Of a stretch of DNA of 57,606 nt, positions 1 to 57,606 are shown piece by piece; position 1 is the first letter of the stretch; each line of letters opens with the position of its first letter. This DNA comes from Luteibacter sp. UNC138MFCol5.1 (GTDB lineage Bacteria > Pseudomonadota > Gammaproteobacteria > Xanthomonadales > Rhodanobacteraceae). A program made the translations under genes and the position numbers. Location: NCBI RefSeq assembly GCF_900110505.1, contig NZ_FODZ01000002.1, positions 1 to 57,606 of the forward strand, written 5' to 3'. The notes below the pieces were generated by a model. The model was not told the origin of the DNA, did not search any database, and was given only the letters and a program-made list of their open reading frames with translations.

Positions 1-300
1 ATCGTGCACACCGATCAGGGGTGCCAATACACCGCCGATCTGTTTGTTGCTCATCTGGCCGAACACGGCGCCATCCAAAGCATGAGCCGCAAAGGCAATT
101 GCTGGGACAACGCCGTGGTCGAGCGGGTCTTCCGGACCCTGAAACACGAATGCCTCGGTGAGGAACGCCTGCCGCGGGAAATGACTCGCGTGGCGGTCAT
201 CGACTATCTGGCCGGCTACTACAACCACGAGCGTCTACACTCGACCCTCAACTACCTTCCGCCAGCAGAATTCGAAGCACTGGCGGCTCAATGCTCCTAG
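1..300 (+). CDS. IS3-family transposase OrfB, C-terminal fragment (cut by window edge)
   Basis: This is the last 99 codons of an rve-type DDE integrase; the reading frame is open from base 1, so the gene begins outside the window. The visible part has the HTDQGCQY stretch around the second catalytic Asp, then the GNCWDNAVVERVFRTLKHE block containing the catalytic Glu, and the YYNHERLHSTLNYLPPAEF tail typical of IS3-family OrfB. It catalyses strand cleavage and transfer for the element. No break is visible in this part, so it may be intact, but the N-terminal half and OrfA cannot be seen. Family assignment is firm; the subgroup is not determined. Confidence 0.9.
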   Translation: MVHTDQGCQYTADLFVAHLAEHGAIQSMSRKGNCWDNAVVERVFRTLKHECLGEERLPREMTRVAVIDYLAGYYNHERLHSTLNYLPPAEFEALAAQCS

Positions 301-330
301 CTCGTGGTCCAGGAAAGTCCAGCCACTACA
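1..330 (+). mobile_element. Right end of an IS3-family insertion sequence
   Basis: The transposase ends at 300. The following 30 bp, including GGTCCAGGAAAGTCC near 306-320, resemble a terminal inverted repeat and end in CA at 330, as IS3-family elements do. From 331 the sequence becomes GGCGCGCTCCTAC, which is one half of the REP-like palindrome found elsewhere in this window. The border at 330/331 is inferred because the left end is outside the window. Confidence 0.65.
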
Positions 331-343
331 GGCGCGCTCCTAC
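331..343. repeat. Half REP-like palindrome interrupted by the IS
   Basis: GGCGCGCTCCTAC matches the outer half of the right arm of the class 1 palindrome seen at 16791-16815 and 20953-20977. The inner half (GTCGCGCGCA) is absent because IS sequence abuts it. The breakpoint falls in the short AGG loop of the hairpin. Confidence 0.6.
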
Positions 344-350
344 CAGGCGA

Positions 351-1001
351 TCAGTGGACGGGCTGGGTCTGCAGCACCGGGGCGTCGCCGACCACGTCGG
401 TCCCTTGCGGCGGGACGAAGGTGAACGTGCCCTCCGGCAACGCGGTATTACGCGTCAGGTTCGCGAAGGTGATGTTCGTGAGGTTGCCGAGCTGGTCCTG
501 GAAACGCATGGCGGCGAGCGCGCCCTTCGCGTCGAACCCGAGGTCGGCGTAGGTGAACTGCGGATCCGCGCTCGTCGAGGTCAGGCGCAGCCACTGGTAA
601 CCGTCGTGCTGGCCCTGCTCCGTCACATGGAAGTCGCGGTCGAGCTGCGAGATGTCGGTGAGCACGGTCAGCGGGCTCTGCGCCTCTTCGCTGCTCTGCT
701 TGCGCACGGTGACCTGCTCCAGGTCGGGGTCGTAGAGCCACACGCGGCTGCCGTCGGCGACGATGGTCTGCTTGTACGGCGCCGTGGTCTCCCAGCGGAA
801 CTGCCGCGGCGCCTCGAGCGCCAGCGTGCCCTTGCTGATCTTGCCGGCTTCGCCGTTCGGGCCCGACAGGGTCTGCGTGAAGCTGCCCGCGAGCGAATGC
901 ATCCCCTTGGCGAAGGCGTCCAGGCGGTCGCGCGCCGGGCCGGCGGCGAAGGTCGGCAGGCTGAGCAGGGACAGCGTCGCGGCGAGCAGGAGGCGTTTCA
1001 T
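351..1001 (-). CDS. lolA: Outer-membrane lipoprotein carrier protein LolA
   Basis: 216 aa periplasmic chaperone that takes lipoproteins from the LolCDE transporter and delivers them to LolB at the outer membrane. Residues 1-19 form a signal peptide (MKRLLLAATLSLLSLPTFA). The mature part has the LolA beta-sheet pattern, with the APRQFRWE, VADGSRVWLYDPDLEQVTV and DLGFDAKGALAAMRF segments typical of the family, at normal length. It is the last visible gene of a run reading ald, ftsK, unknown, lolA on the minus strand and lies 32 bp after the unknown gene. In many gammaproteobacteria rarA follows lolA; here an IS3-family end lies there instead. Confidence 0.95.
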   Translation of the reverse strand: MKRLLLAATLSLLSLPTFAAGPARDRLDAFAKGMHSLAGSFTQTLSGPNGEAGKISKGTLALEAPRQFRWETTAPYKQTIVADGSRVWLYDPDLEQVTVRKQSSEEAQSPLTVLTDISQLDRDFHVTEQGQHDGYQWLRLTSTSADPQFTYADLGFDAKGALAAMRFQDQLGNLTNITFANLTRNTALPEGTFTFVPPQGTDVVGDAPVLQTQPVH

Positions 1002-1033
1002 GGGCGTGGATTCCGTGGGATTCGGCGCGATTG

Positions 1034-1462
1034 TCAGCGATCGGTTTCGAACAGCGACTTAAGCATGTCGATGGCCTCGGCGGGCGTGATCTCGCCGGCC
1101 TCCATCTTCTCGCTGATGTCGGCGATGGCCTTGCCGTCGCGATGCCAGTAAGGCGCGTCACGCGTGGCCGTGTGCACCGGGCGGGCCTCCTGCCCCAGCA
1201 CCGCGATCTCCGCGATCTCGGGCTGTTCGGCGAAGATGACTTCCAGCGCGTCGTCCACCCCGGCGGTATGGCCGCTCGGGTAGTCGCGGGTGACGAAGCA
1301 TGCGCGGCCGTCGTCGGCGCGCAGCTCCAGCCCGGGAATCGACGGGTTCAGTTCGAAGATGCTCTCGACCTCGTCGAGCACCTCGGCCGTGGGCGCGAGG
1401 TCGCCGGTGACGAGCAGGCTCCAGGGGCGCTGGCGGAGCGCGCCCGGCTTCATCGGGTTCAT
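1034..1462 (-). CDS. Conserved hypothetical protein between ftsK and lolA
   Basis: 142 aa protein without signal peptide or membrane segment, so probably cytoplasmic. I do not recognise the family. It starts only 6 bp after the ftsK stop and ends 32 bp before lolA, so it is almost certainly co-transcribed with both. The N-terminal half looks like an alpha/beta fold (WSLLVTGDLAPTAEV, GLELRADDGRACFV), and the C-terminus is a predicted helix (ISEKMEAGEITPAEAIDMLK). GC-rich third positions agree with neighbouring genes. Position suggests a link to division or envelope work, but the sequence gives no function. Confidence 0.8.
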   Translation of the reverse strand: MNPMKPGALRQRPWSLLVTGDLAPTAEVLDEVESIFELNPSIPGLELRADDGRACFVTRDYPSGHTAGVDDALEVIFAEQPEIAEIAVLGQEARPVHTATRDAPYWHRDGKAIADISEKMEAGEITPAEAIDMLKSLFETDR

Positions 1463-1468
1463 GCGGGA

Positions 1469-3814
1469 TCAGTCCTTCGGAGGCGGCGGCGCCAGCACTT
1501 CGCGGTTGCCGTTGTGCTGCGGCGCGCTGACGATGCCGTCCTGCTCCATCTGCTCGACGAGGCGGGCGGCGCGGTTGTAGCCGATGCGCAGGTGGCGCTG
1601 CACGCCGGAGATCGAGGCGCGGCGCGTCTCGGTCACCACGCGCACGGCGCGGTCGTAGAGCGCGTTGTCACCGTCGCCCTCGCCCTCGGCGTCCTGCGGC
1701 AGGCCCGAGTCGTTGATGATCTTGCCGTCGGCGGTGGACTGGACCTCTTCCAGCACGCCTTCGATGTAGTTCGGCGCACCCTGCGCGCGCAGCCATTCCA
1801 CGACATTGTGCACCTCGTGATCGTCCACGAACGCGCCATGGACGCGCTCCGGCGTGGCGGTGCCCGGCGGCAGGTAGAGCATGTCGCCGTGGCCCAGCAG
1901 GGCCTCGGCGCCGGACTGGTCGAGGATGGTGCGCGAGTCGATCTTCGACGACACCTGGAACGCGATGCGCGTCGGGATGTTCGCCTTGATCAGGCCGGTG
2001 ATGACGTCGACCGACGGGCGCTGCGTGGCGAGGATCAGGTGCACGCCCGCGGCGCGCGCCTTCTGCGCCAGGCGTGCGATGAGTTCTTCGACCTTCTTGC
2101 CGACGATCATCATCATGTCGGCGAATTCGTCGATGATGATGACGATGTGCGGCAGCGGCTCGAGCGGTTCGGCCGTCATGCCCGGCATGTCCGGGTTGGC
2201 GCGGAACAGCGGATCGAGCAACGGCTGGCCGCTGCTCTCGGCGTCCTTCACCTTCTTGTTGAAGCCGCCGAGGTTACGCACGCCCACCGCCGCCATGAGC
2301 TTGTAGCGGCGCTCCATCTCGGCCACGCACCAGCGCAGCGCGTTGGCGGCTTCCTTCATGTCCGTGACGACCGGCGCCAGCAGGTGCGGGATGCCTTCGT
2401 ACACCGAAAGCTCCAGCATCTTCGGATCGATCATGATCATCCGGACGTCTTTGGCGCTCGACTTGTACAGCAGGCTGAGCACCATGGCGTTCACCGCCAC
2501 GGACTTACCGGAGCCGGTGGTGCCGGCCACGAGCAGGTGGGGCATCTTGGCCAGGTCGGTGACCACGGCCTTGCCGCCGATGTCCTTGCCCAGCGCGAGC
2601 GCCAGTGGCGACTTCACCTGGTCGTAGCGCTCGGAACGCAGGATCTCGGAGAGGTAGACGATCTGCTTCTTGGTGTTCGGGATTTCCAGGCCGATGACGT
2701 TCTTGCCCGGAATGACGTCGACGACGCGCACGCTGACGACGGAAAGGCCGCGCGCGATGTCCTTGTCGAGGCTGGACACCTGGCTGCCGCGCACGCCGGC
2801 GGCGGGTTCCAGCTCGAAACGGGTGATGACCGGGCCGGGATAGACCCCGACGACGCGGGCCTCGACGCGGAAATCCTTGAGCTTCAGCTCCACCTGGCGC
2901 GAGAGCACCTCGAGGGTTTCCTCGGAGTAGCCCGGGCCCTGCGGCGGCGCTTCATCGAGCAGCGACAGCGGCGGCAGTTCGCCGTCCATCGACGCGCCGG
3001 TGAACAGCGGGATCTGGTTCTCGCGCGTGGCGCGGTCGCTCTTGACCACCACCGGCGCAGGCGTTTCGATGCGGACCGGTTCGCGCTTGGCCTGCTTGAC
3101 GGCCTCGGCCTTCTTCACGACCTCGCGCTCGGCACGCGCGGTGCGCGCGGCCATGACGTCCGGCGCGCTGCGCAGCTTGCCGCCGAACCAGCCGCCGATG
3201 CGCATGACGAGCTCGCCCGTGGCGTCCATCAGCCGGAACCAGGAGAGGCCGGTGGCCAGCGTGACGGCGATCAGGCACACGGCGAGCAGCAGCAGCGGCG
3301 CGCCCTTGTCACCGAACGCGCCGTGCAGGCCGCGCCCCACCCACTTGCCGACGATGCCGCCCGGACCTTCCGGCAGGACGGCGGTGTCGACGTTGAGGTA
3401 CATCAGCGCGGGCGCGGTGATGAAGAAGAACACGAAACCGATGAGCCGCAGCGACGGCTCCCACGGCTGGACGTTGCGCTCCCCGCGATGGCGGAGCACC
3501 TGGATGCCCAGCGCGAGGAGCAGCAACGGGAAGCCGTAACTCACCAGGCCGAAGATGTACCGGAGCAGGTTGGCGATGTTCGCGCCGACCGAGCCACCGA
3601 AATTGGTGGCGTGTTCGGCGACGCCCATGTGCCCCCAGCTCGGGTCCTGGTCGTTGTAGCTGAGCAGGCAGACGAGGAGGTAAAGGGCCAACGGCAGGAG
3701 GAGCAGCGCCCCGGCCTCGCGGAGGCGGCGCTTGAGCTCTTCGCTCAAGCCCTCCCGCTGGGCCTTGACCTGCGCCTTCGCCTGCTTCTTTACGACTTTC
3801 GCGCTTCGCGCCAC
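1469..3814 (-). CDS. ftsK: DNA translocase FtsK
   Basis: 781 aa septal DNA pump that drives chromosome termini through the closing septum and activates XerCD at dif. The N-terminus (about residues 35-200) contains several hydrophobic segments forming the 4-TM anchor. A short Lys/Ala/Pro linker follows (about 215-260), much shorter than in E. coli. The RecA-like motor carries Walker A GTTGSGKS near residue 431 and Walker [12 protein letters not shown]. The C-terminal winged-helix gamma domain ([22 protein letters not shown]) reads KOPS. It lies 31 bp downstream of ald and 6 bp upstream of the unknown gene. The compact length is like SpoIIIE-type and xanthomonad FtsK proteins. Confidence 0.97.
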
Positions 3815-3845
3815 TAACGAACGACCTCGGTCCCGGTTGCCGGCA

Positions 3846-4910
3846 TCATGCCATGCCCTGGAGGGCCGGGTGCACGATCTTGCCGTTCTCGATGTTGATG
3901 CCCGCGGCGAGCGGGGCGTAGTCGCGCCACTCGTTGCCGGCGGCCAGGCGCTGCACGTACGGCAGGATGGCGGCCGAGATCGCGGTGGACGACGTCTGCG
4001 GCACGGCGCCCGGCATGTTGGTCACGCAGAAATGCGTCACGCCGTGGACCTCGTAGGTCGGCTCCTTCCAGGTGGTCGGACGCGACGTCTCGAAGCAGCC
4101 GCCCTGATCGATCGAGATGTCGACGAGTACCGAGCCCTTCTCCATCGTCTTGACCATCGCTTCGGTGACCACGCGCGGGGCCTTGGCGCTGGGGATCAGC
4201 ACGGCACCGACGACGATGTCGGCGTTGCGGACTTCCTCGGCGACCGACGACTCGTAGGCGTACAGCGCGGTGACGTTCGGGCCGAGGGCCATCATCTCGG
4301 CCATGCGATCCGGACGCTTGTCGAACACGACCACGTTGGCACCGGCCGACGCGGCGAGCGCGGCGGCGTTGCCACCGGCGGCGCCGGCGCCGAGCACGAC
4401 CACCTTGCCACGCGGCGTGGACGCCATGCCGCCCAGCAGCTTGCCCTTGCCGCCGTTGGGCTGGTGCAGGAGCGTGGTGCCGATCTGGGTGGCGATGCGG
4501 CCGGCGATGACGGACATCGGCAGCAGCAGCGGCAGCGCGCCGTTCTCGTCGACGGACTCGAAGGCGACGCCGGTCAGACCGATGTCCAGCAGGCTCTTCG
4601 TGAGCGCCGGCTCGGCGGCCAGGTGCAGGTAGCAGAACAGCAGGTGGTGCTTCTTCAGCAGCTTCAGGTCGCCTTCGATCGGCTCCTTCACCTTGACGAT
4701 CAGCTCGCCCTTCTCGTAGACGGCGGCGGCATCGGGCACGACGGTGACGCCCAGGGCGGCGTAGTCGGCATCCGCGTAGCCGCTCTTGGTGCCGGCACCG
4801 GACTGGATGAAGACCTCGTGGCCACGGCGGACCAGATCGGCCGCTGCGGCCGGGATGAGGGCCACGCGGCCTTCGAGGGTCTTGGTTTCGGAGGGAATAC
4901 CGATGCGCAT
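3846..4910 (-). CDS. ald: Alanine dehydrogenase
   Basis: 354 aa NAD-dependent enzyme interconverting L-alanine and pyruvate plus ammonia in the cytosol. It begins [18 protein letters not shown], the canonical Ald N-terminus, which is why the ATG at 4910 is preferred over upstream in-frame starts that would add about 70 non-homologous residues. Residue blocks KVKEP (catalytic Lys), LFCYLHLA (catalytic His), the Rossmann [13 protein letters not shown] and the [18 protein letters not shown] signature are all present. An AGGA lies 11 nt upstream of the ATG. It is divergent from trxB and leads into ftsK with a 31-bp gap. The 222-bp divergent region upstream presumably holds both promoters. Confidence 0.95.
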
Positions 4911-5117
4911 CTTATGGAGGATCCTGAATGAGCCGATAAAAGTCGGGAGTAAGCCGCTCCGTGGGGACGAAGCGGGCACCATCGTGAGCCGAGCGTCTTG
5001 AATCGCACCCCCGTCTTCCCCATTCTTCCGGGTCGACCATGTCCTCGCGGACCTCGATACGGCCTTAGCATCCTGCCGCAAGAGGCGAGCGGTACGACTT
5101 AAAACACGCCGCAGTAA

Positions 5118-6095
<978 letters not shown>

Positions 6096-6133
6096 GGGAA
6101 CCGCCCCGCGACCCGCGCGGGGCGTTCCGCGAC

Positions 6134-7267
6134 ATGGACGGCATCCGCTTCCTCGACGGTCTCGGCGGCATCGCGTCCGCCGACTGGGATGCGCTCGTCC
6201 CGGACGGCAATCCCTTCGTCTCGCACGCGTTCCTGAGCGGCCTGGAGTCCCGGGGCTGCCTGCGCGAGGACTACGGCTGGAAGCCCTACCACCTGGCCCT
6301 GTTCGAACAGGGCCGCCTGGTCGCCGCCGCTCCCACGTACCTGAAGGGCAACTCGCACGGCGAGTTCGTCTTCGACTGGAGCTGGGCCTCCGCCTGGGAG
6401 CGGGCCGGCGGCGATTACTATCCGAAGCTGCTCGTCGCCTCGCCCTACTCGCCCGTGCCCGGCCCGCGCCTGCTGGTGCCGGAAGGAACGGCCGCCGAGG
6501 TGATCCGCAATCGCCTCACCGCCGCGCTGGTCGACGAGGCCGACCGCCTGGGGCTGTCGTCGATCCATGCCAACTTCCTGGCCGACGCCGACCTCGACGC
6601 CTTCGACGACCGCTGGCTCGCGCGCTCCGACTACCAGTTCCACTGGCACAACCGGGGCTATGCCGACTTCGACGCCTTCCTCGCCGCGCTCACCGCGAAG
6701 AAGCGCAAGAACATCCGGCAGGAGCGCGCACGCGCGCACGCGTCGGGCCTCACGATCGAGATGCGCGGTGGCGACGAGCTGTCCGACACCGAGTGGCGGC
6801 AGATCCACGCCTTGTATGAGCTTACGTTCGACATGAAAGGCAACCACGCGGCCCTGACCGCGCGGTTCTTCCAATACCTCGGCCGTACCCTCGGCTCGAA
6901 TGTGCAGGTGGCGCTGGCGCGCGATTCGCACGACATCGTCGCCATGGCGCTGTTCCTCCGTGGCGGCGGTGCGCTGTACGGACGTTACTGGGGTGCCAGC
7001 GTGGAGGTATCGGGCCTGCATTTCGAACTGTGCTACTACCGTGGCATCGACTACGCGATTCGCGAAGGGCTCGCCCGGTTCGAACCCGGCGCGCAGGGCG
7101 AGCACAAGCTCGCGCGCGGCTTCCTGCCCACGCCGACGCACTCGCGGCATTACATCGCCCACGAAGGCTTCCGCCGCGCGGTGGCGGACGCGCTCGAGCA
7201 CGAGGCCCGCCATCGCGAGGCGTATCGCGAGGAGCTCATGACCCACTCGCCTTACGCCGATCGATGA
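6134..7267 (+). CDS. COG3146/DUF482 GNAT-FemAB-like N-acyltransferase family protein
   Basis: 377 aa protein of the family once labelled peptidoglycan biosynthesis (DUF482), predicted to contain a tandem acyltransferase fold like FemAB. Recognisable segments are NPFVSHAFLSGLE near residues 25-37, WKPYHLALFEQGRLVAAAP, the RKNIRQERARA helix, and the C-terminal ARFEPGAQGEHKLARGFLP stretch that defines the family. No signal peptide or TM is visible. The substrate is unknown. Its stop overlaps the aat start (ATGA at 7264-7267), so translation is coupled to aat. The start at 6134 is the first Met in frame after trxB. Confidence 0.85.
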   Translation: MDGIRFLDGLGGIASADWDALVPDGNPFVSHAFLSGLESRGCLREDYGWKPYHLALFEQGRLVAAAPTYLKGNSHGEFVFDWSWASAWERAGGDYYPKLLVASPYSPVPGPRLLVPEGTAAEVIRNRLTAALVDEADRLGLSSIHANFLADADLDAFDDRWLARSDYQFHWHNRGYADFDAFLAALTAKKRKNIRQERARAHASGLTIEMRGGDELSDTEWRQIHALYELTFDMKGNHAALTARFFQYLGRTLGSNVQVALARDSHDIVAMALFLRGGGALYGRYWGASVEVSGLHFELCYYRGIDYAIREGLARFEPGAQGEHKLARGFLPTPTHSRHYIAHEGFRRAVADALEHEARHREAYREELMTHSPYADR

Positions 7268-7974
7268 TCCGCCTGCCGCAACTGCACCGGACGCGCGTCA
7301 GCCTGTTTCCGGATCCGGAGACGGCCCTGCAGGACCCGAACGGCCTGCTCGCCTGGGGCGGCGACCTCTCGCCGGAGCGGCTGCTCGCGGCCTACGGCCA
7401 GGGTGTGTTCCCTTGGTTCAACGCCGACGAACCGATCCTGTGGTGGTCGCCCGATCCGCGCTGCGTGTTTCGCACCGACGGCGTGCACCTCAGTCGCAGC
7501 CTGCGCAAGCAGCTGCGCCAGTCGAACTGGCAGGTCACGGCCGATACGTCCTTCAGCCGCGTGATGCACGCGTGCGCCGCGCCGCGCGACGGCCAGCCCG
7601 GCACCTGGATCGGCGACGACATGATCGCGGCGTACGAGGAACTGCACCGCCGTGGGCACGCGCACAGCGTCGAGGTGTGGGATCGCGGGTCGCTCGTGGG
7701 CGGCATCTACGGCGTGGCCGTCGGCAGGCTGTTCTGTGGCGAGTCGATGTTCAGCGCGCGCAGCGGTGGCTCGAAGGTCGCGCTCGCGGCGCTGTGCAAC
7801 CTGCTGCATGGCTGGGGCTTTCCGCTGCTCGATGCCCAGGTGACGAACAGCCACCTGCTCAGCATGGGCGCCGTGGAAGTGCCGCGTGCCGAGTTCGTCG
7901 TGCAGGCCCGCCGCCTTGCCGCGATGCCGGGTGTGACGGGGTCGTGGGTGAAGTATCCGCTCGCGCTGCCCTGA
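7264..7974 (+). CDS. aat: Leucyl/phenylalanyl-tRNA--protein transferase
   Basis: 236 aa cytosolic enzyme that adds Leu or Phe to proteins with N-terminal Arg or Lys, making them ClpAP substrates in the N-end rule pathway. Family hallmarks are GLLAWGGDLSPERLLAAYGQGVFPWF at residues 28-53, ILWWSPDPRCVF, GTWIGDDMIAAYEELHRRG, SVEVWD and GRLFCGESMFS. Length is normal. Its ATG overlaps the preceding gene's TGA by four bases. The gene ends just before a single REP-like hairpin that separates it from the convergent MFS gene. Confidence 0.97.
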   Translation: MIRLPQLHRTRVSLFPDPETALQDPNGLLAWGGDLSPERLLAAYGQGVFPWFNADEPILWWSPDPRCVFRTDGVHLSRSLRKQLRQSNWQVTADTSFSRVMHACAAPRDGQPGTWIGDDMIAAYEELHRRGHAHSVEVWDRGSLVGGIYGVAVGRLFCGESMFSARSGGSKVALAALCNLLHGWGFPLLDAQVTNSHLLSMGAVEVPRAEFVVQARRLAAMPGVTGSWVKYPLALP

Positions 7975-7978
7975 CCAC

Positions 7979-8005
7979 GTAGGAGCGCGCCCTGCGCGCG
8001 ACATG
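7979..8005. repeat. REP-like hairpin, class 1 (single)
   Basis: GTAGGAGCGCGCCCTGCGCGCGACATG: the core forms a hairpin of GCGCGC / GCGCGC with a CCT loop. It is the same unit seen at 16720, 20881 and 30703, here without an inverted partner. It sits between the convergent genes aat and the MFS pump, where it could act as a bidirectional transcription end. Confidence 0.8.
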
Positions 8006-8022
8006 TTTTAAGGCCAAGCGAT

Positions 8023-9420
8023 TCAGCGTGCCCTGTGACCGCTCATTTCCGCGCCGGCATTTCGGGGCAACAGCGCGCACACCGGTGCCGCGATCAGCGA
8101 CACGAACGTCACCACCAGGAACGCCGCGCTGAAGTCGGGCAGCTGCGCGCTGGCGTGCCCGTTCCACACCACGGACACATGCAGCGCGGCGGACGCCACG
8201 CAGATACCCAGCGACAGCATCAGCTGCTGGAACGTGGTGTAGAAACTGGTCGCGCTGGAGAAGCGCTCGCTCGGCACGTCCGCATAGGCCACGGTGTTGT
8301 ACGCGCTGAACTGCAGCGACTGGAAGAATCCCGAAAGCAGCAGCACGGCGTAGATCGTCCACAGCGGCCAGTCGGGGCGGAACGCCGCGCACAGCGCCAC
8401 GCACACCATCGACAGCACGCCGTTCCACATCAGCGTGGCGCGGAATCCCCAGCGACGCAGCACCGGCGCGGCGGTCGCCTTCATCAGCATCGCGCCCAGC
8501 GCGGACACGAACGTGACGACACCGCTGTGCGCCGCCGAGAGGCCGAATCCGAGCTGCATCATCAGCGGCAGCAGGAACGGCACCGCGCCGGCGGTGATGC
8601 GCGTGAGCGAGCCGGCCACCACCGAAAGACGGAACGTGGTGAAGCGCATCAGCGACAGGTCGAGGATCGGGTTCGGCACGCGGCGCGAATGCCACACGTA
8701 CAAGGCACCCACCAGCAACCCGCCCACGATCAGCACGGCCGAGAGGTTCGACGACGCCGTGCCGTGACTGACCATTTCGAGACCGAAGACCAGGCACGAC
8801 AACGCGACGCCGGACAGCACGAAACCGAGCCGGTCGAACCGCACCTTGTCCGGCAGTCGCACGTCGGGAATGTATCTCGTGGCGAGCCACATCCCCGCGA
8901 GGCCGATGGGCACGTTGATGTAGAAGATCCAGCGCCACGACACCCAAGTGACGATGAAACCGCCCAGCGGCGGTCCGACCACCGGGCCGATCAGCGCGGG
9001 CACCAGCAGCCACGACATCGCCGAGACCAGCTCGGATTTCGGCACGGAACGCAGGAGCACGAGGCGCCCGACGGGCACCATCATCGCGCCGCCGATGCCT
9101 TGCAGCAGGCGCGAGGCCACGAGCAGCGGCAAGTTGCCCGAGACGCCGCAGAGGATGGAGCCGAGGGTGAACAGCGCGATGGCGGCGCGGAACACGTTGC
9201 GCGAGCCGTAGCGATCGGCGATGGCACCGCTGGCCGGAATGAACACGGCCAGGCTTAGCATGTACGACGTGAGCGCCACGCTCATGTGCAGGGGAGACAC
9301 GTCGAACGACTGCGCCATCGACGGCAGCGCCGTCGCCAGGATGGTGCCGTCCAGTTGCTCCATGAACATCGCGCTCGCGATGATCAGGGCGACGGTGCGG
9401 AAGCCTGGTGCGGAAGTCAT
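8023..9420 (-). CDS. DHA2-type MFS multidrug exporter (HsrA/EmrB-like)
   Basis: 465 aa inner-membrane proton-driven efflux protein. TM1 carries the DHA2 signature (MFMEQLDGTILATALPSM), followed by MSVALTSYMLSLAVFIPASG and the loop 2-3 motif ADRYGSRNVF. Motif C is seen in PALIGPVVGPPLGG. The ATG at 9420 gives a clean N-terminus; a TTG at 9468 would overlap the upstream pseudouridine synthase and add residues unlike the family. The substrate is unknown. A related pump of the same subfamily is encoded at 34622, and the two look like paralogues. It is probably transcribed after the pseudouridine synthase. Confidence 0.88.
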   Translation of the reverse strand: MTSAPGFRTVALIIASAMFMEQLDGTILATALPSMAQSFDVSPLHMSVALTSYMLSLAVFIPASGAIADRYGSRNVFRAAIALFTLGSILCGVSGNLPLLVASRLLQGIGGAMMVPVGRLVLLRSVPKSELVSAMSWLLVPALIGPVVGPPLGGFIVTWVSWRWIFYINVPIGLAGMWLATRYIPDVRLPDKVRFDRLGFVLSGVALSCLVFGLEMVSHGTASSNLSAVLIVGGLLVGALYVWHSRRVPNPILDLSLMRFTTFRLSVVAGSLTRITAGAVPFLLPLMMQLGFGLSAAHSGVVTFVSALGAMLMKATAAPVLRRWGFRATLMWNGVLSMVCVALCAAFRPDWPLWTIYAVLLLSGFFQSLQFSAYNTVAYADVPSERFSSATSFYTTFQQLMLSLGICVASAALHVSVVWNGHASAQLPDFSAAFLVVTFVSLIAAPVCALLPRNAGAEMSGHRAR

Positions 9421-9464
9421 CGGGGACGCGCGGCTGAGAGGCGCATAGTTTGCGCCTGCAAGCG

Positions 9465-10328
9465 TCAAAGGTCGAGGCTTCGCCCGCTGCGGAAGTGGCG
9501 GGGCTTGCCGCTGAGCGGGTCGACGAAGCGCAACTCGCGCGCGAGCAGGCGCAGCGGATCGCCGTAATCGCCCGTGTCGTCGCGCAGCTCGGGATAGGTG
9601 CGGTCGCCGACGATCGGCGCGCCCAGACTGGCCATGTGCACGCGAAGCTGGTGCTTGCGACCGGTCTCGGGCTCCAGGCGGTAACGCCAGTGACGCTCGC
9701 CGCGCTCGATGACGTCGACACGCGTTCGCGCGTTCGGCTCGCCGGACACCTCGCGCATGCGGAAGAATGGCTCGGCGCGTTCCAGGCGCGATGCGTGGAA
9801 AAAGGGAAAGTCACGCCCCGGCATCGGTGGCGCGATCGCTTCGTAGATTTTCGCGATGGCGCGTTCCCGGAACAGGCGGGTGTACGCGTCGCGGCTCGCG
9901 GGACGCGCGGAAAAGACCACGAGGCCTGCGGTGCCGCGGTCCAGCCGATGAAGCGCGGCGAGGTCCGGGTTGTCCAGGCGGCGCATGAGCCTGACCGAGA
10001 GCGTCTCCTCGACATGACGACCGGCGGGCATCACGGGAAGGAAGTGCGGCTTGTCGGCGACGACGAGGTCGTCGTCCATGAAGACGATCGATTCGTCGAA
10101 CGGGATGCGTGGTTCGTCGGGAACCTCGCGCCGGTAGGCCACGACCGCGCCCGGGCGATAGGGTGACGTTCGCGACACCGGCTGCCCGTCGGCCGTGACG
10201 GTGCCGCGCTCCATCCGGTCGATCCACGTCGCGCGATCGATCGTGGCGAAGCGCTCGCAAAGGAAATCGAGGACGGACGCCCAGCCGCCGGGAGGCAGGA
10301 CGATGCGGCTCGTGGGGTGATGGGTCAT
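9465..10328 (-). CDS. RluA-family pseudouridine synthase
   Basis: 287 aa RNA-modifying enzyme that isomerises uridine in rRNA or tRNA. The N-terminal 70 residues resemble an S4-type RNA-binding region, and the catalytic core starts at about residue 80. The motif HRLDRGTAGL places the catalytic Asp at residue 130, and RKHQLRVHMASLGAPIVGD is the second conserved block. It is not clearly RluA, RluC or RluD; YqcB/TruC-like or a clade-specific member is possible, so no symbol is given. It lies 44 bp upstream of the MFS gene and is divergent from the HDOD gene. Confidence 0.9.
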   Translation of the reverse strand: MTHHPTSRIVLPPGGWASVLDFLCERFATIDRATWIDRMERGTVTADGQPVSRTSPYRPGAVVAYRREVPDEPRIPFDESIVFMDDDLVVADKPHFLPVMPAGRHVEETLSVRLMRRLDNPDLAALHRLDRGTAGLVVFSARPASRDAYTRLFRERAIAKIYEAIAPPMPGRDFPFFHASRLERAEPFFRMREVSGEPNARTRVDVIERGERHWRYRLEPETGRKHQLRVHMASLGAPIVGDRTYPELRDDTGDYGDPLRLLARELRFVDPLSGKPRHFRSGRSLDL

Positions 10329-10402
10329 GTCGGTATCTTACGGCCGTCCGGTCCGGCGGCAGGCGACACGCCTCGCCAATCGTTTCGCCCCACCTTGCGG
10401 CA

Positions 10403-10408
10403 TATACT
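10403..10408 (+). promoter_or_regulatory. Candidate -10 element of the HDOD gene
   Basis: TATACT in the context GGCATATACTGCCCG, 36 bp before the GTG at 10444, would start transcription near 10415. No convincing -35 is seen 17 bp upstream. The TATnnTGCC context recurs at other starts in this window. Confidence 0.35.
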
Positions 10409-10443
10409 GCCCGCATCGTCCCCATCCCAACGCGGAGCCACAC

Positions 10444-11487
10444 GTGATCGGCCGGTTCTTCAGGAAGTGGTTCGGAGGTGCGCGGGCACGGTCCGCCGAC
10501 GCATCGGCGCGCCTGTCGCTGCCCGATGCCGCGCCATTCGTGCCCAAACCGTCCGACGCACCGCCTGGCGCCCTCACGGGCGACGAGATCGAAGATCGCT
10601 TCTATCGCCTCGTGTTCGGCATCGGTCCCGCGCGCGACCCGGGCCTGACGCCCGCCGAACAGAACGTGCTGCGCCGCGTGCGCGACGCCTTCGGCAGCGA
10701 GCGCTTCGACGTCGCCACCCTGCCCCGGCTCCCCGCCGTCGTGCCGCAGCTGATGCGCTCGCTGCGCAACGACGATGCCGACAATCGCGCGCTGGCCGAA
10801 CAGATCTCGCGCGACACCGTCCTCGTCGGCGAAGTGCTCCGGGTGGCGAACAGCGCGTACTTCCGCACGGCCCGCCCCGTCTCGGGCCTGCCCCAGGCCA
10901 TCGCGATCATGGGCCACGACGGCCTGCGCCGCGTGGTGATGCAGATGGTGATGCGACCGATCCTGCGCACGGACGACGGCCCGCTGGGGCGCGACGCCGG
11001 CGAGCGGCTGTGGGAACACGCGGAGCGCTGCGCGCGGGCCTGTGCGTTTCTGAGCCGTGGCGTGTGCGACCCCTTCGAGGCGTTCCTTGCCGGCATCGCG
11101 AGCCAGGCGGGCGCGCAATCGATCATCCGCGAGGTGGCCAACGTGCCCGGTGCGGCCGGTCTGGCGTACAGCCGTCCGTTCATGGCGGCGATAGGGCAAC
11201 AGATCGAACGCCTGTCGCTGCACGCGGCGCGGCACTGGAGCTTTCCCTCGCGTGTGGTGCAGGCGCTGGCGGAACGCGCGGATCCGGCCGACGCGGGCGC
11301 GCGAACCCCGCTGGGGCGGTCCCTGCTCGCCGCCAGCCGCGTGGCGATGCTGGACGTGCTGACCGAACGCGGCGCGGCGGATCCCGACGCGGTACTGCTG
11401 GCGCACGCCGCGCTCGGCTTCGGCCAGGAGCGGCTCGTGGCCTGCCGGGACGAGCTGCGCACGGCCGTGGCGGTCGCGGAGGCCTGA
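10444..11487 (+). CDS. HDOD-domain protein
   Basis: 347 aa cytosolic protein with an HDOD domain (about residues 95-300), a metal-lacking HD-like helical domain found in signalling proteins tied to c-di-GMP, twitching and stress responses. Visible motifs are RLPAVVPQLMRSLRNDDADN, the ISRDTVLVGEVLRVANSAYF helix pair and SGLPQAIAIMGHDGLRRVV. No GGDEF, EAL or receiver domain is attached, so the input and output partners are unknown. The start is taken as GTG at 10444 (VIGRFFRKWFGG, matching the short basic N-terminus of such proteins), with GGAG 7 nt upstream. It is convergent with the lipoprotein gene. Confidence 0.85.
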   Translation: MIGRFFRKWFGGARARSADASARLSLPDAAPFVPKPSDAPPGALTGDEIEDRFYRLVFGIGPARDPGLTPAEQNVLRRVRDAFGSERFDVATLPRLPAVVPQLMRSLRNDDADNRALAEQISRDTVLVGEVLRVANSAYFRTARPVSGLPQAIAIMGHDGLRRVVMQMVMRPILRTDDGPLGRDAGERLWEHAERCARACAFLSRGVCDPFEAFLAGIASQAGAQSIIREVANVPGAAGLAYSRPFMAAIGQQIERLSLHAARHWSFPSRVVQALAERADPADAGARTPLGRSLLAASRVAMLDVLTERGAADPDAVLLAHAALGFGQERLVACRDELRTAVAVAEA

Positions 11488-11518
11488 GCAGGCGCTCCGG
11501 CGACCACCTGTCGCGAGG

Positions 11519-12046
11519 CTAGCGCTTCACGCCCGTGCCGAGGACGTCGGTCCAGAGACGCTCGGCCAGATCGGCCGAGGCGGCATCGATCAGCGTCGGC
11601 ACCGCGACATCCAGCCGGGGCGAGGCCGTGTCCAGCTTCCGCGATTCGTGCAGCCGATACGATTTCGCGGCGATCAGCCCGCGCGCCACGATGCGGCAGT
11701 CGATCGCCATGTCGATGTCCAGCGACGGCGGCTCGGCGTCGGCCTTCGCGCCGACCAGGACCTCGAGCCCACGGCAGTTGATGATGAGGTCGGTGAAATA
11801 CTTCGGCTGCAGCGCCGTGCGCAGGCGCGCCTCGACGACGCTGGCGATGTCCGGCGTGACCTGCACCTTTTCCTTCGACTCGAGGCCCGCCACGGTCAGC
11901 ACCCGAGCGCCCGGGTTGTCCACGGTCAGCCACGGCGACGATGGGCTTGCCGACACAGCGCGGCTCATGTCGCTTTCGATCATCGCGCGGCCGCCACAGC
12001 CGGCCAGCGCCAGCGCCGCGGAGGCGACGACTACATGCTTCAACAC
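11519..12046 (-). CDS. Predicted lipoprotein of unknown function
   Basis: 175 aa. The N-terminus MLKHVVVASAALALAGC is a lipoprotein signal with lipobox LAGC, acylated Cys at 17. The residue after it is Gly, not Asp, so outer-membrane sorting is plausible. The mature protein is a small alpha/beta domain (TPDIASVVEARLRTAL, DIDMAIDCRIVARGLIA, LIDAASADLAERLWTDVL), and I do not recognise the family. It is divergent from the Mrr-like gene and convergent with the HDOD gene, with no obvious operon. Confidence 0.8.
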   Translation of the reverse strand: MLKHVVVASAALALAGCGGRAMIESDMSRAVSASPSSPWLTVDNPGARVLTVAGLESKEKVQVTPDIASVVEARLRTALQPKYFTDLIINCRGLEVLVGAKADAEPPSLDIDMAIDCRIVARGLIAAKSYRLHESRKLDTASPRLDVAVPTLIDAASADLAERLWTDVLGTGVKR

Positions 12047-12170
12047 CTGTCTTTCCCCGATTTCCCCTGACTCGACCTCCCAATGTACCGGGCATGTGCA
12101 TATGCGGCAAGAAAGTCAGGAATGTGAAGGGGCGGATGCGCGGCCGAGAGCACGCCACCGGCAACCCCGC

Positions 12171-12176
12171 TATCAT
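12171..12176 (+). promoter_or_regulatory. Candidate -10 element of the Mrr-like gene
   Basis: TATCAT in CCCGCTATCATCTGG lies 33 bp before the ATG at 12210. The same GCTATCAT word occurs before phzF (51962) and, on the minus strand, before exbB (43354). No clear -35 is visible. Confidence 0.4.
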
Positions 12177-12209
12177 CTGGCGCCTGTACGTCTGGAATCC
12201 CGCCACCCC

Positions 12210-13046
12210 ATGTTCGACGCGCGACCGCACCCACCTGTCGGCACGGATGCCCTGGCGCGCATGAGCTGGCACACGTTCGAGCACCTGCTCGCCGAGTACT
12301 ACCGCGAGCAGGGCTGGCGCGTCGAATACGACTCCCGTCCGAAATCCCTCAAGGCGCTGGGCGCGAGCCTCGACCTGCGCATGCGTCGCGGCAACGAGGT
12401 CACCATCCTCCAGTGCCGCCAGTGGGACGCCACCGAAGTGCAGGTGCAGGACGTCAACGAACTCCTTGCGACGATGCTCAACGAAGGCGCATCGGGCGGC
12501 ATCCTCGTCACGCGCGGCACCTTCAGCGGCGACGCGCGCACGGTGCAGCTTCGCCAGCCACGCCTCCAGCTGATCGACGGCGACGTGCTGCGCGTGATGC
12601 TGAAGCTCGACGGTCCGGCGACCGGCGTGACGTCGCACGTCGCCGCCAGCGAGAGGCCTGCACGCAAAGAGAAGCCCGCACGTGCCCCGGCGCCCCGTCA
12701 CGACCGGCCGTGGCTGGTTCCCTCGATCGTGGCCGCGGTGGTGGTCTGCCTGCTCGGCCTGTTCGTGTGGCGCGCGATGACGCGGGTCACGGCGCCGCCA
12801 CCGCCCGTCGCCGCGACGCCGGCCGCTCCTCCGGCCGCCCCCGCCCCGGCCGCCACCACACCGCCCGTCGCCGCGACGCGCCCCCGGAACGACCTGCCCT
12901 CGCCGACGCTCTCGCGCGAGCTCGCCGAACGCGCGCGGCTGCAGGAATCGCGCTCCGAAGCTTCCCGCCACGGCACGCAACGCCAGGCCGAGGACGCGAT
13001 GAAGGTGATGGAGCGGAACACGCGGGAACTCGGCTCGGCGGAATGA
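12210..13046 (+). CDS. Membrane-tethered Mrr-like restriction-endonuclease-fold protein
   Basis: 278 aa. Residues 19-135 form an Mrr_cat-like PD-(D/E)XK fold: WHTFEHLLAEYYREQGW helix, then LGASLDLRMRR with Asp55 and VTILQCRQW with Gln68. The usual catalytic Lys of the QxK motif is Arg70 here. A GGILVTRGTFS segment follows. A single TM helix is at about 169-188 (VPSIVAAVVVCLLGLFVW), then a Pro/Ala-rich stretch and a charged helical C-terminus. This architecture (nuclease-like head in the cytosol, one TM) is known in hypothetical proteins of this group. The Lys to Arg change makes DNA cleavage uncertain; a DNA-binding or signalling role is possible. Confidence 0.8.
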   Translation: MFDARPHPPVGTDALARMSWHTFEHLLAEYYREQGWRVEYDSRPKSLKALGASLDLRMRRGNEVTILQCRQWDATEVQVQDVNELLATMLNEGASGGILVTRGTFSGDARTVQLRQPRLQLIDGDVLRVMLKLDGPATGVTSHVAASERPARKEKPARAPAPRHDRPWLVPSIVAAVVVCLLGLFVWRAMTRVTAPPPPVAATPAAPPAAPAPAATTPPVAATRPRNDLPSPTLSRELAERARLQESRSEASRHGTQRQAEDAMKVMERNTRELGSAE

Positions 13047-13124
13047 CCCGCCAAGCGGCGCGACGTTCTTTCACGCCAGGCGAATCCACCCGGGCCTAGG
13101 CTGAAGGGCGACCTCGTCGCCTGG

Positions 13125-15500
13125 ATGCCCGCCATGACCGAACCGCTCGCGCCCGATCTGCTGCGCCGCATGCACGCCTACTGGCGCGCCGCGAACTATC
13201 TCTCCGTCGGCCAGATCTACCTGCGTGACAATCCGCTGCTCGAGAAACCGCTGGGCAAGGAGCACATCAAGCATCGCCTGCTCGGTCACTGGGGAACGAC
13301 GACCGGACTCAACTTCATCTACACGCACCTGAACCGGGCGATCGTCGAACGCGACCTCGACATGATCTACGTGATCGGCCCGGGGCACGGTGGACCCGGC
13401 CTCGTCGCGCACACGTACCTCGAAGGCTCGTACACCGAGGTCTATCCGCACATCGATCGCAGCGCGGCCGGCATGCGCGAGCTGTTCAGGCAGTTCTCGT
13501 GGCCGTACGGCATCCCGAGTCACGTGGCCCCGGAAACGCCCGGCTCGATCCATGAAGGCGGCGAACTCGGTTATTCCCTCTCGCATGCGTACGGCGCGGC
13601 CTTCGACAATCCGGAACTCATCGTCGCGTGCATCGTCGGCGACGGGGAGGCCGAAACCGGCGCGCTCGCGACAAGCTGGCACTCGAACAAGTTCCTGAAC
13701 CCCGCGCGCGACGGCGCGGTGCTGCCGATCCTGCACCTCAACGGCTTCAAGATCGCGAACCCCACCGTGCTCGCGCGCATCGAGCCCGACGAGCTGCGCG
13801 ACCTCATGCGTGGCTACGGCTACGAGCCGCACTTCGTCGAAGGCCACGAATTCGAACCGATGCACCAGGCCTTCGCCGCGGCGCTCGACCGCTGCCTCGA
13901 CGAGATCCGCCGCATCCAGGAGAAGGCGCGCGGCGGCGACGCCGACGCGGCCACACGTCCGCGCTGGCCCATGATCGTGTTCCGCAGCCCCAAGGGCTGG
14001 ACCGGGCCGAAGGAGGTCGACGGCAAGCCCGTGGAAGGCACCTGGCGCGCGCACCAGGTGCCCATCGCGAAGTTCGAGAACGACGAACACGTCGCGATCC
14101 TCGAGCGCTGGATGAAGAGCTACGAACCGGAGGAGCTCTTCGACGAGCGCGGCCGCTTCCGCGAGGAGTTCGCCTCGCTCGCACCGACGGGGCGCCGACG
14201 CATGGGCATGAACCCGCACGCGAACGGCGGGCTGCTGCTGAAGCCCCTGCACATGCCCGACTTCCGCGGCTTCGCCGAGGACGTGAAGACGCCCGGCGAG
14301 CACAAGGCGGAGGCGACGCGCGTGCTGGGCCGCTTCCTGCGCGAGGTGATGCGGCAGAACATGGAGACCTTCCGCCTGTTCGGTCCCGACGAGACGGCCT
14401 CGAACCGGCTCGAGGCGGTGTACGAAGCCAGTGGCAAGACATGGCTGGCCGAAACGGAAAGCGTCGACGAGAACCTCTCGCCGGCCGGGCGCGTGATGGA
14501 GGTGCTGAGCGAACACCAGTGCCAGGGCTGGCTCGAGGGCTACCTGCTGACGGGCCGGCATGGGTTCTTCTCGTGCTACGAGGCCTTCATCCACATCATC
14601 GATTCCATGTTCAACCAGCACGCGAAGTGGCTGAAGGTGACGCGCAAGATGGCGTGGCGCCCGCCGATCGCGTCGCTGAACTACCTGCTGAGCTCGCACG
14701 TGTGGCACCAGGACCACAACGGCTTCTCGCACCAGGATCCGGGCTTCATCGACCACGTCGCCAACAAGAAATCGGAGATCGTGCGTGTTTACCTGCCACC
14801 GGACGCGAACTGCCTGCTCTCGGTCGCCGACCATTGCCTGCGCAGCCGCCATTACGTCAACGTGATCGTGGCCGGCAAGCAGCCCGACTGGCAGTGGCTG
14901 GACATGGAGAGCGCCGTGCGCCATTGCACGGCCGGCGCGGGAATCTGGGAATGGGCAGGACGCGGCGGAGACGATCCCGACGTGGTCATGGCCTGCGCGG
15001 GCGATGCGCCGACGGTGGAGACGCTCGCCGCGGTGATGCTGCTGCGCGAGTACGTGCCCGACATCCGCATACGCGTGGTCAACGTGGTCGACCTGATGTC
15101 GCTGGAAACGCCCGACGAACATCCGCACGGCATGGACGACGAGCAGTTCGACGGCCTGTTCACGAAGGATCGTCCGGTGATCTTCGCCTTCCATGGCTAC
15201 CCCGGCATCATCCACAAGCTGACCTATCGCCGGCACAACCACGACAACATCCACGTGCGCGGCTACAAGGAAGAAGGCACGACCACCACCGCGCTCGACA
15301 TGATGGTGCTGAACAACATGGACCGCTTCCAGCTCGCGCTCGACGCGATCAACCGTATCCCGCGCCTGGCGGGCGAACGCGAAAAGGCGGCACAGCGCTA
15401 CTGGTCGGCCATCGAGCGGCACAAGCTCTACGTCAGCGAACATGGGCAGGACCTGCCCGACGTGCGCGACTGGCAGTGGAAGGCCGAGGAGGCCTCGTGA
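13125..15500 (+). CDS. xfp: Xylulose-5-phosphate/fructose-6-phosphate phosphoketolase
   Basis: 791 aa thiamine-diphosphate enzyme that splits xylulose-5-P (or fructose-6-P) with phosphate to acetyl phosphate plus glyceraldehyde-3-P (or erythrose-4-P). Strong family blocks: [54 protein letters not shown] (ThDP/Mg binding), [13 protein letters not shown] and [19 protein letters not shown]. Length is typical. It starts at 13125 or at the second Met at 13134; neither has a strong Shine-Dalgarno site. Its stop overlaps the ackA start (GTGA), so acetyl phosphate is passed directly to acetate kinase for ATP formation. Confidence 0.97.
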
Positions 15501-16723
15501 GTCGCGCCGGGCACGTGCTGGCCCTCAACACGGGCTCGTCGTCGCTGAAATACGGGCTCTATCGTGTGGAAGGCGACATGTGCGAGGCACTCTTCGCCGA
15601 CCAGACCGACGCGCCGGGCGGTGACGCGGACCCGGTGGCGGCGATCGTCGATGCCCTGCGCACGCGTTCGCTGCCGACGCCGGACGCGGTCGGGCACCGA
15701 CTCGTGCATGGCGGGCCGAACATCCGCCGGCATGCGCGTATCGACGATGCCCTGATGGCACACCTGGAAGAGGCGAAGGCGTTCGCGCCGTTGCATGTTC
15801 CCCCGGCGGTCGAGATGGTGAAGCGGGCGCGCAAGGCATTCCCCGATGCGCCGCAGGTCGCCTGTTTCGATACGGCGTTCCACGCCAGCATGCCCGCCGT
15901 CGCGCGCGCCCTGCCCCTGCCCGCCGATCTTCGCGAGGGCGGCATCGAACGTTACGGGTTCCACGGGCTGTCGTACGAATCGATCGTGCGGAAGCTGGGG
16001 CCTTCGATGCCGTTGCGCGTCGTGATCGCGCACCTGGGCAACGGCGCGAGCCTGTGCGCGGTGCGTGACGGCGAGTCGGTGGATACGACGATGGGCCTGA
16101 CGCCCACGGGCGGCATCGTGATGGGCACGCGGCCGGGCGATCTGGATCCCGGCGTGTTGCTGTACCTGATGCGCGAACGCGCCTACGACGCGAAGCGGCT
16201 GGAGTTGCTGGTCGACCGAGAGTCGGGCCTGAAGGGTCTTTCTGGCGGCATCAGCGACATGCGCAAGCTGCGCGAGTCGCACGACGCGGCGGCGAAGCTG
16301 GCGCGCGACGTGTTCGTGCATGTCGCACGCAAGCACGTCGCGGCGATGGTGGCGTCCCTGGGCGGGCTCGACCTGCTGGTGTTCACGGGCGGCATCGGGG
16401 AGAACGACGCGGCGACGCGGGATGCGATCCTCGCGGGCCTGCAGTGGTTCGGCGACTTCGAGGTTCGCGTGATGGCGACGGAAGAAGACGAACAGATCGC
16501 GAGGCACACAAAACAAGACGCCGGGAGCCGCAGGTCCTGTTGCTCACGGCTTAAACAGATGTCGCGCGCAGGGCGCGCTCCTACAGGACGGCGTCAGACG
16601 ACCACGACCGGGCGGGATGCGATCCTCGCGGGACTGCAGTGGTTCGGCGACTTCGAGGTCCGCGTGGTGGCGACGGAAGAAGACGAACAGATCGCGAGGC
16701 ACACCTGGCGCCTCGCTTCGTAG
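15497..16723 (+). CDS. ackA: Acetate kinase with duplicated C-terminal segment
   Basis: 408 aa, GTG start overlapping the xfp stop. It converts acetyl phosphate plus ADP to acetate plus ATP. Active-site blocks are present: [52 protein letters not shown] and TGGIGEND. The family fold should end soon after [12 protein letters not shown] (about residue 338). Instead the frame continues through about 34 residues encoded by a copied REP-like repeat and fumarase 3' end (including MSRAGRAPT), and then repeats residues 308-338 as 373-403 before ending WRLAS. DNA offset between copies is 195 bp, exactly 65 codons, with 3 mismatches in 92 bp. The stop TAG lies inside the next repeat arm. Whether the tail is tolerated is unknown; the catalytic part looks complete. 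Confidence 0.92.
16418..16509 (+). repeat. Tandem duplication of ackA 3' end, copy 1
   Basis: 92 bp matching 16613-16704 with three substitutions, at a 195-bp offset. It encodes residues [10 protein letters not shown] to IARHT of acetate kinase. After 16509 it diverges from copy 2 because a 46-bp stretch carrying the native stop and one repeat arm is replaced here by 10 bp. Confidence 0.95.
16520..16602. repeat. Duplicated repeat arm plus fumarase 3' end, copy 1
   Basis: 83 bp identical to 16751-16833. The segment includes a class 1 REP-like half (16560-16584) and the last bases of the fumarase gene including its stop (TCAGACGAC on this strand). In copy 1 these bases are translated as part of ackA. 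Confidence 0.95.
16613..16704 (+). repeat. Tandem duplication of ackA 3' end, copy 2
   Basis: Second copy of the 92-bp ackA segment. It is followed by the codons for WRLAS and a TAG stop, so this copy retains the ancestral end of the gene and its junction with the repeat pair. Confidence 0.95.
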
Positions 16724-16815
16724 GAGCGCGCCCTGCGCGCGACATCTTTCGCCGGGAGCCGCAGGTCCTGTTGCTCACGGCTTAAACAGATGTCGCGCGC
16801 AGGGCGCGCTCCTAC
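16720..16815. repeat. REP-like inverted pair, class 1, between ackA and fumarase
   Basis: Left arm GTAGGAGCGCGCCCTGCGCG from 16720, right arm ending GCAGGGCGCGCTCCTAC at 16815, separated by about 45 bp of low-symmetry sequence. Each arm can also fold alone (GCGCGC with a CCT or AGG loop). The TAG at 16721-16723 is the stop of ackA. The element sits between convergent genes, nine bases before the fumarase stop. Confidence 0.9.
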
Positions 16816-16824
16816 AGGACGGCG

Positions 16825-18342
16825 TCAGACGACGACCACGGGAATCTTCCCGATCTTCGAGCGCCACTCCTTCGGGCCCGTCTCGTGCACCGACGTGCCC
16901 GCGCTGTCGACCGCGACCGTCACCGGCATGTCCTTGACCTCGAACTCGTAGATCGCCTCCATGCCGAGGTCTTCGAACGCGAGCACGCGCGAGGCCTTGA
17001 TCGCCTTGGAGACGAGGTATGCCGAGCCGCCGACGGCCATCAGGTACACGGCCTTGTTGTCGCGGATCGCCTCGATCGCGGCCGGACCGCGCTCGGACTT
17101 GCCGACCATGCCCAGCAAGCCCGTCGTCTCCAGCATCTGGCGCGTGAACTTGTCCATGCGCGTGGCCGTGGTCGGGCCGGCCGGACCGACGACCTCGTCG
17201 CGCACCGGATCGACCGGACCGACGTAGTAGATGAAGCGGTTGGTGAAATCGACGGGCAGCGTTTCGCCGCGGTTGAGCATGTCGATCATGCGCTTGTGCG
17301 CGGCGTCGCGGCCCGTGAGCAGCTTGCCGTTGAGCAGGATCGTCTCGCCCGGCTTCCAGCTCTGCACGTCCTCGCGGGTGATCGTGTCGAGGTCCACGCG
17401 ACGGCCCTTCGAGGCGTCGTACGTGAGCTTCGGCCAGTCTTCCAGCGACGGCGGATCGAGCGCGACCGGGCCGGAGCCGTCGAGCACGAAGTGCGCGTGG
17501 CGCGTGGCGGCGCAGTTCGGGATCATCGCCACCGGCAGGTTCGCCGCGTGCGTCGGGTAATCCTTCACCTTGATGTCGAGCACGGTGGTGAGGCCACCCA
17601 GGCCCTGCGCGCCGATGCCGAGCGCGTTGACCTTCTCGTAGAGCTCGAGGCGCAGTTCCTCCGCGCGGTTCGACGGGCCGCGCGCGATCAGGTCGACGAT
17701 GTCGATCGGCTCCATCAGCGCTTCCTTCGCCAGCAGCATCGCCTTCTCGGCGGTACCGCCAATGCCGATGCCGAGCATGCCCGGCGGGCACCAGCCGGCG
17801 CCCATCGTCGGCACGGTCTTCAGCACCCAGTCGACGATGGAGTCGGACGGGTTGAGCATCGCGAACTTGGACTTCGCCTCGGAGCCGCCGCCCTTGGCGG
17901 CGACGATGACGTCGACCTTGTCGCCCGGCACGACCGAGACGTTCACCACGGCAGGCGTGTTGTCGCGCGTGTTCATGCGCTTGCCCGCCGGATCGGCGAG
18001 CACCGAGGCGCGCAGCTTGTTGTCGGGGTGGTTATACGCGCGGCGCACGCCCTCGTTGACCATGTCCTCGACGCCCATGGTGGCGTCGTCCCAGCGCACG
18101 TTCATGCCGATCTTGAGGAACACGGTGACGATCCCGGTGTCCTGGCAGATCGGCCGGTGGCCCTCGGCGCACATGCGCGAATTGATCAGGATCTGGGCGA
18201 TGGCGTCCTTCGCCGCCGGGGATTCCTCGCGCTCGTACGCGGCCGAGAGGTTCCGGATGTAATCCACCGGGTGGTAGTACGAGATGTACTGGAGGGCGTC
18301 GGCGACGCTGGTGATGAGGTCGTCCTGCTTGATCGAGGTCAT
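16825..18342 (-). CDS. Fumarate hydratase, class I (iron-sulfur, single chain)
   Basis: 505 aa oxygen-sensitive [4Fe-4S] enzyme hydrating fumarate to L-malate in the TCA cycle. The alpha-type part (to about residue 290) has CQDTGIVTVFLKIGMNVRW and WCPPGMLGIGIGGTAEKAM; conserved Cys residues in CQDTG, WCPPG and PNCAATRHAHF are likely cluster ligands. The beta-type part has LLTGRDAAHKRM, VGPAGPTTATRMDKFT and the AYLVSKAIKASRVL segment. The start at 18342 (MTSIKQDD) is chosen because the longer open frame adds unrelated residues. It is divergent from the thioredoxin-like gene. The last 9 bp of the gene plus the adjacent repeat have been copied into ackA. Confidence 0.95.
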   Translation of the reverse strand: MTSIKQDDLITSVADALQYISYYHPVDYIRNLSAAYEREESPAAKDAIAQILINSRMCAEGHRPICQDTGIVTVFLKIGMNVRWDDATMGVEDMVNEGVRRAYNHPDNKLRASVLADPAGKRMNTRDNTPAVVNVSVVPGDKVDVIVAAKGGGSEAKSKFAMLNPSDSIVDWVLKTVPTMGAGWCPPGMLGIGIGGTAEKAMLLAKEALMEPIDIVDLIARGPSNRAEELRLELYEKVNALGIGAQGLGGLTTVLDIKVKDYPTHAANLPVAMIPNCAATRHAHFVLDGSGPVALDPPSLEDWPKLTYDASKGRRVDLDTITREDVQSWKPGETILLNGKLLTGRDAAHKRMIDMLNRGETLPVDFTNRFIYYVGPVDPVRDEVVGPAGPTTATRMDKFTRQMLETTGLLGMVGKSERGPAAIEAIRDNKAVYLMAVGGSAYLVSKAIKASRVLAFEDLGMEAIYEFEVKDMPVTVAVDSAGTSVHETGPKEWRSKIGKIPVVVV

Positions 18343-18460
18343 GGCGCTACGGCTGGCTCGCGAGGCTGGCAAAGACCACGATTTTAACGCACCCGGGCGT
18401 GTAAGGTGCCGCTGCCCCGTCCGGTCTTCTTCCGGGACCCGCCAGAACCCTGGAGTCTCC

Positions 18461-19432
18461 ATGCGCCACCCGTTCCGTTCCGCCTTCCTCGTCGTCGCCC
18501 TCGCCGCCACGGCGCTGGGACTGGCGCGCCCTGCCGCCGCGGCGCAGACCGCGCCGGAGTTCGCCGGCATCGCCACCTGGCAGAACTCGAAGCCGCTGAC
18601 CATGAAGCAGCTGCGCGGCAAGGTCGTGCTGATCGATTTCTGGGCCTATTCCTGCATCAACTGCCTGCGCACCCTGCCCCACGTGACCCGCTGGTACGAC
18701 CAGTACAAGGACAAGGGCCTGGTCGTCGTGGGCGTGCATTCGCCCGAATTCCCGTTCGAGAAGCAGGAAGGCAACGTCCGCGACGCCATCAAGCGGTACA
18801 ACATCCACTACCCCGTGGCGCAGGACAACGACCTGGCCACCTGGGACGCCTGGGACAACCAGTACTGGCCCGCCGAGTACCTCGTCGACCAGCGCGGCAA
18901 CGTCGTCGCCCATCACTTCGGCGAGGGCAACTACGCCGAGATGGAGAACGCGATCCGCACCCTGCTCGGCCTGCCGCGCCTCGACGCCGCGGCCGCGGGC
19001 GAGGACAAGGACGCCCCCGACTTCACGCAGCTGGGCTCGCCGGAGATGTACTTCGGCAGCGACCGCAGCCAGAACAACGCCAGCCCCGAGGGTTCCCGCG
19101 GCGGCACGCGCGACTTCACCGCCCCGTCGCGCCTCGACCTGAACAAGTTCGCGCTCGTGGGCCGCTGGGAGATCGGCCGGCAGAACGCGACGCTGGAAGG
19201 CCCGTCCGGCGAGATCCGCCTGCACTTCAAGGCGAAGAAGGTCCACATGGTCGCCAGCGCGAACGATCCGGTGACCGTGGAGGTGCTGGTGGACGGCAAG
19301 CCGCAGGCGCCCGTCACGATCCAGGCCTCGCAGCTGTACACCCTGTACACGGCCAACGACTACAAGGACCACGTGCTGACGATCCGGATTCCCAAGGCGA
19401 ATTTCCACGCGTTCACGTTCACGTTCGGCTGA
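18461..19432 (+). CDS. TlpA/DipZ-like thioredoxin-domain protein, exported
   Basis: 323 aa. Residues 1-28 look like a signal peptide ending LARPAAAAQ. Residues 32-175 form a TlpA-like thioredoxin domain with the active site YSCINCLRTLP (CxxC) and DFWAYSCINC context typical of DipZ. Residues about 215-323 form a beta-rich domain (VGRWEIGRQNATLEGPSGEI, VTVEVLVDGKPQAPV) like the C-terminal carbohydrate-binding-like domain of DipZ. The N-terminal CcdA membrane domain of full DipZ is absent, so electrons must come from another membrane donor. It is divergent from fumarase and 75 bp upstream of the regulator operon. Confidence 0.88.
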   Translation: MRHPFRSAFLVVALAATALGLARPAAAAQTAPEFAGIATWQNSKPLTMKQLRGKVVLIDFWAYSCINCLRTLPHVTRWYDQYKDKGLVVVGVHSPEFPFEKQEGNVRDAIKRYNIHYPVAQDNDLATWDAWDNQYWPAEYLVDQRGNVVAHHFGEGNYAEMENAIRTLLGLPRLDAAAAGEDKDAPDFTQLGSPEMYFGSDRSQNNASPEGSRGGTRDFTAPSRLDLNKFALVGRWEIGRQNATLEGPSGEIRLHFKAKKVHMVASANDPVTVEVLVDGKPQAPVTIQASQLYTLYTANDYKDHVLTIRIPKANFHAFTFTFG

Positions 19433-19450
19433 GGCCCTCCTCGGCCCCTC

Positions 19451-19503
19451 TTGCGTGACTGTTACTTGCGATATATCGTACGTGCACTACGTACGATATA
19501 TCG
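19451..19503 (+). promoter_or_regulatory. Promoter with perfect inverted-repeat operator of the nfeR-nfeF operon
   Basis: An inverted repeat with 15-bp perfect arms and a 5-bp spacer spans 19469-19503 (CGATATATCGTACGT, spacer GCACT, then its reverse complement). Each arm contains the self-palindrome CGATATATCG; the two centres are 25 bp apart. TTGCGT (19451-19456) and TATCGT (19474-19479), 17 bp apart, could be -35 and -10, putting the operator over the -10 and start point. Its right edge abuts the GGAG ribosome binding site at 19503-19506. This is the expected layout for autorepression by a PadR/YqjI-type regulator. Confidence 0.8.
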
Positions 19504-19513
19504 GAGTATGCCC

Positions 19514-20119
19514 ATGCACTTTTTCCACCACGCGCGGCACCGCCTCCACGAGCAGATGCACGCCATCGGTCGCGGTGGCGGCCGCTTCGGCGGCAGTCCC
19601 TTCGAATTCGACGACCGCGAGGGCGGCCGCGGCGGTCGCGGTGGCGGCCGTTTCGGCGGCCGGATGTTCGGCACCGGCGATCTGCGGCTCCTGCTCCTGG
19701 CCCTCATCGAGGAGCAGCCCCGCCATGGCTACGAGCTGATCCGCACCATCGAGGAGATGTTCGACGGCCAGTACAGCCCGAGCCCCGGCGCGATCTACCC
19801 CACCCTGACGATGCTCGAGGAGCTCGGCTATGCCCGGGTGGAAGCCGAGACGGGCGGCAAGAAGCTCTACGCGATCACCGATGCCGGCCGCGCCTTTCTC
19901 GCCGAGAACCGCGACAGCCTCGAGGCCCTGACCGAGCGGCTGCAGGTGATGTCGCGCCACATGCGCCGCATGAGCGTGCCGGAAGAGGTGCGCGAGGCCA
20001 TGCACCGCCTGAAGTACCAGCTGATCAACCATCACAAGGCCTGGGACGCCGCGGAGATCGCGCGCGTCGCGAAGCTCGTCGACGCCGCCGCGAAAGCCGT
20101 GGGAGAGCGCCAGACATGA
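19514..20119 (+). CDS. nfeR: PadR-family regulator, NfeR (YqjI)-like
   Basis: 201 aa transcriptional repressor. The N-terminal 50 residues are rich in His, Gly and Arg (MHFFHHARHRLHEQMHA, then RGG-type repeats), as in E. coli YqjI/NfeR, where this part helps sense nickel. The PadR winged helix follows (GDLRLLLLALIEEQPRHGYE, SPGAIYPTLTMLEELGY, GGKKLYAITDAGRAFL). A C-terminal dimer helix ends the protein. The ATG at 19514 has GGAG seven bases upstream and is preferred over ATG at 19508. Its TGA overlaps the start of the reductase gene (ATGA), which matches the yqjI-yqjH functional pair although the E. coli genes are divergent. Nickel response is inferred. Confidence 0.88.
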   Translation: MHFFHHARHRLHEQMHAIGRGGGRFGGSPFEFDDREGGRGGRGGGRFGGRMFGTGDLRLLLLALIEEQPRHGYELIRTIEEMFDGQYSPSPGAIYPTLTMLEELGYARVEAETGGKKLYAITDAGRAFLAENRDSLEALTERLQVMSRHMRRMSVPEEVREAMHRLKYQLINHHKAWDAAEIARVAKLVDAAAKAVGERQT

Positions 20120-20865
20120 CGGAACGCCATGCGATCACCCGCGTACGCCATCCCCTGAAGATGCGCCGGCTCGAGGTGGCGCGGGTGGAGAACCTCACGC
20201 CGCACATGGTCCGCGTGACGCTGGCGGGCCCCGATCTCGAAGGCTTCGTTTCGGCCGCGCCGGACGACCACGTGAAGCTGTTCTTCGCCACCTCGGACGG
20301 CTCCCTGAACCTGCCGACGTTCGGCGACAACGGACCGGTGTACGCGGACGGCGAGCACTCGCCCTCGCGCGATTACACGCCGCGCCGTCACGACCCCATC
20401 GCCAATGAACTCGACATCGACTTCGTCATCCATGGTGACGGTCCGGCGTCGAGCTGGGCCGAGACGGCCCGACCCGGTGACGTGCTGCACGTGGGCGGCC
20501 CCCGTGGATCGATGGTCGTGCCCGACGATTACGACCATTACGTGCTGGTGGGTGATGCGACGGCCTTGCCCGCGATCGGGCGATGGCTGGAGGAGATGCC
20601 GGCCAGCCGGGAGGTCACCGTGTTCGTCGAGGTCGCATCGCCCGCCGAACGCCAGACGCTCGCACGCGACGTGCGCTGGTTCGTGCCCGGCGAGTCGCCG
20701 ACGCTCGACGAGGCGCTCGCCGCGCTGCCGATCCCTCCGGGCGATACGTTCTGGTGGGTCGCCACCGAGTCGAAGCGGGCGCGGGCATTGCGGTCGTTGC
20801 TCGTCGAGACGCGCGGCATCGACAAGGACTGGGTCAAGGCCACCGGTTACTGGCAGGCCGCCTGA
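20116..20865 (+). CDS. nfeF: Siderophore-interacting protein / NADPH-dependent ferric-chelate reductase, NfeF (YqjH)-like
   Basis: 249 aa cytosolic FAD enzyme that reduces ferric siderophore complexes to release iron. It has the FAD-binding motif RDYTPRRHD near residue 79, the GGPRGSMVVPDDYDHYVLVGD transition to the NAD(P)-binding half, and the C-terminal FWWVATESKRARALRSLL segment of the SIP family. It overlaps the regulator stop by four bases, so the two are co-translated and the reductase is under the same operator. A class 1 REP-like inverted pair follows 15 bp after the stop. Confidence 0.9.
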   Translation: MTERHAITRVRHPLKMRRLEVARVENLTPHMVRVTLAGPDLEGFVSAAPDDHVKLFFATSDGSLNLPTFGDNGPVYADGEHSPSRDYTPRRHDPIANELDIDFVIHGDGPASSWAETARPGDVLHVGGPRGSMVVPDDYDHYVLVGDATALPAIGRWLEEMPASREVTVFVEVASPAERQTLARDVRWFVPGESPTLDEALAALPIPPGDTFWWVATESKRARALRSLLVETRGIDKDWVKATGYWQAA

Positions 20866-20880
20866 GCGTGCAATCACTCG

Positions 20881-20977
20881 GTAGGAGCGCGCCCTGCGCG
20901 CGACATGTTTTGAGGCCGCGGGCGTCAGGACCTGATGCTCTTGGCGAAAAGCTGTCGCGCGCAGGGCGCGCTCCTAC
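20881..20977. repeat. REP-like inverted pair, class 1
   Basis: Left arm GTAGGAGCGCGCCCTGCGCG from 20881 and right arm CGCGCAGGGCGCGCTCCTAC ending 20977, with about 45 bp between. It lies between two genes on the same strand (nfeF and the AsmA gene), unlike most other copies, which separate convergent genes. Confidence 0.88.
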
Positions 20978-21097
20978 CTGGCGGGGCCGGCGTCTTCCCG
21001 CCAATTTCACTTCCCTTAATTCTTCCTGCCCGCGAACACATAACCTTGGCGGCTCGCGCGTTAACCCTATGCGCGTTATGGGATCGGGAGCGGCACG

Positions 21098-23245
21098 ATG
21101 CGGCGTGGCAGGAAAATTCTGGCGTGGGTTCTCGGGATCGTCGTCCTGCTCATCGTGGCGGTCATTCTGTTCATCGCCTTCTTCGACTGGAACCGGCTGA
21201 AGCCGACCATCAACGAAAAGGTGTCCGAGGCGATCGGGCGGCCCTTCGCCATCAACGGCGACCTCTCCGCGAGCTGGTCGCGCGAGCCCGGTGAAGGCGG
21301 TCTGGTCGGTCTGATTCCCTGGCCGCATTTCACCGCGCGCGACATCACGGTGGCGAACCCCGATTGGGCGAAGGACAAGCACTTCGCCACGCTGGAGACG
21401 ATCCAGTTCCGTCTGTCGCCCTTCCCGCTCATCGCCCACAGCATCGTCGTGCCCGAGATTCGCCTCGGCCAGCCGCGCATGGCGCTGCAGCGCGCGAAGA
21501 ACGGCGACAACACGTGGACGTTCAAGCTCCCCGAGAGCACGGGCCCGTCCGAGTGGCAGCTCGAACTCAACGCGATCGCGTTCGACAAGGGTCACATCGA
21601 TTTCTCCGACGCGACGAACCAGATCGTCATGGGTATCGACGTGACGCCGCTGGGCAAGGGCATTCCGTTCGACGAGATCATGGCGCAGCAGGAGAAGGAT
21701 GCCCGCGCGCAGGCGAAGAAGACGACCGGTGCCAGCGCGAAGACCATGGCGAAGAGCGACGCCGACGAGAAGGACCGTCAGGACCAGACCAAGAAGAGCC
21801 AGGTCTATCAGTTCGCATGGGACGCCAAGGGTACCTACAAGAAGTCGACTGTCTCCGCCAAGGCGCGGACCGGCGGGGTGCTCGCGCTTCGCGATGCCGA
21901 TCGTCCCTTCCCGGTCCAGGCCGACGCGCGCTTCGGCGATACGCATATCGCCTTCGTCGGCACGCTGACCGACCCGGTCAACATGGGTGCTCTCGACGTG
22001 CGCCTGTGGTTCTCGGGCACGAGCATGTCGCATCTCTACGACCTCACCGGCATCACGCTGCCGGATACGCCGCCCTTCGCGACCGAGGGGCATCTCAAGG
22101 CGAACCTGAAGAAGGGCGCCAGCGTGTTCACGTACGAGAACTTCACCGGGCGCGTCGGCGGCAGCGATCTTGGCGGCAGCCTTACCTTCGACACCCGCGG
22201 CGCGCGGCCGAAGCTCAGCGGCAACCTGAAGTCGAACCAGCTGCTCTTCGCCGACCTGGCGCCGCTGGTGGGCGGCGGGTCGGACGAGGAGAAGGCGGAG
22301 CGCGGCGACGCGGTGAAGCAGCCGCCCGACAAGGTCCTGCCCGTCGAGCCGTTCAAGACGGATCGCTGGAACGCGATGGATGCCGATGTCACGTTTACGG
22401 GCGTGAAGATCGTCCACGGCGAACGGCTGCCGTTCGAGAACGTGTCGACGCACCTGATCATGAAGGATGCGGTGCTTACGCTCGACCCGCTGAAATTCGG
22501 CGTCGCCGGCGGCACGGTGGGCAGCAACATGCGCCTCGACGGTTCGAGGACACCGATGCGCGGCGGCTTCAACCTCGGCGCCCGCCACCTCAAGCTGAAG
22601 GAGCTGTTCCCCACGTTCGCGCCGATGCAGACGAGCTTCGGCGAGCTCAACGGCGACGCGTCCCTGACCGCGGTCGGCAATTCGCCCGCCGCGCTGCTCG
22701 GCTCCTCGAACGGCGAGGTGAAGCTGCTGATCAACGACGGCGCCATCAGCGGCTCGCTGCTGGAGCTGGCCGGCCTCAACGTGGGTAGCTACGCGGTGAC
22801 GAAGCTGTTCGGCGACGACGTGGTGAAGATCAACTGCATGGCGGCCGATCTGGTGGCGACGGACGGCGTCATGGAATCGCGTCTGTTCGCGTTCGACACC
22901 GAGAAGGCGTTGATCAACGTGACGGGCAACGTGAACTTCCGCGACGAGAAGCTCGATCTCGACATCGTGCCGCACACCAAGGGCTTCCGCCTGTTCTCGC
23001 TGCGATCGCCGCTGTACGTGCACGGCACGTTCAAGAATCCAGCGCCGGGCGTGCATGCCGGTCCGTTGATCCTGCGCGCGGGTGGCGCCGCGGCGCTCGC
23101 GGTGTTCGCGGCCCCCGTGGCGGCACTGGGCGCGCTGGCCGTGCCGGAAAGCGGCAAGGCCGACGCCACGCAGTGCAAGCCGCTGCTCGACGATCTGAAG
23201 CGCAGCCCGCCGAAGGCGCCGCCGGCGGGTAAGCCGGCGCGCTAG
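21098..23245 (+). CDS. AsmA family protein
   Basis: 715 aa envelope protein of the AsmA/YhdP group, proposed to bridge inner and outer membrane and help phospholipid transport and outer-membrane homeostasis. It has an N-terminal TM anchor (residues about 6-28, ILAWVLGIVVLLIVAVILF) followed by the family start FDWNRLKPTINEKVSEAIGRPF. A long beta-rich periplasmic region follows, and the C-terminal AsmA_2 type segment (GAISGSLLELAGLNVGSYAV, FRDEKLDLDIVPHTKGFRLFSLRSPLYVHG) is clear. A charged insert rich in Lys/Asp/Ala is near residues 195-235. GGGAG lies about 8 bases before the ATG. The exact paralogue is not resolved. Confidence 0.88.
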   Translation: MRRGRKILAWVLGIVVLLIVAVILFIAFFDWNRLKPTINEKVSEAIGRPFAINGDLSASWSREPGEGGLVGLIPWPHFTARDITVANPDWAKDKHFATLETIQFRLSPFPLIAHSIVVPEIRLGQPRMALQRAKNGDNTWTFKLPESTGPSEWQLELNAIAFDKGHIDFSDATNQIVMGIDVTPLGKGIPFDEIMAQQEKDARAQAKKTTGASAKTMAKSDADEKDRQDQTKKSQVYQFAWDAKGTYKKSTVSAKARTGGVLALRDADRPFPVQADARFGDTHIAFVGTLTDPVNMGALDVRLWFSGTSMSHLYDLTGITLPDTPPFATEGHLKANLKKGASVFTYENFTGRVGGSDLGGSLTFDTRGARPKLSGNLKSNQLLFADLAPLVGGGSDEEKAERGDAVKQPPDKVLPVEPFKTDRWNAMDADVTFTGVKIVHGERLPFENVSTHLIMKDAVLTLDPLKFGVAGGTVGSNMRLDGSRTPMRGGFNLGARHLKLKELFPTFAPMQTSFGELNGDASLTAVGNSPAALLGSSNGEVKLLINDGAISGSLLELAGLNVGSYAVTKLFGDDVVKINCMAADLVATDGVMESRLFAFDTEKALINVTGNVNFRDEKLDLDIVPHTKGFRLFSLRSPLYVHGTFKNPAPGVHAGPLILRAGGAAALAVFAAPVAALGALAVPESGKADATQCKPLLDDLKRSPPKAPPAGKPAR

Positions 23246-23253
23246 GGGATGCC

Positions 23254-23348
23254 GTAGGAGCGGACCTGGCCGCGACAGCTGTTCGCGAAGAGCAACAGGC
23301 CCTGTCACGCACGGCCCCAGGAGCTGTCGCGGCCAGGTCCGCTCCCAC
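23254..23348. repeat. REP-like inverted pair, class 2
   Basis: Left arm GTAGGAGCGGACCTGGCCGC from 23254 and right arm CGGCCAGGTCCGCTCCCAC ending 23348. The outer GTAGGAGCG is shared with class 1, but the core is GGACCTGGCC rather than GCGCGCCCTGCGCGC. It lies between two co-oriented genes. Confidence 0.88.
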
Positions 23349-23391
23349 AGACCGCTGGTGGGTATGGCGACGTTCGGGCAAGCTTTCCCGC

Positions 23392-24288
23392 ATGTCGCCT
23401 TCCCGCATCGCCCACTGGCAAATCCATTTCTGTGTCCTGCTCTGGGGCTTCACGGCCATCCTCGGCAAGCTGATCGCCCTGCCCGCGTTGCCGCTGGTGT
23501 GGTGGCGCATGTTGCTGGTGTCGGGCACGCTGCTCTGCGTGCCGCGCGTCTGGCGCGGCCTGCGTGCCATGCCGGCGCGTCTGCTGTTCTCCTACGCCGG
23601 CATCGGTGTCATCGTCGCGCTGCACTGGCTCACCTTCTACGGCGCCATCAAGCTCGCCAACGCCTCGGTGGCGGCCACGTGCATCGCGCTATGCCCGGTG
23701 TTCCTCGCCCTGGTGGAGCCCTGGATCGCGGGTCGCCGCTTCGATCCGCGTGAACTGATGATCGGCGCGGCGGTGGTGCCCGGCGTCGCGCTCGTGGCCG
23801 GCGGACTGCCGGGCGAGATGCGGCTCGGTCTCGCGATCGGCGTGCTGTCGGCGCTCTTCGTGGCATTCTTCAGCGCGTTGAACAAGAGGCTCGTCGATCG
23901 CGCCGACGCGCTGACCGTCACCTGTGTCGAACTCGGCACCGGTACCGTATTCCTGACATTGCTGGCGCCTTTCGTCGCCGCGCCCGCGTTTCCGCTTCCG
24001 GACGCCCACGACGGCGCTTTGCTGCTCGTGCTCGCCTATGGCTGCACGCTGCTGCCCTTCGCGCTGGCGCTGTCCGCGTTGCGCCACCTGTCCGCCTTCG
24101 CCACGCAGATGGTGACGAACCTCGAGCCGGTCTATGCCATCGTGCTGGCGATTCCGCTGCTCGGCGAGCAGCGGGAGCTGGGGTGGACGTTCTACACGGG
24201 TGTCGCGATCATCCTGGTCGCCGTGTTCGCTCATCCGTGGCTGCATCGCGGGGATCGGGCGGAGCCAGGGAATCTGGTGGCACCCTAG
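23392..24288 (+). CDS. EamA-family (DMT superfamily) transporter
   Basis: 298 aa inner-membrane protein with about ten hydrophobic segments and two EamA repeats. The first repeat starts IHFCVLLWGFTAILGKLI with the LVWWRMLL loop; the second is around LGLAIGVLSALFVAFFSALNK. The segment TNLEPVYAIVLAIPLLGE is the standard end of EamA repeat 2. The family exports amino acids and other metabolites; the substrate here cannot be told. The start at 23392 is the first Met before TM1. It stands alone between repeat D and the convergent oxygenase operon. Confidence 0.88.
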   Translation: MSPSRIAHWQIHFCVLLWGFTAILGKLIALPALPLVWWRMLLVSGTLLCVPRVWRGLRAMPARLLFSYAGIGVIVALHWLTFYGAIKLANASVAATCIALCPVFLALVEPWIAGRRFDPRELMIGAAVVPGVALVAGGLPGEMRLGLAIGVLSALFVAFFSALNKRLVDRADALTVTCVELGTGTVFLTLLAPFVAAPAFPLPDAHDGALLLVLAYGCTLLPFALALSALRHLSAFATQMVTNLEPVYAIVLAIPLLGEQRELGWTFYTGVAIILVAVFAHPWLHRGDRAEPGNLVAP

Positions 24289-24305
24289 CGGTCGACATGG
24301 TTGGT

Positions 24306-24425
24306 TCAGGCGCGGCCGCGTGCCTTCATCGTGCGCTGGCGACGGGCGCGCTGCGCCGCCGACCGCGCCGACGTTTTCCGGGGTGACGAGCGCTTGGCTC
24401 GCACGGGCGGGCTGGAGGGTTTCAC
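24306..24425 (-). CDS. Candidate small basic protein (39 aa)
   Basis: GTG-started frame of 39 codons, ending in the motif-like RRQRTMKARGRA. It has GGAG eight bases upstream of the GTG. About a third of residues are Arg or Lys, with many Ser, Ala and Pro, so it would bind nucleic acid if made. It lies 73 bp downstream of the oxygenase gene on the same strand, in a 209-bp space otherwise without a gene. High GC makes chance frames common, so this is only a candidate. Confidence 0.3.
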   Translation of the reverse strand: MKPSSPPVRAKRSSPRKTSARSAAQRARRQRTMKARGRA

Positions 24426-24497
24426 GGGATGCTCCGGGAGAGGGTCCGGGAGGATCGATGCTGCGACCCGCCCGGTGAATATCCCGCTAAGAAGGCG

Positions 24498-25436
24498 TCA
24501 GATGAGTTTGATTTCGCGCAGGCGTTCCTGCAGGTACTCGTGCGCCGTGATCGGTTCCGGATAACGCTTCGGATTGTCCGGCGTGACGCAGGATTCCAGC
24601 ACGTCGAGCACGACGTCCGGGTTCGGATGCAGGAAGAACGGCACGGAGTAGCGCGGCTTGCGTGCGGCGTCGCCGTCCGTCGGGTTCGTCACGCGGTGCG
24701 TCGTCGACGGATACACATGGTTGGTGAGGCGCTGGAGCATGTCGCCGATGTTCACCACGATGGCGTCGCCTTCGGTGGTGATCGGCAGCCACTCGCCTTC
24801 GCGCGTCTTCACTTCCAGGCCAGCCGTGCTCGCGCCGACGAGCAGCGTGATGAAGTTGATGTCCTCGTGCGCGCCGGCGCGTACGTTCGGGATGTCGCCT
24901 TCCGGAATCGGCGGGTAATGGATCGGGCGCAGGATCGAGTTGCCCGAGTCGATCTTGTCGTCGAAGAACTTTTCCGGCAGGCCGATGTGCAGCGCCAGCG
25001 CGCGCAGCACGCGCGAGCCGAGCTGGTCGAGCTGCTGGTAGATGCCGTAGCCCTTGTCCTTGAACGCCGGCACTTCCGACGGCCACACGTTCGGCGGCAT
25101 CACGTCGGCGTACTTCGAATCGCGCGGGATCTCGCGGCCGATGTGCCAGAACTCCTTGAGGTCGGCGAACTTGCTGTCCTTCGCGGTCTCCACCTTGAAC
25201 GGCGTGTAGCCGCGCGCGCCGCCACCGCCAGGAACGTGGTACTTGCGCTTGGTGTCGTCGGGCAGCGCGAAGAAGGCCTTGAACGCGTCGTACGCGCCGT
25301 CGATGGCTTCCTTCGGAATGCCGTGACCGCTGATGCAGCAGAAACCGAATTCGCGGTAGGCGGCGCCGATCTCGGCGACGAAGGCCTCGCGATCGGTGTC
25401 GTAGCGGCGGATATCGAGGGTGGGAACCGTCTTCAT
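24498..25436 (-). CDS. 2-oxoglutarate/Fe(II) oxygenase, isopenicillin-N-synthase-like
   Basis: 312 aa cytosolic non-heme iron oxygenase. The DIOX_N-like part (residues 1-110) starts TVPTLDIRRYDTDREAFVAEIG with FGFCCISGHGIP, the classical IPNS-family N-terminus. The jelly-roll core has the iron ligands HED (GAHEDINFITLL), the distal His in TTHRVTNP and the co-substrate Arg in RYSVPFF. The substrate is unknown; bacterial members act on diverse small molecules, and no biosynthetic cluster surrounds it. It lies 64 bp after glmM on the same strand, so it may be read from the orn-folP-glmM transcript. Confidence 0.9.
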   Translation of the reverse strand: MKTVPTLDIRRYDTDREAFVAEIGAAYREFGFCCISGHGIPKEAIDGAYDAFKAFFALPDDTKRKYHVPGGGGARGYTPFKVETAKDSKFADLKEFWHIGREIPRDSKYADVMPPNVWPSEVPAFKDKGYGIYQQLDQLGSRVLRALALHIGLPEKFFDDKIDSGNSILRPIHYPPIPEGDIPNVRAGAHEDINFITLLVGASTAGLEVKTREGEWLPITTEGDAIVVNIGDMLQRLTNHVYPSTTHRVTNPTDGDAARKPRYSVPFFLHPNPDVVLDVLESCVTPDNPKRYPEPITAHEYLQERLREIKLI

Positions 25437-25500
25437 GATGTACCTGCGTGGCAGCGTGACGAGGCCGGCGCGTGAATCGCGCCGGACGCTCGCTCGTGGG

Positions 25501-26904
25501 TCAGGCCGTCGCCTGGGCCGCCGATTTTACGGCCTCGGCCAGCTGCCCCGCCAGACGGTCGACCTCGGCGGCGTCGGCGGCCTCGATCGTGACGCGGACC
25601 AGCGGCTCGGTGCCCGAGGCACGCAGGACGACCCGGCCGCGGCCTTCCAGCGCGGTTTCGACCTCCGCCAGCGCCTGTTTCACCGCGTCGGACTTCAACG
25701 CTTCCTTCGCCCCCTGGACGCGGACGTTGACCATGGTCTGCGGCAGCTTGACCAGGCCGGCGCGGGCCTCGGCGAAGGTTTCGCCCGATTCCGCCAGCGC
25801 CTCGAGCAGCGCCAGGGCGGCCACCACGCCGTCGCCGGTGGTGAAGCGATCGAGGCAAAGGATGTGGCCCGACGTCTCGCCGCCCAGCACGCCGCCGTGT
25901 TCCTTGAGCTGCTGGAGAACGTAGCGGTCGCCGACGTTGGCGCGCACGAAGGGGATGTCCAGCTGTTTCAGCGCGCGCTGGAGGCCGTAATTGCTCATCA
26001 GCGTGCCGACGACCGGGCCTGGGAGCGCGGCCTTCGTCTTCCAGTGCCGGGCGATCACGTAGAGCATGTCGTCGCCATCGGTGACCGTGCCGTCGCGGTC
26101 GACGACGCGGACGCGGTCGCCGTCGCCGTCGAAGGCGATGCCGAGATCGGCGCCGCGCTCCACGACGGTGCGGGCCAGCGATTCCGGATCGGTGGAGCCG
26201 ACGCCGCGGTTGATGTTGAGGCCGTCCGGCTCGGCGCCGATGGTCGAGACCTCCGCGCCGAGGTCGCGGAAGACCTTCGGTGCCACCTGGTAAGTGGCGC
26301 CGTGCGCGCAGTCGAGCACGATGCGCATGCCGGCCAGCGAGAAGTCGTCGGAGACGGTGGACTTGCAGAACTCGGCGTAACGGGTGACGGCGTCGTCCAC
26401 GCGGCTGGCCTTGCCCAGCGCCTCGGACGCGACGGTCGCGAACTCGGCGTCCAGTTCGGCTTCGATCTCGGCCTCGAGGTCGTCGTCGAGCTTTTCGCCC
26501 TGGCCGGAGAAGAACTTGATGCCGTTGTCCTGGTGCGGATTGTGCGAGGCGCTGATGACGATGCCGGCATCCGCACGCAGGGAACGCGTGAGGTAGGCGA
26601 CGCCCGGCGTCGGCATCGGGCCGAGCAGGCGCACGTCGGCGCCCGACGCGACCAGTCCCGCTTCGAGGGCGGATTCGAACATGTAGCCGGACACCCGGGT
26701 GTCCTTGCCGATGACGACCATCACCTTGCGATTGTGGTCGCGGCGGTCGGGCCCGGCGCCCGCCGGTCGGCGGTCGGCGGCGCGGCGGCGCGCCAGCACG
26801 GCGCCGGCGGCGCGCCCCAGCCGCAGGATGAAATCCGCGCTGATCGGGTACGTACCGACGTGACCGCGGATGCCGTCCGTGCCGAAATACTTGCGTTCAC
26901 TCAT
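25501..26904 (-). CDS. glmM: Phosphoglucosamine mutase
   Basis: 467 aa enzyme converting glucosamine-6-P to glucosamine-1-P for UDP-GlcNAc, peptidoglycan and [20 protein letters not shown] begins the protein; the catalytic Ser120 lies in [14 protein letters not shown]; the metal loop DGDGDR and the sugar-phosphate loop [11 protein letters not shown] are intact. The protein is about 20 residues longer than E. coli GlmM because of an Arg/Ala/Pro/Asp-rich insertion at residues about 40-59, between the first helix and IGKDTR. The DNA there consists of short GGTCGGCGG-like repeats. The start at 26904 is fixed by homology. It follows folP, as in most gammaproteobacteria. Confidence 0.96.
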
Positions 26905-26987
26905 GGTGTTGTCGTCCTTACTTCCGGATCGGGCGAGGATACTCCCATGGAGCGGCATGGGAGCGGCCACGGATCGGGCGTGGCGGG

Positions 26988-27893
26988 TCAGTCGTCGTCC
27001 GGCCAGCGGGGCATGGCGGGCCGGTCGTGGCGGGGCGCGGTGTCGCCGGCCTTGACGGCGGCCCAGACCGCCAGGGCGTCGACCGTGGCGGCGACGTCGT
27101 GGACCCGGACCATGACGGCGCCGCGCTGCACGCCGATCAGGGCGGCGGCGACGGAGCCGTGGACCCGGTCGGTGGGCGTCTGGCGGCCCGTCAGGGCGCC
27201 GATCATCGACTTGCGCGACAGGCCGATGTACGCGCCTGCGCCGAGCTCGGCGAAGCGTGCCGTGGCGCGCAGCAGCGCGAGGTTGTGCTCGAGGTTCTTG
27301 CCGAACCCGAAACCCGGGTCGACCAGCACGCGGCGGCGGTCGATCCCGGCCAGTTCGCAGGCGAACAGGCGATCCGTCAGGAAGCGGTGGACCTCGCCGA
27401 CCACGTCGTCGTACGCCGGCTCCTGCTGCATCGAACGCGGCTCGCCCTGCATGTGCATGAGGCACACGGGCACGCGCAGGTCCGCGGCGGCGTCGAGCGC
27501 CCCCTCGCGACGCAGGGCGTACACGTCGTTGATCATGCCGGCGCCCGCGCCGACGGCGGCGCGCATCACCTCGGGCTTCGAGGTGTCGATGGCGATGGGC
27601 AGCGTGGTCGCGGCGGCGAGGCGCTCGATCAGCGGCACGACGCGGCGGATCTCTTCCTCGACCGGCACCTCGTCGGCGCCCGGCCGCGTCGATTCGCCGC
27701 CGACGTCCAGCATGTCCGCGCCCTCTTCCGCCAGCCGCATGGCATGCGCGTAGGCGGCCCCGAGCGTGTCGTGGCGGCCGCCGTCCGAGAACGAATCGGG
27801 CGTGACGTTGACGATGCCGACGACGCGCGGGCGGTCGAGCGACAGCGCGCGTCCGTTGCAGTCGAGCACGGCGGCGAACGGATCGACGTTCAT
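26988..27893 (-). CDS. folP: Dihydropteroate synthase
   Basis: 301 aa TIM-barrel enzyme joining p-aminobenzoate to 6-hydroxymethyl-dihydropterin pyrophosphate in folate synthesis; the target of sulfonamides. It has both signatures, [15 protein letters not shown] (residues 24-38) and [17 protein letters not shown], plus [13 protein letters not shown] and the C-terminal [12 protein letters not shown]. The C-terminus carries a short Asp/Pro/Arg tail. It starts four bases after the orn stop and is followed by glmM after 83 bp. Confidence 0.96.
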
Positions 27894-27897
27894 GCGG

Positions 27898-28464
27898 TCA
27901 GCCCGGCTGCTGGCCGCCGAGCGCGCCCATGAAGCGGCGGTAGTGGCGGAGCTCGTCGATGGAATCGCGGATGTCGGACAGGGCCGTGTGCGCGGAGTCC
28001 TTGCTGAAACCGCGCGCGATCTCGGGCGACCAGCGGCGCGACAACTCCTTCAGCGTGGAGACGTCGAGGTTGCGGTAATGGAAGTATCGCTCGAGCTGCG
28101 GCATCTCGCGATGCAGGAAGCGGCGGTCCTGGCAGATGGAATTGCCGCACATCGGCGACTTGCCGGCGGGCACCCATTCCTTGAGGAACGCGATGGTGGC
28201 GGCTTCGGCCTGCTCCAGCGTGTCGTCGGATTCGACGGCGCGGGCCCACAGCCCCGAACGGCCATGCTGGTTGCGGTTCCAGGCATCCATCTGCTGGAGG
28301 CGCGCGTCGGTTTGCGAGATGGCGAACACCGGCCCCTCGGCGAGGACGTTCAGGTCCTTGTCCGTCACGATCGTGGCGATTTCGAGGATGGAGTCGTTGT
28401 CGGTATCCAGTCCCGTCATCTCCAGGTCGATCCAGATGAGGTTGTCGTCGTTCGCTGGTGTCAT
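27898..28464 (-). CDS. orn: Oligoribonuclease
   Basis: 188 aa DEDDh 3'-5' exonuclease that degrades two- to five-nucleotide RNAs, including pGpG from c-di-GMP breakdown; usually essential. Exo [12 protein letters not shown] with Asp and Glu, exo [14 protein letters not shown], and exo III around [17 protein letters not shown] are clear. The start at 28464 (MTPANDDN) is supported by AAGGAGC a few bases upstream. The stop is four bases before folP, so it heads the orn-folP-glmM run and is divergent from sbcB. Confidence 0.96.
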
Positions 28465-28569
28465 GGGCGCTCCTTGAATGCCGTCGAGTCTAACCCGGCG
28501 GGGGCCGGCCTGTATCGCAGACGACAGTTGCGGGCCGTACCGGTGAACGGAACGTGAGATCATCCGCGG

Positions 28570-29994
28570 ATGGCCGAACCGACCTTCTTCTGGCACGACT
28601 ACGAAACCTTCGGCGCCGATCCGCGGCGCGACCGGCCCAGCCAGTTCGCCGGCATCCGCACCGATGCGGACCTGCGGATCGTGGGCGAGCCGGTGATGAT
28701 CTACTGTCGCCCGCCGCGCGACATGCCGCCGCAGCCCGCGGCGTGCCTGATCACCGGCATCGCGCCCCAGCTGACCGAGCGCGAAGGGATGTCCGAGGCC
28801 GCCTTCGCCGCCGCCATCCACGACGAGATCGCCCGTCCCGGCACCTGCACGGTAGGCTACAACTCGCTGCGTTTCGACGACGAGTTCACCCGCCACCTCC
28901 TCTACCGGAACTTCTACGACCCGTACGGGCGCGAGTGGGAGAACGGCAACTCGCGCTGGGACCTGATCGACCTGGTCCGCATGTGCGAGGCCCTGCGTCC
29001 CGAGGGCATCGTCTGGCCGACGCGCGAGGACGGCACGCCCAGTTTCAAGCTCGAGCACCTGGCCACCGCCAATGGCCTCAAGCAGGATCGCGCGCACGAC
29101 GCGCTCTCGGACGTCGAGGCCCTGATCGGCCTGGCACGCCTCATCCGCACGCACCAGCCGAAGCTCTGGGACTGGTACTACGCCCTGCGCCGCAAGCAGC
29201 GCGTGTTCGAACTGCTGGACGTCGCCGCGATGACGCCCGTCGTGCACGTCTCGTCGCGCTACCCCGCCAGCCGCCATTGCCTGACCGTGATCGCACCGCT
29301 CGCGGCGCACCCGACACGCGCGGGCGAGGTGATCGTCTACGACCTGAGCGCCGATCCGACCGACCTGCTGACCCTCGACAGCGACGACATCGCCGATCGC
29401 GTGTTCGTCGCGCGGGCCGACCTGCCGGAAGGCGTGGAGCGCATCGCGTTGCGCACGGTACGCGCGAACCACGCGCCCGCGCTCGCCCCGCTGTCGGTGC
29501 TCAAGGGTGCCGACCACGGCCGCCTGGGCATCGACATGGGCGCCGTGGAGCGGCACCTCGACGCGTTGCGCGGCAGCGACGGCCTGGCGGAGAAGCTGCG
29601 CCGCGTGTACGCGAAGGCGTCGGACCTGCCGCCTGCCGAAGATCCGGAGCTCGCCCTCTACGGATCGTTCCTTCCGGACGCCGATCGCCGCCTCCTCGCC
29701 GACGTGCGCGCGACCCCGCCGGACCAGCTCGGCACCCGCTCGTTCCCCTTCCGCGACGCGCGCTACCCCGAACTGCTGTTCCGCTACCGTGCGCGGAACT
29801 GGCCGGAGACGCTCAGCCTGGAGGAACACGCGCGCTGGGAAGCCTTCCGCGTCGACCGGCTGACCCGGCACGGCCCGCTCACCACGCTCACCCTCGACGA
29901 ATACACCACCGAACTCGCCACCCTGCGCGCCCTGCCCGGCGCTCCGCTCGCCCTGCTGGACGAGCTGGAAGCGTGGGGCGAGGAACTCCGCTGA
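28570..29994 (+). CDS. sbcB: Exodeoxyribonuclease I
   Basis: 474 aa single-strand-specific 3'-5' DNA exonuclease acting in recombination and mismatch repair. The DEDDh domain starts [20 protein letters not shown] at residue 5, followed by [23 protein letters not shown], and [17 protein letters not shown] carries the last catalytic residues. The SH3-like and C-terminal helical parts (about 200-474) follow at family length. It is divergent from orn and is eight bases upstream of the DUF2461 gene, so the two are likely co-transcribed. Confidence 0.95.
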
Positions 29995-30002
29995 CGACCG
30001 CC

Positions 30003-30689
30003 ATGCCGAAACCCTATTTCACGCCCGCCACCTTCCGCTTCTTCCGATCCCTCGTCCGCAACAACAACCGCGAGTGGTTCCATGACCACAAGGACGACTA
30101 CGAGCGACACGTGCGCGAGCCCTTCCTCGCCCTGATCGGCGACCTGGCCGCGCCGCTGGCGAAGATCAGCCCGCATTTCCGCGCCGACACGCGCAAGGTC
30201 GGCGGATCGCTGTACCGCATCCATCGCGACACGCGCTTCGCCAACGACAAGCAGCCGTACAAGGGCTGGCAGGGCTCGCGGTTCTTCCACGAGCGCCGGC
30301 ACGAGATCCAGGCCCCGGGTTTCTACCTGCACATCCAGCCCGGCGAATGCTTCGTCGGCGGCGGTATGTGGCACCCGGAACCGCCGGTGCTGAAGAAGCT
30401 GCGCGAGTTCCTCGCCGACAACCCGGGCGCGTGGAAACGCGCGACGCACACGAAGGCATTCCAGGAACGGTTCTCGTTCTGGGGCGAGAGCCTCACGCGC
30501 CCGCCGCGCGGGTTCGATCCGGGCCACGAGCTGATCGAGGACCTGAAGCGGAAGAACTTCGCCGCCGGCCAGGACTTCGACGAGACCATGGCATGCTCGG
30601 CCGAACTGCTGCCCTTCGTCATCGACAACTTCAAGCGACTGGCACCGATGGTCGACTACCTGTGCGCGGCACAGGAACTCGAGTTCTGA
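30003..30689 (+). CDS. DUF2461 (TIGR02453) family protein
   Basis: 228 aa conserved protein of unknown biochemical function. The start [30 protein letters not shown] and the blocks [35 protein letters not shown] and [17 protein letters not shown] match the family closely. No signal peptide or TM is seen. It follows sbcB after eight bases, suggesting co-transcription but not proving a repair role. A class 1 repeat pair separates it from the convergent VOC gene. Confidence 0.9.
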
Positions 30690-30702
30690 GGCCTGCCAGT
30701 TG

Positions 30703-30799
30703 GTAGGAGCGTGCCTTGCGCGCGACAGCTTTCGAGGCCTTGAGCAACAGGCCCTGTTGCCCATCGCGAAAAACTGTCGCGCGCAAGGCGCGCTCCTAC
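30703..30799. repeat. REP-like inverted pair, class 1 variant
   Basis: Left arm GTAGGAGCGTGCCTTGCGCGC from 30703, right arm GCGCGCAAGGCGCGCTCCTAC ending 30799. The two arms have matching changes (CCTTG/CAAGG in place of CCCTG/CAGGG), a compensatory pattern that implies selection or co-copying of the pair. The stop codon of the VOC gene (minus strand TAG, 30796-30798) is inside the right arm. Confidence 0.9.
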
Positions 30800-31179
30800 A
30801 GTTCGTATAGCTCGATCGGCAGATCGTCCGGGTCGGCGAAAAACGTGAAACGCCGGCCGGTGTATTCGTCGACGCGGATCGGCTCGCACGGAACGCCGTG
30901 ACCCGCCAGCTTCGCGACCGCCGCGTCGATGTCCGTCACGGTGAAGGCCAGGTGCCGCAATCCCTGCGCTTCGGGCCTCGAGGGACGCTTCGGCGGTGAC
31001 GGGAACGAGAACAGCTCCAGCTGCACGCCGGGGCTGACTTCCAGATCGAGCTTCCACGAATCGCGCGCCTCGCGGTACGCCTCGTGGATCACGCGCAGTC
31101 CCAGCACCTCGGTGTAAAACGCCTTCGAGCGCGCGTAGTCGGAGCAGATGAGCGCGACATGGTGGATGGCTTCGAGCAT
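30796..31179 (-). CDS. VOC-family protein, glyoxalase I-like (YaeR/GloA2 type)
   Basis: 127 aa metal-dependent vicinal-oxygen-chelate protein. Two beta-alpha-beta-beta-beta modules are visible: AIHHVALICSDYARSKAFYTEVLG (metal His at residue 6 or 7) and GLRHLAFTVTDIDAAVAKL. The C-terminal FFADPDDLPIELYEL carries a metal Glu. It resembles YaeR-type proteins rather than true lactoylglutathione lyase, so the reaction is not assigned. It starts five bases after the epmA stop; its own stop codon is provided by a REP-like repeat arm. Confidence 0.88.
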   Translation of the reverse strand: MLEAIHHVALICSDYARSKAFYTEVLGLRVIHEAYREARDSWKLDLEVSPGVQLELFSFPSPPKRPSRPEAQGLRHLAFTVTDIDAAVAKLAGHGVPCEPIRVDEYTGRRFTFFADPDDLPIELYEL

Positions 31180-31184
31180 CGGGA

Positions 31185-36109
<4,925 letters not shown>

Positions 36110-36162
36110 CTACCCTCAAGGACACCGCGCCTTCCTTCGCGGCTTCGATCCGGAACGATCCC

Positions 36163-37350
36163 ATGCACGACTCCGCAGGCATCCTGCTCACCCTCTTCAT
36201 CATCTTCGTCGCCGCGCAGATCGGCGGCGAGATCGCCCAGCGTCTGCGGCTTCCCTCGGTGGTCGGGGAAATCGCCGCCGGGTGCGCCATCGGCCCGTCG
36301 GCGCTGGGCTGGGTTGCCCTGCCTGACATCGCCGTGGGTACCCCGCTCGACGTCCTCGCCGAGATCGGCGTGATCCTCCTGCTTTTCTCCGTGGGCCTGG
36401 AAACCCGTCTCGACGACCTGAAGAAGGTCGGCGCGAGCGCCTTCCTCGTCGGCGTGCTCGGCGTCGTCGTTCCCTTCGGCCTCGGCGCCATCTGGGCGCA
36501 TGGGTCGGGCTTCGACTGGGTCCGTTCCCTGTTCGTGGCGGCGGCCTTCGTCGCCACCTCGGCGGGCATCACCGCGCGCGTCCTGCAGGAGCTCGGCGTG
36601 CTGCAGCGACAGGAGGCACGGATCATCCTCGGCGCGGCGGTCATCGACGACATCCTCGCGATGCTGCTGCTCGGCATCGTGTCGTCGCTGCAGGGCGGCG
36701 GCCAGGTCGACGTCGGCAGCCTCGCCATGACGTTGCTCGGCGCCGTGGGTTTCGTCGCCGTCATCGGCTGGGGCGGCACGCGCGTGATGCGCCGGGGCTC
36801 CGGCTGGCTGGACAAGCCGAGCAACCCGATGTCGCCGCTGGCGATCGTGCTCGCGCTGTGCCTCGGGCTGGCGTATCTCTCGATGCGATTCCACCTCGCC
36901 GCGATCATCGGCGCGTTCCTGGCCGGCATGATCGCCTCCGAAACCCGCCAGCGGCACCAGCTCGAAGAGCAGACGGCGCCCCTGCTCGCCTTCCTCACGC
37001 CGTTCTTCTTCGTGGTCACGGGCGCGAAGGTCGACCTCGCGGAGTTGGGTAGCGCGGCGGCGCTGGGAATGCTCGCGGTGGCGACTGCGATCGCGATCGT
37101 GTCGAAGCTGGCGGGCGGCTTCCTGGGCGCGATCCGCCTCGGACGTCGCGGCGCGACGATCGTCGGCTTCGGCATGGTGCCGCGCGGCGAGGTGGGCGTG
37201 GTGATCGCCAGCCTGGGCCTGGCCGCCGGCGTGTTCGACCAGCGGCTCTACGCGGTGATCGTGGCGATGTCCCTGCTCACGGCGATGGTCACTCCTCCCG
37301 TGCTGGCTCTTCTGCTGCGCGACCGCCACGAGACTGCCGATACGCCGTGA
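36163..37350 (+). CDS. CPA2-family cation:proton antiporter (Kef/NapA-like), without RCK domain
   Basis: 395 aa membrane protein, roughly 12-13 TM segments. It opens with ILLTLFIIFVAAQIGGEIAQRLRLPSVVGEI, the typical CPA2 start, has LLFSVGLETRLDDL and the VIDDILAMLLLGIV block whose paired Asp residues are the ion site, and ends VVPRGEVGVV-like (FGMVPRGEVGVVIASLGL). The C-terminal TrkA-N/RCK domain of KefB/C is missing, so it is closer to NapA/GerN-type Na+ or K+/H+ exchangers. Its last 62 bases overlap the convergent photolyase gene. Confidence 0.9.
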   Translation: MHDSAGILLTLFIIFVAAQIGGEIAQRLRLPSVVGEIAAGCAIGPSALGWVALPDIAVGTPLDVLAEIGVILLLFSVGLETRLDDLKKVGASAFLVGVLGVVVPFGLGAIWAHGSGFDWVRSLFVAAAFVATSAGITARVLQELGVLQRQEARIILGAAVIDDILAMLLLGIVSSLQGGGQVDVGSLAMTLLGAVGFVAVIGWGGTRVMRRGSGWLDKPSNPMSPLAIVLALCLGLAYLSMRFHLAAIIGAFLAGMIASETRQRHQLEEQTAPLLAFLTPFFFVVTGAKVDLAELGSAAALGMLAVATAIAIVSKLAGGFLGAIRLGRRGATIVGFGMVPRGEVGVVIASLGLAAGVFDQRLYAVIVAMSLLTAMVTPPVLALLLRDRHETADTP

Positions 37351-38767
37351 GCGCGTCCTCGCGGGAGCTCTTGAGGTCGACGATCGGCTTCGGGTAACCC
37401 GACCGCCGAAGGAATTCGGCATCCTCCCACGGCGCGTGCACTAGCCGCCCGGGCGCCTTCGCGAGCTCGGGCACCCAGCGGCGGATGTATGCACCATCCG
37501 GGTCGAATTTCTCCGACTGAGTCACCGGGTTGAAGATCCGGAAGTACGGCGCGGCATCCGCGCCCGAACCCGCCACCCACTGCCAGCCCATGGCGTTGTT
37601 GGCCAGGTCGGCGTCGACGAGCGTGTCCCAGAACCATTTCGCGCCGAGCAGCCAGTGCTGGCGCAGGTTCTTCGTCAGCAGGCTCGCCACGAGCATGCGC
37701 ACCCGGTTGTGCATCCAGCCGGTCGCCCACAGCTCGCGCATCCCCGCGTCGACGATCGGGATGCCGGTGAGGCCCTGCTTCCAGCGCCGGAGCGCGTGGG
37801 CGTCCCGGGGGGCCCAGCGCATGCCGTCGAAGGCCGGATTGAAGTTCTCCCTGGGCGTCTTCGGAAAGTGGAACAGCAGGTGGTGCCCGAATTCCCTCCA
37901 GCCAAGCTGGCGCAGGTAGGGCTCGATGTCGGCGGAACGGCGGCGCGCCACGTGTTCGCGCAACGATGTCGCGATCTGCACCGGCGAGATCTCCCCGAAA
38001 TGCAGGTGCGGCGACAGTCGCGAGGTGCCGTGCCGGGCCGGAAGGTCGCGGCCGTCCGCGTAGTGCCCGAGGGCGTCGTCCGCGAAGATCCCGACCATGT
38101 CGTGGGCACCCTGTTCGCCCGGAGTCCACTCGGCGAAGCCGCGCGCCCAGTCGAGGGTGGGCAGGAGCCGCAGTTCCTCGACGGTGGTGCTCGCGCTGGC
38201 CCCGTTCGCGCGGGAGCGCGCTTCCCACACCGCGCCTTTTCCGCCGGCGAATGCCAGGCCATCCGGTACCGGCAAAGGTTCCAGACCTTCGATGCGCGGG
38301 CGCAGGTTGCGCCAGAACGGCGTGAACACCCGGTAGGGCTCGCCCTGCTTCGTGGCGATGTCCCAGGGCTCGCACCAGAGGGCCGCGTTGCACGATGCGA
38401 CGGCGATGCCGTCGGCCTCGAGCGCCTTGCGTAGTGCCTTGTCGCGGCGGATCGCGCGCGGTTCGTAGAGCCGGTTGAAATACACCGCCTCGGCGTCCGT
38501 CGCGGCGATCAGCGCGCGCAGGGCGTCGAGCGACGGGCCGCGCATCACGTGGAGCCGGCCGCCGAGCCGGTCGAGCGAGGCGTCGAGCGCCTTCAGCGAG
38601 TGGTGCAGCCACCAGCGACTGGCGGCGCCGGGCGCCCACTCGCCTTCTTCCTCGGGTGCGTGAACGTAGACGGCGAGAACGGTGTCGTGCGCCTTCACCG
38701 CCGCGGTCAGCGCGGGGTTATCGGCAAGACGGAGGTCGCGGCGGAACCATACGATGGCTGTACTCAT
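37289..38767 (-). CDS. phr: Deoxyribodipyrimidine photolyase
   Basis: 492 aa FAD-dependent, light-driven repair enzyme for cyclobutane pyrimidine dimers. The N-terminal antenna domain starts TAIVWFRRDLRLADNPAL. The FAD-binding half has TSRLSPHLHFGEISP, WREFGHHLLFHFPKTPRENFNPAF, WKQGLTGIPIVDAGMRELWATGWMHNRVRM and DADLANNAMGWQWVAGSG; all are diagnostic of class I photolyases. ATG at 38767 matches the family start; MDTTP at 38782 would add five residues. The last 20 codons run into the antiporter gene on the other strand. Confidence 0.96.
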   Translation of the reverse strand: MSTAIVWFRRDLRLADNPALTAAVKAHDTVLAVYVHAPEEEGEWAPGAASRWWLHHSLKALDASLDRLGGRLHVMRGPSLDALRALIAATDAEAVYFNRLYEPRAIRRDKALRKALEADGIAVASCNAALWCEPWDIATKQGEPYRVFTPFWRNLRPRIEGLEPLPVPDGLAFAGGKGAVWEARSRANGASASTTVEELRLLPTLDWARGFAEWTPGEQGAHDMVGIFADDALGHYADGRDLPARHGTSRLSPHLHFGEISPVQIATSLREHVARRRSADIEPYLRQLGWREFGHHLLFHFPKTPRENFNPAFDGMRWAPRDAHALRRWKQGLTGIPIVDAGMRELWATGWMHNRVRMLVASLLTKNLRQHWLLGAKWFWDTLVDADLANNAMGWQWVAGSGADAAPYFRIFNPVTQSEKFDPDGAYIRRWVPELAKAPGRLVHAPWEDAEFLRRSGYPKPIVDLKSSREDALTAYRQSRGGRAAEEPAREE

Positions 38768-38882
38768 CGGCGTAGTATCCATGAACTACGTGACGTGAGA
38801 ATCGTGCTCGATCTTCGTTCAGTCGCCATGCTTAGACTGTAAGCGCAGACGACGCCTTCCCTGTCGTCCCAAAGGAGTTTCC

Positions 38883-39332
38883 ATGAACATCAAGACCGTC
38901 CTCGGCCTCCCCCTCGCCGCCCTGCTCGCCACCGCCGCCGTGGCGCCCGCGTCGGCCGCGACGCTCACGCGTCCCGACGGCATCTACGTCCGCTGCGACC
39001 AGTGCGGCGTCGTCCAGAGCATCGAGCACAACGTCGTGGCAGGCCGCGAGCACGGCACCGCCGGCGCGGTGATCGGCGCCATCGCCGGCGGCGTCCTCGG
39101 CAACCAGGTCGGCAAGGGCAAGGGCCGCACGCTCGCCACGGTCGGTGGCGCCGTCGGCGGCGGCTTCGCGGGCAACGCCATCGGCAAGGGCGGCGGCAGC
39201 GAGAGCTACACCCTGCGCCTGAAGATGGGCACCGGCGGCTACACCAACGTACAGGTCAAGGACGCCTCGTCCATCCGCCAGGGCGACATCGTCGTCGTGG
39301 ACGACCAGGGCAACGTGCAGCGCGTGCAGTAA
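38883..39332 (+). CDS. Glycine-zipper 2TM outer-membrane-type protein
   Basis: 149 aa. Residues 1-26 are a Sec signal peptide ending APASAA. Two glycine-zipper segments (GAVIGAIAGGVLGNQVG and TVGGAVGGGFAGNAIG) form the Gly_zipper_2TM/Rick_17kDa-like core, followed by a beta domain (YTLRLKMGTGGYTNVQVKD, GDIVVVDDQGNVQRV). Such proteins are envelope-associated and often stress-induced; SlyB-like function is possible but not shown. There is no lipobox Cys. AAAGGAG lies six bases before the ATG, and a strong terminator follows 20 bp after the stop, so it is a single-gene unit. Confidence 0.85.
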   Translation: MNIKTVLGLPLAALLATAAVAPASAATLTRPDGIYVRCDQCGVVQSIEHNVVAGREHGTAGAVIGAIAGGVLGNQVGKGKGRTLATVGGAVGGGFAGNAIGKGGGSESYTLRLKMGTGGYTNVQVKDASSIRQGDIVVVDDQGNVQRVQ

Positions 39333-39354
39333 CGCTCGCGATTGTCGCGGAGAG

Positions 39355-39385
39355 AAAAGCCGGTCCACTGGGCCGGCTTTTTCTT
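39355..39385 (+). terminator. Rho-independent terminator of the glycine-zipper gene
   Basis: Stem AAAAGCCGG / CCGGCTTTT with the loop TCCACTGGG, followed by TTTCTTT. It starts 23 bp after the stop at 39332. The A-rich left arm could also serve the convergent lpxK operon. Confidence 0.85.
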
Positions 39386-39470
39386 TGTGGAAGGCGCGCT
39401 CGTGGCAAGCCTGCCCGCTGCCGCGGGATCGCCGATGCGATCGGCTCCCACCGGGCAGTGGAACCGCCGG

Positions 39471-40451
39471 TCAGCGACTGGCGCGGATGCGTGCGGCGAC
39501 GGCGTCGTAGAACGGTTCGGGGAGGATGGCCCGGACGGGGACGCGCCACCAGTTGGGGCGCGCGAAGGCGCGGCATTTCACGGCGTCCTTGTCGGTCATC
39601 AGGACGGGACATCCGTCCGCGAACGTGAAGTCGTCGCGCGTGAAGGCGTGGTGGTCGGCGAACGGATGACCGTGGACCGCGATGCCCTGCGCGGCGAGGC
39701 TGGCGAAGAAGCGCGCCGGGTTGCCGATGCCGGCGACGGCGTGCGCCGGTCGGCCGGCGAAATCCGCCAGCGGCGCGGTAAGGGAATCGTCGGCCATGTT
39801 CACCGCCACGCCGCCCTCCAGCTGCATGACGATCTCGCCACCGCGCGGCACGCCGCCGTTGACGACGATGAAATCGACCGTGGCGAGCCGGCTCGCGGGT
39901 TCGCGCAACGGACCGGCAGGCAGCAGGTGCCCATTGCCCAGGCGGCGCTCGCCATCGATGACGCAGATCTCCACGTCCCGGCCGAGCCGATGATGCTGGA
40001 GCCCGTCGTCGGCGAGCACCAGATCGCAGCCGGCATCGACCAGCAGTCGCGCCGCTTCGGGACGTTCGCGGCCGATGGCCACCGGTACGCCACTCTGCCG
40101 GATGAGGCTGGGCTCGTCGCCGACCTTCGACGGATCGTCGTCGCCGGTCAGAAGATAGGGACCGCGTTCGGAGCCGCCGTAGCCACGGCTGACGATGCCG
40201 GGACGGAATCCCCGCTGTGCCATGGCCTTCGCGAGAGCGACGATCAGCGGTGTCTTGCCGGTCCCGCCGATCGTGATGTTGCCGACGACGACGACCGGCA
40301 CCGGGAGCCTGACGACGCTCGCCGGGTCGGCACGAAAGCGCTCGGCACGGCGACGCACCGCGAGCCCGTAGAGCGCCTCGAGGGGACGCGTCCAGAGCGG
40401 CGGCGTGCCGTCGCCGTACCAACGCCGTTGCAGCGACGCGCCGAGGGCCAC
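39471..40451 (-). CDS. lpxK: Tetraacyldisaccharide 4'-kinase
   Basis: 326 aa inner-membrane-associated kinase that phosphorylates the 4' position of the lipid A precursor disaccharide-1-P to make lipid IVA. It has the N-terminal hydrophobic helix region, Walker A GGTGKTPLIVAL near residue 62, RGYGGSERGPYL, DDGLQHHRLGRDVEICVIDGER and LMTDKDAVKCRAFA. GTG at 40451 (VALGASLQRRWYG) is chosen because it lies four bases after the msbA stop and gives normal family length; upstream frames would lie inside msbA. It is last in exbB-exbD-msbA-lpxK. Confidence 0.94.
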   Translation of the reverse strand: MALGASLQRRWYGDGTPPLWTRPLEALYGLAVRRRAERFRADPASVVRLPVPVVVVGNITIGGTGKTPLIVALAKAMAQRGFRPGIVSRGYGGSERGPYLLTGDDDPSKVGDEPSLIRQSGVPVAIGRERPEAARLLVDAGCDLVLADDGLQHHRLGRDVEICVIDGERRLGNGHLLPAGPLREPASRLATVDFIVVNGGVPRGGEIVMQLEGGVAVNMADDSLTAPLADFAGRPAHAVAGIGNPARFFASLAAQGIAVHGHPFADHHAFTRDDFTFADGCPVLMTDKDAVKCRAFARPNWWRVPVRAILPEPFYDAVAARIRASR

Positions 40452-40455
40452 CGGC

Positions 40456-42231
40456 TCAGCCCGCCGTGGCCTGCTCGTGGAACTGCATGCGATGCAGCGC
40501 CGCGTACTGACCGCCCTGGTCGAGGAGTTCGCGATGCGTGCCAAGCTCCACGATACGGCCCTGCTCCATCACGGCGATCTGATCGGCGTGCTCGATCGTC
40601 GAGAGACGATGGGCGATGACCAGCGTGGTGCGATCGCGCATGAGGCGCGTCAGGGCATCCTGGATCAGGCGCTCGGATTCGGTATCGAGCGCGCTGGTGG
40701 CTTCGTCAAGCACGAGGATCGGCGCGTTCTTGAGGATGGCGCGCGCGATGGCGATGCGCTGGCGTTGTCCTCCGGAGAGCGAGTTGCCGCCCTGCCCGAT
40801 CCGCGTGTTCAGGCCTTCCGGCAGGCGCTCGATGAATTCCATCGCGTTCGCGGCCTGCGCCGCCGCGACGATGTCGGCTTCCGACGCGCCGGCCATCTCG
40901 CCATAGGCGATGTTCGCGGCCACGGTGTCGTCGAAGAGCACGACATGCTGACCGACCCAGGCGATCTGGCGGCGCAGCGATGGCAGCCGGTACTGCGTGT
41001 AGTCGCGGCCGTCGATCAGGATGCGGCCTTCGGTCGGCTCGTAGAAACGCGGCAGCAGGCTGACGAGGCTCGACTTGCCGCTGCCCGATCGACCCACCAG
41101 CGCCGTGACGGTGCCGGGCGCGCAGACCAGGTCGACGCCGCGCAGCGCCACGTGCCGGTTGCGCTCGTAGACCAGCTTCACGCCTTCGAAGCGGATGTCG
41201 CCCTTCGTGCGCACCAGTTCCTCGGTGCCGTTGTCGACTTCCGCGGGCTCGTCGATGATCGCGAAGAGGTCCTCGGCGGCCGTGACGCCCTTCTGCAGGC
41301 TGGCCTGGATGCCAGCGAGGCGCTTCAGCGACGGAAGCATGGCGCCCATCGCGGTGAGCACCGCCGTGAAGACGCCGGGCGTGATGCTGTTCAGGACATC
41401 GGGCCGCGTGCCGAGGAACACGAGCGTCGCCAGCGCGACCGCGCCCGTGGTCTGGATCGTGGCGCTCGACATCGCGCTGGTGGACGACACCTTGAGGTTG
41501 AGCCGGCGCTGACGCTCGGCGACCTCGCCGAAGCGCGCCTCTTCGCGCGGCTGCCCGCCGTAGATGCGGACCTCGCGGTTCGCCGCCACGGCTTCCTCGA
41601 CCGCGCTGGTCACCGTGCCCATGTTGCCCTGGATGCGCTTGCTGATCTTGCGGTAGCGACGGCTGATCACCGTGACGATCGCGACGACGCACGGCACGAG
41701 CACCAGCAGCGCCATCGCCAGGTAGGCGCTGTGGTAGAGCATGACGCAAAGCATGCCGACGACCGTGAGGCCTTCGGTGACCGCGACCTTCAGCGAGTCG
41801 GCGGACGCCGAAGCCACCTGCTCGCTCGTGTACGTGATGCGCGAGATCTGCTGACCGGAAGGCTCACGGGCGAAGAAGGTCGCCGGCAGGCGCAGGTACG
41901 CGGCGAAGACGTCGACGCGGATCGCCTGCACCACGTTGCGGCCGACGTACGCGATGCCGTAGTCCGTGGCATAAGAGGCCACGCCGCGCACGAGGAAGAT
42001 GCACACGATCCAGATCGGCATCCAGAAGATCGTGTACGGATCCTTGTCGACGAAGAGGTTGTCGATAAGGGGCTTCAGCATGCCCGTGAACACCGAAAGG
42101 CAGATCGGGTCGACGATCATGCCCACGATGGCGATGTAACCCGCCGTGCGGAAGCGTCGCGTATAGCTGAGCAGACGCTTGTAGGTCTGCCAGGTGCGGA
42201 CGTCCCAGACCGATACCTTCTGACCGCTCAC
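40456..42231 (-). CDS. msbA: Lipid A export ABC transporter MsbA
   Basis: 591 aa half-transporter that flips core-lipid A across the inner membrane. The N-terminal six-TM domain (about 25-310) has the MsbA-like PATFFAREPSGQQISRITYTSEQVA coupling helix. The ATPase domain contains Walker A GRSGSGKSSLVSLLPRF, signature LSGGQRQRIAIARA and Walker B ILVLDEATSALD. The start ATG at 42231 overlaps the exbD stop by four bases, and lpxK follows after four bases, giving a lipid A kinase-flippase unit. Normal family length. Confidence 0.95.
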   Translation of the reverse strand: MSGQKVSVWDVRTWQTYKRLLSYTRRFRTAGYIAIVGMIVDPICLSVFTGMLKPLIDNLFVDKDPYTIFWMPIWIVCIFLVRGVASYATDYGIAYVGRNVVQAIRVDVFAAYLRLPATFFAREPSGQQISRITYTSEQVASASADSLKVAVTEGLTVVGMLCVMLYHSAYLAMALLVLVPCVVAIVTVISRRYRKISKRIQGNMGTVTSAVEEAVAANREVRIYGGQPREEARFGEVAERQRRLNLKVSSTSAMSSATIQTTGAVALATLVFLGTRPDVLNSITPGVFTAVLTAMGAMLPSLKRLAGIQASLQKGVTAAEDLFAIIDEPAEVDNGTEELVRTKGDIRFEGVKLVYERNRHVALRGVDLVCAPGTVTALVGRSGSGKSSLVSLLPRFYEPTEGRILIDGRDYTQYRLPSLRRQIAWVGQHVVLFDDTVAANIAYGEMAGASEADIVAAAQAANAMEFIERLPEGLNTRIGQGGNSLSGGQRQRIAIARAILKNAPILVLDEATSALDTESERLIQDALTRLMRDRTTLVIAHRLSTIEHADQIAVMEQGRIVELGTHRELLDQGGQYAALHRMQFHEQATAG

Positions 42232-42656
42232 CGGCTGGCCGCCGTATCGCCGGGCGTCGTGGCGATGGAGAGGTGGGTGAAGCCGAGCTGGCCGAGGGCG
42301 TCCATGGCGCGCACCACGTTCTGGTGCGCCGTGTTGGCGTCGGCGCGGATCACGACCAGCCGGCCGCGGTCGGGGCCCGCCACGCGTTCGATCGTGCTCT
42401 TGAGCGGATCGATGCCTTCGCCGAGCACCTCGTCGCTACCGACCGAGTAATGGCCGTCACGGTCGACGACCAGCGTGAGCGCCTTGTCGGTGCCCTCGCG
42501 GGCCTCGGCGTCGGCCTTCGGCAGGTTCACCTTGAGGCGCGAGTGTTCGATGAACGTCGTGCTGAGCACGAAGAACATCAGCAGGGTGAGCAGGACGTCG
42601 ATCAGCGAGATCACGTTGATCTCGAAGTCGTCCTCGCGACGGGAGCCGATGCGCAT
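42228..42656 (-). CDS. exbD: ExbD/TolR-type biopolymer transport protein
   Basis: 142 aa. One TM helix at about residues 15-35 (INVISLIDVLLTLLMFFVLS), containing the conserved TM Asp at position 20 that carries protons, then a periplasmic domain (LKVNLPKADAEAREGTDKALTLVV). It forms a proton channel with the ExbB-type partner encoded 3 bp upstream. Overlap with msbA is four bases. No tonB or tol gene is nearby, so whether it powers TonB, Tol or another process cannot be told. Confidence 0.93.
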   Translation of the reverse strand: MRIGSRREDDFEINVISLIDVLLTLLMFFVLSTTFIEHSRLKVNLPKADAEAREGTDKALTLVVDRDGHYSVGSDEVLGEGIDPLKSTIERVAGPDRGRLVVIRADANTAHQNVVRAMDALGQLGFTHLSIATTPGDTAASR

Positions 42657-42659
42657 GGA

Positions 42660-43319
42660 TCAGCCGGCCTGCGGAGCGGCGGCTTCCGGCGCGGCGGTGC
42701 GACGGCGCGCGACCGGGCGCGGTGCCGAGAGATCGTCGAGGAGCGCGGTGGCCTCCTTCTCCATCTGCACGACGTAACCGCCGACCTTAGAGCGGAAGTA
42801 ACGATGCAGCACGTACGCGGGAATCGACACGATGAGACCGAACGCGGTGCAGATGAGCGCCTCGCCGATGCCGCCGGCCATCTTCGTGGGATCGCCGATG
42901 CCGCCGGCCATGACGTTCATGAACATGCGGATCAGGCCGATGACCGTACCGAGCAGGCCCAGCAGCGGGCCGATCAGCGCGATGGTGCCGAGCGTGCTGA
43001 GGTAACGCTCCATGCGATGCACGACATGGCGGCCGGTGTCCTCGATGCGTTCCTTGATGAGCTCGCGCGGGCGGTCGCGGACCGCGAGCGCGCCGGCGAA
43101 CAGTTCACCCAGCGGCGAGCCCTTCTCCAGCGCGGCGAGGTGGGCGGCGTCGAGCTTCGACGAGCGGGCCCACTCGCGGACCTCGGCGCCGAGCCCCGGC
43201 GGCAGCACGGCCGCGCGGCGCAGGGCCCAGAAACGTTCCAGCACGATCGCCAGCGCCGCCAGCGAACAGATGAGGATCGGCAGCAATGCCCAGCCGCCAG
43301 CCAGAAGGATCTCGAGCAC
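42660..43319 (-). CDS. exbB: ExbB/TolQ/MotA-family proton channel protein
   Basis: 219 aa inner-membrane protein with three TM helices: residues about 5-25 (AGGWALLPILICSLAALAIVLE), and a pair within TLGTIALIGPLLGLLGTVIGLIRMF and ALICTAFGLIVSIPAYVLHRYF. The GTVxGLI and TAFGLxVxIPA words are the family signature. The start is GTG at 43319 (MLEILLAGG). It heads the exbB-exbD-msbA-lpxK operon; a GCTATCAT -10 candidate lies 35 bp upstream. Confidence 0.93.
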   Translation of the reverse strand: MLEILLAGGWALLPILICSLAALAIVLERFWALRRAAVLPPGLGAEVREWARSSKLDAAHLAALEKGSPLGELFAGALAVRDRPRELIKERIEDTGRHVVHRMERYLSTLGTIALIGPLLGLLGTVIGLIRMFMNVMAGGIGDPTKMAGGIGEALICTAFGLIVSIPAYVLHRYFRSKVGGYVVQMEKEATALLDDLSAPRPVARRRTAAPEAAAPQAG

Positions 43320-43353
43320 GTGAACCCCGGAGCCAAGAAAAAGTCAGGCCGGC

Positions 43354-43359
43354 ATGATA
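43354..43359 (-). promoter_or_regulatory. Candidate -10 element of the exbB-exbD-msbA-lpxK operon
   Basis: On the minus strand the word GCTATCATGCCGG places TATCAT 35 bp before the exbB GTG. It is the same GCTATCAT word as at 12170 and 51962 on the plus strand. No strong -35 is visible. Confidence 0.4.
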
Positions 43360-43418
43360 GCAGGCGCCGGTCGGGGGACTGAGCAGTCCTTGGCAGTCTT
43401 CACATGTCGGCCGCGGGT

Positions 43419-43443
43419 GCCGGCGCCCCGTCCGGGCGCCGGC
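43419..43443 (-). terminator. Strong hairpin after the GH92 gene (terminator-like, no T tract)
   Basis: Perfect 10-bp arms GCCGGCGCCC / GGGCGCCGGC with a five-base loop, 23 bp after the mannosidase stop. There is no T run on either strand, so it may only stabilise the 3' end or assist Rho. Confidence 0.45.
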
Positions 43444-43465
43444 GATCCTTGCCGTATCGCCGCCG

Positions 43466-46400
43466 TCAGGGCGTCAGCAGCTCCAGCTCGGCCACGCCCA
43501 CCGGTCCGGCATTGTCGAACACCAGGCGATAGCGGGCGTACGCCGCCGGATGCGCCACGACGAACCCGCGGGTCTGGCGGTGCCACGGGAAGCGCTCGTC
43601 GTGCCGTTCGTCGAGCGTCGTCCAGCTCTTGCCGTCGGCCGAGCCCTGCAGCGTCCAGCCCGACGGTGCCGCCAGCGCGGCCGCCGATGTGATCGTGTAC
43701 ACCGAGATCGTGGCCGGGGCCTTCAGCGCGTAGCCGACTTCCGCCTTGCCCGCCGGAAGCGTGAACTCGGTCGACGAGTCGTTATCCGCCACGGCGGCGA
43801 GCTTCGCGTCGCGGCGACCGTTGAGGGTCACGCCGTCCGGCTTCGTCACGTCATGCAGCGGGGCGGGCTTGGCACCCTCGGCGGTCAGCGACGCCGGCAG
43901 CGCCTCGGCGCCGGTGCCCCACTTCGACGGCGTCGGGCCCATCTCGAAGTCGAGCGTCGCGCCCTTGGCCAGCAGCTCGTGCGGGAGCGTGAGCTTGTTC
44001 CAGGGCTGGCCGTTGACCTTCAGCGACTGCACGTAGCGGTTCGTGTCGCTTACACCGGGCGCGCGGATGTCGATGCGCGCGTCGCCTTCGATCGTGATGG
44101 TCATGCGCGGGAAGTGCGGCGCGCCGATGACGTACTCCGGGGTGCCCATGCGCAGCGGGTAGAAACCGGCGGACGCGAAGATCCACCACGCCGACATTTC
44201 ACCGTTGTCCTCGTCGCCGGGATAGCCCTGGCCGATCTCGCTGCCGACGTACAGGCGGGACACCGCGTCGCGCAGCTTGTCCTGCGTCTTCCACGGCTGG
44301 CCGGCCTCGTCGTACATCCAGATGATGTGGTGCGACGGCTGGTTGGAATGGCCGTACTGGCCCATGCGCACGTCGCGGGCCTCCAGCATCTCGTGGATCA
44401 CGTCGCCATAATCGCCGACCTGGAAGTTGCCAGGCGTGCTGAAGAACGTGTCGAGCTTGGCGCCGAGCGCCTCGCGGCCGCCGTAGAGACCTGCGAGGCC
44501 CGCGCCGTCCTGCGGCGCGTGGAAGGCCATGTTCCAGGCGTTGGTCTCGGTGTAGTCGCCGCCCCAGCGGATGGGGCTGAAGTCCTTCGCGTCCCAGCGC
44601 CACTTGCCCGCCGGGTCACGGGCGACGAAGAAGCCGACGGCCGGATCGAAGAGGTTCGCGTAGCCCAGCGCGCGTGCCCGGTACCACACCGCGTCGTCGC
44701 GGTACGACGCGTAGCGGTCGCCCGAGGGTGCCGCCTTCGCGAGCTCGGCGGCGAGGTTGCCGATGGCGAAATCGTTGATGTAGCCGTCCATCGACCACGA
44801 TAGGCCTTCGCTGACCTTGTCGTCGGTGTAGCCGTTGAACAGCGAGCGCTCGATGCCCTTGCGACCCGCGCCCTTCACGTCGGTGCTGACGCTGGAGGCG
44901 TTGCGGATCGCCGACTGATAGAACGACGCCACGTCGAAGTTGCGCACGCCCTTGAGCCAGGCATCCGCGAAGGCGACATCGGAGCTGGTGCCCACCATGA
45001 GGTCGGCGTAGCCCGGCGACGACCAGCGCGCGATCCAGCCGGCGTCGCGGTACTGCTGCACGAAGCCGTCGATCATGCGGCCGGCTTCCTTCGGCGTGAA
45101 CAGTACGTACGCCGGCCAGGCCGTGCGGTAGGTGTCCCAGAAGCCGTTGTTGACGTACGGCTGGCCCTCGACGATGCGCGCGCCGGTGTGCGTCGGCGTG
45201 TTCTCGCCCACCGGCGCGGAGAACGGGCTGGCGTAGCTGTAGACCGGATGGTCCTTGCTGCCCGTGTTCTCGTAGGCGCTGTTCGGGTAGAGGAACAGGC
45301 GGTAGAGGTTCGAATACAGGATGGTGCGCTCGTCGCGGCTGGCGCCTTCGACGCTGATCATGCCCAGCCGGTCGTCCCACGCCTTGCGGGCGCGCTCGCG
45401 CACGTTGTCGAAGGTGTCGGCGGACGCGATCTCCTGCGACAGGTTCGCCTTCGCCTGATCGATGCCGATCAGCGACGTGGCGATACGCATGGTGACGGTG
45501 CGGTCGCCGCTCTTCGACGTGTCGAAACCGAACCACGCCGAGGCGGCGTCGCGCTTCTCGCCGGTCAGGCGGCCGCTCTCGGCCACCGGCTTGTCGAACT
45601 CGGCGTAGAAGTACAGGCGCGTCGCGCCGGTGGAGAGTCGGCTCTTGACGTCCGACCAGCCCTGGATCGAGCGGTGGTCCGGGTCGAGCGTCACCGCCGC
45701 GCGATCGTCGAGGTTGTCGAACACCAGCTGCGAGCGCTTGTCGGTGAAGGTGAAACGGAACATCGCCGCGTGGTCGGTCGGCGCGATCTCGGTGACGATG
45801 CCGTTGTCGAAGCGCACGCGGTAGTAGTCCGGGTGGGCGAGCTCGGCGTCGTGGCCGAACGAGAGAGCGCGCGTCTCGCGCTTCAGCGGCGGCGCGCCGG
45901 ATGCGACCTGCGCCGGCATGATCTGGAACGTCTGGCGCTCGCCCATCCACGGGCTCGGCTCGTGCGACAGGCCGAACGCCTCGATGCGCGGCCGGTTGTC
46001 GTCGCCGTTGCGCTCCTGGTACTGGTAGATCCAGTTGGAGCCGGCGTTCGTCGTCGGCGTCCAGAAATTGAAGCCGTGCGGCATGGCCACCGCGGGGAAG
46101 TTGTTGCCGCGCGAGAAATTGGCGTTGGCGTTGGAACCGCGGCGCGTATCGACGTAATCGGTCGGGTGCGTGCTGGTCATCGGCTTGACGACGCCGATGC
46201 GGACATCGTCGATGTAGCCCTCGAAGGCCTTGCCCGCCGGCGCGTCGGCCGCGAGTTCGATCGAGCGCACGCGGCGGCCCTTCGCGACGGCGCCGAGATC
46301 GACGCTCACGTAGTTCCACTGGTCCGGGTACAGCACGCGTCCCTCGCCCTGCCCCTTCGCCGTCGCGGGCACGCGGTGCTGGTCGCGCGCGGCGGTGGTC

Positions 46401-46822
46401 GACAGCCGCGAGCCGTCGTCGAAGACGACATCCACCGTAACGTAGTTCGCCGGGTTGGTGAGGTCGTCCTTGTTCGAGCGCGGGAAGACCAGCCACGACA
46501 GCGTGCTGCCGTCTTCGACGCGGATGTCGGTATCGAACAGGCGCGCCGTCGTGGCCGTGCCCGTGGAGGTGCCGGCGTAACGCAGCGAATGCGTGCCGGT
46601 GAAGCCGACGTTCGCCTTCGCGGTCAGCACGGCCTCGGCCGGCGGGCCGCCCACGACCTGGACATCCAGACCGCCGCCTGCCTTCGCCACGAGGGAAGGG
46701 TCGCCGCTTTCGAACGAGCTGTCGAAGCGCTGGGTGGCCGCGAGGGCTCCCGTCGGTACCACTGCCGCTGCCGTCGCCAGGGCGAGAACCGCCCGTCCCC
46801 AAGCCTGCTTCGATGCCGTCAC
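43466..46822 (-). CDS. GH92-family alpha-mannosidase, secreted
   Basis: 1118 aa exported glycosidase. Signal peptide residues 1-28 end TGALA-A. Residues about 30-215 form a beta-sandwich (FDSSFESGDPSLV, DDVRIGVV). The GH92 N-domain begins DYVDTRRGSNANANFSRGNNFPAVAMPHGFNFWTP, and the (alpha/alpha)6 catalytic domain contains GYPGDEDNGEMSAWWIFAS near residues 866-884, the signature with catalytic acid and calcium ligands. A C-terminal F5/8-type (discoidin-like) sugar-binding domain is at about 1000-1118 (TLQGSADGKSWTTLDER). GH92 enzymes are calcium-dependent exo-mannosidases, often on N-glycans. A LacI-like operator candidate lies just upstream. Confidence 0.93.
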   Translation of the reverse strand: MTASKQAWGRAVLALATAAAVVPTGALAATQRFDSSFESGDPSLVAKAGGGLDVQVVGGPPAEAVLTAKANVGFTGTHSLRYAGTSTGTATTARLFDTDIRVEDGSTLSWLVFPRSNKDDLTNPANYVTVDVVFDDGSRLSTTAARDQHRVPATAKGQGEGRVLYPDQWNYVSVDLGAVAKGRRVRSIELAADAPAGKAFEGYIDDVRIGVVKPMTSTHPTDYVDTRRGSNANANFSRGNNFPAVAMPHGFNFWTPTTNAGSNWIYQYQERNGDDNRPRIEAFGLSHEPSPWMGERQTFQIMPAQVASGAPPLKRETRALSFGHDAELAHPDYYRVRFDNGIVTEIAPTDHAAMFRFTFTDKRSQLVFDNLDDRAAVTLDPDHRSIQGWSDVKSRLSTGATRLYFYAEFDKPVAESGRLTGEKRDAASAWFGFDTSKSGDRTVTMRIATSLIGIDQAKANLSQEIASADTFDNVRERARKAWDDRLGMISVEGASRDERTILYSNLYRLFLYPNSAYENTGSKDHPVYSYASPFSAPVGENTPTHTGARIVEGQPYVNNGFWDTYRTAWPAYVLFTPKEAGRMIDGFVQQYRDAGWIARWSSPGYADLMVGTSSDVAFADAWLKGVRNFDVASFYQSAIRNASSVSTDVKGAGRKGIERSLFNGYTDDKVSEGLSWSMDGYINDFAIGNLAAELAKAAPSGDRYASYRDDAVWYRARALGYANLFDPAVGFFVARDPAGKWRWDAKDFSPIRWGGDYTETNAWNMAFHAPQDGAGLAGLYGGREALGAKLDTFFSTPGNFQVGDYGDVIHEMLEARDVRMGQYGHSNQPSHHIIWMYDEAGQPWKTQDKLRDAVSRLYVGSEIGQGYPGDEDNGEMSAWWIFASAGFYPLRMGTPEYVIGAPHFPRMTITIEGDARIDIRAPGVSDTNRYVQSLKVNGQPWNKLTLPHELLAKGATLDFEMGPTPSKWGTGAEALPASLTAEGAKPAPLHDVTKPDGVTLNGRRDAKLAAVADNDSSTEFTLPAGKAEVGYALKAPATISVYTITSAAALAAPSGWTLQGSADGKSWTTLDERHDERFPWHRQTRGFVVAHPAAYARYRLVFDNAGPVGVAELELLTP

Positions 46823-46851
46823 GCGCTATCCCCTCGTTTGCGGAATCCGCA

Positions 46852-46867
46852 TTTAAATCGTTCTAAA
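46852..46867. promoter_or_regulatory. Candidate LacI-type operator before the mannosidase
   Basis: TTTAAATCGTTCTAAA, an imperfect palindrome centred on CG with four perfect outer pairs on each side, lies 30 bp upstream of the mannosidase ATG in the only AT-rich patch nearby. Sugar-responsive LacI proteins commonly use CG-centred sites of this form. No LacI gene is in the window. Confidence 0.35.
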
Positions 46868-46938
46868 TTTCGAATGTCAAACGGCGGTGCAACAAGAGTC
46901 GTTCTTCGCGCCGGCGCTGTGACGTGCGTGGCGAAATA

Positions 46939-49239
46939 TCACTCGCGCCAGTATCGATCCGCCGGACGCCGCCATTCGCGGGCGACGCGGGGTGGCGCGT
47001 CGTGCGGGAAATCGATCCGGATCGCGCCGCTGCGCGCGGTGACGAAGACCTCGGCGCCCACGTCGGCGTGACGGTCGATCACCGACGAATGCGGGTGGCC
47101 GAAGCGGTTGCGCCAGCCGGCCGAGGCCATCGAGAACCGCGGTCGCACCGCGTCGAGCCACGCGGCATCCGACGAATGACGGCTGCCGTGGTGCGCGATG
47201 GTGGTCACGGTAGGCAGCGTCGACGCGAGGCCATGCGGATCCATGCGGCGCTCCGCGGCCTTGCCGATGTCGCCGGTGAGGAGCAGGCGACCGCCCGCGC
47301 CCTCGATGGCGAGCACGCAGGAGCGATCGTTGCCCTTCGTTTTCTCGCCCGGAGGCATCGGGACGGGAAGGAAATGGAAGCGGACGTCGTCCCACGTCCA
47401 GGATGGCGCGCGCGAGCAATGCCGGGCGTCGAGACGAAGCCGCGCCGGCTCGCCGGAAAGCCGGGACGCCTCGGGATAGCGTCGTACGATCGACCCGGCA
47501 CCCCCTGCGTGGTCGCTGTCGCCGTGGCTGATCACCAATCGGTCGACCGGCCCGATGCCGAGCGCGGTGATCGCCGGAAGCACGACGCCCGCCCCCGCGT
47601 CGCCGCCGCCGGCGTAGGCGGGACCCGCGTCGTACACGAGTGTGTGCGACCGCGTGCGGACCACCACGGCGAGTCCCTGCCCCACGTCGAGCACCCACGC
47701 GCGAAACGCGCCCGGAGTCGGCTCGTCGCGCGCGGGGCATGCCAGCGGGAGGAAAAGCAGTGCCCCGTAGCCTCGCAAGGGCATGCCGCGCGGGAGGAAG
47801 ACCCACACGGCACCCAGTGTGGCCAGGACCGTCGCCGCGAGCGTCCCCTCGGCGACGCCGATGCGCCCTCCGGGCCACGTCGCCATCAGTTCGAGCAAGC
47901 GCCACTGCCAGGACATGACCCACGCGGCGACATGGAAGAGCGGACCGGACAGCATGGGCATCGCAAGCGCCGCGCAGCCGAGCAGCGTCAGGGGAACGAC
48001 GACGAAGCTCACCAGCGGCGCCGCCACGAGGTTCGCGGGGAAGCCGACGAGCGAGGCCGTGCCGAAGAGCCAGAGCGACAGAGGCAGGAGGGCGACGGTC
48101 ATCGCCGCCTGCGCGCGCAGCATCTCGCCGAGCAGGCCTCGCAGACCCGCGGAACGCGGGGCGACGCAGGCCATGAGGAAACCGACGCCGCCGAAGGAAA
48201 GCCAGAAGCCCGCGGAGAGCACGGCGAGCGGATCGACGACGAGTACCGCGAGCACGGCGAAGGCGAGCAGCGACGCACCGCCCGCGCGACGGCGACCGAG
48301 CCCGGCGAGCACGACGACGGCGACCATCAGCAGCGTGCGCACGGTCGGCAGGCTCATGCCCGCGAGCAAGCCGTAGCTGGCGGAGATCGCGAGACCCGCG
48401 GTGGCCTGCGCGATGGGCCGCGGCAGACGGAGCGCGAGCCACGGCAGCCACGCGTACAGCAGGCGGGCGAGGATCACGCCGCCGCCCGCCGCCACGCCGA
48501 CATGGAATCCCGAGATCGCGATGAGGTGCGACACGCCCGTCGCGCGAGCGACGTCCCAGTCCGACGCGTCGAGGCCGCGCGTGTCGCCGACGGCGAGCGC
48601 ATTGAGGATCCGTGCGTCGTGCGCTCCGACGGACGCATCGATGCCCGCCGCGATGCGTTCGCGCCAGCCGTCGACGCAGACCGGCGCCGCCAGTCGCTCG
48701 TTCGCGCGTGACTCGCGCACGTAGCCGGTCGCGACGATGCCGCGCTGCAGGGCCGTGCGCTCCGCGTCGCCGCCACCGGGATTCACGCCGCCGCGCGGCC
48801 GTCGCACGCGCACGTCGAGGCGCCAGTGTTCGCATGCCCTGGGCGGTGCCTTCGCGCGGTACCACGTGAGGCGAAGGCGTCCGTGCGGCGCGGAGGGTGC
48901 GCTGCCTTGCGGTTCCATCACGAAGGAGATGTCGTTGCCGATGCGTCGGGGAAGATCGATCACGCGGCCTTCGACGACGATGTCCTCGCCGTCGCGCTCG
49001 GCGGGCCATCGCGCGTCCATCGCGCGGTCGCCATGGATGGCCGTCCAGGCGGCGAACGCGCATGTCACGGCGGCGAGGCGGAGGCCCGTTCGCTTCGACA
49101 CGGAAGCAACGAGAACCGCGAGGATGCCTGCGACAGCCGACAGCTCCCACGGCGGTAGCTGCGCGAGGCCTTGCACGGCCGTGCAGCCAACGACGGCGGC
49201 GATCGCGAGCGTGACGAGCGAGAGGCGAATGCGGAGCAA
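46939..49239 (-). CDS. comEC: ComEC/Rec2-family DNA uptake channel
   Basis: 766 aa inner-membrane protein forming the channel for single-stranded DNA in natural transformation. The N-terminal TM helices and OB-fold DUF4131 region (about 1-200) are followed by the Competence domain with SHLIAISGFHVGVAAG and LLAGMSLPTVRTLLMV, and a C-terminal metallo-beta-lactamase-like nuclease domain with VLDVGQGLAVVV and VISHGDSDHAGG. Family length is normal. No other competence gene is adjacent. Its presence fits a transformable lineage, but function is inferred. Confidence 0.94.
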   Translation of the reverse strand: MLRIRLSLVTLAIAAVVGCTAVQGLAQLPPWELSAVAGILAVLVASVSKRTGLRLAAVTCAFAAWTAIHGDRAMDARWPAERDGEDIVVEGRVIDLPRRIGNDISFVMEPQGSAPSAPHGRLRLTWYRAKAPPRACEHWRLDVRVRRPRGGVNPGGGDAERTALQRGIVATGYVRESRANERLAAPVCVDGWRERIAAGIDASVGAHDARILNALAVGDTRGLDASDWDVARATGVSHLIAISGFHVGVAAGGGVILARLLYAWLPWLALRLPRPIAQATAGLAISASYGLLAGMSLPTVRTLLMVAVVVLAGLGRRRAGGASLLAFAVLAVLVVDPLAVLSAGFWLSFGGVGFLMACVAPRSAGLRGLLGEMLRAQAAMTVALLPLSLWLFGTASLVGFPANLVAAPLVSFVVVPLTLLGCAALAMPMLSGPLFHVAAWVMSWQWRLLELMATWPGGRIGVAEGTLAATVLATLGAVWVFLPRGMPLRGYGALLFLPLACPARDEPTPGAFRAWVLDVGQGLAVVVRTRSHTLVYDAGPAYAGGGDAGAGVVLPAITALGIGPVDRLVISHGDSDHAGGAGSIVRRYPEASRLSGEPARLRLDARHCSRAPSWTWDDVRFHFLPVPMPPGEKTKGNDRSCVLAIEGAGGRLLLTGDIGKAAERRMDPHGLASTLPTVTTIAHHGSRHSSDAAWLDAVRPRFSMASAGWRNRFGHPHSSVIDRHADVGAEVFVTARSGAIRIDFPHDAPPRVAREWRRPADRYWRE

Positions 49240-49321
49240 AGGCCGGGGCCAGGCATGGGGCGCTCGAGCTTATGTCGCGCCTTCGTGGGGGTGGCCCGTT
49301 GGCGGCGTGTCGCGAGCACCC

Positions 49322-49345
49322 GTTCGCGCGCGAGCGCGCTCCCAC
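49322..49345. repeat. Degenerate REP-like half element
   Basis: GTTCGCGCGCGAGCGCGCTC followed by CCAC: a GCGCGC-GA-GCGCGC hairpin with the CTCCCAC outer edge of the other repeats. It has no inverted partner. It lies between the lipoprotein and comEC genes. Confidence 0.4.
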
Positions 49346-49421
49346 CCGTGGGTAGGGGCCGTTTACGCGGCGTCGGCCGCGAACGTGCTCCGAGCCGTTG
49401 GGCAGGACAACGACGGCGGAA

Positions 49422-50054
49422 TCAGTCGGTGGTGCTGCGGAAGCGGCTGCGGTCGCGTCCGCCGCCGAACTGACGTTGCGAAGGCGTTGGGCGTGCGCCG
49501 GACGGCGGTGCGGGGCGGCTCTGTCCGCCGCGGTTCCAGTTGCCCTGGGGACGGTCGCCACCACGGTTCCAGTTGCCACCCGGCCTGTCGCCATTGCCCT
49601 GCCAGTTGCGCGGCGGGCGATCGCCACCGCGGGACGCACCCGGAGGCGGACGATGGTCGCGGTCGTCGCGATTCCAGCCGCCGGGTGGGCGACGGTCGCC
49701 TTGCCAATTGCCCGGGCGGCCGTCGCCGTGCCCGCCGTGCCAGTCGCCACGCGGCGGTGGACCGCGCCATGCGTTCCGGTCGCGGTAGTAGCGATCACGG
49801 TAGAACCGGCGTCCGTCGTACCCGTCGACCCAGACGGTGCCGTACGACAGCGACGAATAGCAGCAGCCTGGGCCGTAGCCGTAACCGCCGTAATAGCCGC
49901 CCCCGTAGCCCGGGGAAACGACGGTGGTTTCCTCGCCGTAATAGGCATCCGCGCCCGTGCCGTTACGCACGTAGCCGTAATCCGGGTCGTAGTAACAGCC
50001 CGCCAACGGCAGGCAGCCGATGAGCAGCATCACCATCGCTTGGACACGACGCAT
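49422..50054 (-). CDS. Lipoprotein with Gly-Asn-Trp repeats
   Basis: 210 aa. MRRVQAMVMLLIGCLPLAGC is a lipoprotein signal, Cys20 in LAGC; start at 50054 fixed by GGAGG eight bases upstream. Residues 21-100 are rich in Gly and Tyr (GYGGGYYGGYGYGPGCC). Residues 105-200 carry irregular repeats built from GNW, NWQG, RGG and DRPP (for example DRPGGNWNRGGDRPQGNWNR), giving a basic, disordered tail. The C-terminus has several Arg-Ser. I do not recognise a catalytic domain. Low-complexity surface lipoproteins of this type are common near Xanthomonadales envelope genes; binding to nucleic acid or cell wall is conceivable but not shown. Confidence 0.75.
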   Translation of the reverse strand: MRRVQAMVMLLIGCLPLAGCYYDPDYGYVRNGTGADAYYGEETTVVSPGYGGGYYGGYGYGPGCCYSSLSYGTVWVDGYDGRRFYRDRYYRDRNAWRGPPPRGDWHGGHGDGRPGNWQGDRRPPGGWNRDDRDHRPPPGASRGGDRPPRNWQGNGDRPGGNWNRGGDRPQGNWNRGGQSRPAPPSGARPTPSQRQFGGGRDRSRFRSTTD

Positions 50055-50112
50055 GGGGGCAGACCTCCGTGGGGACGGTTCGGACACTGCGCTCAGCCCA
50101 TTGAATGGGCGA

Positions 50113-50142
50113 TAAAAGAAAAGGGCCGCCCGACGGCGGCCC
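50113..50142 (-). terminator. Rho-independent terminator of the histone-like gene
   Basis: Stem GGGCCGCC / GGCGGCCC with loop CGAC, at 50123-50142. On the minus strand it is followed by TTTTCTTTT. It lies 25 bp after the stop at 50167. Confidence 0.88.
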
Positions 50143-50166
50143 ATCCCTTTCATTCAGCTTTCGCGA

Positions 50167-51084
50167 TCAGCCCTTGTTCTTCTGCTGATCGCCGCGCTCG
50201 TGCGCCATGTTCGGGTGGTTGGCCTCCGGCGAGGGGGCCTTTGGTGCGGGGTTCGGGCCGCCATCGTCCACGGCACCCGCCGTGTGCGATTCACCCGTCG
50301 GCCACGAGGGCGGCTGGCGATCGCGTTCACGCTTGGCGTCGAGCAGCGCCTGGATATGCGCGACCGCTTCTTCCTGACTGATGTGCTGGACGGGCTCGTC
50401 GTTCGCCGCCGGCGCGGGTGCCGGCTTCGGACGCGGTTTCGGCGCCGCCTTCGGCTTCGCGACCGCGGTCGGTGTCGTCGCCGGCGCCGCGGCCGGCGCG
50501 ACGGACGTCGGTTCGACCGGCCGCTTCGCGGGAGCCTTGCGCGCGGTGGTGCCGCCCGATGCCGGTGTCTTCCGGACGGTGGCGGCCGGGCTCTTGCGCG
50601 TCGCGACGGTCTTCGCGGGCGCCTTCCGTGCCGATGTCTTCTTCGCCACAGGGGCTTTTTTCGCGGCGCTCTTCTTCGTGGCGGTCGAGCGCGACGGACT
50701 CTTGCGTGCCGCGGCCTTCTTCGTCGACGCCTTCGTGGCAGGCGACTTCTTCGCGACCGACTTCTTCGCCACCGGCTTCCGGATCGCCGACTTCTTCGCC
50801 ACGGCCTTCTTCGCTACAGCCTTCTTCGCCACCGACTTCCTCGCGGCGACCTTGCGCGTGGCGGCCTTCCGCACGGTCTTCTTCGCGGCGGATTTCTTCA
50901 CGGCGGCCTTGCGCGGCGACGTGCGAGCGGCGGTCTTCCTGGCGGCTGTCTTGCGTGCGGCGCCCTTCTTCGCTGCGGCGCGCTTCGCCACGGGACGAGC
51001 GGTGCTCTTGCGGGCGGCGGTCTTCTTCGTAGCCGTCTTGCGTGCCGCGGACTTCTTCGCGGCGGACTTACGGGTCGTAGCCAT
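50167..51084 (-). CDS. Histone H1-like Lys/Ala-rich DNA-binding protein (AlgP-like)
   Basis: 305 aa. Residues 1-195 consist of KKSAAKK, RKTAARK and KKAVAKK type repeats, like Pseudomonas AlgP and bacterial H1 homologues that bind and compact DNA. Residues 196-235 are Pro/Ala-rich, then a short helical acidic segment (ISQEEAVAHIQALLDAKRERD) and a Pro/Gly tail. MATTRKSAAKK at 51084 is the real start (AGAGGAA upstream), with a longer frame rejected. A 16-bp palindrome lies about 92 bp upstream and a strong terminator follows, so it is a single-gene unit. A global role in chromatin or exopolysaccharide regulation is possible. Confidence 0.85.
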   Translation of the reverse strand: MATTRKSAAKKSAARKTATKKTAARKSTARPVAKRAAAKKGAARKTAARKTAARTSPRKAAVKKSAAKKTVRKAATRKVAARKSVAKKAVAKKAVAKKSAIRKPVAKKSVAKKSPATKASTKKAAARKSPSRSTATKKSAAKKAPVAKKTSARKAPAKTVATRKSPAATVRKTPASGGTTARKAPAKRPVEPTSVAPAAAPATTPTAVAKPKAAPKPRPKPAPAPAANDEPVQHISQEEAVAHIQALLDAKRERDRQPPSWPTGESHTAGAVDDGGPNPAPKAPSPEANHPNMAHERGDQQKNKG

Positions 51085-51175
51085 GCGTTCATTCCTCTGC
51101 GGTAGTAGCCGACGCGGACCACCCGTCGAGGGGAAAGCCGCGTGCATGCCGGACGTCATCGATAAGACAGCCATT

Positions 51176-51191
51176 CGTTCCGGACGGAACG
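51176..51191. promoter_or_regulatory. 16-bp palindrome upstream of the histone-like gene
   Basis: CGTTCCGGACGGAACG: seven-base perfect arms around GA. It lies 92 bp upstream of the histone-like start and 62 bp after the rhomboid stop. It could be a regulator site, or a weak hairpin ending the rhomboid transcript. Confidence 0.4.
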
Positions 51192-51252
51192 CATGATGTA
51201 ACAGGTGTCGCCCGAAGTCACATAAATCTGTCGGAAAAATTCAGCTTCGCGC

Positions 51253-51858
51253 TCACGACAGGCGCGGCTGCGTCAGCAGCGCGATGAAATTCGACAGCAC
51301 CGCGGGATTGAGCGCGATGGTGAAGAGCACGCCGTAAAGCGCGCCCCACAGGTGCGCGCTGTGGTTGACGTTGTCCCCGCCACGCTTGTCCATGTAGACC
51401 GAATACACCACGAAAAGCACGGCGTAGAGGATCGCCGGCATGGGGATCACGATCAGGTAGATGCGTGCCCAGGGTGCCAGGAGTATGAACGCGAAGAGGA
51501 TCGCCGACACCGCGCCCGACGCCCCCAGGCTGCGATAGCCCGCGTTGCGGCGGTTGGCCAGGTACGACGGCAGGATCGAGAAGACCAGCGCGCCGATGTA
51601 GAAGGTGAGGAATCCCAGCGGGCCCATGGCCGCGGTGAAGAACTGCTCCATGATCCGGCCCGCGAAGTACAGGGAGATCATGTTGAAGAACAGGTGGCCG
51701 CCGTCGGCATGCACGAGGCCGTACGAGACCAGCCGGTAGTACTCGCGGCTGCGGCTCAGGGCCGGCGGCCAGAGGATGAGGTCGTCCAGCAGGCGCTGGT
51801 TGCGGAAGGCGACGATCGAGACCACACAGGTCACGAGGATGATGAGCAGTGTGATCAT
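51253..51858 (-). CDS. Rhomboid-family intramembrane serine protease
   Basis: 201 aa, six TM helices. The catalytic Ser114 lies in LGASGAVSA and His169 in [12 protein letters not shown]; HxxxN (GGHLFFNM, His55 and Asn59) matches the oxyanion residues. The rhomboid is a minimal GlpG-like core without the N-terminal cytoplasmic domain. Substrates are unknown. The start at 51858 is the first Met of TM1; the longer open frame upstream contains only noise. It is divergent from phzF. Confidence 0.92.
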
Positions 51859-51962
51859 GCGTTGAAACCGGTGTCCTGACGCGTCGAACCAACGCGCATC
51901 TTGGCGGGAACGCGCGCCGATGTCGAATGCCCGGGCGCGGAGCCGTGCGCATCCCGGCCCGC

Positions 51963-51968
51963 TATCAT
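51963..51968 (+). promoter_or_regulatory. Candidate -10 element of the phzF-yaiI operon
   Basis: TATCAT within CCCGCTATCATGGCC, 28 bp before the phzF ATG. It shares the GCTATCAT word with 12170 and (minus) 43354. No -35 is recognised. Confidence 0.4.
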
Positions 51969-51996
51969 GGCCCCTCCCCGTCCCTGGTTCCCCTCG

Positions 51997-52872
51997 ATGC
52001 CTTCCATCCGCTACAAGCAGCTCGACGTCTTCGCCGCCCGTCACGGCGGCGGCAATCCGCTCGGTGTCGTGATCGACGCCGAGGGCTGGTCGGACGCGCG
52101 CATGCAGCGTTTCGCCCACTGGACCAACCTGGTCGAGACCACGTTCCTCCTGCCCGCGCGCGCCGAAGGTGCCGATTACCGCGCGCGCATCTTCACCCCC
52201 ACGAAGGAAATTCCCTTCGCGGGCCACCCGACGATCGGCAGCGCCCATGCGGCGCTCGACGCTGGCCTGATCCGTGCCGATGCCGCCGGTATCGTCTGGC
52301 AGGAATGCGGCGCCGGTGTGCTGCCCATCCGTGTCGAAGGCGAAGGCCCGGGGCGCGAGCTGTTCGTGCAGTCGCCGAAGGCGCGCGTCGTGGGCGACGC
52401 CTCCCATGGCGGCGAAACGCTTTCGGCGGTGCTCTACGGCGTGAAGCGCGGCGTGCTGCCCCCCGCCTGCGTCGAGGGTGGCCGCCGCTGGTGGATCGCC
52501 GAGTTCGCCGACGAAGCCGAGCTGCGCGGCTGGCGGCCCGATCACGCGGCGATCCGCGCGCTGGCGATGGCCACCGACACGCTGGGACTGTGCGTCTTCG
52601 CCCGCTCCGCGGACGGCATCGCCGTGCGCGCGTTTCCGGCCGGCGTCGGCATCGTCGAAGACCCCGCGTCGGGCGCGGCGAACGGCCTGATCGCCGCCTA
52701 TATCGCCCAGTGCGACGCGAACGGCCCGCTGGCGCGCGGCTACCTCGTCAGCCAGGGTCGCGAGGTGGGACACGATGCGCGGATCATCATCCGCATCGAC
52801 GGCGACGCCGTCTGGGTCGGCGGCCGCACGAACACCATCATCGACGGCCACGTGGACTGGCAGGACCTCTGA
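51997..52872 (+). CDS. PhzF-family isomerase/epimerase
   Basis: 291 aa two-domain PhzF fold, related to diaminopimelate epimerase but acting without PLP or metals. It starts [21 protein letters not shown], has the catalytic Glu in [25 protein letters not shown] and [15 protein letters not shown]. The reaction is unknown; family members are very diverse, and there are no phenazine genes nearby. ATG at 51997 fits the family N-terminus. The next gene, yaiI, starts two bases after its stop. Confidence 0.9.
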
Positions 52873-52874
52873 GC

Positions 52875-53333
52875 ATGCGTATCTGGGTCGACGCGGACGC
52901 CTGTCCGAACGTCATCAAGGACATCCTGTTCCGTGCCGCCGAGCGGGAGCAGGTGGAAACGACGCTCGTGGCGAACCAATGGATCCGGACGCCGCCGTCG
53001 CGCTTCGTGAAGTCGATCCAGGTGCCCGGGGGCTTCGACGTGGCCGACGACGAGATCGTGCGCCGCGTCGAGCCGGGCGACCTCGTGGTGACGCAGGACA
53101 TTCCGCTCGCTTCGTTCGCCATCGAGAAAGGCGCGCTGGCGCTGCACCCGCGCGGCGAGATGTTCACGAAGGACACGATCGCGGCGCGCCTGTCGATGCG
53201 GAACTTCATGGAGGAACTGCGCGGCGCGGGCGTCGACACCGGCGGCCCCGCCGCCATGCACCCGCGCGACCGGCAGGCTTTCGCGAACGAACTCGACAAG
53301 TGGCTGGCGCGGAGGCGCGCGGCCGGGCGTTAG
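52875..53333 (+). CDS. yaiI: YaiI/YqxD family (DUF188) protein
   Basis: 152 aa PIN-like fold protein of unknown activity. The N-terminus [23 protein letters not shown], the middle [13 protein letters not shown] and the C-terminal [16 protein letters not shown] are diagnostic. Conserved Asp residues (DADACP, TQDIPL) look like a nuclease-type metal site. It follows phzF after two bases. The class 2 repeat pair at 53358 separates it from the convergent hydrolase gene. Confidence 0.92.
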
Positions 53334-53357
53334 TGGAGGCCCGGTCGGCTTTGCCTT

Positions 53358-53451
53358 GTGGGAGCGGACCTGGCCGCGACGGCTCTTCGCCGTGGGCAGC
53401 AGGGCCTGTAGCGTTGGCGCTAAAAGCCGTCGCGGCCAGGTCCGCTCCCAC
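53358..53451. repeat. REP-like inverted pair, class 2
   Basis: Left arm GTGGGAGCGGACCTGGCCGC from 53358, right arm GCGGCCAGGTCCGCTCCCAC ending 53451. Core GGACCTGGCC as at 23254. It sits between convergent genes and immediately beside a 38-bp tandem duplication of a gene end. Confidence 0.9.
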
Positions 53452-53452
53452 A

Positions 53453-53528
53453 GCGTTCTTGGGCGCGTGGCGGTCAGGCACCTTCGAGCGGCGTTCTTGG
53501 GCGCGTGGCGGTCAGGCGCCTTCCAGCT
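53453..53528. repeat. 38-bp tandem duplication covering the 3' end of the hydrolase gene
   Basis: Two units, 53453-53490 and 53491-53528, match at 35 of 38 positions (both start GCGTTCTTGGGCGCGTGGCG). Unit 2 contains the last codons and stop (53512-53514) of the minus-strand hydrolase gene; unit 1 is a relic copy between that stop and the repeat pair. Confidence 0.93.
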
Positions 53529-54369
53529 CGTCCAGCCGCAACGTCAGGCACTTCGCCGAGCCGCCGGCTTTCATGAATTCATCCAGCGCGACTTCGATCA
53601 CCATGAATCCCGCGCCCTCCAGCCGGCTGCGCAAGTCGGCGCTGGCGCGATTCAGGATGACCACGCGTCCCAGGTTCACGGCGTTGCAGGCGAAGAGCAC
53701 GGCGTCGTGCTCGTCGACGACGAGGCGCTGGCCCGGCGGTACGTGCCGCTCGATCGTCGCCAGCGATTCCGCGTCGAACGCGGCGGGAAAGTAGAGCGCG
53801 TAGCCATCGGACAAGGGACAGAAGCACGTGTCCAGGTGGTAGAAACGGGGATCGACGAGCTTCAGCGAGAGCACCTCGACCTCGAGCAAGCTCGCCAGCG
53901 CAGGCGCCGCTCGGGCATCGGACCGGTGCCCATGGCCCATCCACAGACGCCGCGACACGCCGCGGTCGAACAGCGCGTCGCCGGCACCTTCGAAGAAAAC
54001 GCCTTCCGGCAGATCGACGACATCGAAGCCATGGTGCGCGAACCACGCGCGGTCATGCGCTTCCTCGCCCTGCCGCTGCTCGTAGCGAAAACGGCTCGGC
54101 ACGAAGGTGTTGCCGTAGACCAAGCCGGCATTCGCGCAGAACGTCATGTCCGGCAGGCGCTTCGCGGGCGGCTGCACGACGACGTCGGCATGACGGGAAA
54201 CGGTGTCTTTCAGGGCGTCCCACTGGCGACCGGAACGTTCGCTCGTGGTGTCATGCAGGTGGCCATCCATCCAGGGATTGATGACGTAGTCGACCTCGAA
54301 GAACGTGGGCGCGCACATCAGGATCCGGGGGACGGTGCGCTCGGTCGCCGGGGACATCGTTTCTGCCAT
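53512..54369 (-). CDS. Dimethylarginine dimethylaminohydrolase / amidinotransferase-fold hydrolase
   Basis: 285 aa guanidine-modifying enzyme fold. Key words are MCAPTFFEVDYVINPWM, PDMTFCANAGLVYGN, FFEGAGDALFDRG, the catalytic His in FYHLDTCFCPLSDGYALYFP and the nucleophilic Cys in VLFACNAVNLGRVV. These match DDAH and CtlX-like enzymes that release citrulline from arginine derivatives; the substrate is not settled. ATG at 54369. Its stop lies in the second unit of a 38-bp tandem repeat beside the palindrome, so its 3' end has been duplicated. Confidence 0.9.
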   Translation of the reverse strand: MAETMSPATERTVPRILMCAPTFFEVDYVINPWMDGHLHDTTSERSGRQWDALKDTVSRHADVVVQPPAKRLPDMTFCANAGLVYGNTFVPSRFRYEQRQGEEAHDRAWFAHHGFDVVDLPEGVFFEGAGDALFDRGVSRRLWMGHGHRSDARAAPALASLLEVEVLSLKLVDPRFYHLDTCFCPLSDGYALYFPAAFDAESLATIERHVPPGQRLVVDEHDAVLFACNAVNLGRVVILNRASADLRSRLEGAGFMVIEVALDEFMKAGGSAKCLTLRLDELEGA

Positions 54370-54429
54370 GGACGGTGGACGCCTTCAGGGGAACGAGGCG
54401 CCATCATGGCAGAAACGTGTCGCGATCCG

Positions 54430-54711
54430 TCAGTGCAGGCGGTCGCAGATGGCGCTGACCGTGTCCTGCGAGAAGTGCAGCTTGAGGAGCGCCTCCTTCA
54501 GGGCATCCCGCGTGTTGGCCTCGCTCTCGACCTCTTCGCCCACGCTGCTCGGCGACACGTGCACGAAGGTCTTGCCGTCCTGGTACGCGCCGCCGTCCTC
54601 GTAGTAATTCTGCTTGGTCAGTACCTTGTACGTGCCGTCGTTGGACTCGAGCACCGTCAGCGTGCGCTTCTCGTGCTCGCCTTCGTACACCGTCTTCCAG
54701 GTTGCCGTCAT
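54430..54711 (-). CDS. Small conserved-type hypothetical protein
   Basis: 93 aa, soluble, acidic. It begins MTATWKTVYEGEHEKRTLTVLE and continues with NYYEDGGAYQDGKTFVHVSPSS and a helical end (EANTRDALKEALLKLHFSQD). I do not recognise the family. The ATG at 54711 has AAGGTGGAAG just upstream; an alternative Met at 54738 is less likely. Composition and GC3 fit neighbours. It is between the hydrolase and the dehydrogenase on the same strand with no visible shared function. Confidence 0.7.
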   Translation of the reverse strand: MTATWKTVYEGEHEKRTLTVLESNDGTYKVLTKQNYYEDGGAYQDGKTFVHVSPSSVGEEVESEANTRDALKEALLKLHFSQDTVSAICDRLH

Positions 54712-54801
54712 GTCTTCCACCTTCGTAAGCGCACCCAACGTGCTGGCCCGATTGTGGCGGACCTGGCGGGCTAACGATTGTGAAGGCGTGCGTAATCCGG
54801 C

Positions 54802-55692
54802 TTAACGCTTCGCGTCGTCGAGGCGCGCCCGCGCGGCCGCCACCCGGGCCATGCCGGCCCAGTCGAGGTCGCCGTCGCCCGCGCCGAGCGCCTCCAGCAA
54901 GGTGTCGTGCATCACGCTCGCGAAGGGCATGGGGACGCGCTCCGCCTCGGCCGCCGCGCGCGCCAGGCCGATGTCCTTGAACCCCAGTGACATCTTGAAC
55001 CCCGCCGGCGAGTACTTCTCCTCGGCGATCAGGCCACCGTAAATGGTGTAGATCGGGGACGCGAACAGCGAACCGCCCATCACCTCGAGGAAGTCCTTAG
55101 CGGAGACGCCGTGGGCGCGCGTCAGCGCCGAGGCCTCGGCCATGCTTTCGATCGCCGCGCCGATCAGGAAGTTGCCACCGATCTTGACGATGTTCGCGCG
55201 AACCGGATCGTCGCCCATCGGCCAGACCTTCTGGCCCAGCAGCGCGAGCAGCGGCGAGACCGTCGCCAGCGCCTCCGGGCTGCCGGCCGCCACGATGTTG
55301 AGGCCGCCCGCGGCGGCCACGGCGGGACGGCCGAAGACCGGCGCCGCGACGTAACCGAGACCGCGGTCCGCGTGCGCCGCGACCAGTTCGCGCGCGAGCG
55401 CGACGGAAATGGTCGCGTGGTTCACGTGCACCGCACCCTTGGGCAGCGCATCGAGCACGCCGCTATCCAGCAACACCTCGCGCACCGCAGCGTCGTTGGC
55501 GAGCATGCTGTGCAGCACCTCGACGTTCGCGACCGCTTTCACGGCGGTGTCCGCCACCGCGGCGCCCTGCTCCGCCAGCGGCGCCGCCGCGTCGGGCGAG
55601 CGGTTCCAGACGGTGACGTCGTGGCCGGCCTTGACGAGGTTGCCCGCCATGCCGGCGCCCATGCTGCCCAATCCGATGAATCCGATACGCAT
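54802..55692 (-). CDS. 3-hydroxyisobutyrate-dehydrogenase-family NAD(P)-dependent oxidoreductase
   Basis: 296 aa. The Rossmann start GFIGLGSMGAGMAGNLVKAGHDVTVWNRS is followed by the substrate loop (VHVNHATISVAL), the conserved Gly-rich segment around AAPVFGRPAVAAAG, and catalytic Lys in VKIGGNFLIGAA. It belongs to the beta-hydroxyacid dehydrogenase family (3-HIBADH, tartronate semialdehyde reductase, GLYR-like); the substrate is not decided. It is followed on the minus strand by the small hypothetical gene and lies 24 bp after the flavoprotein gene. Confidence 0.9.
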   Translation of the reverse strand: MRIGFIGLGSMGAGMAGNLVKAGHDVTVWNRSPDAAAPLAEQGAAVADTAVKAVANVEVLHSMLANDAAVREVLLDSGVLDALPKGAVHVNHATISVALARELVAAHADRGLGYVAAPVFGRPAVAAAGGLNIVAAGSPEALATVSPLLALLGQKVWPMGDDPVRANIVKIGGNFLIGAAIESMAEASALTRAHGVSAKDFLEVMGGSLFASPIYTIYGGLIAEEKYSPAGFKMSLGFKDIGLARAAAEAERVPMPFASVMHDTLLEALGAGDGDLDWAGMARVAAARARLDDAKR

Positions 55693-55716
55693 CGCTTCGC
55701 TCCAGGAGTGTCCGGG

Positions 55717-56892
55717 TCAGACGGCCAGACCGGCGGCGTTGCCGGAGGCCCAGGCCCATTGGAAGTTGTAGCCACCGAGGTGGCCGGTGACGTCGAGGAC
55801 CTCGCCCACGAAGTACAGCCCCGGCTGTCGACGGGACATCATCGTCGACGACGACACCTCGTCGGTGTCCACGCCGCCCAGCGTCACTTCGGCGGTGCGG
55901 TAGCCCTCCGTGCCGCTGGCCACGATCGGCCAGTCGGCAAGTTGCGCGCCAATGTCGTTCAGTTCGGCGTCGCGGTATTGGCGCATCGGACGGTTGGGTA
56001 TCCAGACCTCGCAGAGGCGCTCGGCGAGGCGCCGCGGCAGGAGGCCCGAGAGGATGGTCTTCAGTTCCGCCGCGGGACGCTCCGCGCGGGCGGAACGCAG
56101 TGTCTCGCCCGCGTCTGCACCGGGGAGCAGGTCGACGCGCAGGTCCGTGCCCGGCTCCCAGTACGACGAGACCTGCAGGATCGCCGGGCCGCTCACGCCG
56201 CGGTGGGTGATCAGCATCGCGTCGCGGAACGCCGCGCCGTTCGCCCTCGCCTCCACGGGCAGCGCCACGCCCGAGAGACCCTCGAAGCGTTCCTGGTGCT
56301 TCCCGCTGAGCGTCAGGGGCACGAGGCCCGCGCGCAGCGGCAGCACGGCGTGGCCGAACTGCCGCGCCAGGTCGTAGCCGAAGCCGGAGGCGCCCAGGCT
56401 GGGGATCGAGAGACCGCCGGTGGCGACGACCAGCGACGCCGCGCGGACGTGGCCCAGCGGCGTTTCGCCCGAGAAGCCGCCGGCCGACGCCCGCAGGCGG
56501 GTGACCGGACAGTTCGTCTCCACGCGGACGCCCGCGGCGGCGCATTCGTCGAGGAGCATGCGGACGATCTGCTTGGAGGATTCGTCGCAGAACAGCTGAC
56601 CGGGCGACTTCTCGTGCCAGGCGATGCGATGACGGTCGACCATCGCGATGAAGTCCCACGGCGTGTAACGCGCCAGGGCGGACTTGCAGAAATGCGGATT
56701 CGCGGAGAGGAAATTCGCGGGTGTCGTGGCGGTGTTGGTGAAATTGCAGCGGCCACCGCCGGACATCAGGATCTTCTTGCCGGCGCGGTTGGCATGGTCG
56801 ACGACGAGCACGCGGCGCCCGCGGCCGCCGGCCACGATGGCCGTCATCAGGCCCGCCGCACCTGCCCCGACGACGAGGACGTCGTATTCCAT
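55717..56892 (-). CDS. HI0933/YhiN-family NAD(P)/FAD-dependent oxidoreductase
   Basis: 391 aa flavoprotein of unknown physiological role. FAD-binding VLVVGAGAAGLMTAIVAGGRG is at residues 5-25, followed by the family-defining AGKKILMSGGGRCNFTN and, near the C-terminus, GLYFVGEVLDVTGHLGGYNFQWAWASG, which completes the FAD site. The start at 56892 (MEYDVLVV) is fixed by homology. It is divergent from yajQ and probably co-transcribed with the dehydrogenase. Confidence 0.92.
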   Translation of the reverse strand: MEYDVLVVGAGAAGLMTAIVAGGRGRRVLVVDHANRAGKKILMSGGGRCNFTNTATTPANFLSANPHFCKSALARYTPWDFIAMVDRHRIAWHEKSPGQLFCDESSKQIVRMLLDECAAAGVRVETNCPVTRLRASAGGFSGETPLGHVRAASLVVATGGLSIPSLGASGFGYDLARQFGHAVLPLRAGLVPLTLSGKHQERFEGLSGVALPVEARANGAAFRDAMLITHRGVSGPAILQVSSYWEPGTDLRVDLLPGADAGETLRSARAERPAAELKTILSGLLPRRLAERLCEVWIPNRPMRQYRDAELNDIGAQLADWPIVASGTEGYRTAEVTLGGVDTDEVSSSTMMSRRQPGLYFVGEVLDVTGHLGGYNFQWAWASGNAAGLAV

Positions 56893-56973
56893 GCCGCTTA
56901 TCCGCCGTGCAAACGCACATGATACCGCCCTCGCGTAAACTCGTCCGTCGATCCCATCGACAAGGACCCTCCC

Positions 56974-57456
56974 ATGCCCTCCTTCGACATCGTCTCGGAA
57001 GTCGACCAGCACGAACTCACCAATGCCGTCGACCAGGCGAATCGCGAGATTTCCAACCGCTTCGACCTGCGCGGCACCGGCGCGAAGTTCGAGCTGGAGG
57101 AGAACGTGATCACGCAGAAGGCGGAGAACGAGTTCCAGCTGACCCAGATGCTGCCGATCCTGCGCGCGCGCCTGGCGGCCCGGAAGATCGACCTGCGCGC
57201 GCTCGACGAGGGCAAGGTGGAGACGAACCTGGCTGAGGCGCGACAGAAGATCACCGTCAAGCAAGGCATCGAGCAGCCGGTCGCGAAGAAGATCATCGCG
57301 AAGATCAAGGAGGCCAAGCTGAAGGTCGAGGCCCAGATCAACGGCGAGAAGGTGCGCGTCACGGGCAAGAAGCGCGACGACCTGCAGGATGCGATGGCGC
57401 TGCTGCGCAAGTCGGACATCGAGCTGCCGCTGCAGTTCGAGAATTTCCGCGACTGA
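56974..57456 (+). CDS. yajQ: YajQ-family nucleotide-binding protein
   Basis: 160 aa small cytosolic protein with two ferredoxin-like domains. Markers are PSFDIVSEVDQHELTNAVDQ, NRFDLRGTGAKFELEENV, ITVKQGIEQPVAKKIIAKIK and the C-terminal KKRDDLQDAMALLRKSDIELPLQFENFRD. In Xanthomonas and Pseudomonas members bind c-di-GMP and affect virulence; binding here is inferred. Normal length. AAGGACC precedes the ATG. Confidence 0.96.
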   Translation: MPSFDIVSEVDQHELTNAVDQANREISNRFDLRGTGAKFELEENVITQKAENEFQLTQMLPILRARLAARKIDLRALDEGKVETNLAEARQKITVKQGIEQPVAKKIIAKIKEAKLKVEAQINGEKVRVTGKKRDDLQDAMALLRKSDIELPLQFENFRD

Positions 57457-57471
57457 GAGCCACATGCCGAT

Positions 57472-57487
57472 GAGGCGTGCTCGCCTC
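57472..57487 (+). terminator. Hairpin after yajQ (terminator-like)
   Basis: GAGGCG / CGCCTC with a TGCT loop, 16 bp after the yajQ stop. There is no T tract, so termination is uncertain. Confidence 0.35.
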
Positions 57488-57503
57488 TCCTGCGGACCGG
57501 GGC

Positions 57504-57566
57504 GGTAGACCCCGGCGTACGCCGGGGTGACGGTTGCCGTCATACCGGCGCACGCCGGTATCCACG
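57504..57566. repeat. REP-like repeat of a third type (paired palindromes)
   Basis: Two palindromes, CCCCGGCGTACGCCGGGG (57510-57527, perfect) and TACCGGCGCACGCCGGTA (57543-57560, perfect apart from its two centre bases), lie in inverted order around GTGACGGTTGCCGTCAT, which is itself an inverted repeat. This CCGGCG-type element is unrelated to classes 1 and 2 and resembles extragenic repeats common in Proteobacteria. Confidence 0.8.
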
Positions 57567-57606
57567 TCCCCGGTGCATGGTTTTCGCGAAACCCGGGACG
57601 TAACGC

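Follow-up and report, generated by a model that had tools for sequence, protein, structure and literature searches.

In this study, we analysed the junction between ackA, the acetate kinase gene, and the convergent fumarase gene in a 57,606-nucleotide stretch of Luteibacter sp. UNC138MFCol5.1 DNA (hereafter the window). The 3′ end of ackA, the palindrome behind it and the fumarase tail are duplicated there, the ackA frame is open through the duplicated sequence, the two fumarase tails in the array are different alleles, and the duplication is absent from the other genus genomes examined. This is a species-specific gene-end duplication that places half a REPIN in a metabolic enzyme. Our main reading, to which we give a probability of about 0.5, is that a diverged allele of the REPIN-bearing junction was duplicated, extending the sole AckA found in the genome and leaving the enzyme active with a neutral tail. 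Of this reading, we infer the insertion route, the order of events, the activity of AckA and the neutrality of its extension.

The duplicated junction and the extended acetate kinase

A preceding sequence-only reading had proposed a tandem duplication of the ackA end, a palindrome and the fumarase tail, and the repeat anatomy bears this out (Table 1). The two copies of the ackA 3′ end agree at 90 of 93 bases (97%), with mismatches at 16438, 16465 and 16472 in the numbering of copy 1 (in the protein, copy 2 has V at a residue that is M in copy 1), and are followed by a second, exact repeat of 84 bp (16519–16602 and 16750–16833); both repeats had been described in that reading, including the three mismatches, and they stand at the coordinates given here. 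Each is far longer than expected by chance, the other ungapped direct repeats across 15400–17400 being 12–19 nt. Between the two repeats lie 9 bp in copy 1 and 45 bp in copy 2, the latter consisting of the usual ackA end and the left REP arm. The replacement had been counted as 46 bp by 10 bp, which the present comparison corrects, and the accompanying proposal that copy 1 lost its stop along with one palindrome arm stands. Tandem Repeats Finder gave seven rows for the window, the array not among them, probably owing to the 36-bp length difference between the copies. A 13-mer spanning the 9-bp filler matched only itself in the genome at up to one mismatch, so that the source of the filler was not found.

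Table 1. Features of the ackA–fumarase junction, in window coordinates.
Feature	Position	Strand	Remark
Phosphoketolase	13125..15500	+	upstream, overlaps ackA start
ackA, extended 3′ end, 408 aa	15497..16723	+	PF00871; GTG start, TAG stop in REP head
Copy 1 of ackA 3′ end (native position)	16417..16509	+	from repeat comparison
Filler AAAACAAGA, 9 bp	16510..16518	+	stands where copy 2 has 45 bp
REPIN remnant, copy 1 (lacks left arm; spacer and right arm kept)	16519..16584		read in ackA frame
Second fumarase-tail allele (PVVVV-stop)	16594..16611	-	antisense part of AckA linker
Copy 2 of ackA 3′ end	16612..16704	+	about 31 residues repeated
Copy-2-only 45 bp	16705..16749	+	WRLAS-stop and left REP arm
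Intact REPIN, 28-nt arms 40 nt apart	16720..16815		GTAG head with stop codon
Class I fumarase, ORF as listed	16825..18621	-	convergent with ackA; resident tail allele 16825-16843

The ackA frame is open from its GTG start through the TAG at 16721–16723, which agrees with the earlier proposal of read-through into the palindrome and fumarase tail. The proposed gain of 65 residues is likewise upheld when reckoned from the usual end at residue 343. The protein matches the Acetate_kinase profile PF00871 at 5e-84 over residues 54–319, scores 275.7 bits against TIGR00016, below the cut-off of 293.4, and has all the invariant columns of a 45-row AckA alignment (44 of the 61 loci found were used and 17 omitted), columns which we take to include the catalytic residues. 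A second full-length acetate kinase was not found in the genome. The linker of the 408-residue frame contains the REPIN remnant, and since the frame belongs to a known protein family, this is an intragenic REP; translation of the REP-encoded residues is predicted from the DNA. A weak DUF7394 match at residues 294–358 (E 2.1e-5; 25.2 bits, below the cut-off of 27) reaches from the ordinary kinase end into the first part of the linker, and was taken as ordinary kinase end.

In an AlphaFold2 model, block means of confidence were 85–98 for residues 1–340 and 36–67 for residues 341–408, so that the kinase core appears to be kept and the tail, modelled at low confidence, is predicted to be floppy. 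The input alignment spans copy 1 only, and the model therefore could not favour copy 2. With the native fold modelled as complete ahead of the tail, AckA is probably functional, and its extension is best read as a probably neutral by-product of a REP hotspot.

Searches of 22 other genus genomes gave an AckA match in 20 (none in G011 or in G012, the latter 80% complete). AckA is 341–351 residues long in 19 of the 20 and ends in WRLAS or similar, as had been expected by the sequence-only reading, which had also named a long tail conserved in relatives as the result that would count against it. The duplicated tail is present in none of the 20 genus AckAs, and few rows of the 45-row alignment have residues past about 350, which rules out a conserved long tail. 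Among the matches listed in a genus-wide DNA search, the array was not seen in any further genome. The junction itself is prone to tandem arrays. In G005 (locus L010), a 96-bp unit comprising the last ackA codons, the stop and a palindrome is present in 4.4 tandem copies that are 94% alike; relative to the end of the ackA stop, the array begins 15 bases upstream and reaches 408 bases downstream, and the first stop is retained, leaving the AckA protein unchanged. Small arrays of REP-like sequence are present at the junction in G014, G016 and G006. The AckA of G019 (locus L012) has 406 residues as a result of REP read-through, out of frame with the REP TAG, into the antisense fumarase end; there ackA overlaps the fumarase gene by 127 bp, and this REP-coded extension is separate from that in the window.

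The REPIN and the stop codons of REP heads

The palindrome had been read as REP-like, which is confirmed for the REP; the element is, however, a full REPIN, and copy 1 retains its spacer and right arm. It consists of two inverted REPs with head GTAGGAGC and arms that are 100% complementary, and is placed in the GTAG REP superfamily by its inverted GTAG REPs around a spacer, its high copy number and a RAYT flanked by the same type. The head pattern GTAGGAGCGCGC occurs 179 times in the genome versus five times for a reversed control pattern, and at least 98 genome matches to the REPIN region were found with 40 of 179 candidates scored. The RAYT-type gene, with a Y1_Tnp match at C13:245–559, is flanked by a truncated REP of this type and, on its opposite side, by a full REPIN, consistent with its being the cognate RAYT and a putative mobiliser of the element. 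REPINs with a cognate RAYT (PMC3116915) share with it the two inverted REPs, the spacer, the many copies and the RAYT beside the same type; the element here is ordinary and the copy-1 remnant alone is unusual.

Insertion sequences (IS) are also found at REPs in this genome. An integrase-core (rve) transposase fragment lies at the start of the window (1–330), with the IS tip abutting a REP. Among 13 contig ends at IS tips, eight have a REP directly at the tip, which suggests an IS that targets REPs.

The stop of the 408-codon frame is the TAG (usually called amber) of the REP head. The same is true of ackA in five of the 20 relatives (L016, L017, L018, L019 and L028), and 15 of the 20 have a perfect inverted repeat of at least 14 nt after ackA. 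Since the GTAG head carries the stop, loss of the left REP arm meant loss of the stop. A survey of the organism's own genome listed 100 of the 179 REP heads; 89 heads (in 40 stretches and the window) were tested, and a codon-scored gene lay upstream of 65. The threshold for this score was chosen by hand, some genes are shared by adjoining heads, and the head behind ackA is among the 24 lacking a scored gene. The stop of the upstream gene was the REP-head TAG at 8 of the 65 scored gene ends, a peak, and none of the 65 genes stopped 2–200 bases past the start of the head, which speaks against general REP read-through in this genome. The heads surveyed include one at window position 30799 on the minus strand.

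The peak agrees with the excerpted text of PMC3733652, in which GTAG REPs often provide the stop codon TAG (there named 'opal'). That text also describes intragenic GTAG REPs, some of them C-terminal. A REP inside a protein, as the sequence-only reading had emphasised, is therefore present here but not new. The intragenic REPs in that excerpt resemble the present case in having a GTAG REP in coding sequence and a stop in the REP head. They differ in that here a REPIN sat behind the gene and was brought into frame by duplication and loss of the stop-bearing arm, and in that AckA additionally contains a second copy of its own end. The palindromic elements of Rickettsia, named in the same excerpt and found in frame within genes, are similarly palindromic repeats translated within proteins, but they represent insertions inside the open reading frames of other bacteria, with the end of the host gene not duplicated.

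Origin of the duplication

The fumarase tails carry much of the argument on origin. The 18 bp of the copied tail still encode the fumarase end, and copied and resident tails mismatch past the exact repeat at tail positions 10, 13, 16 and 19 (16603, 16606, 16609 and 16612), all third codon positions, the last possibly being ackA-side sequence. The copied tail differs from that of G020 at one of 19 bases, the resident tail at three, and 14 nt of the copied tail are shared with two other species' tails, those of G022 and G003. Third-position changes affect four of six fumarase-tail codons versus two of 31 ackA codons (p 0.003 by Fisher's test, for a comparison picked after seeing the data). Over all bases, the copies differ at 3 of 93 in ackA and at 0 of 84 in the REPIN part, and where the ackA copies disagree, copy 1, not copy 2, matches the nearest relative, L014, at two of the three positions. 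On this short stretch, and post hoc, the array thus holds two junction alleles, distinguished by the four fumarase positions and the ackA differences, and these together favour a duplication involving a diverged allele. The sequence-only reading had assumed a copy of the resident junction; the duplication holds, but a plain copy is not the best fit as the copied fumarase tail is another allele.

The simplest reading of these sequences would be a two-allele mosaic with its joint at CGGG. Most likely the junction existed as a second allele, diverged to some degree and comprising ackA tail, REPIN and fumarase tail, which was joined end to end at this short match and inserted beside the resident junction; one possible route is single crossover with a fragment that had been imported and end-joined. 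A deletion in copy 1, leaving 9 bp of filler, would then have taken out the stop codon along with the left arm of the REP, so that the ribosome would run through the REPIN remnant, the antisense fumarase tail and the second ackA end and stop at the TAG of the intact REP. Ku is encoded in the genome, which we counted in favour of this reading. In E. coli conjugation, duplications of 109–950 bp arose when truncated molecules recombined by single crossover, according to the excerpted text of PMC3240628, which likewise concerns duplication of a homologous locus; that was a laboratory plasmid system, and the donor here is suggested by allele differences only. Counting against a diverged allele, the argument spans about 19 bp, and segment identity among 21 genus genomes pointed to no clear donor, either for copy 2 or for the resident fumarase tail. 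Third-position windows in seven genomes likewise showed no clear change along the fumarase gene in which relative is nearest. The identical REPIN part also needs a recent origin, identical alleles or gene conversion.

Gene conversion figures as well in a tentative alternative, to which we give some weight: an old, simple duplication within the chromosome, by slippage or template switching at the hairpin, with the REPIN part kept identical by conversion. The perfectly complementary 28-nt REPIN arms, the REP-containing tandem array of G005 with copies about 94% alike, and the fact that the fumarase-tail differences are all synonymous, as if the resident gene had changed under constraint, would all suit this explanation. 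It requires, however, changes at four of six fumarase third positions, at two of the 31 in ackA and at none of the 84 REPIN bases, and it leaves the copied tail nearer to G020 than the resident tail is. We regard as unlikely that the array is an assembly artefact, such as a mixture of strains or reads misjoined at the REPIN. This is a draft assembly of 16 contigs, of which the window is contig 6, and 13 of the 20 contig ends examined (of 32) lie in an IS copy, eight of them with a REP at the tip, while two of the remaining seven (the ends of contigs 6 and 4) begin with other REP-like palindromes. Breaks therefore go mostly with IS copies, and REP regions still call for caution. Set against an artefact are the sequence differences between the copies, a filler absent elsewhere in the genome, an estimated contamination of 0.11 and the many REP heads that sit within contigs.

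It is very improbable, in our assessment, that the tail is functional, whether as a regulatory or stabilising C-terminal domain or as a hairpin that tunes translation. The intact frame and the retained ending of copy 2 could be cited for it, as could an mRNA stem inside the coding region, where 16557–16584 can pair with 16720–16747 (MFE −186.1 kcal/mol, z −7.2 against 100 shuffles) in a hairpin that might slow ribosomes. However, within the genus the tail is known from a single genome, copy 2 owes its open frame to descent, the structure prediction for the tail is of low confidence, and a REPIN folds strongly regardless of its location.

Significance for gene-end evolution in Luteibacter

The extended AckA has the look of an accident caused by repeats in the genome rather than of a new system. 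What is new, relative to the excerpted text of PMC3733652 in which intragenic REPs and REP-supplied stops are already in print, is the entry of a REPIN by duplication and arm loss, and our search of the open-licence literature found no published account of this acetate kinase case. A broader suggestion, which we hold to be doubtful, is that REPs abutting the ends of genes drive C-terminal change, in which arm loss removes the stop supplied by the GTAG head and tandem duplication at the hairpin then adds residues encoded by the REP and by the duplicated gene end. For this suggestion Luteibacter AckA would be a natural test case, with two independent REP-coded extensions, in this genome and in G019, and with a tandem array of the ackA end and a palindrome in a third species, G005. 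If our main reading is true, the locus shows a mobile palindrome's stop codon being lost together with the palindrome, and an enzyme of central metabolism may tolerate a long accidental tail. The ackA–fumarase junction of the genus would then provide a comparative test bed for REP-driven change of gene ends.
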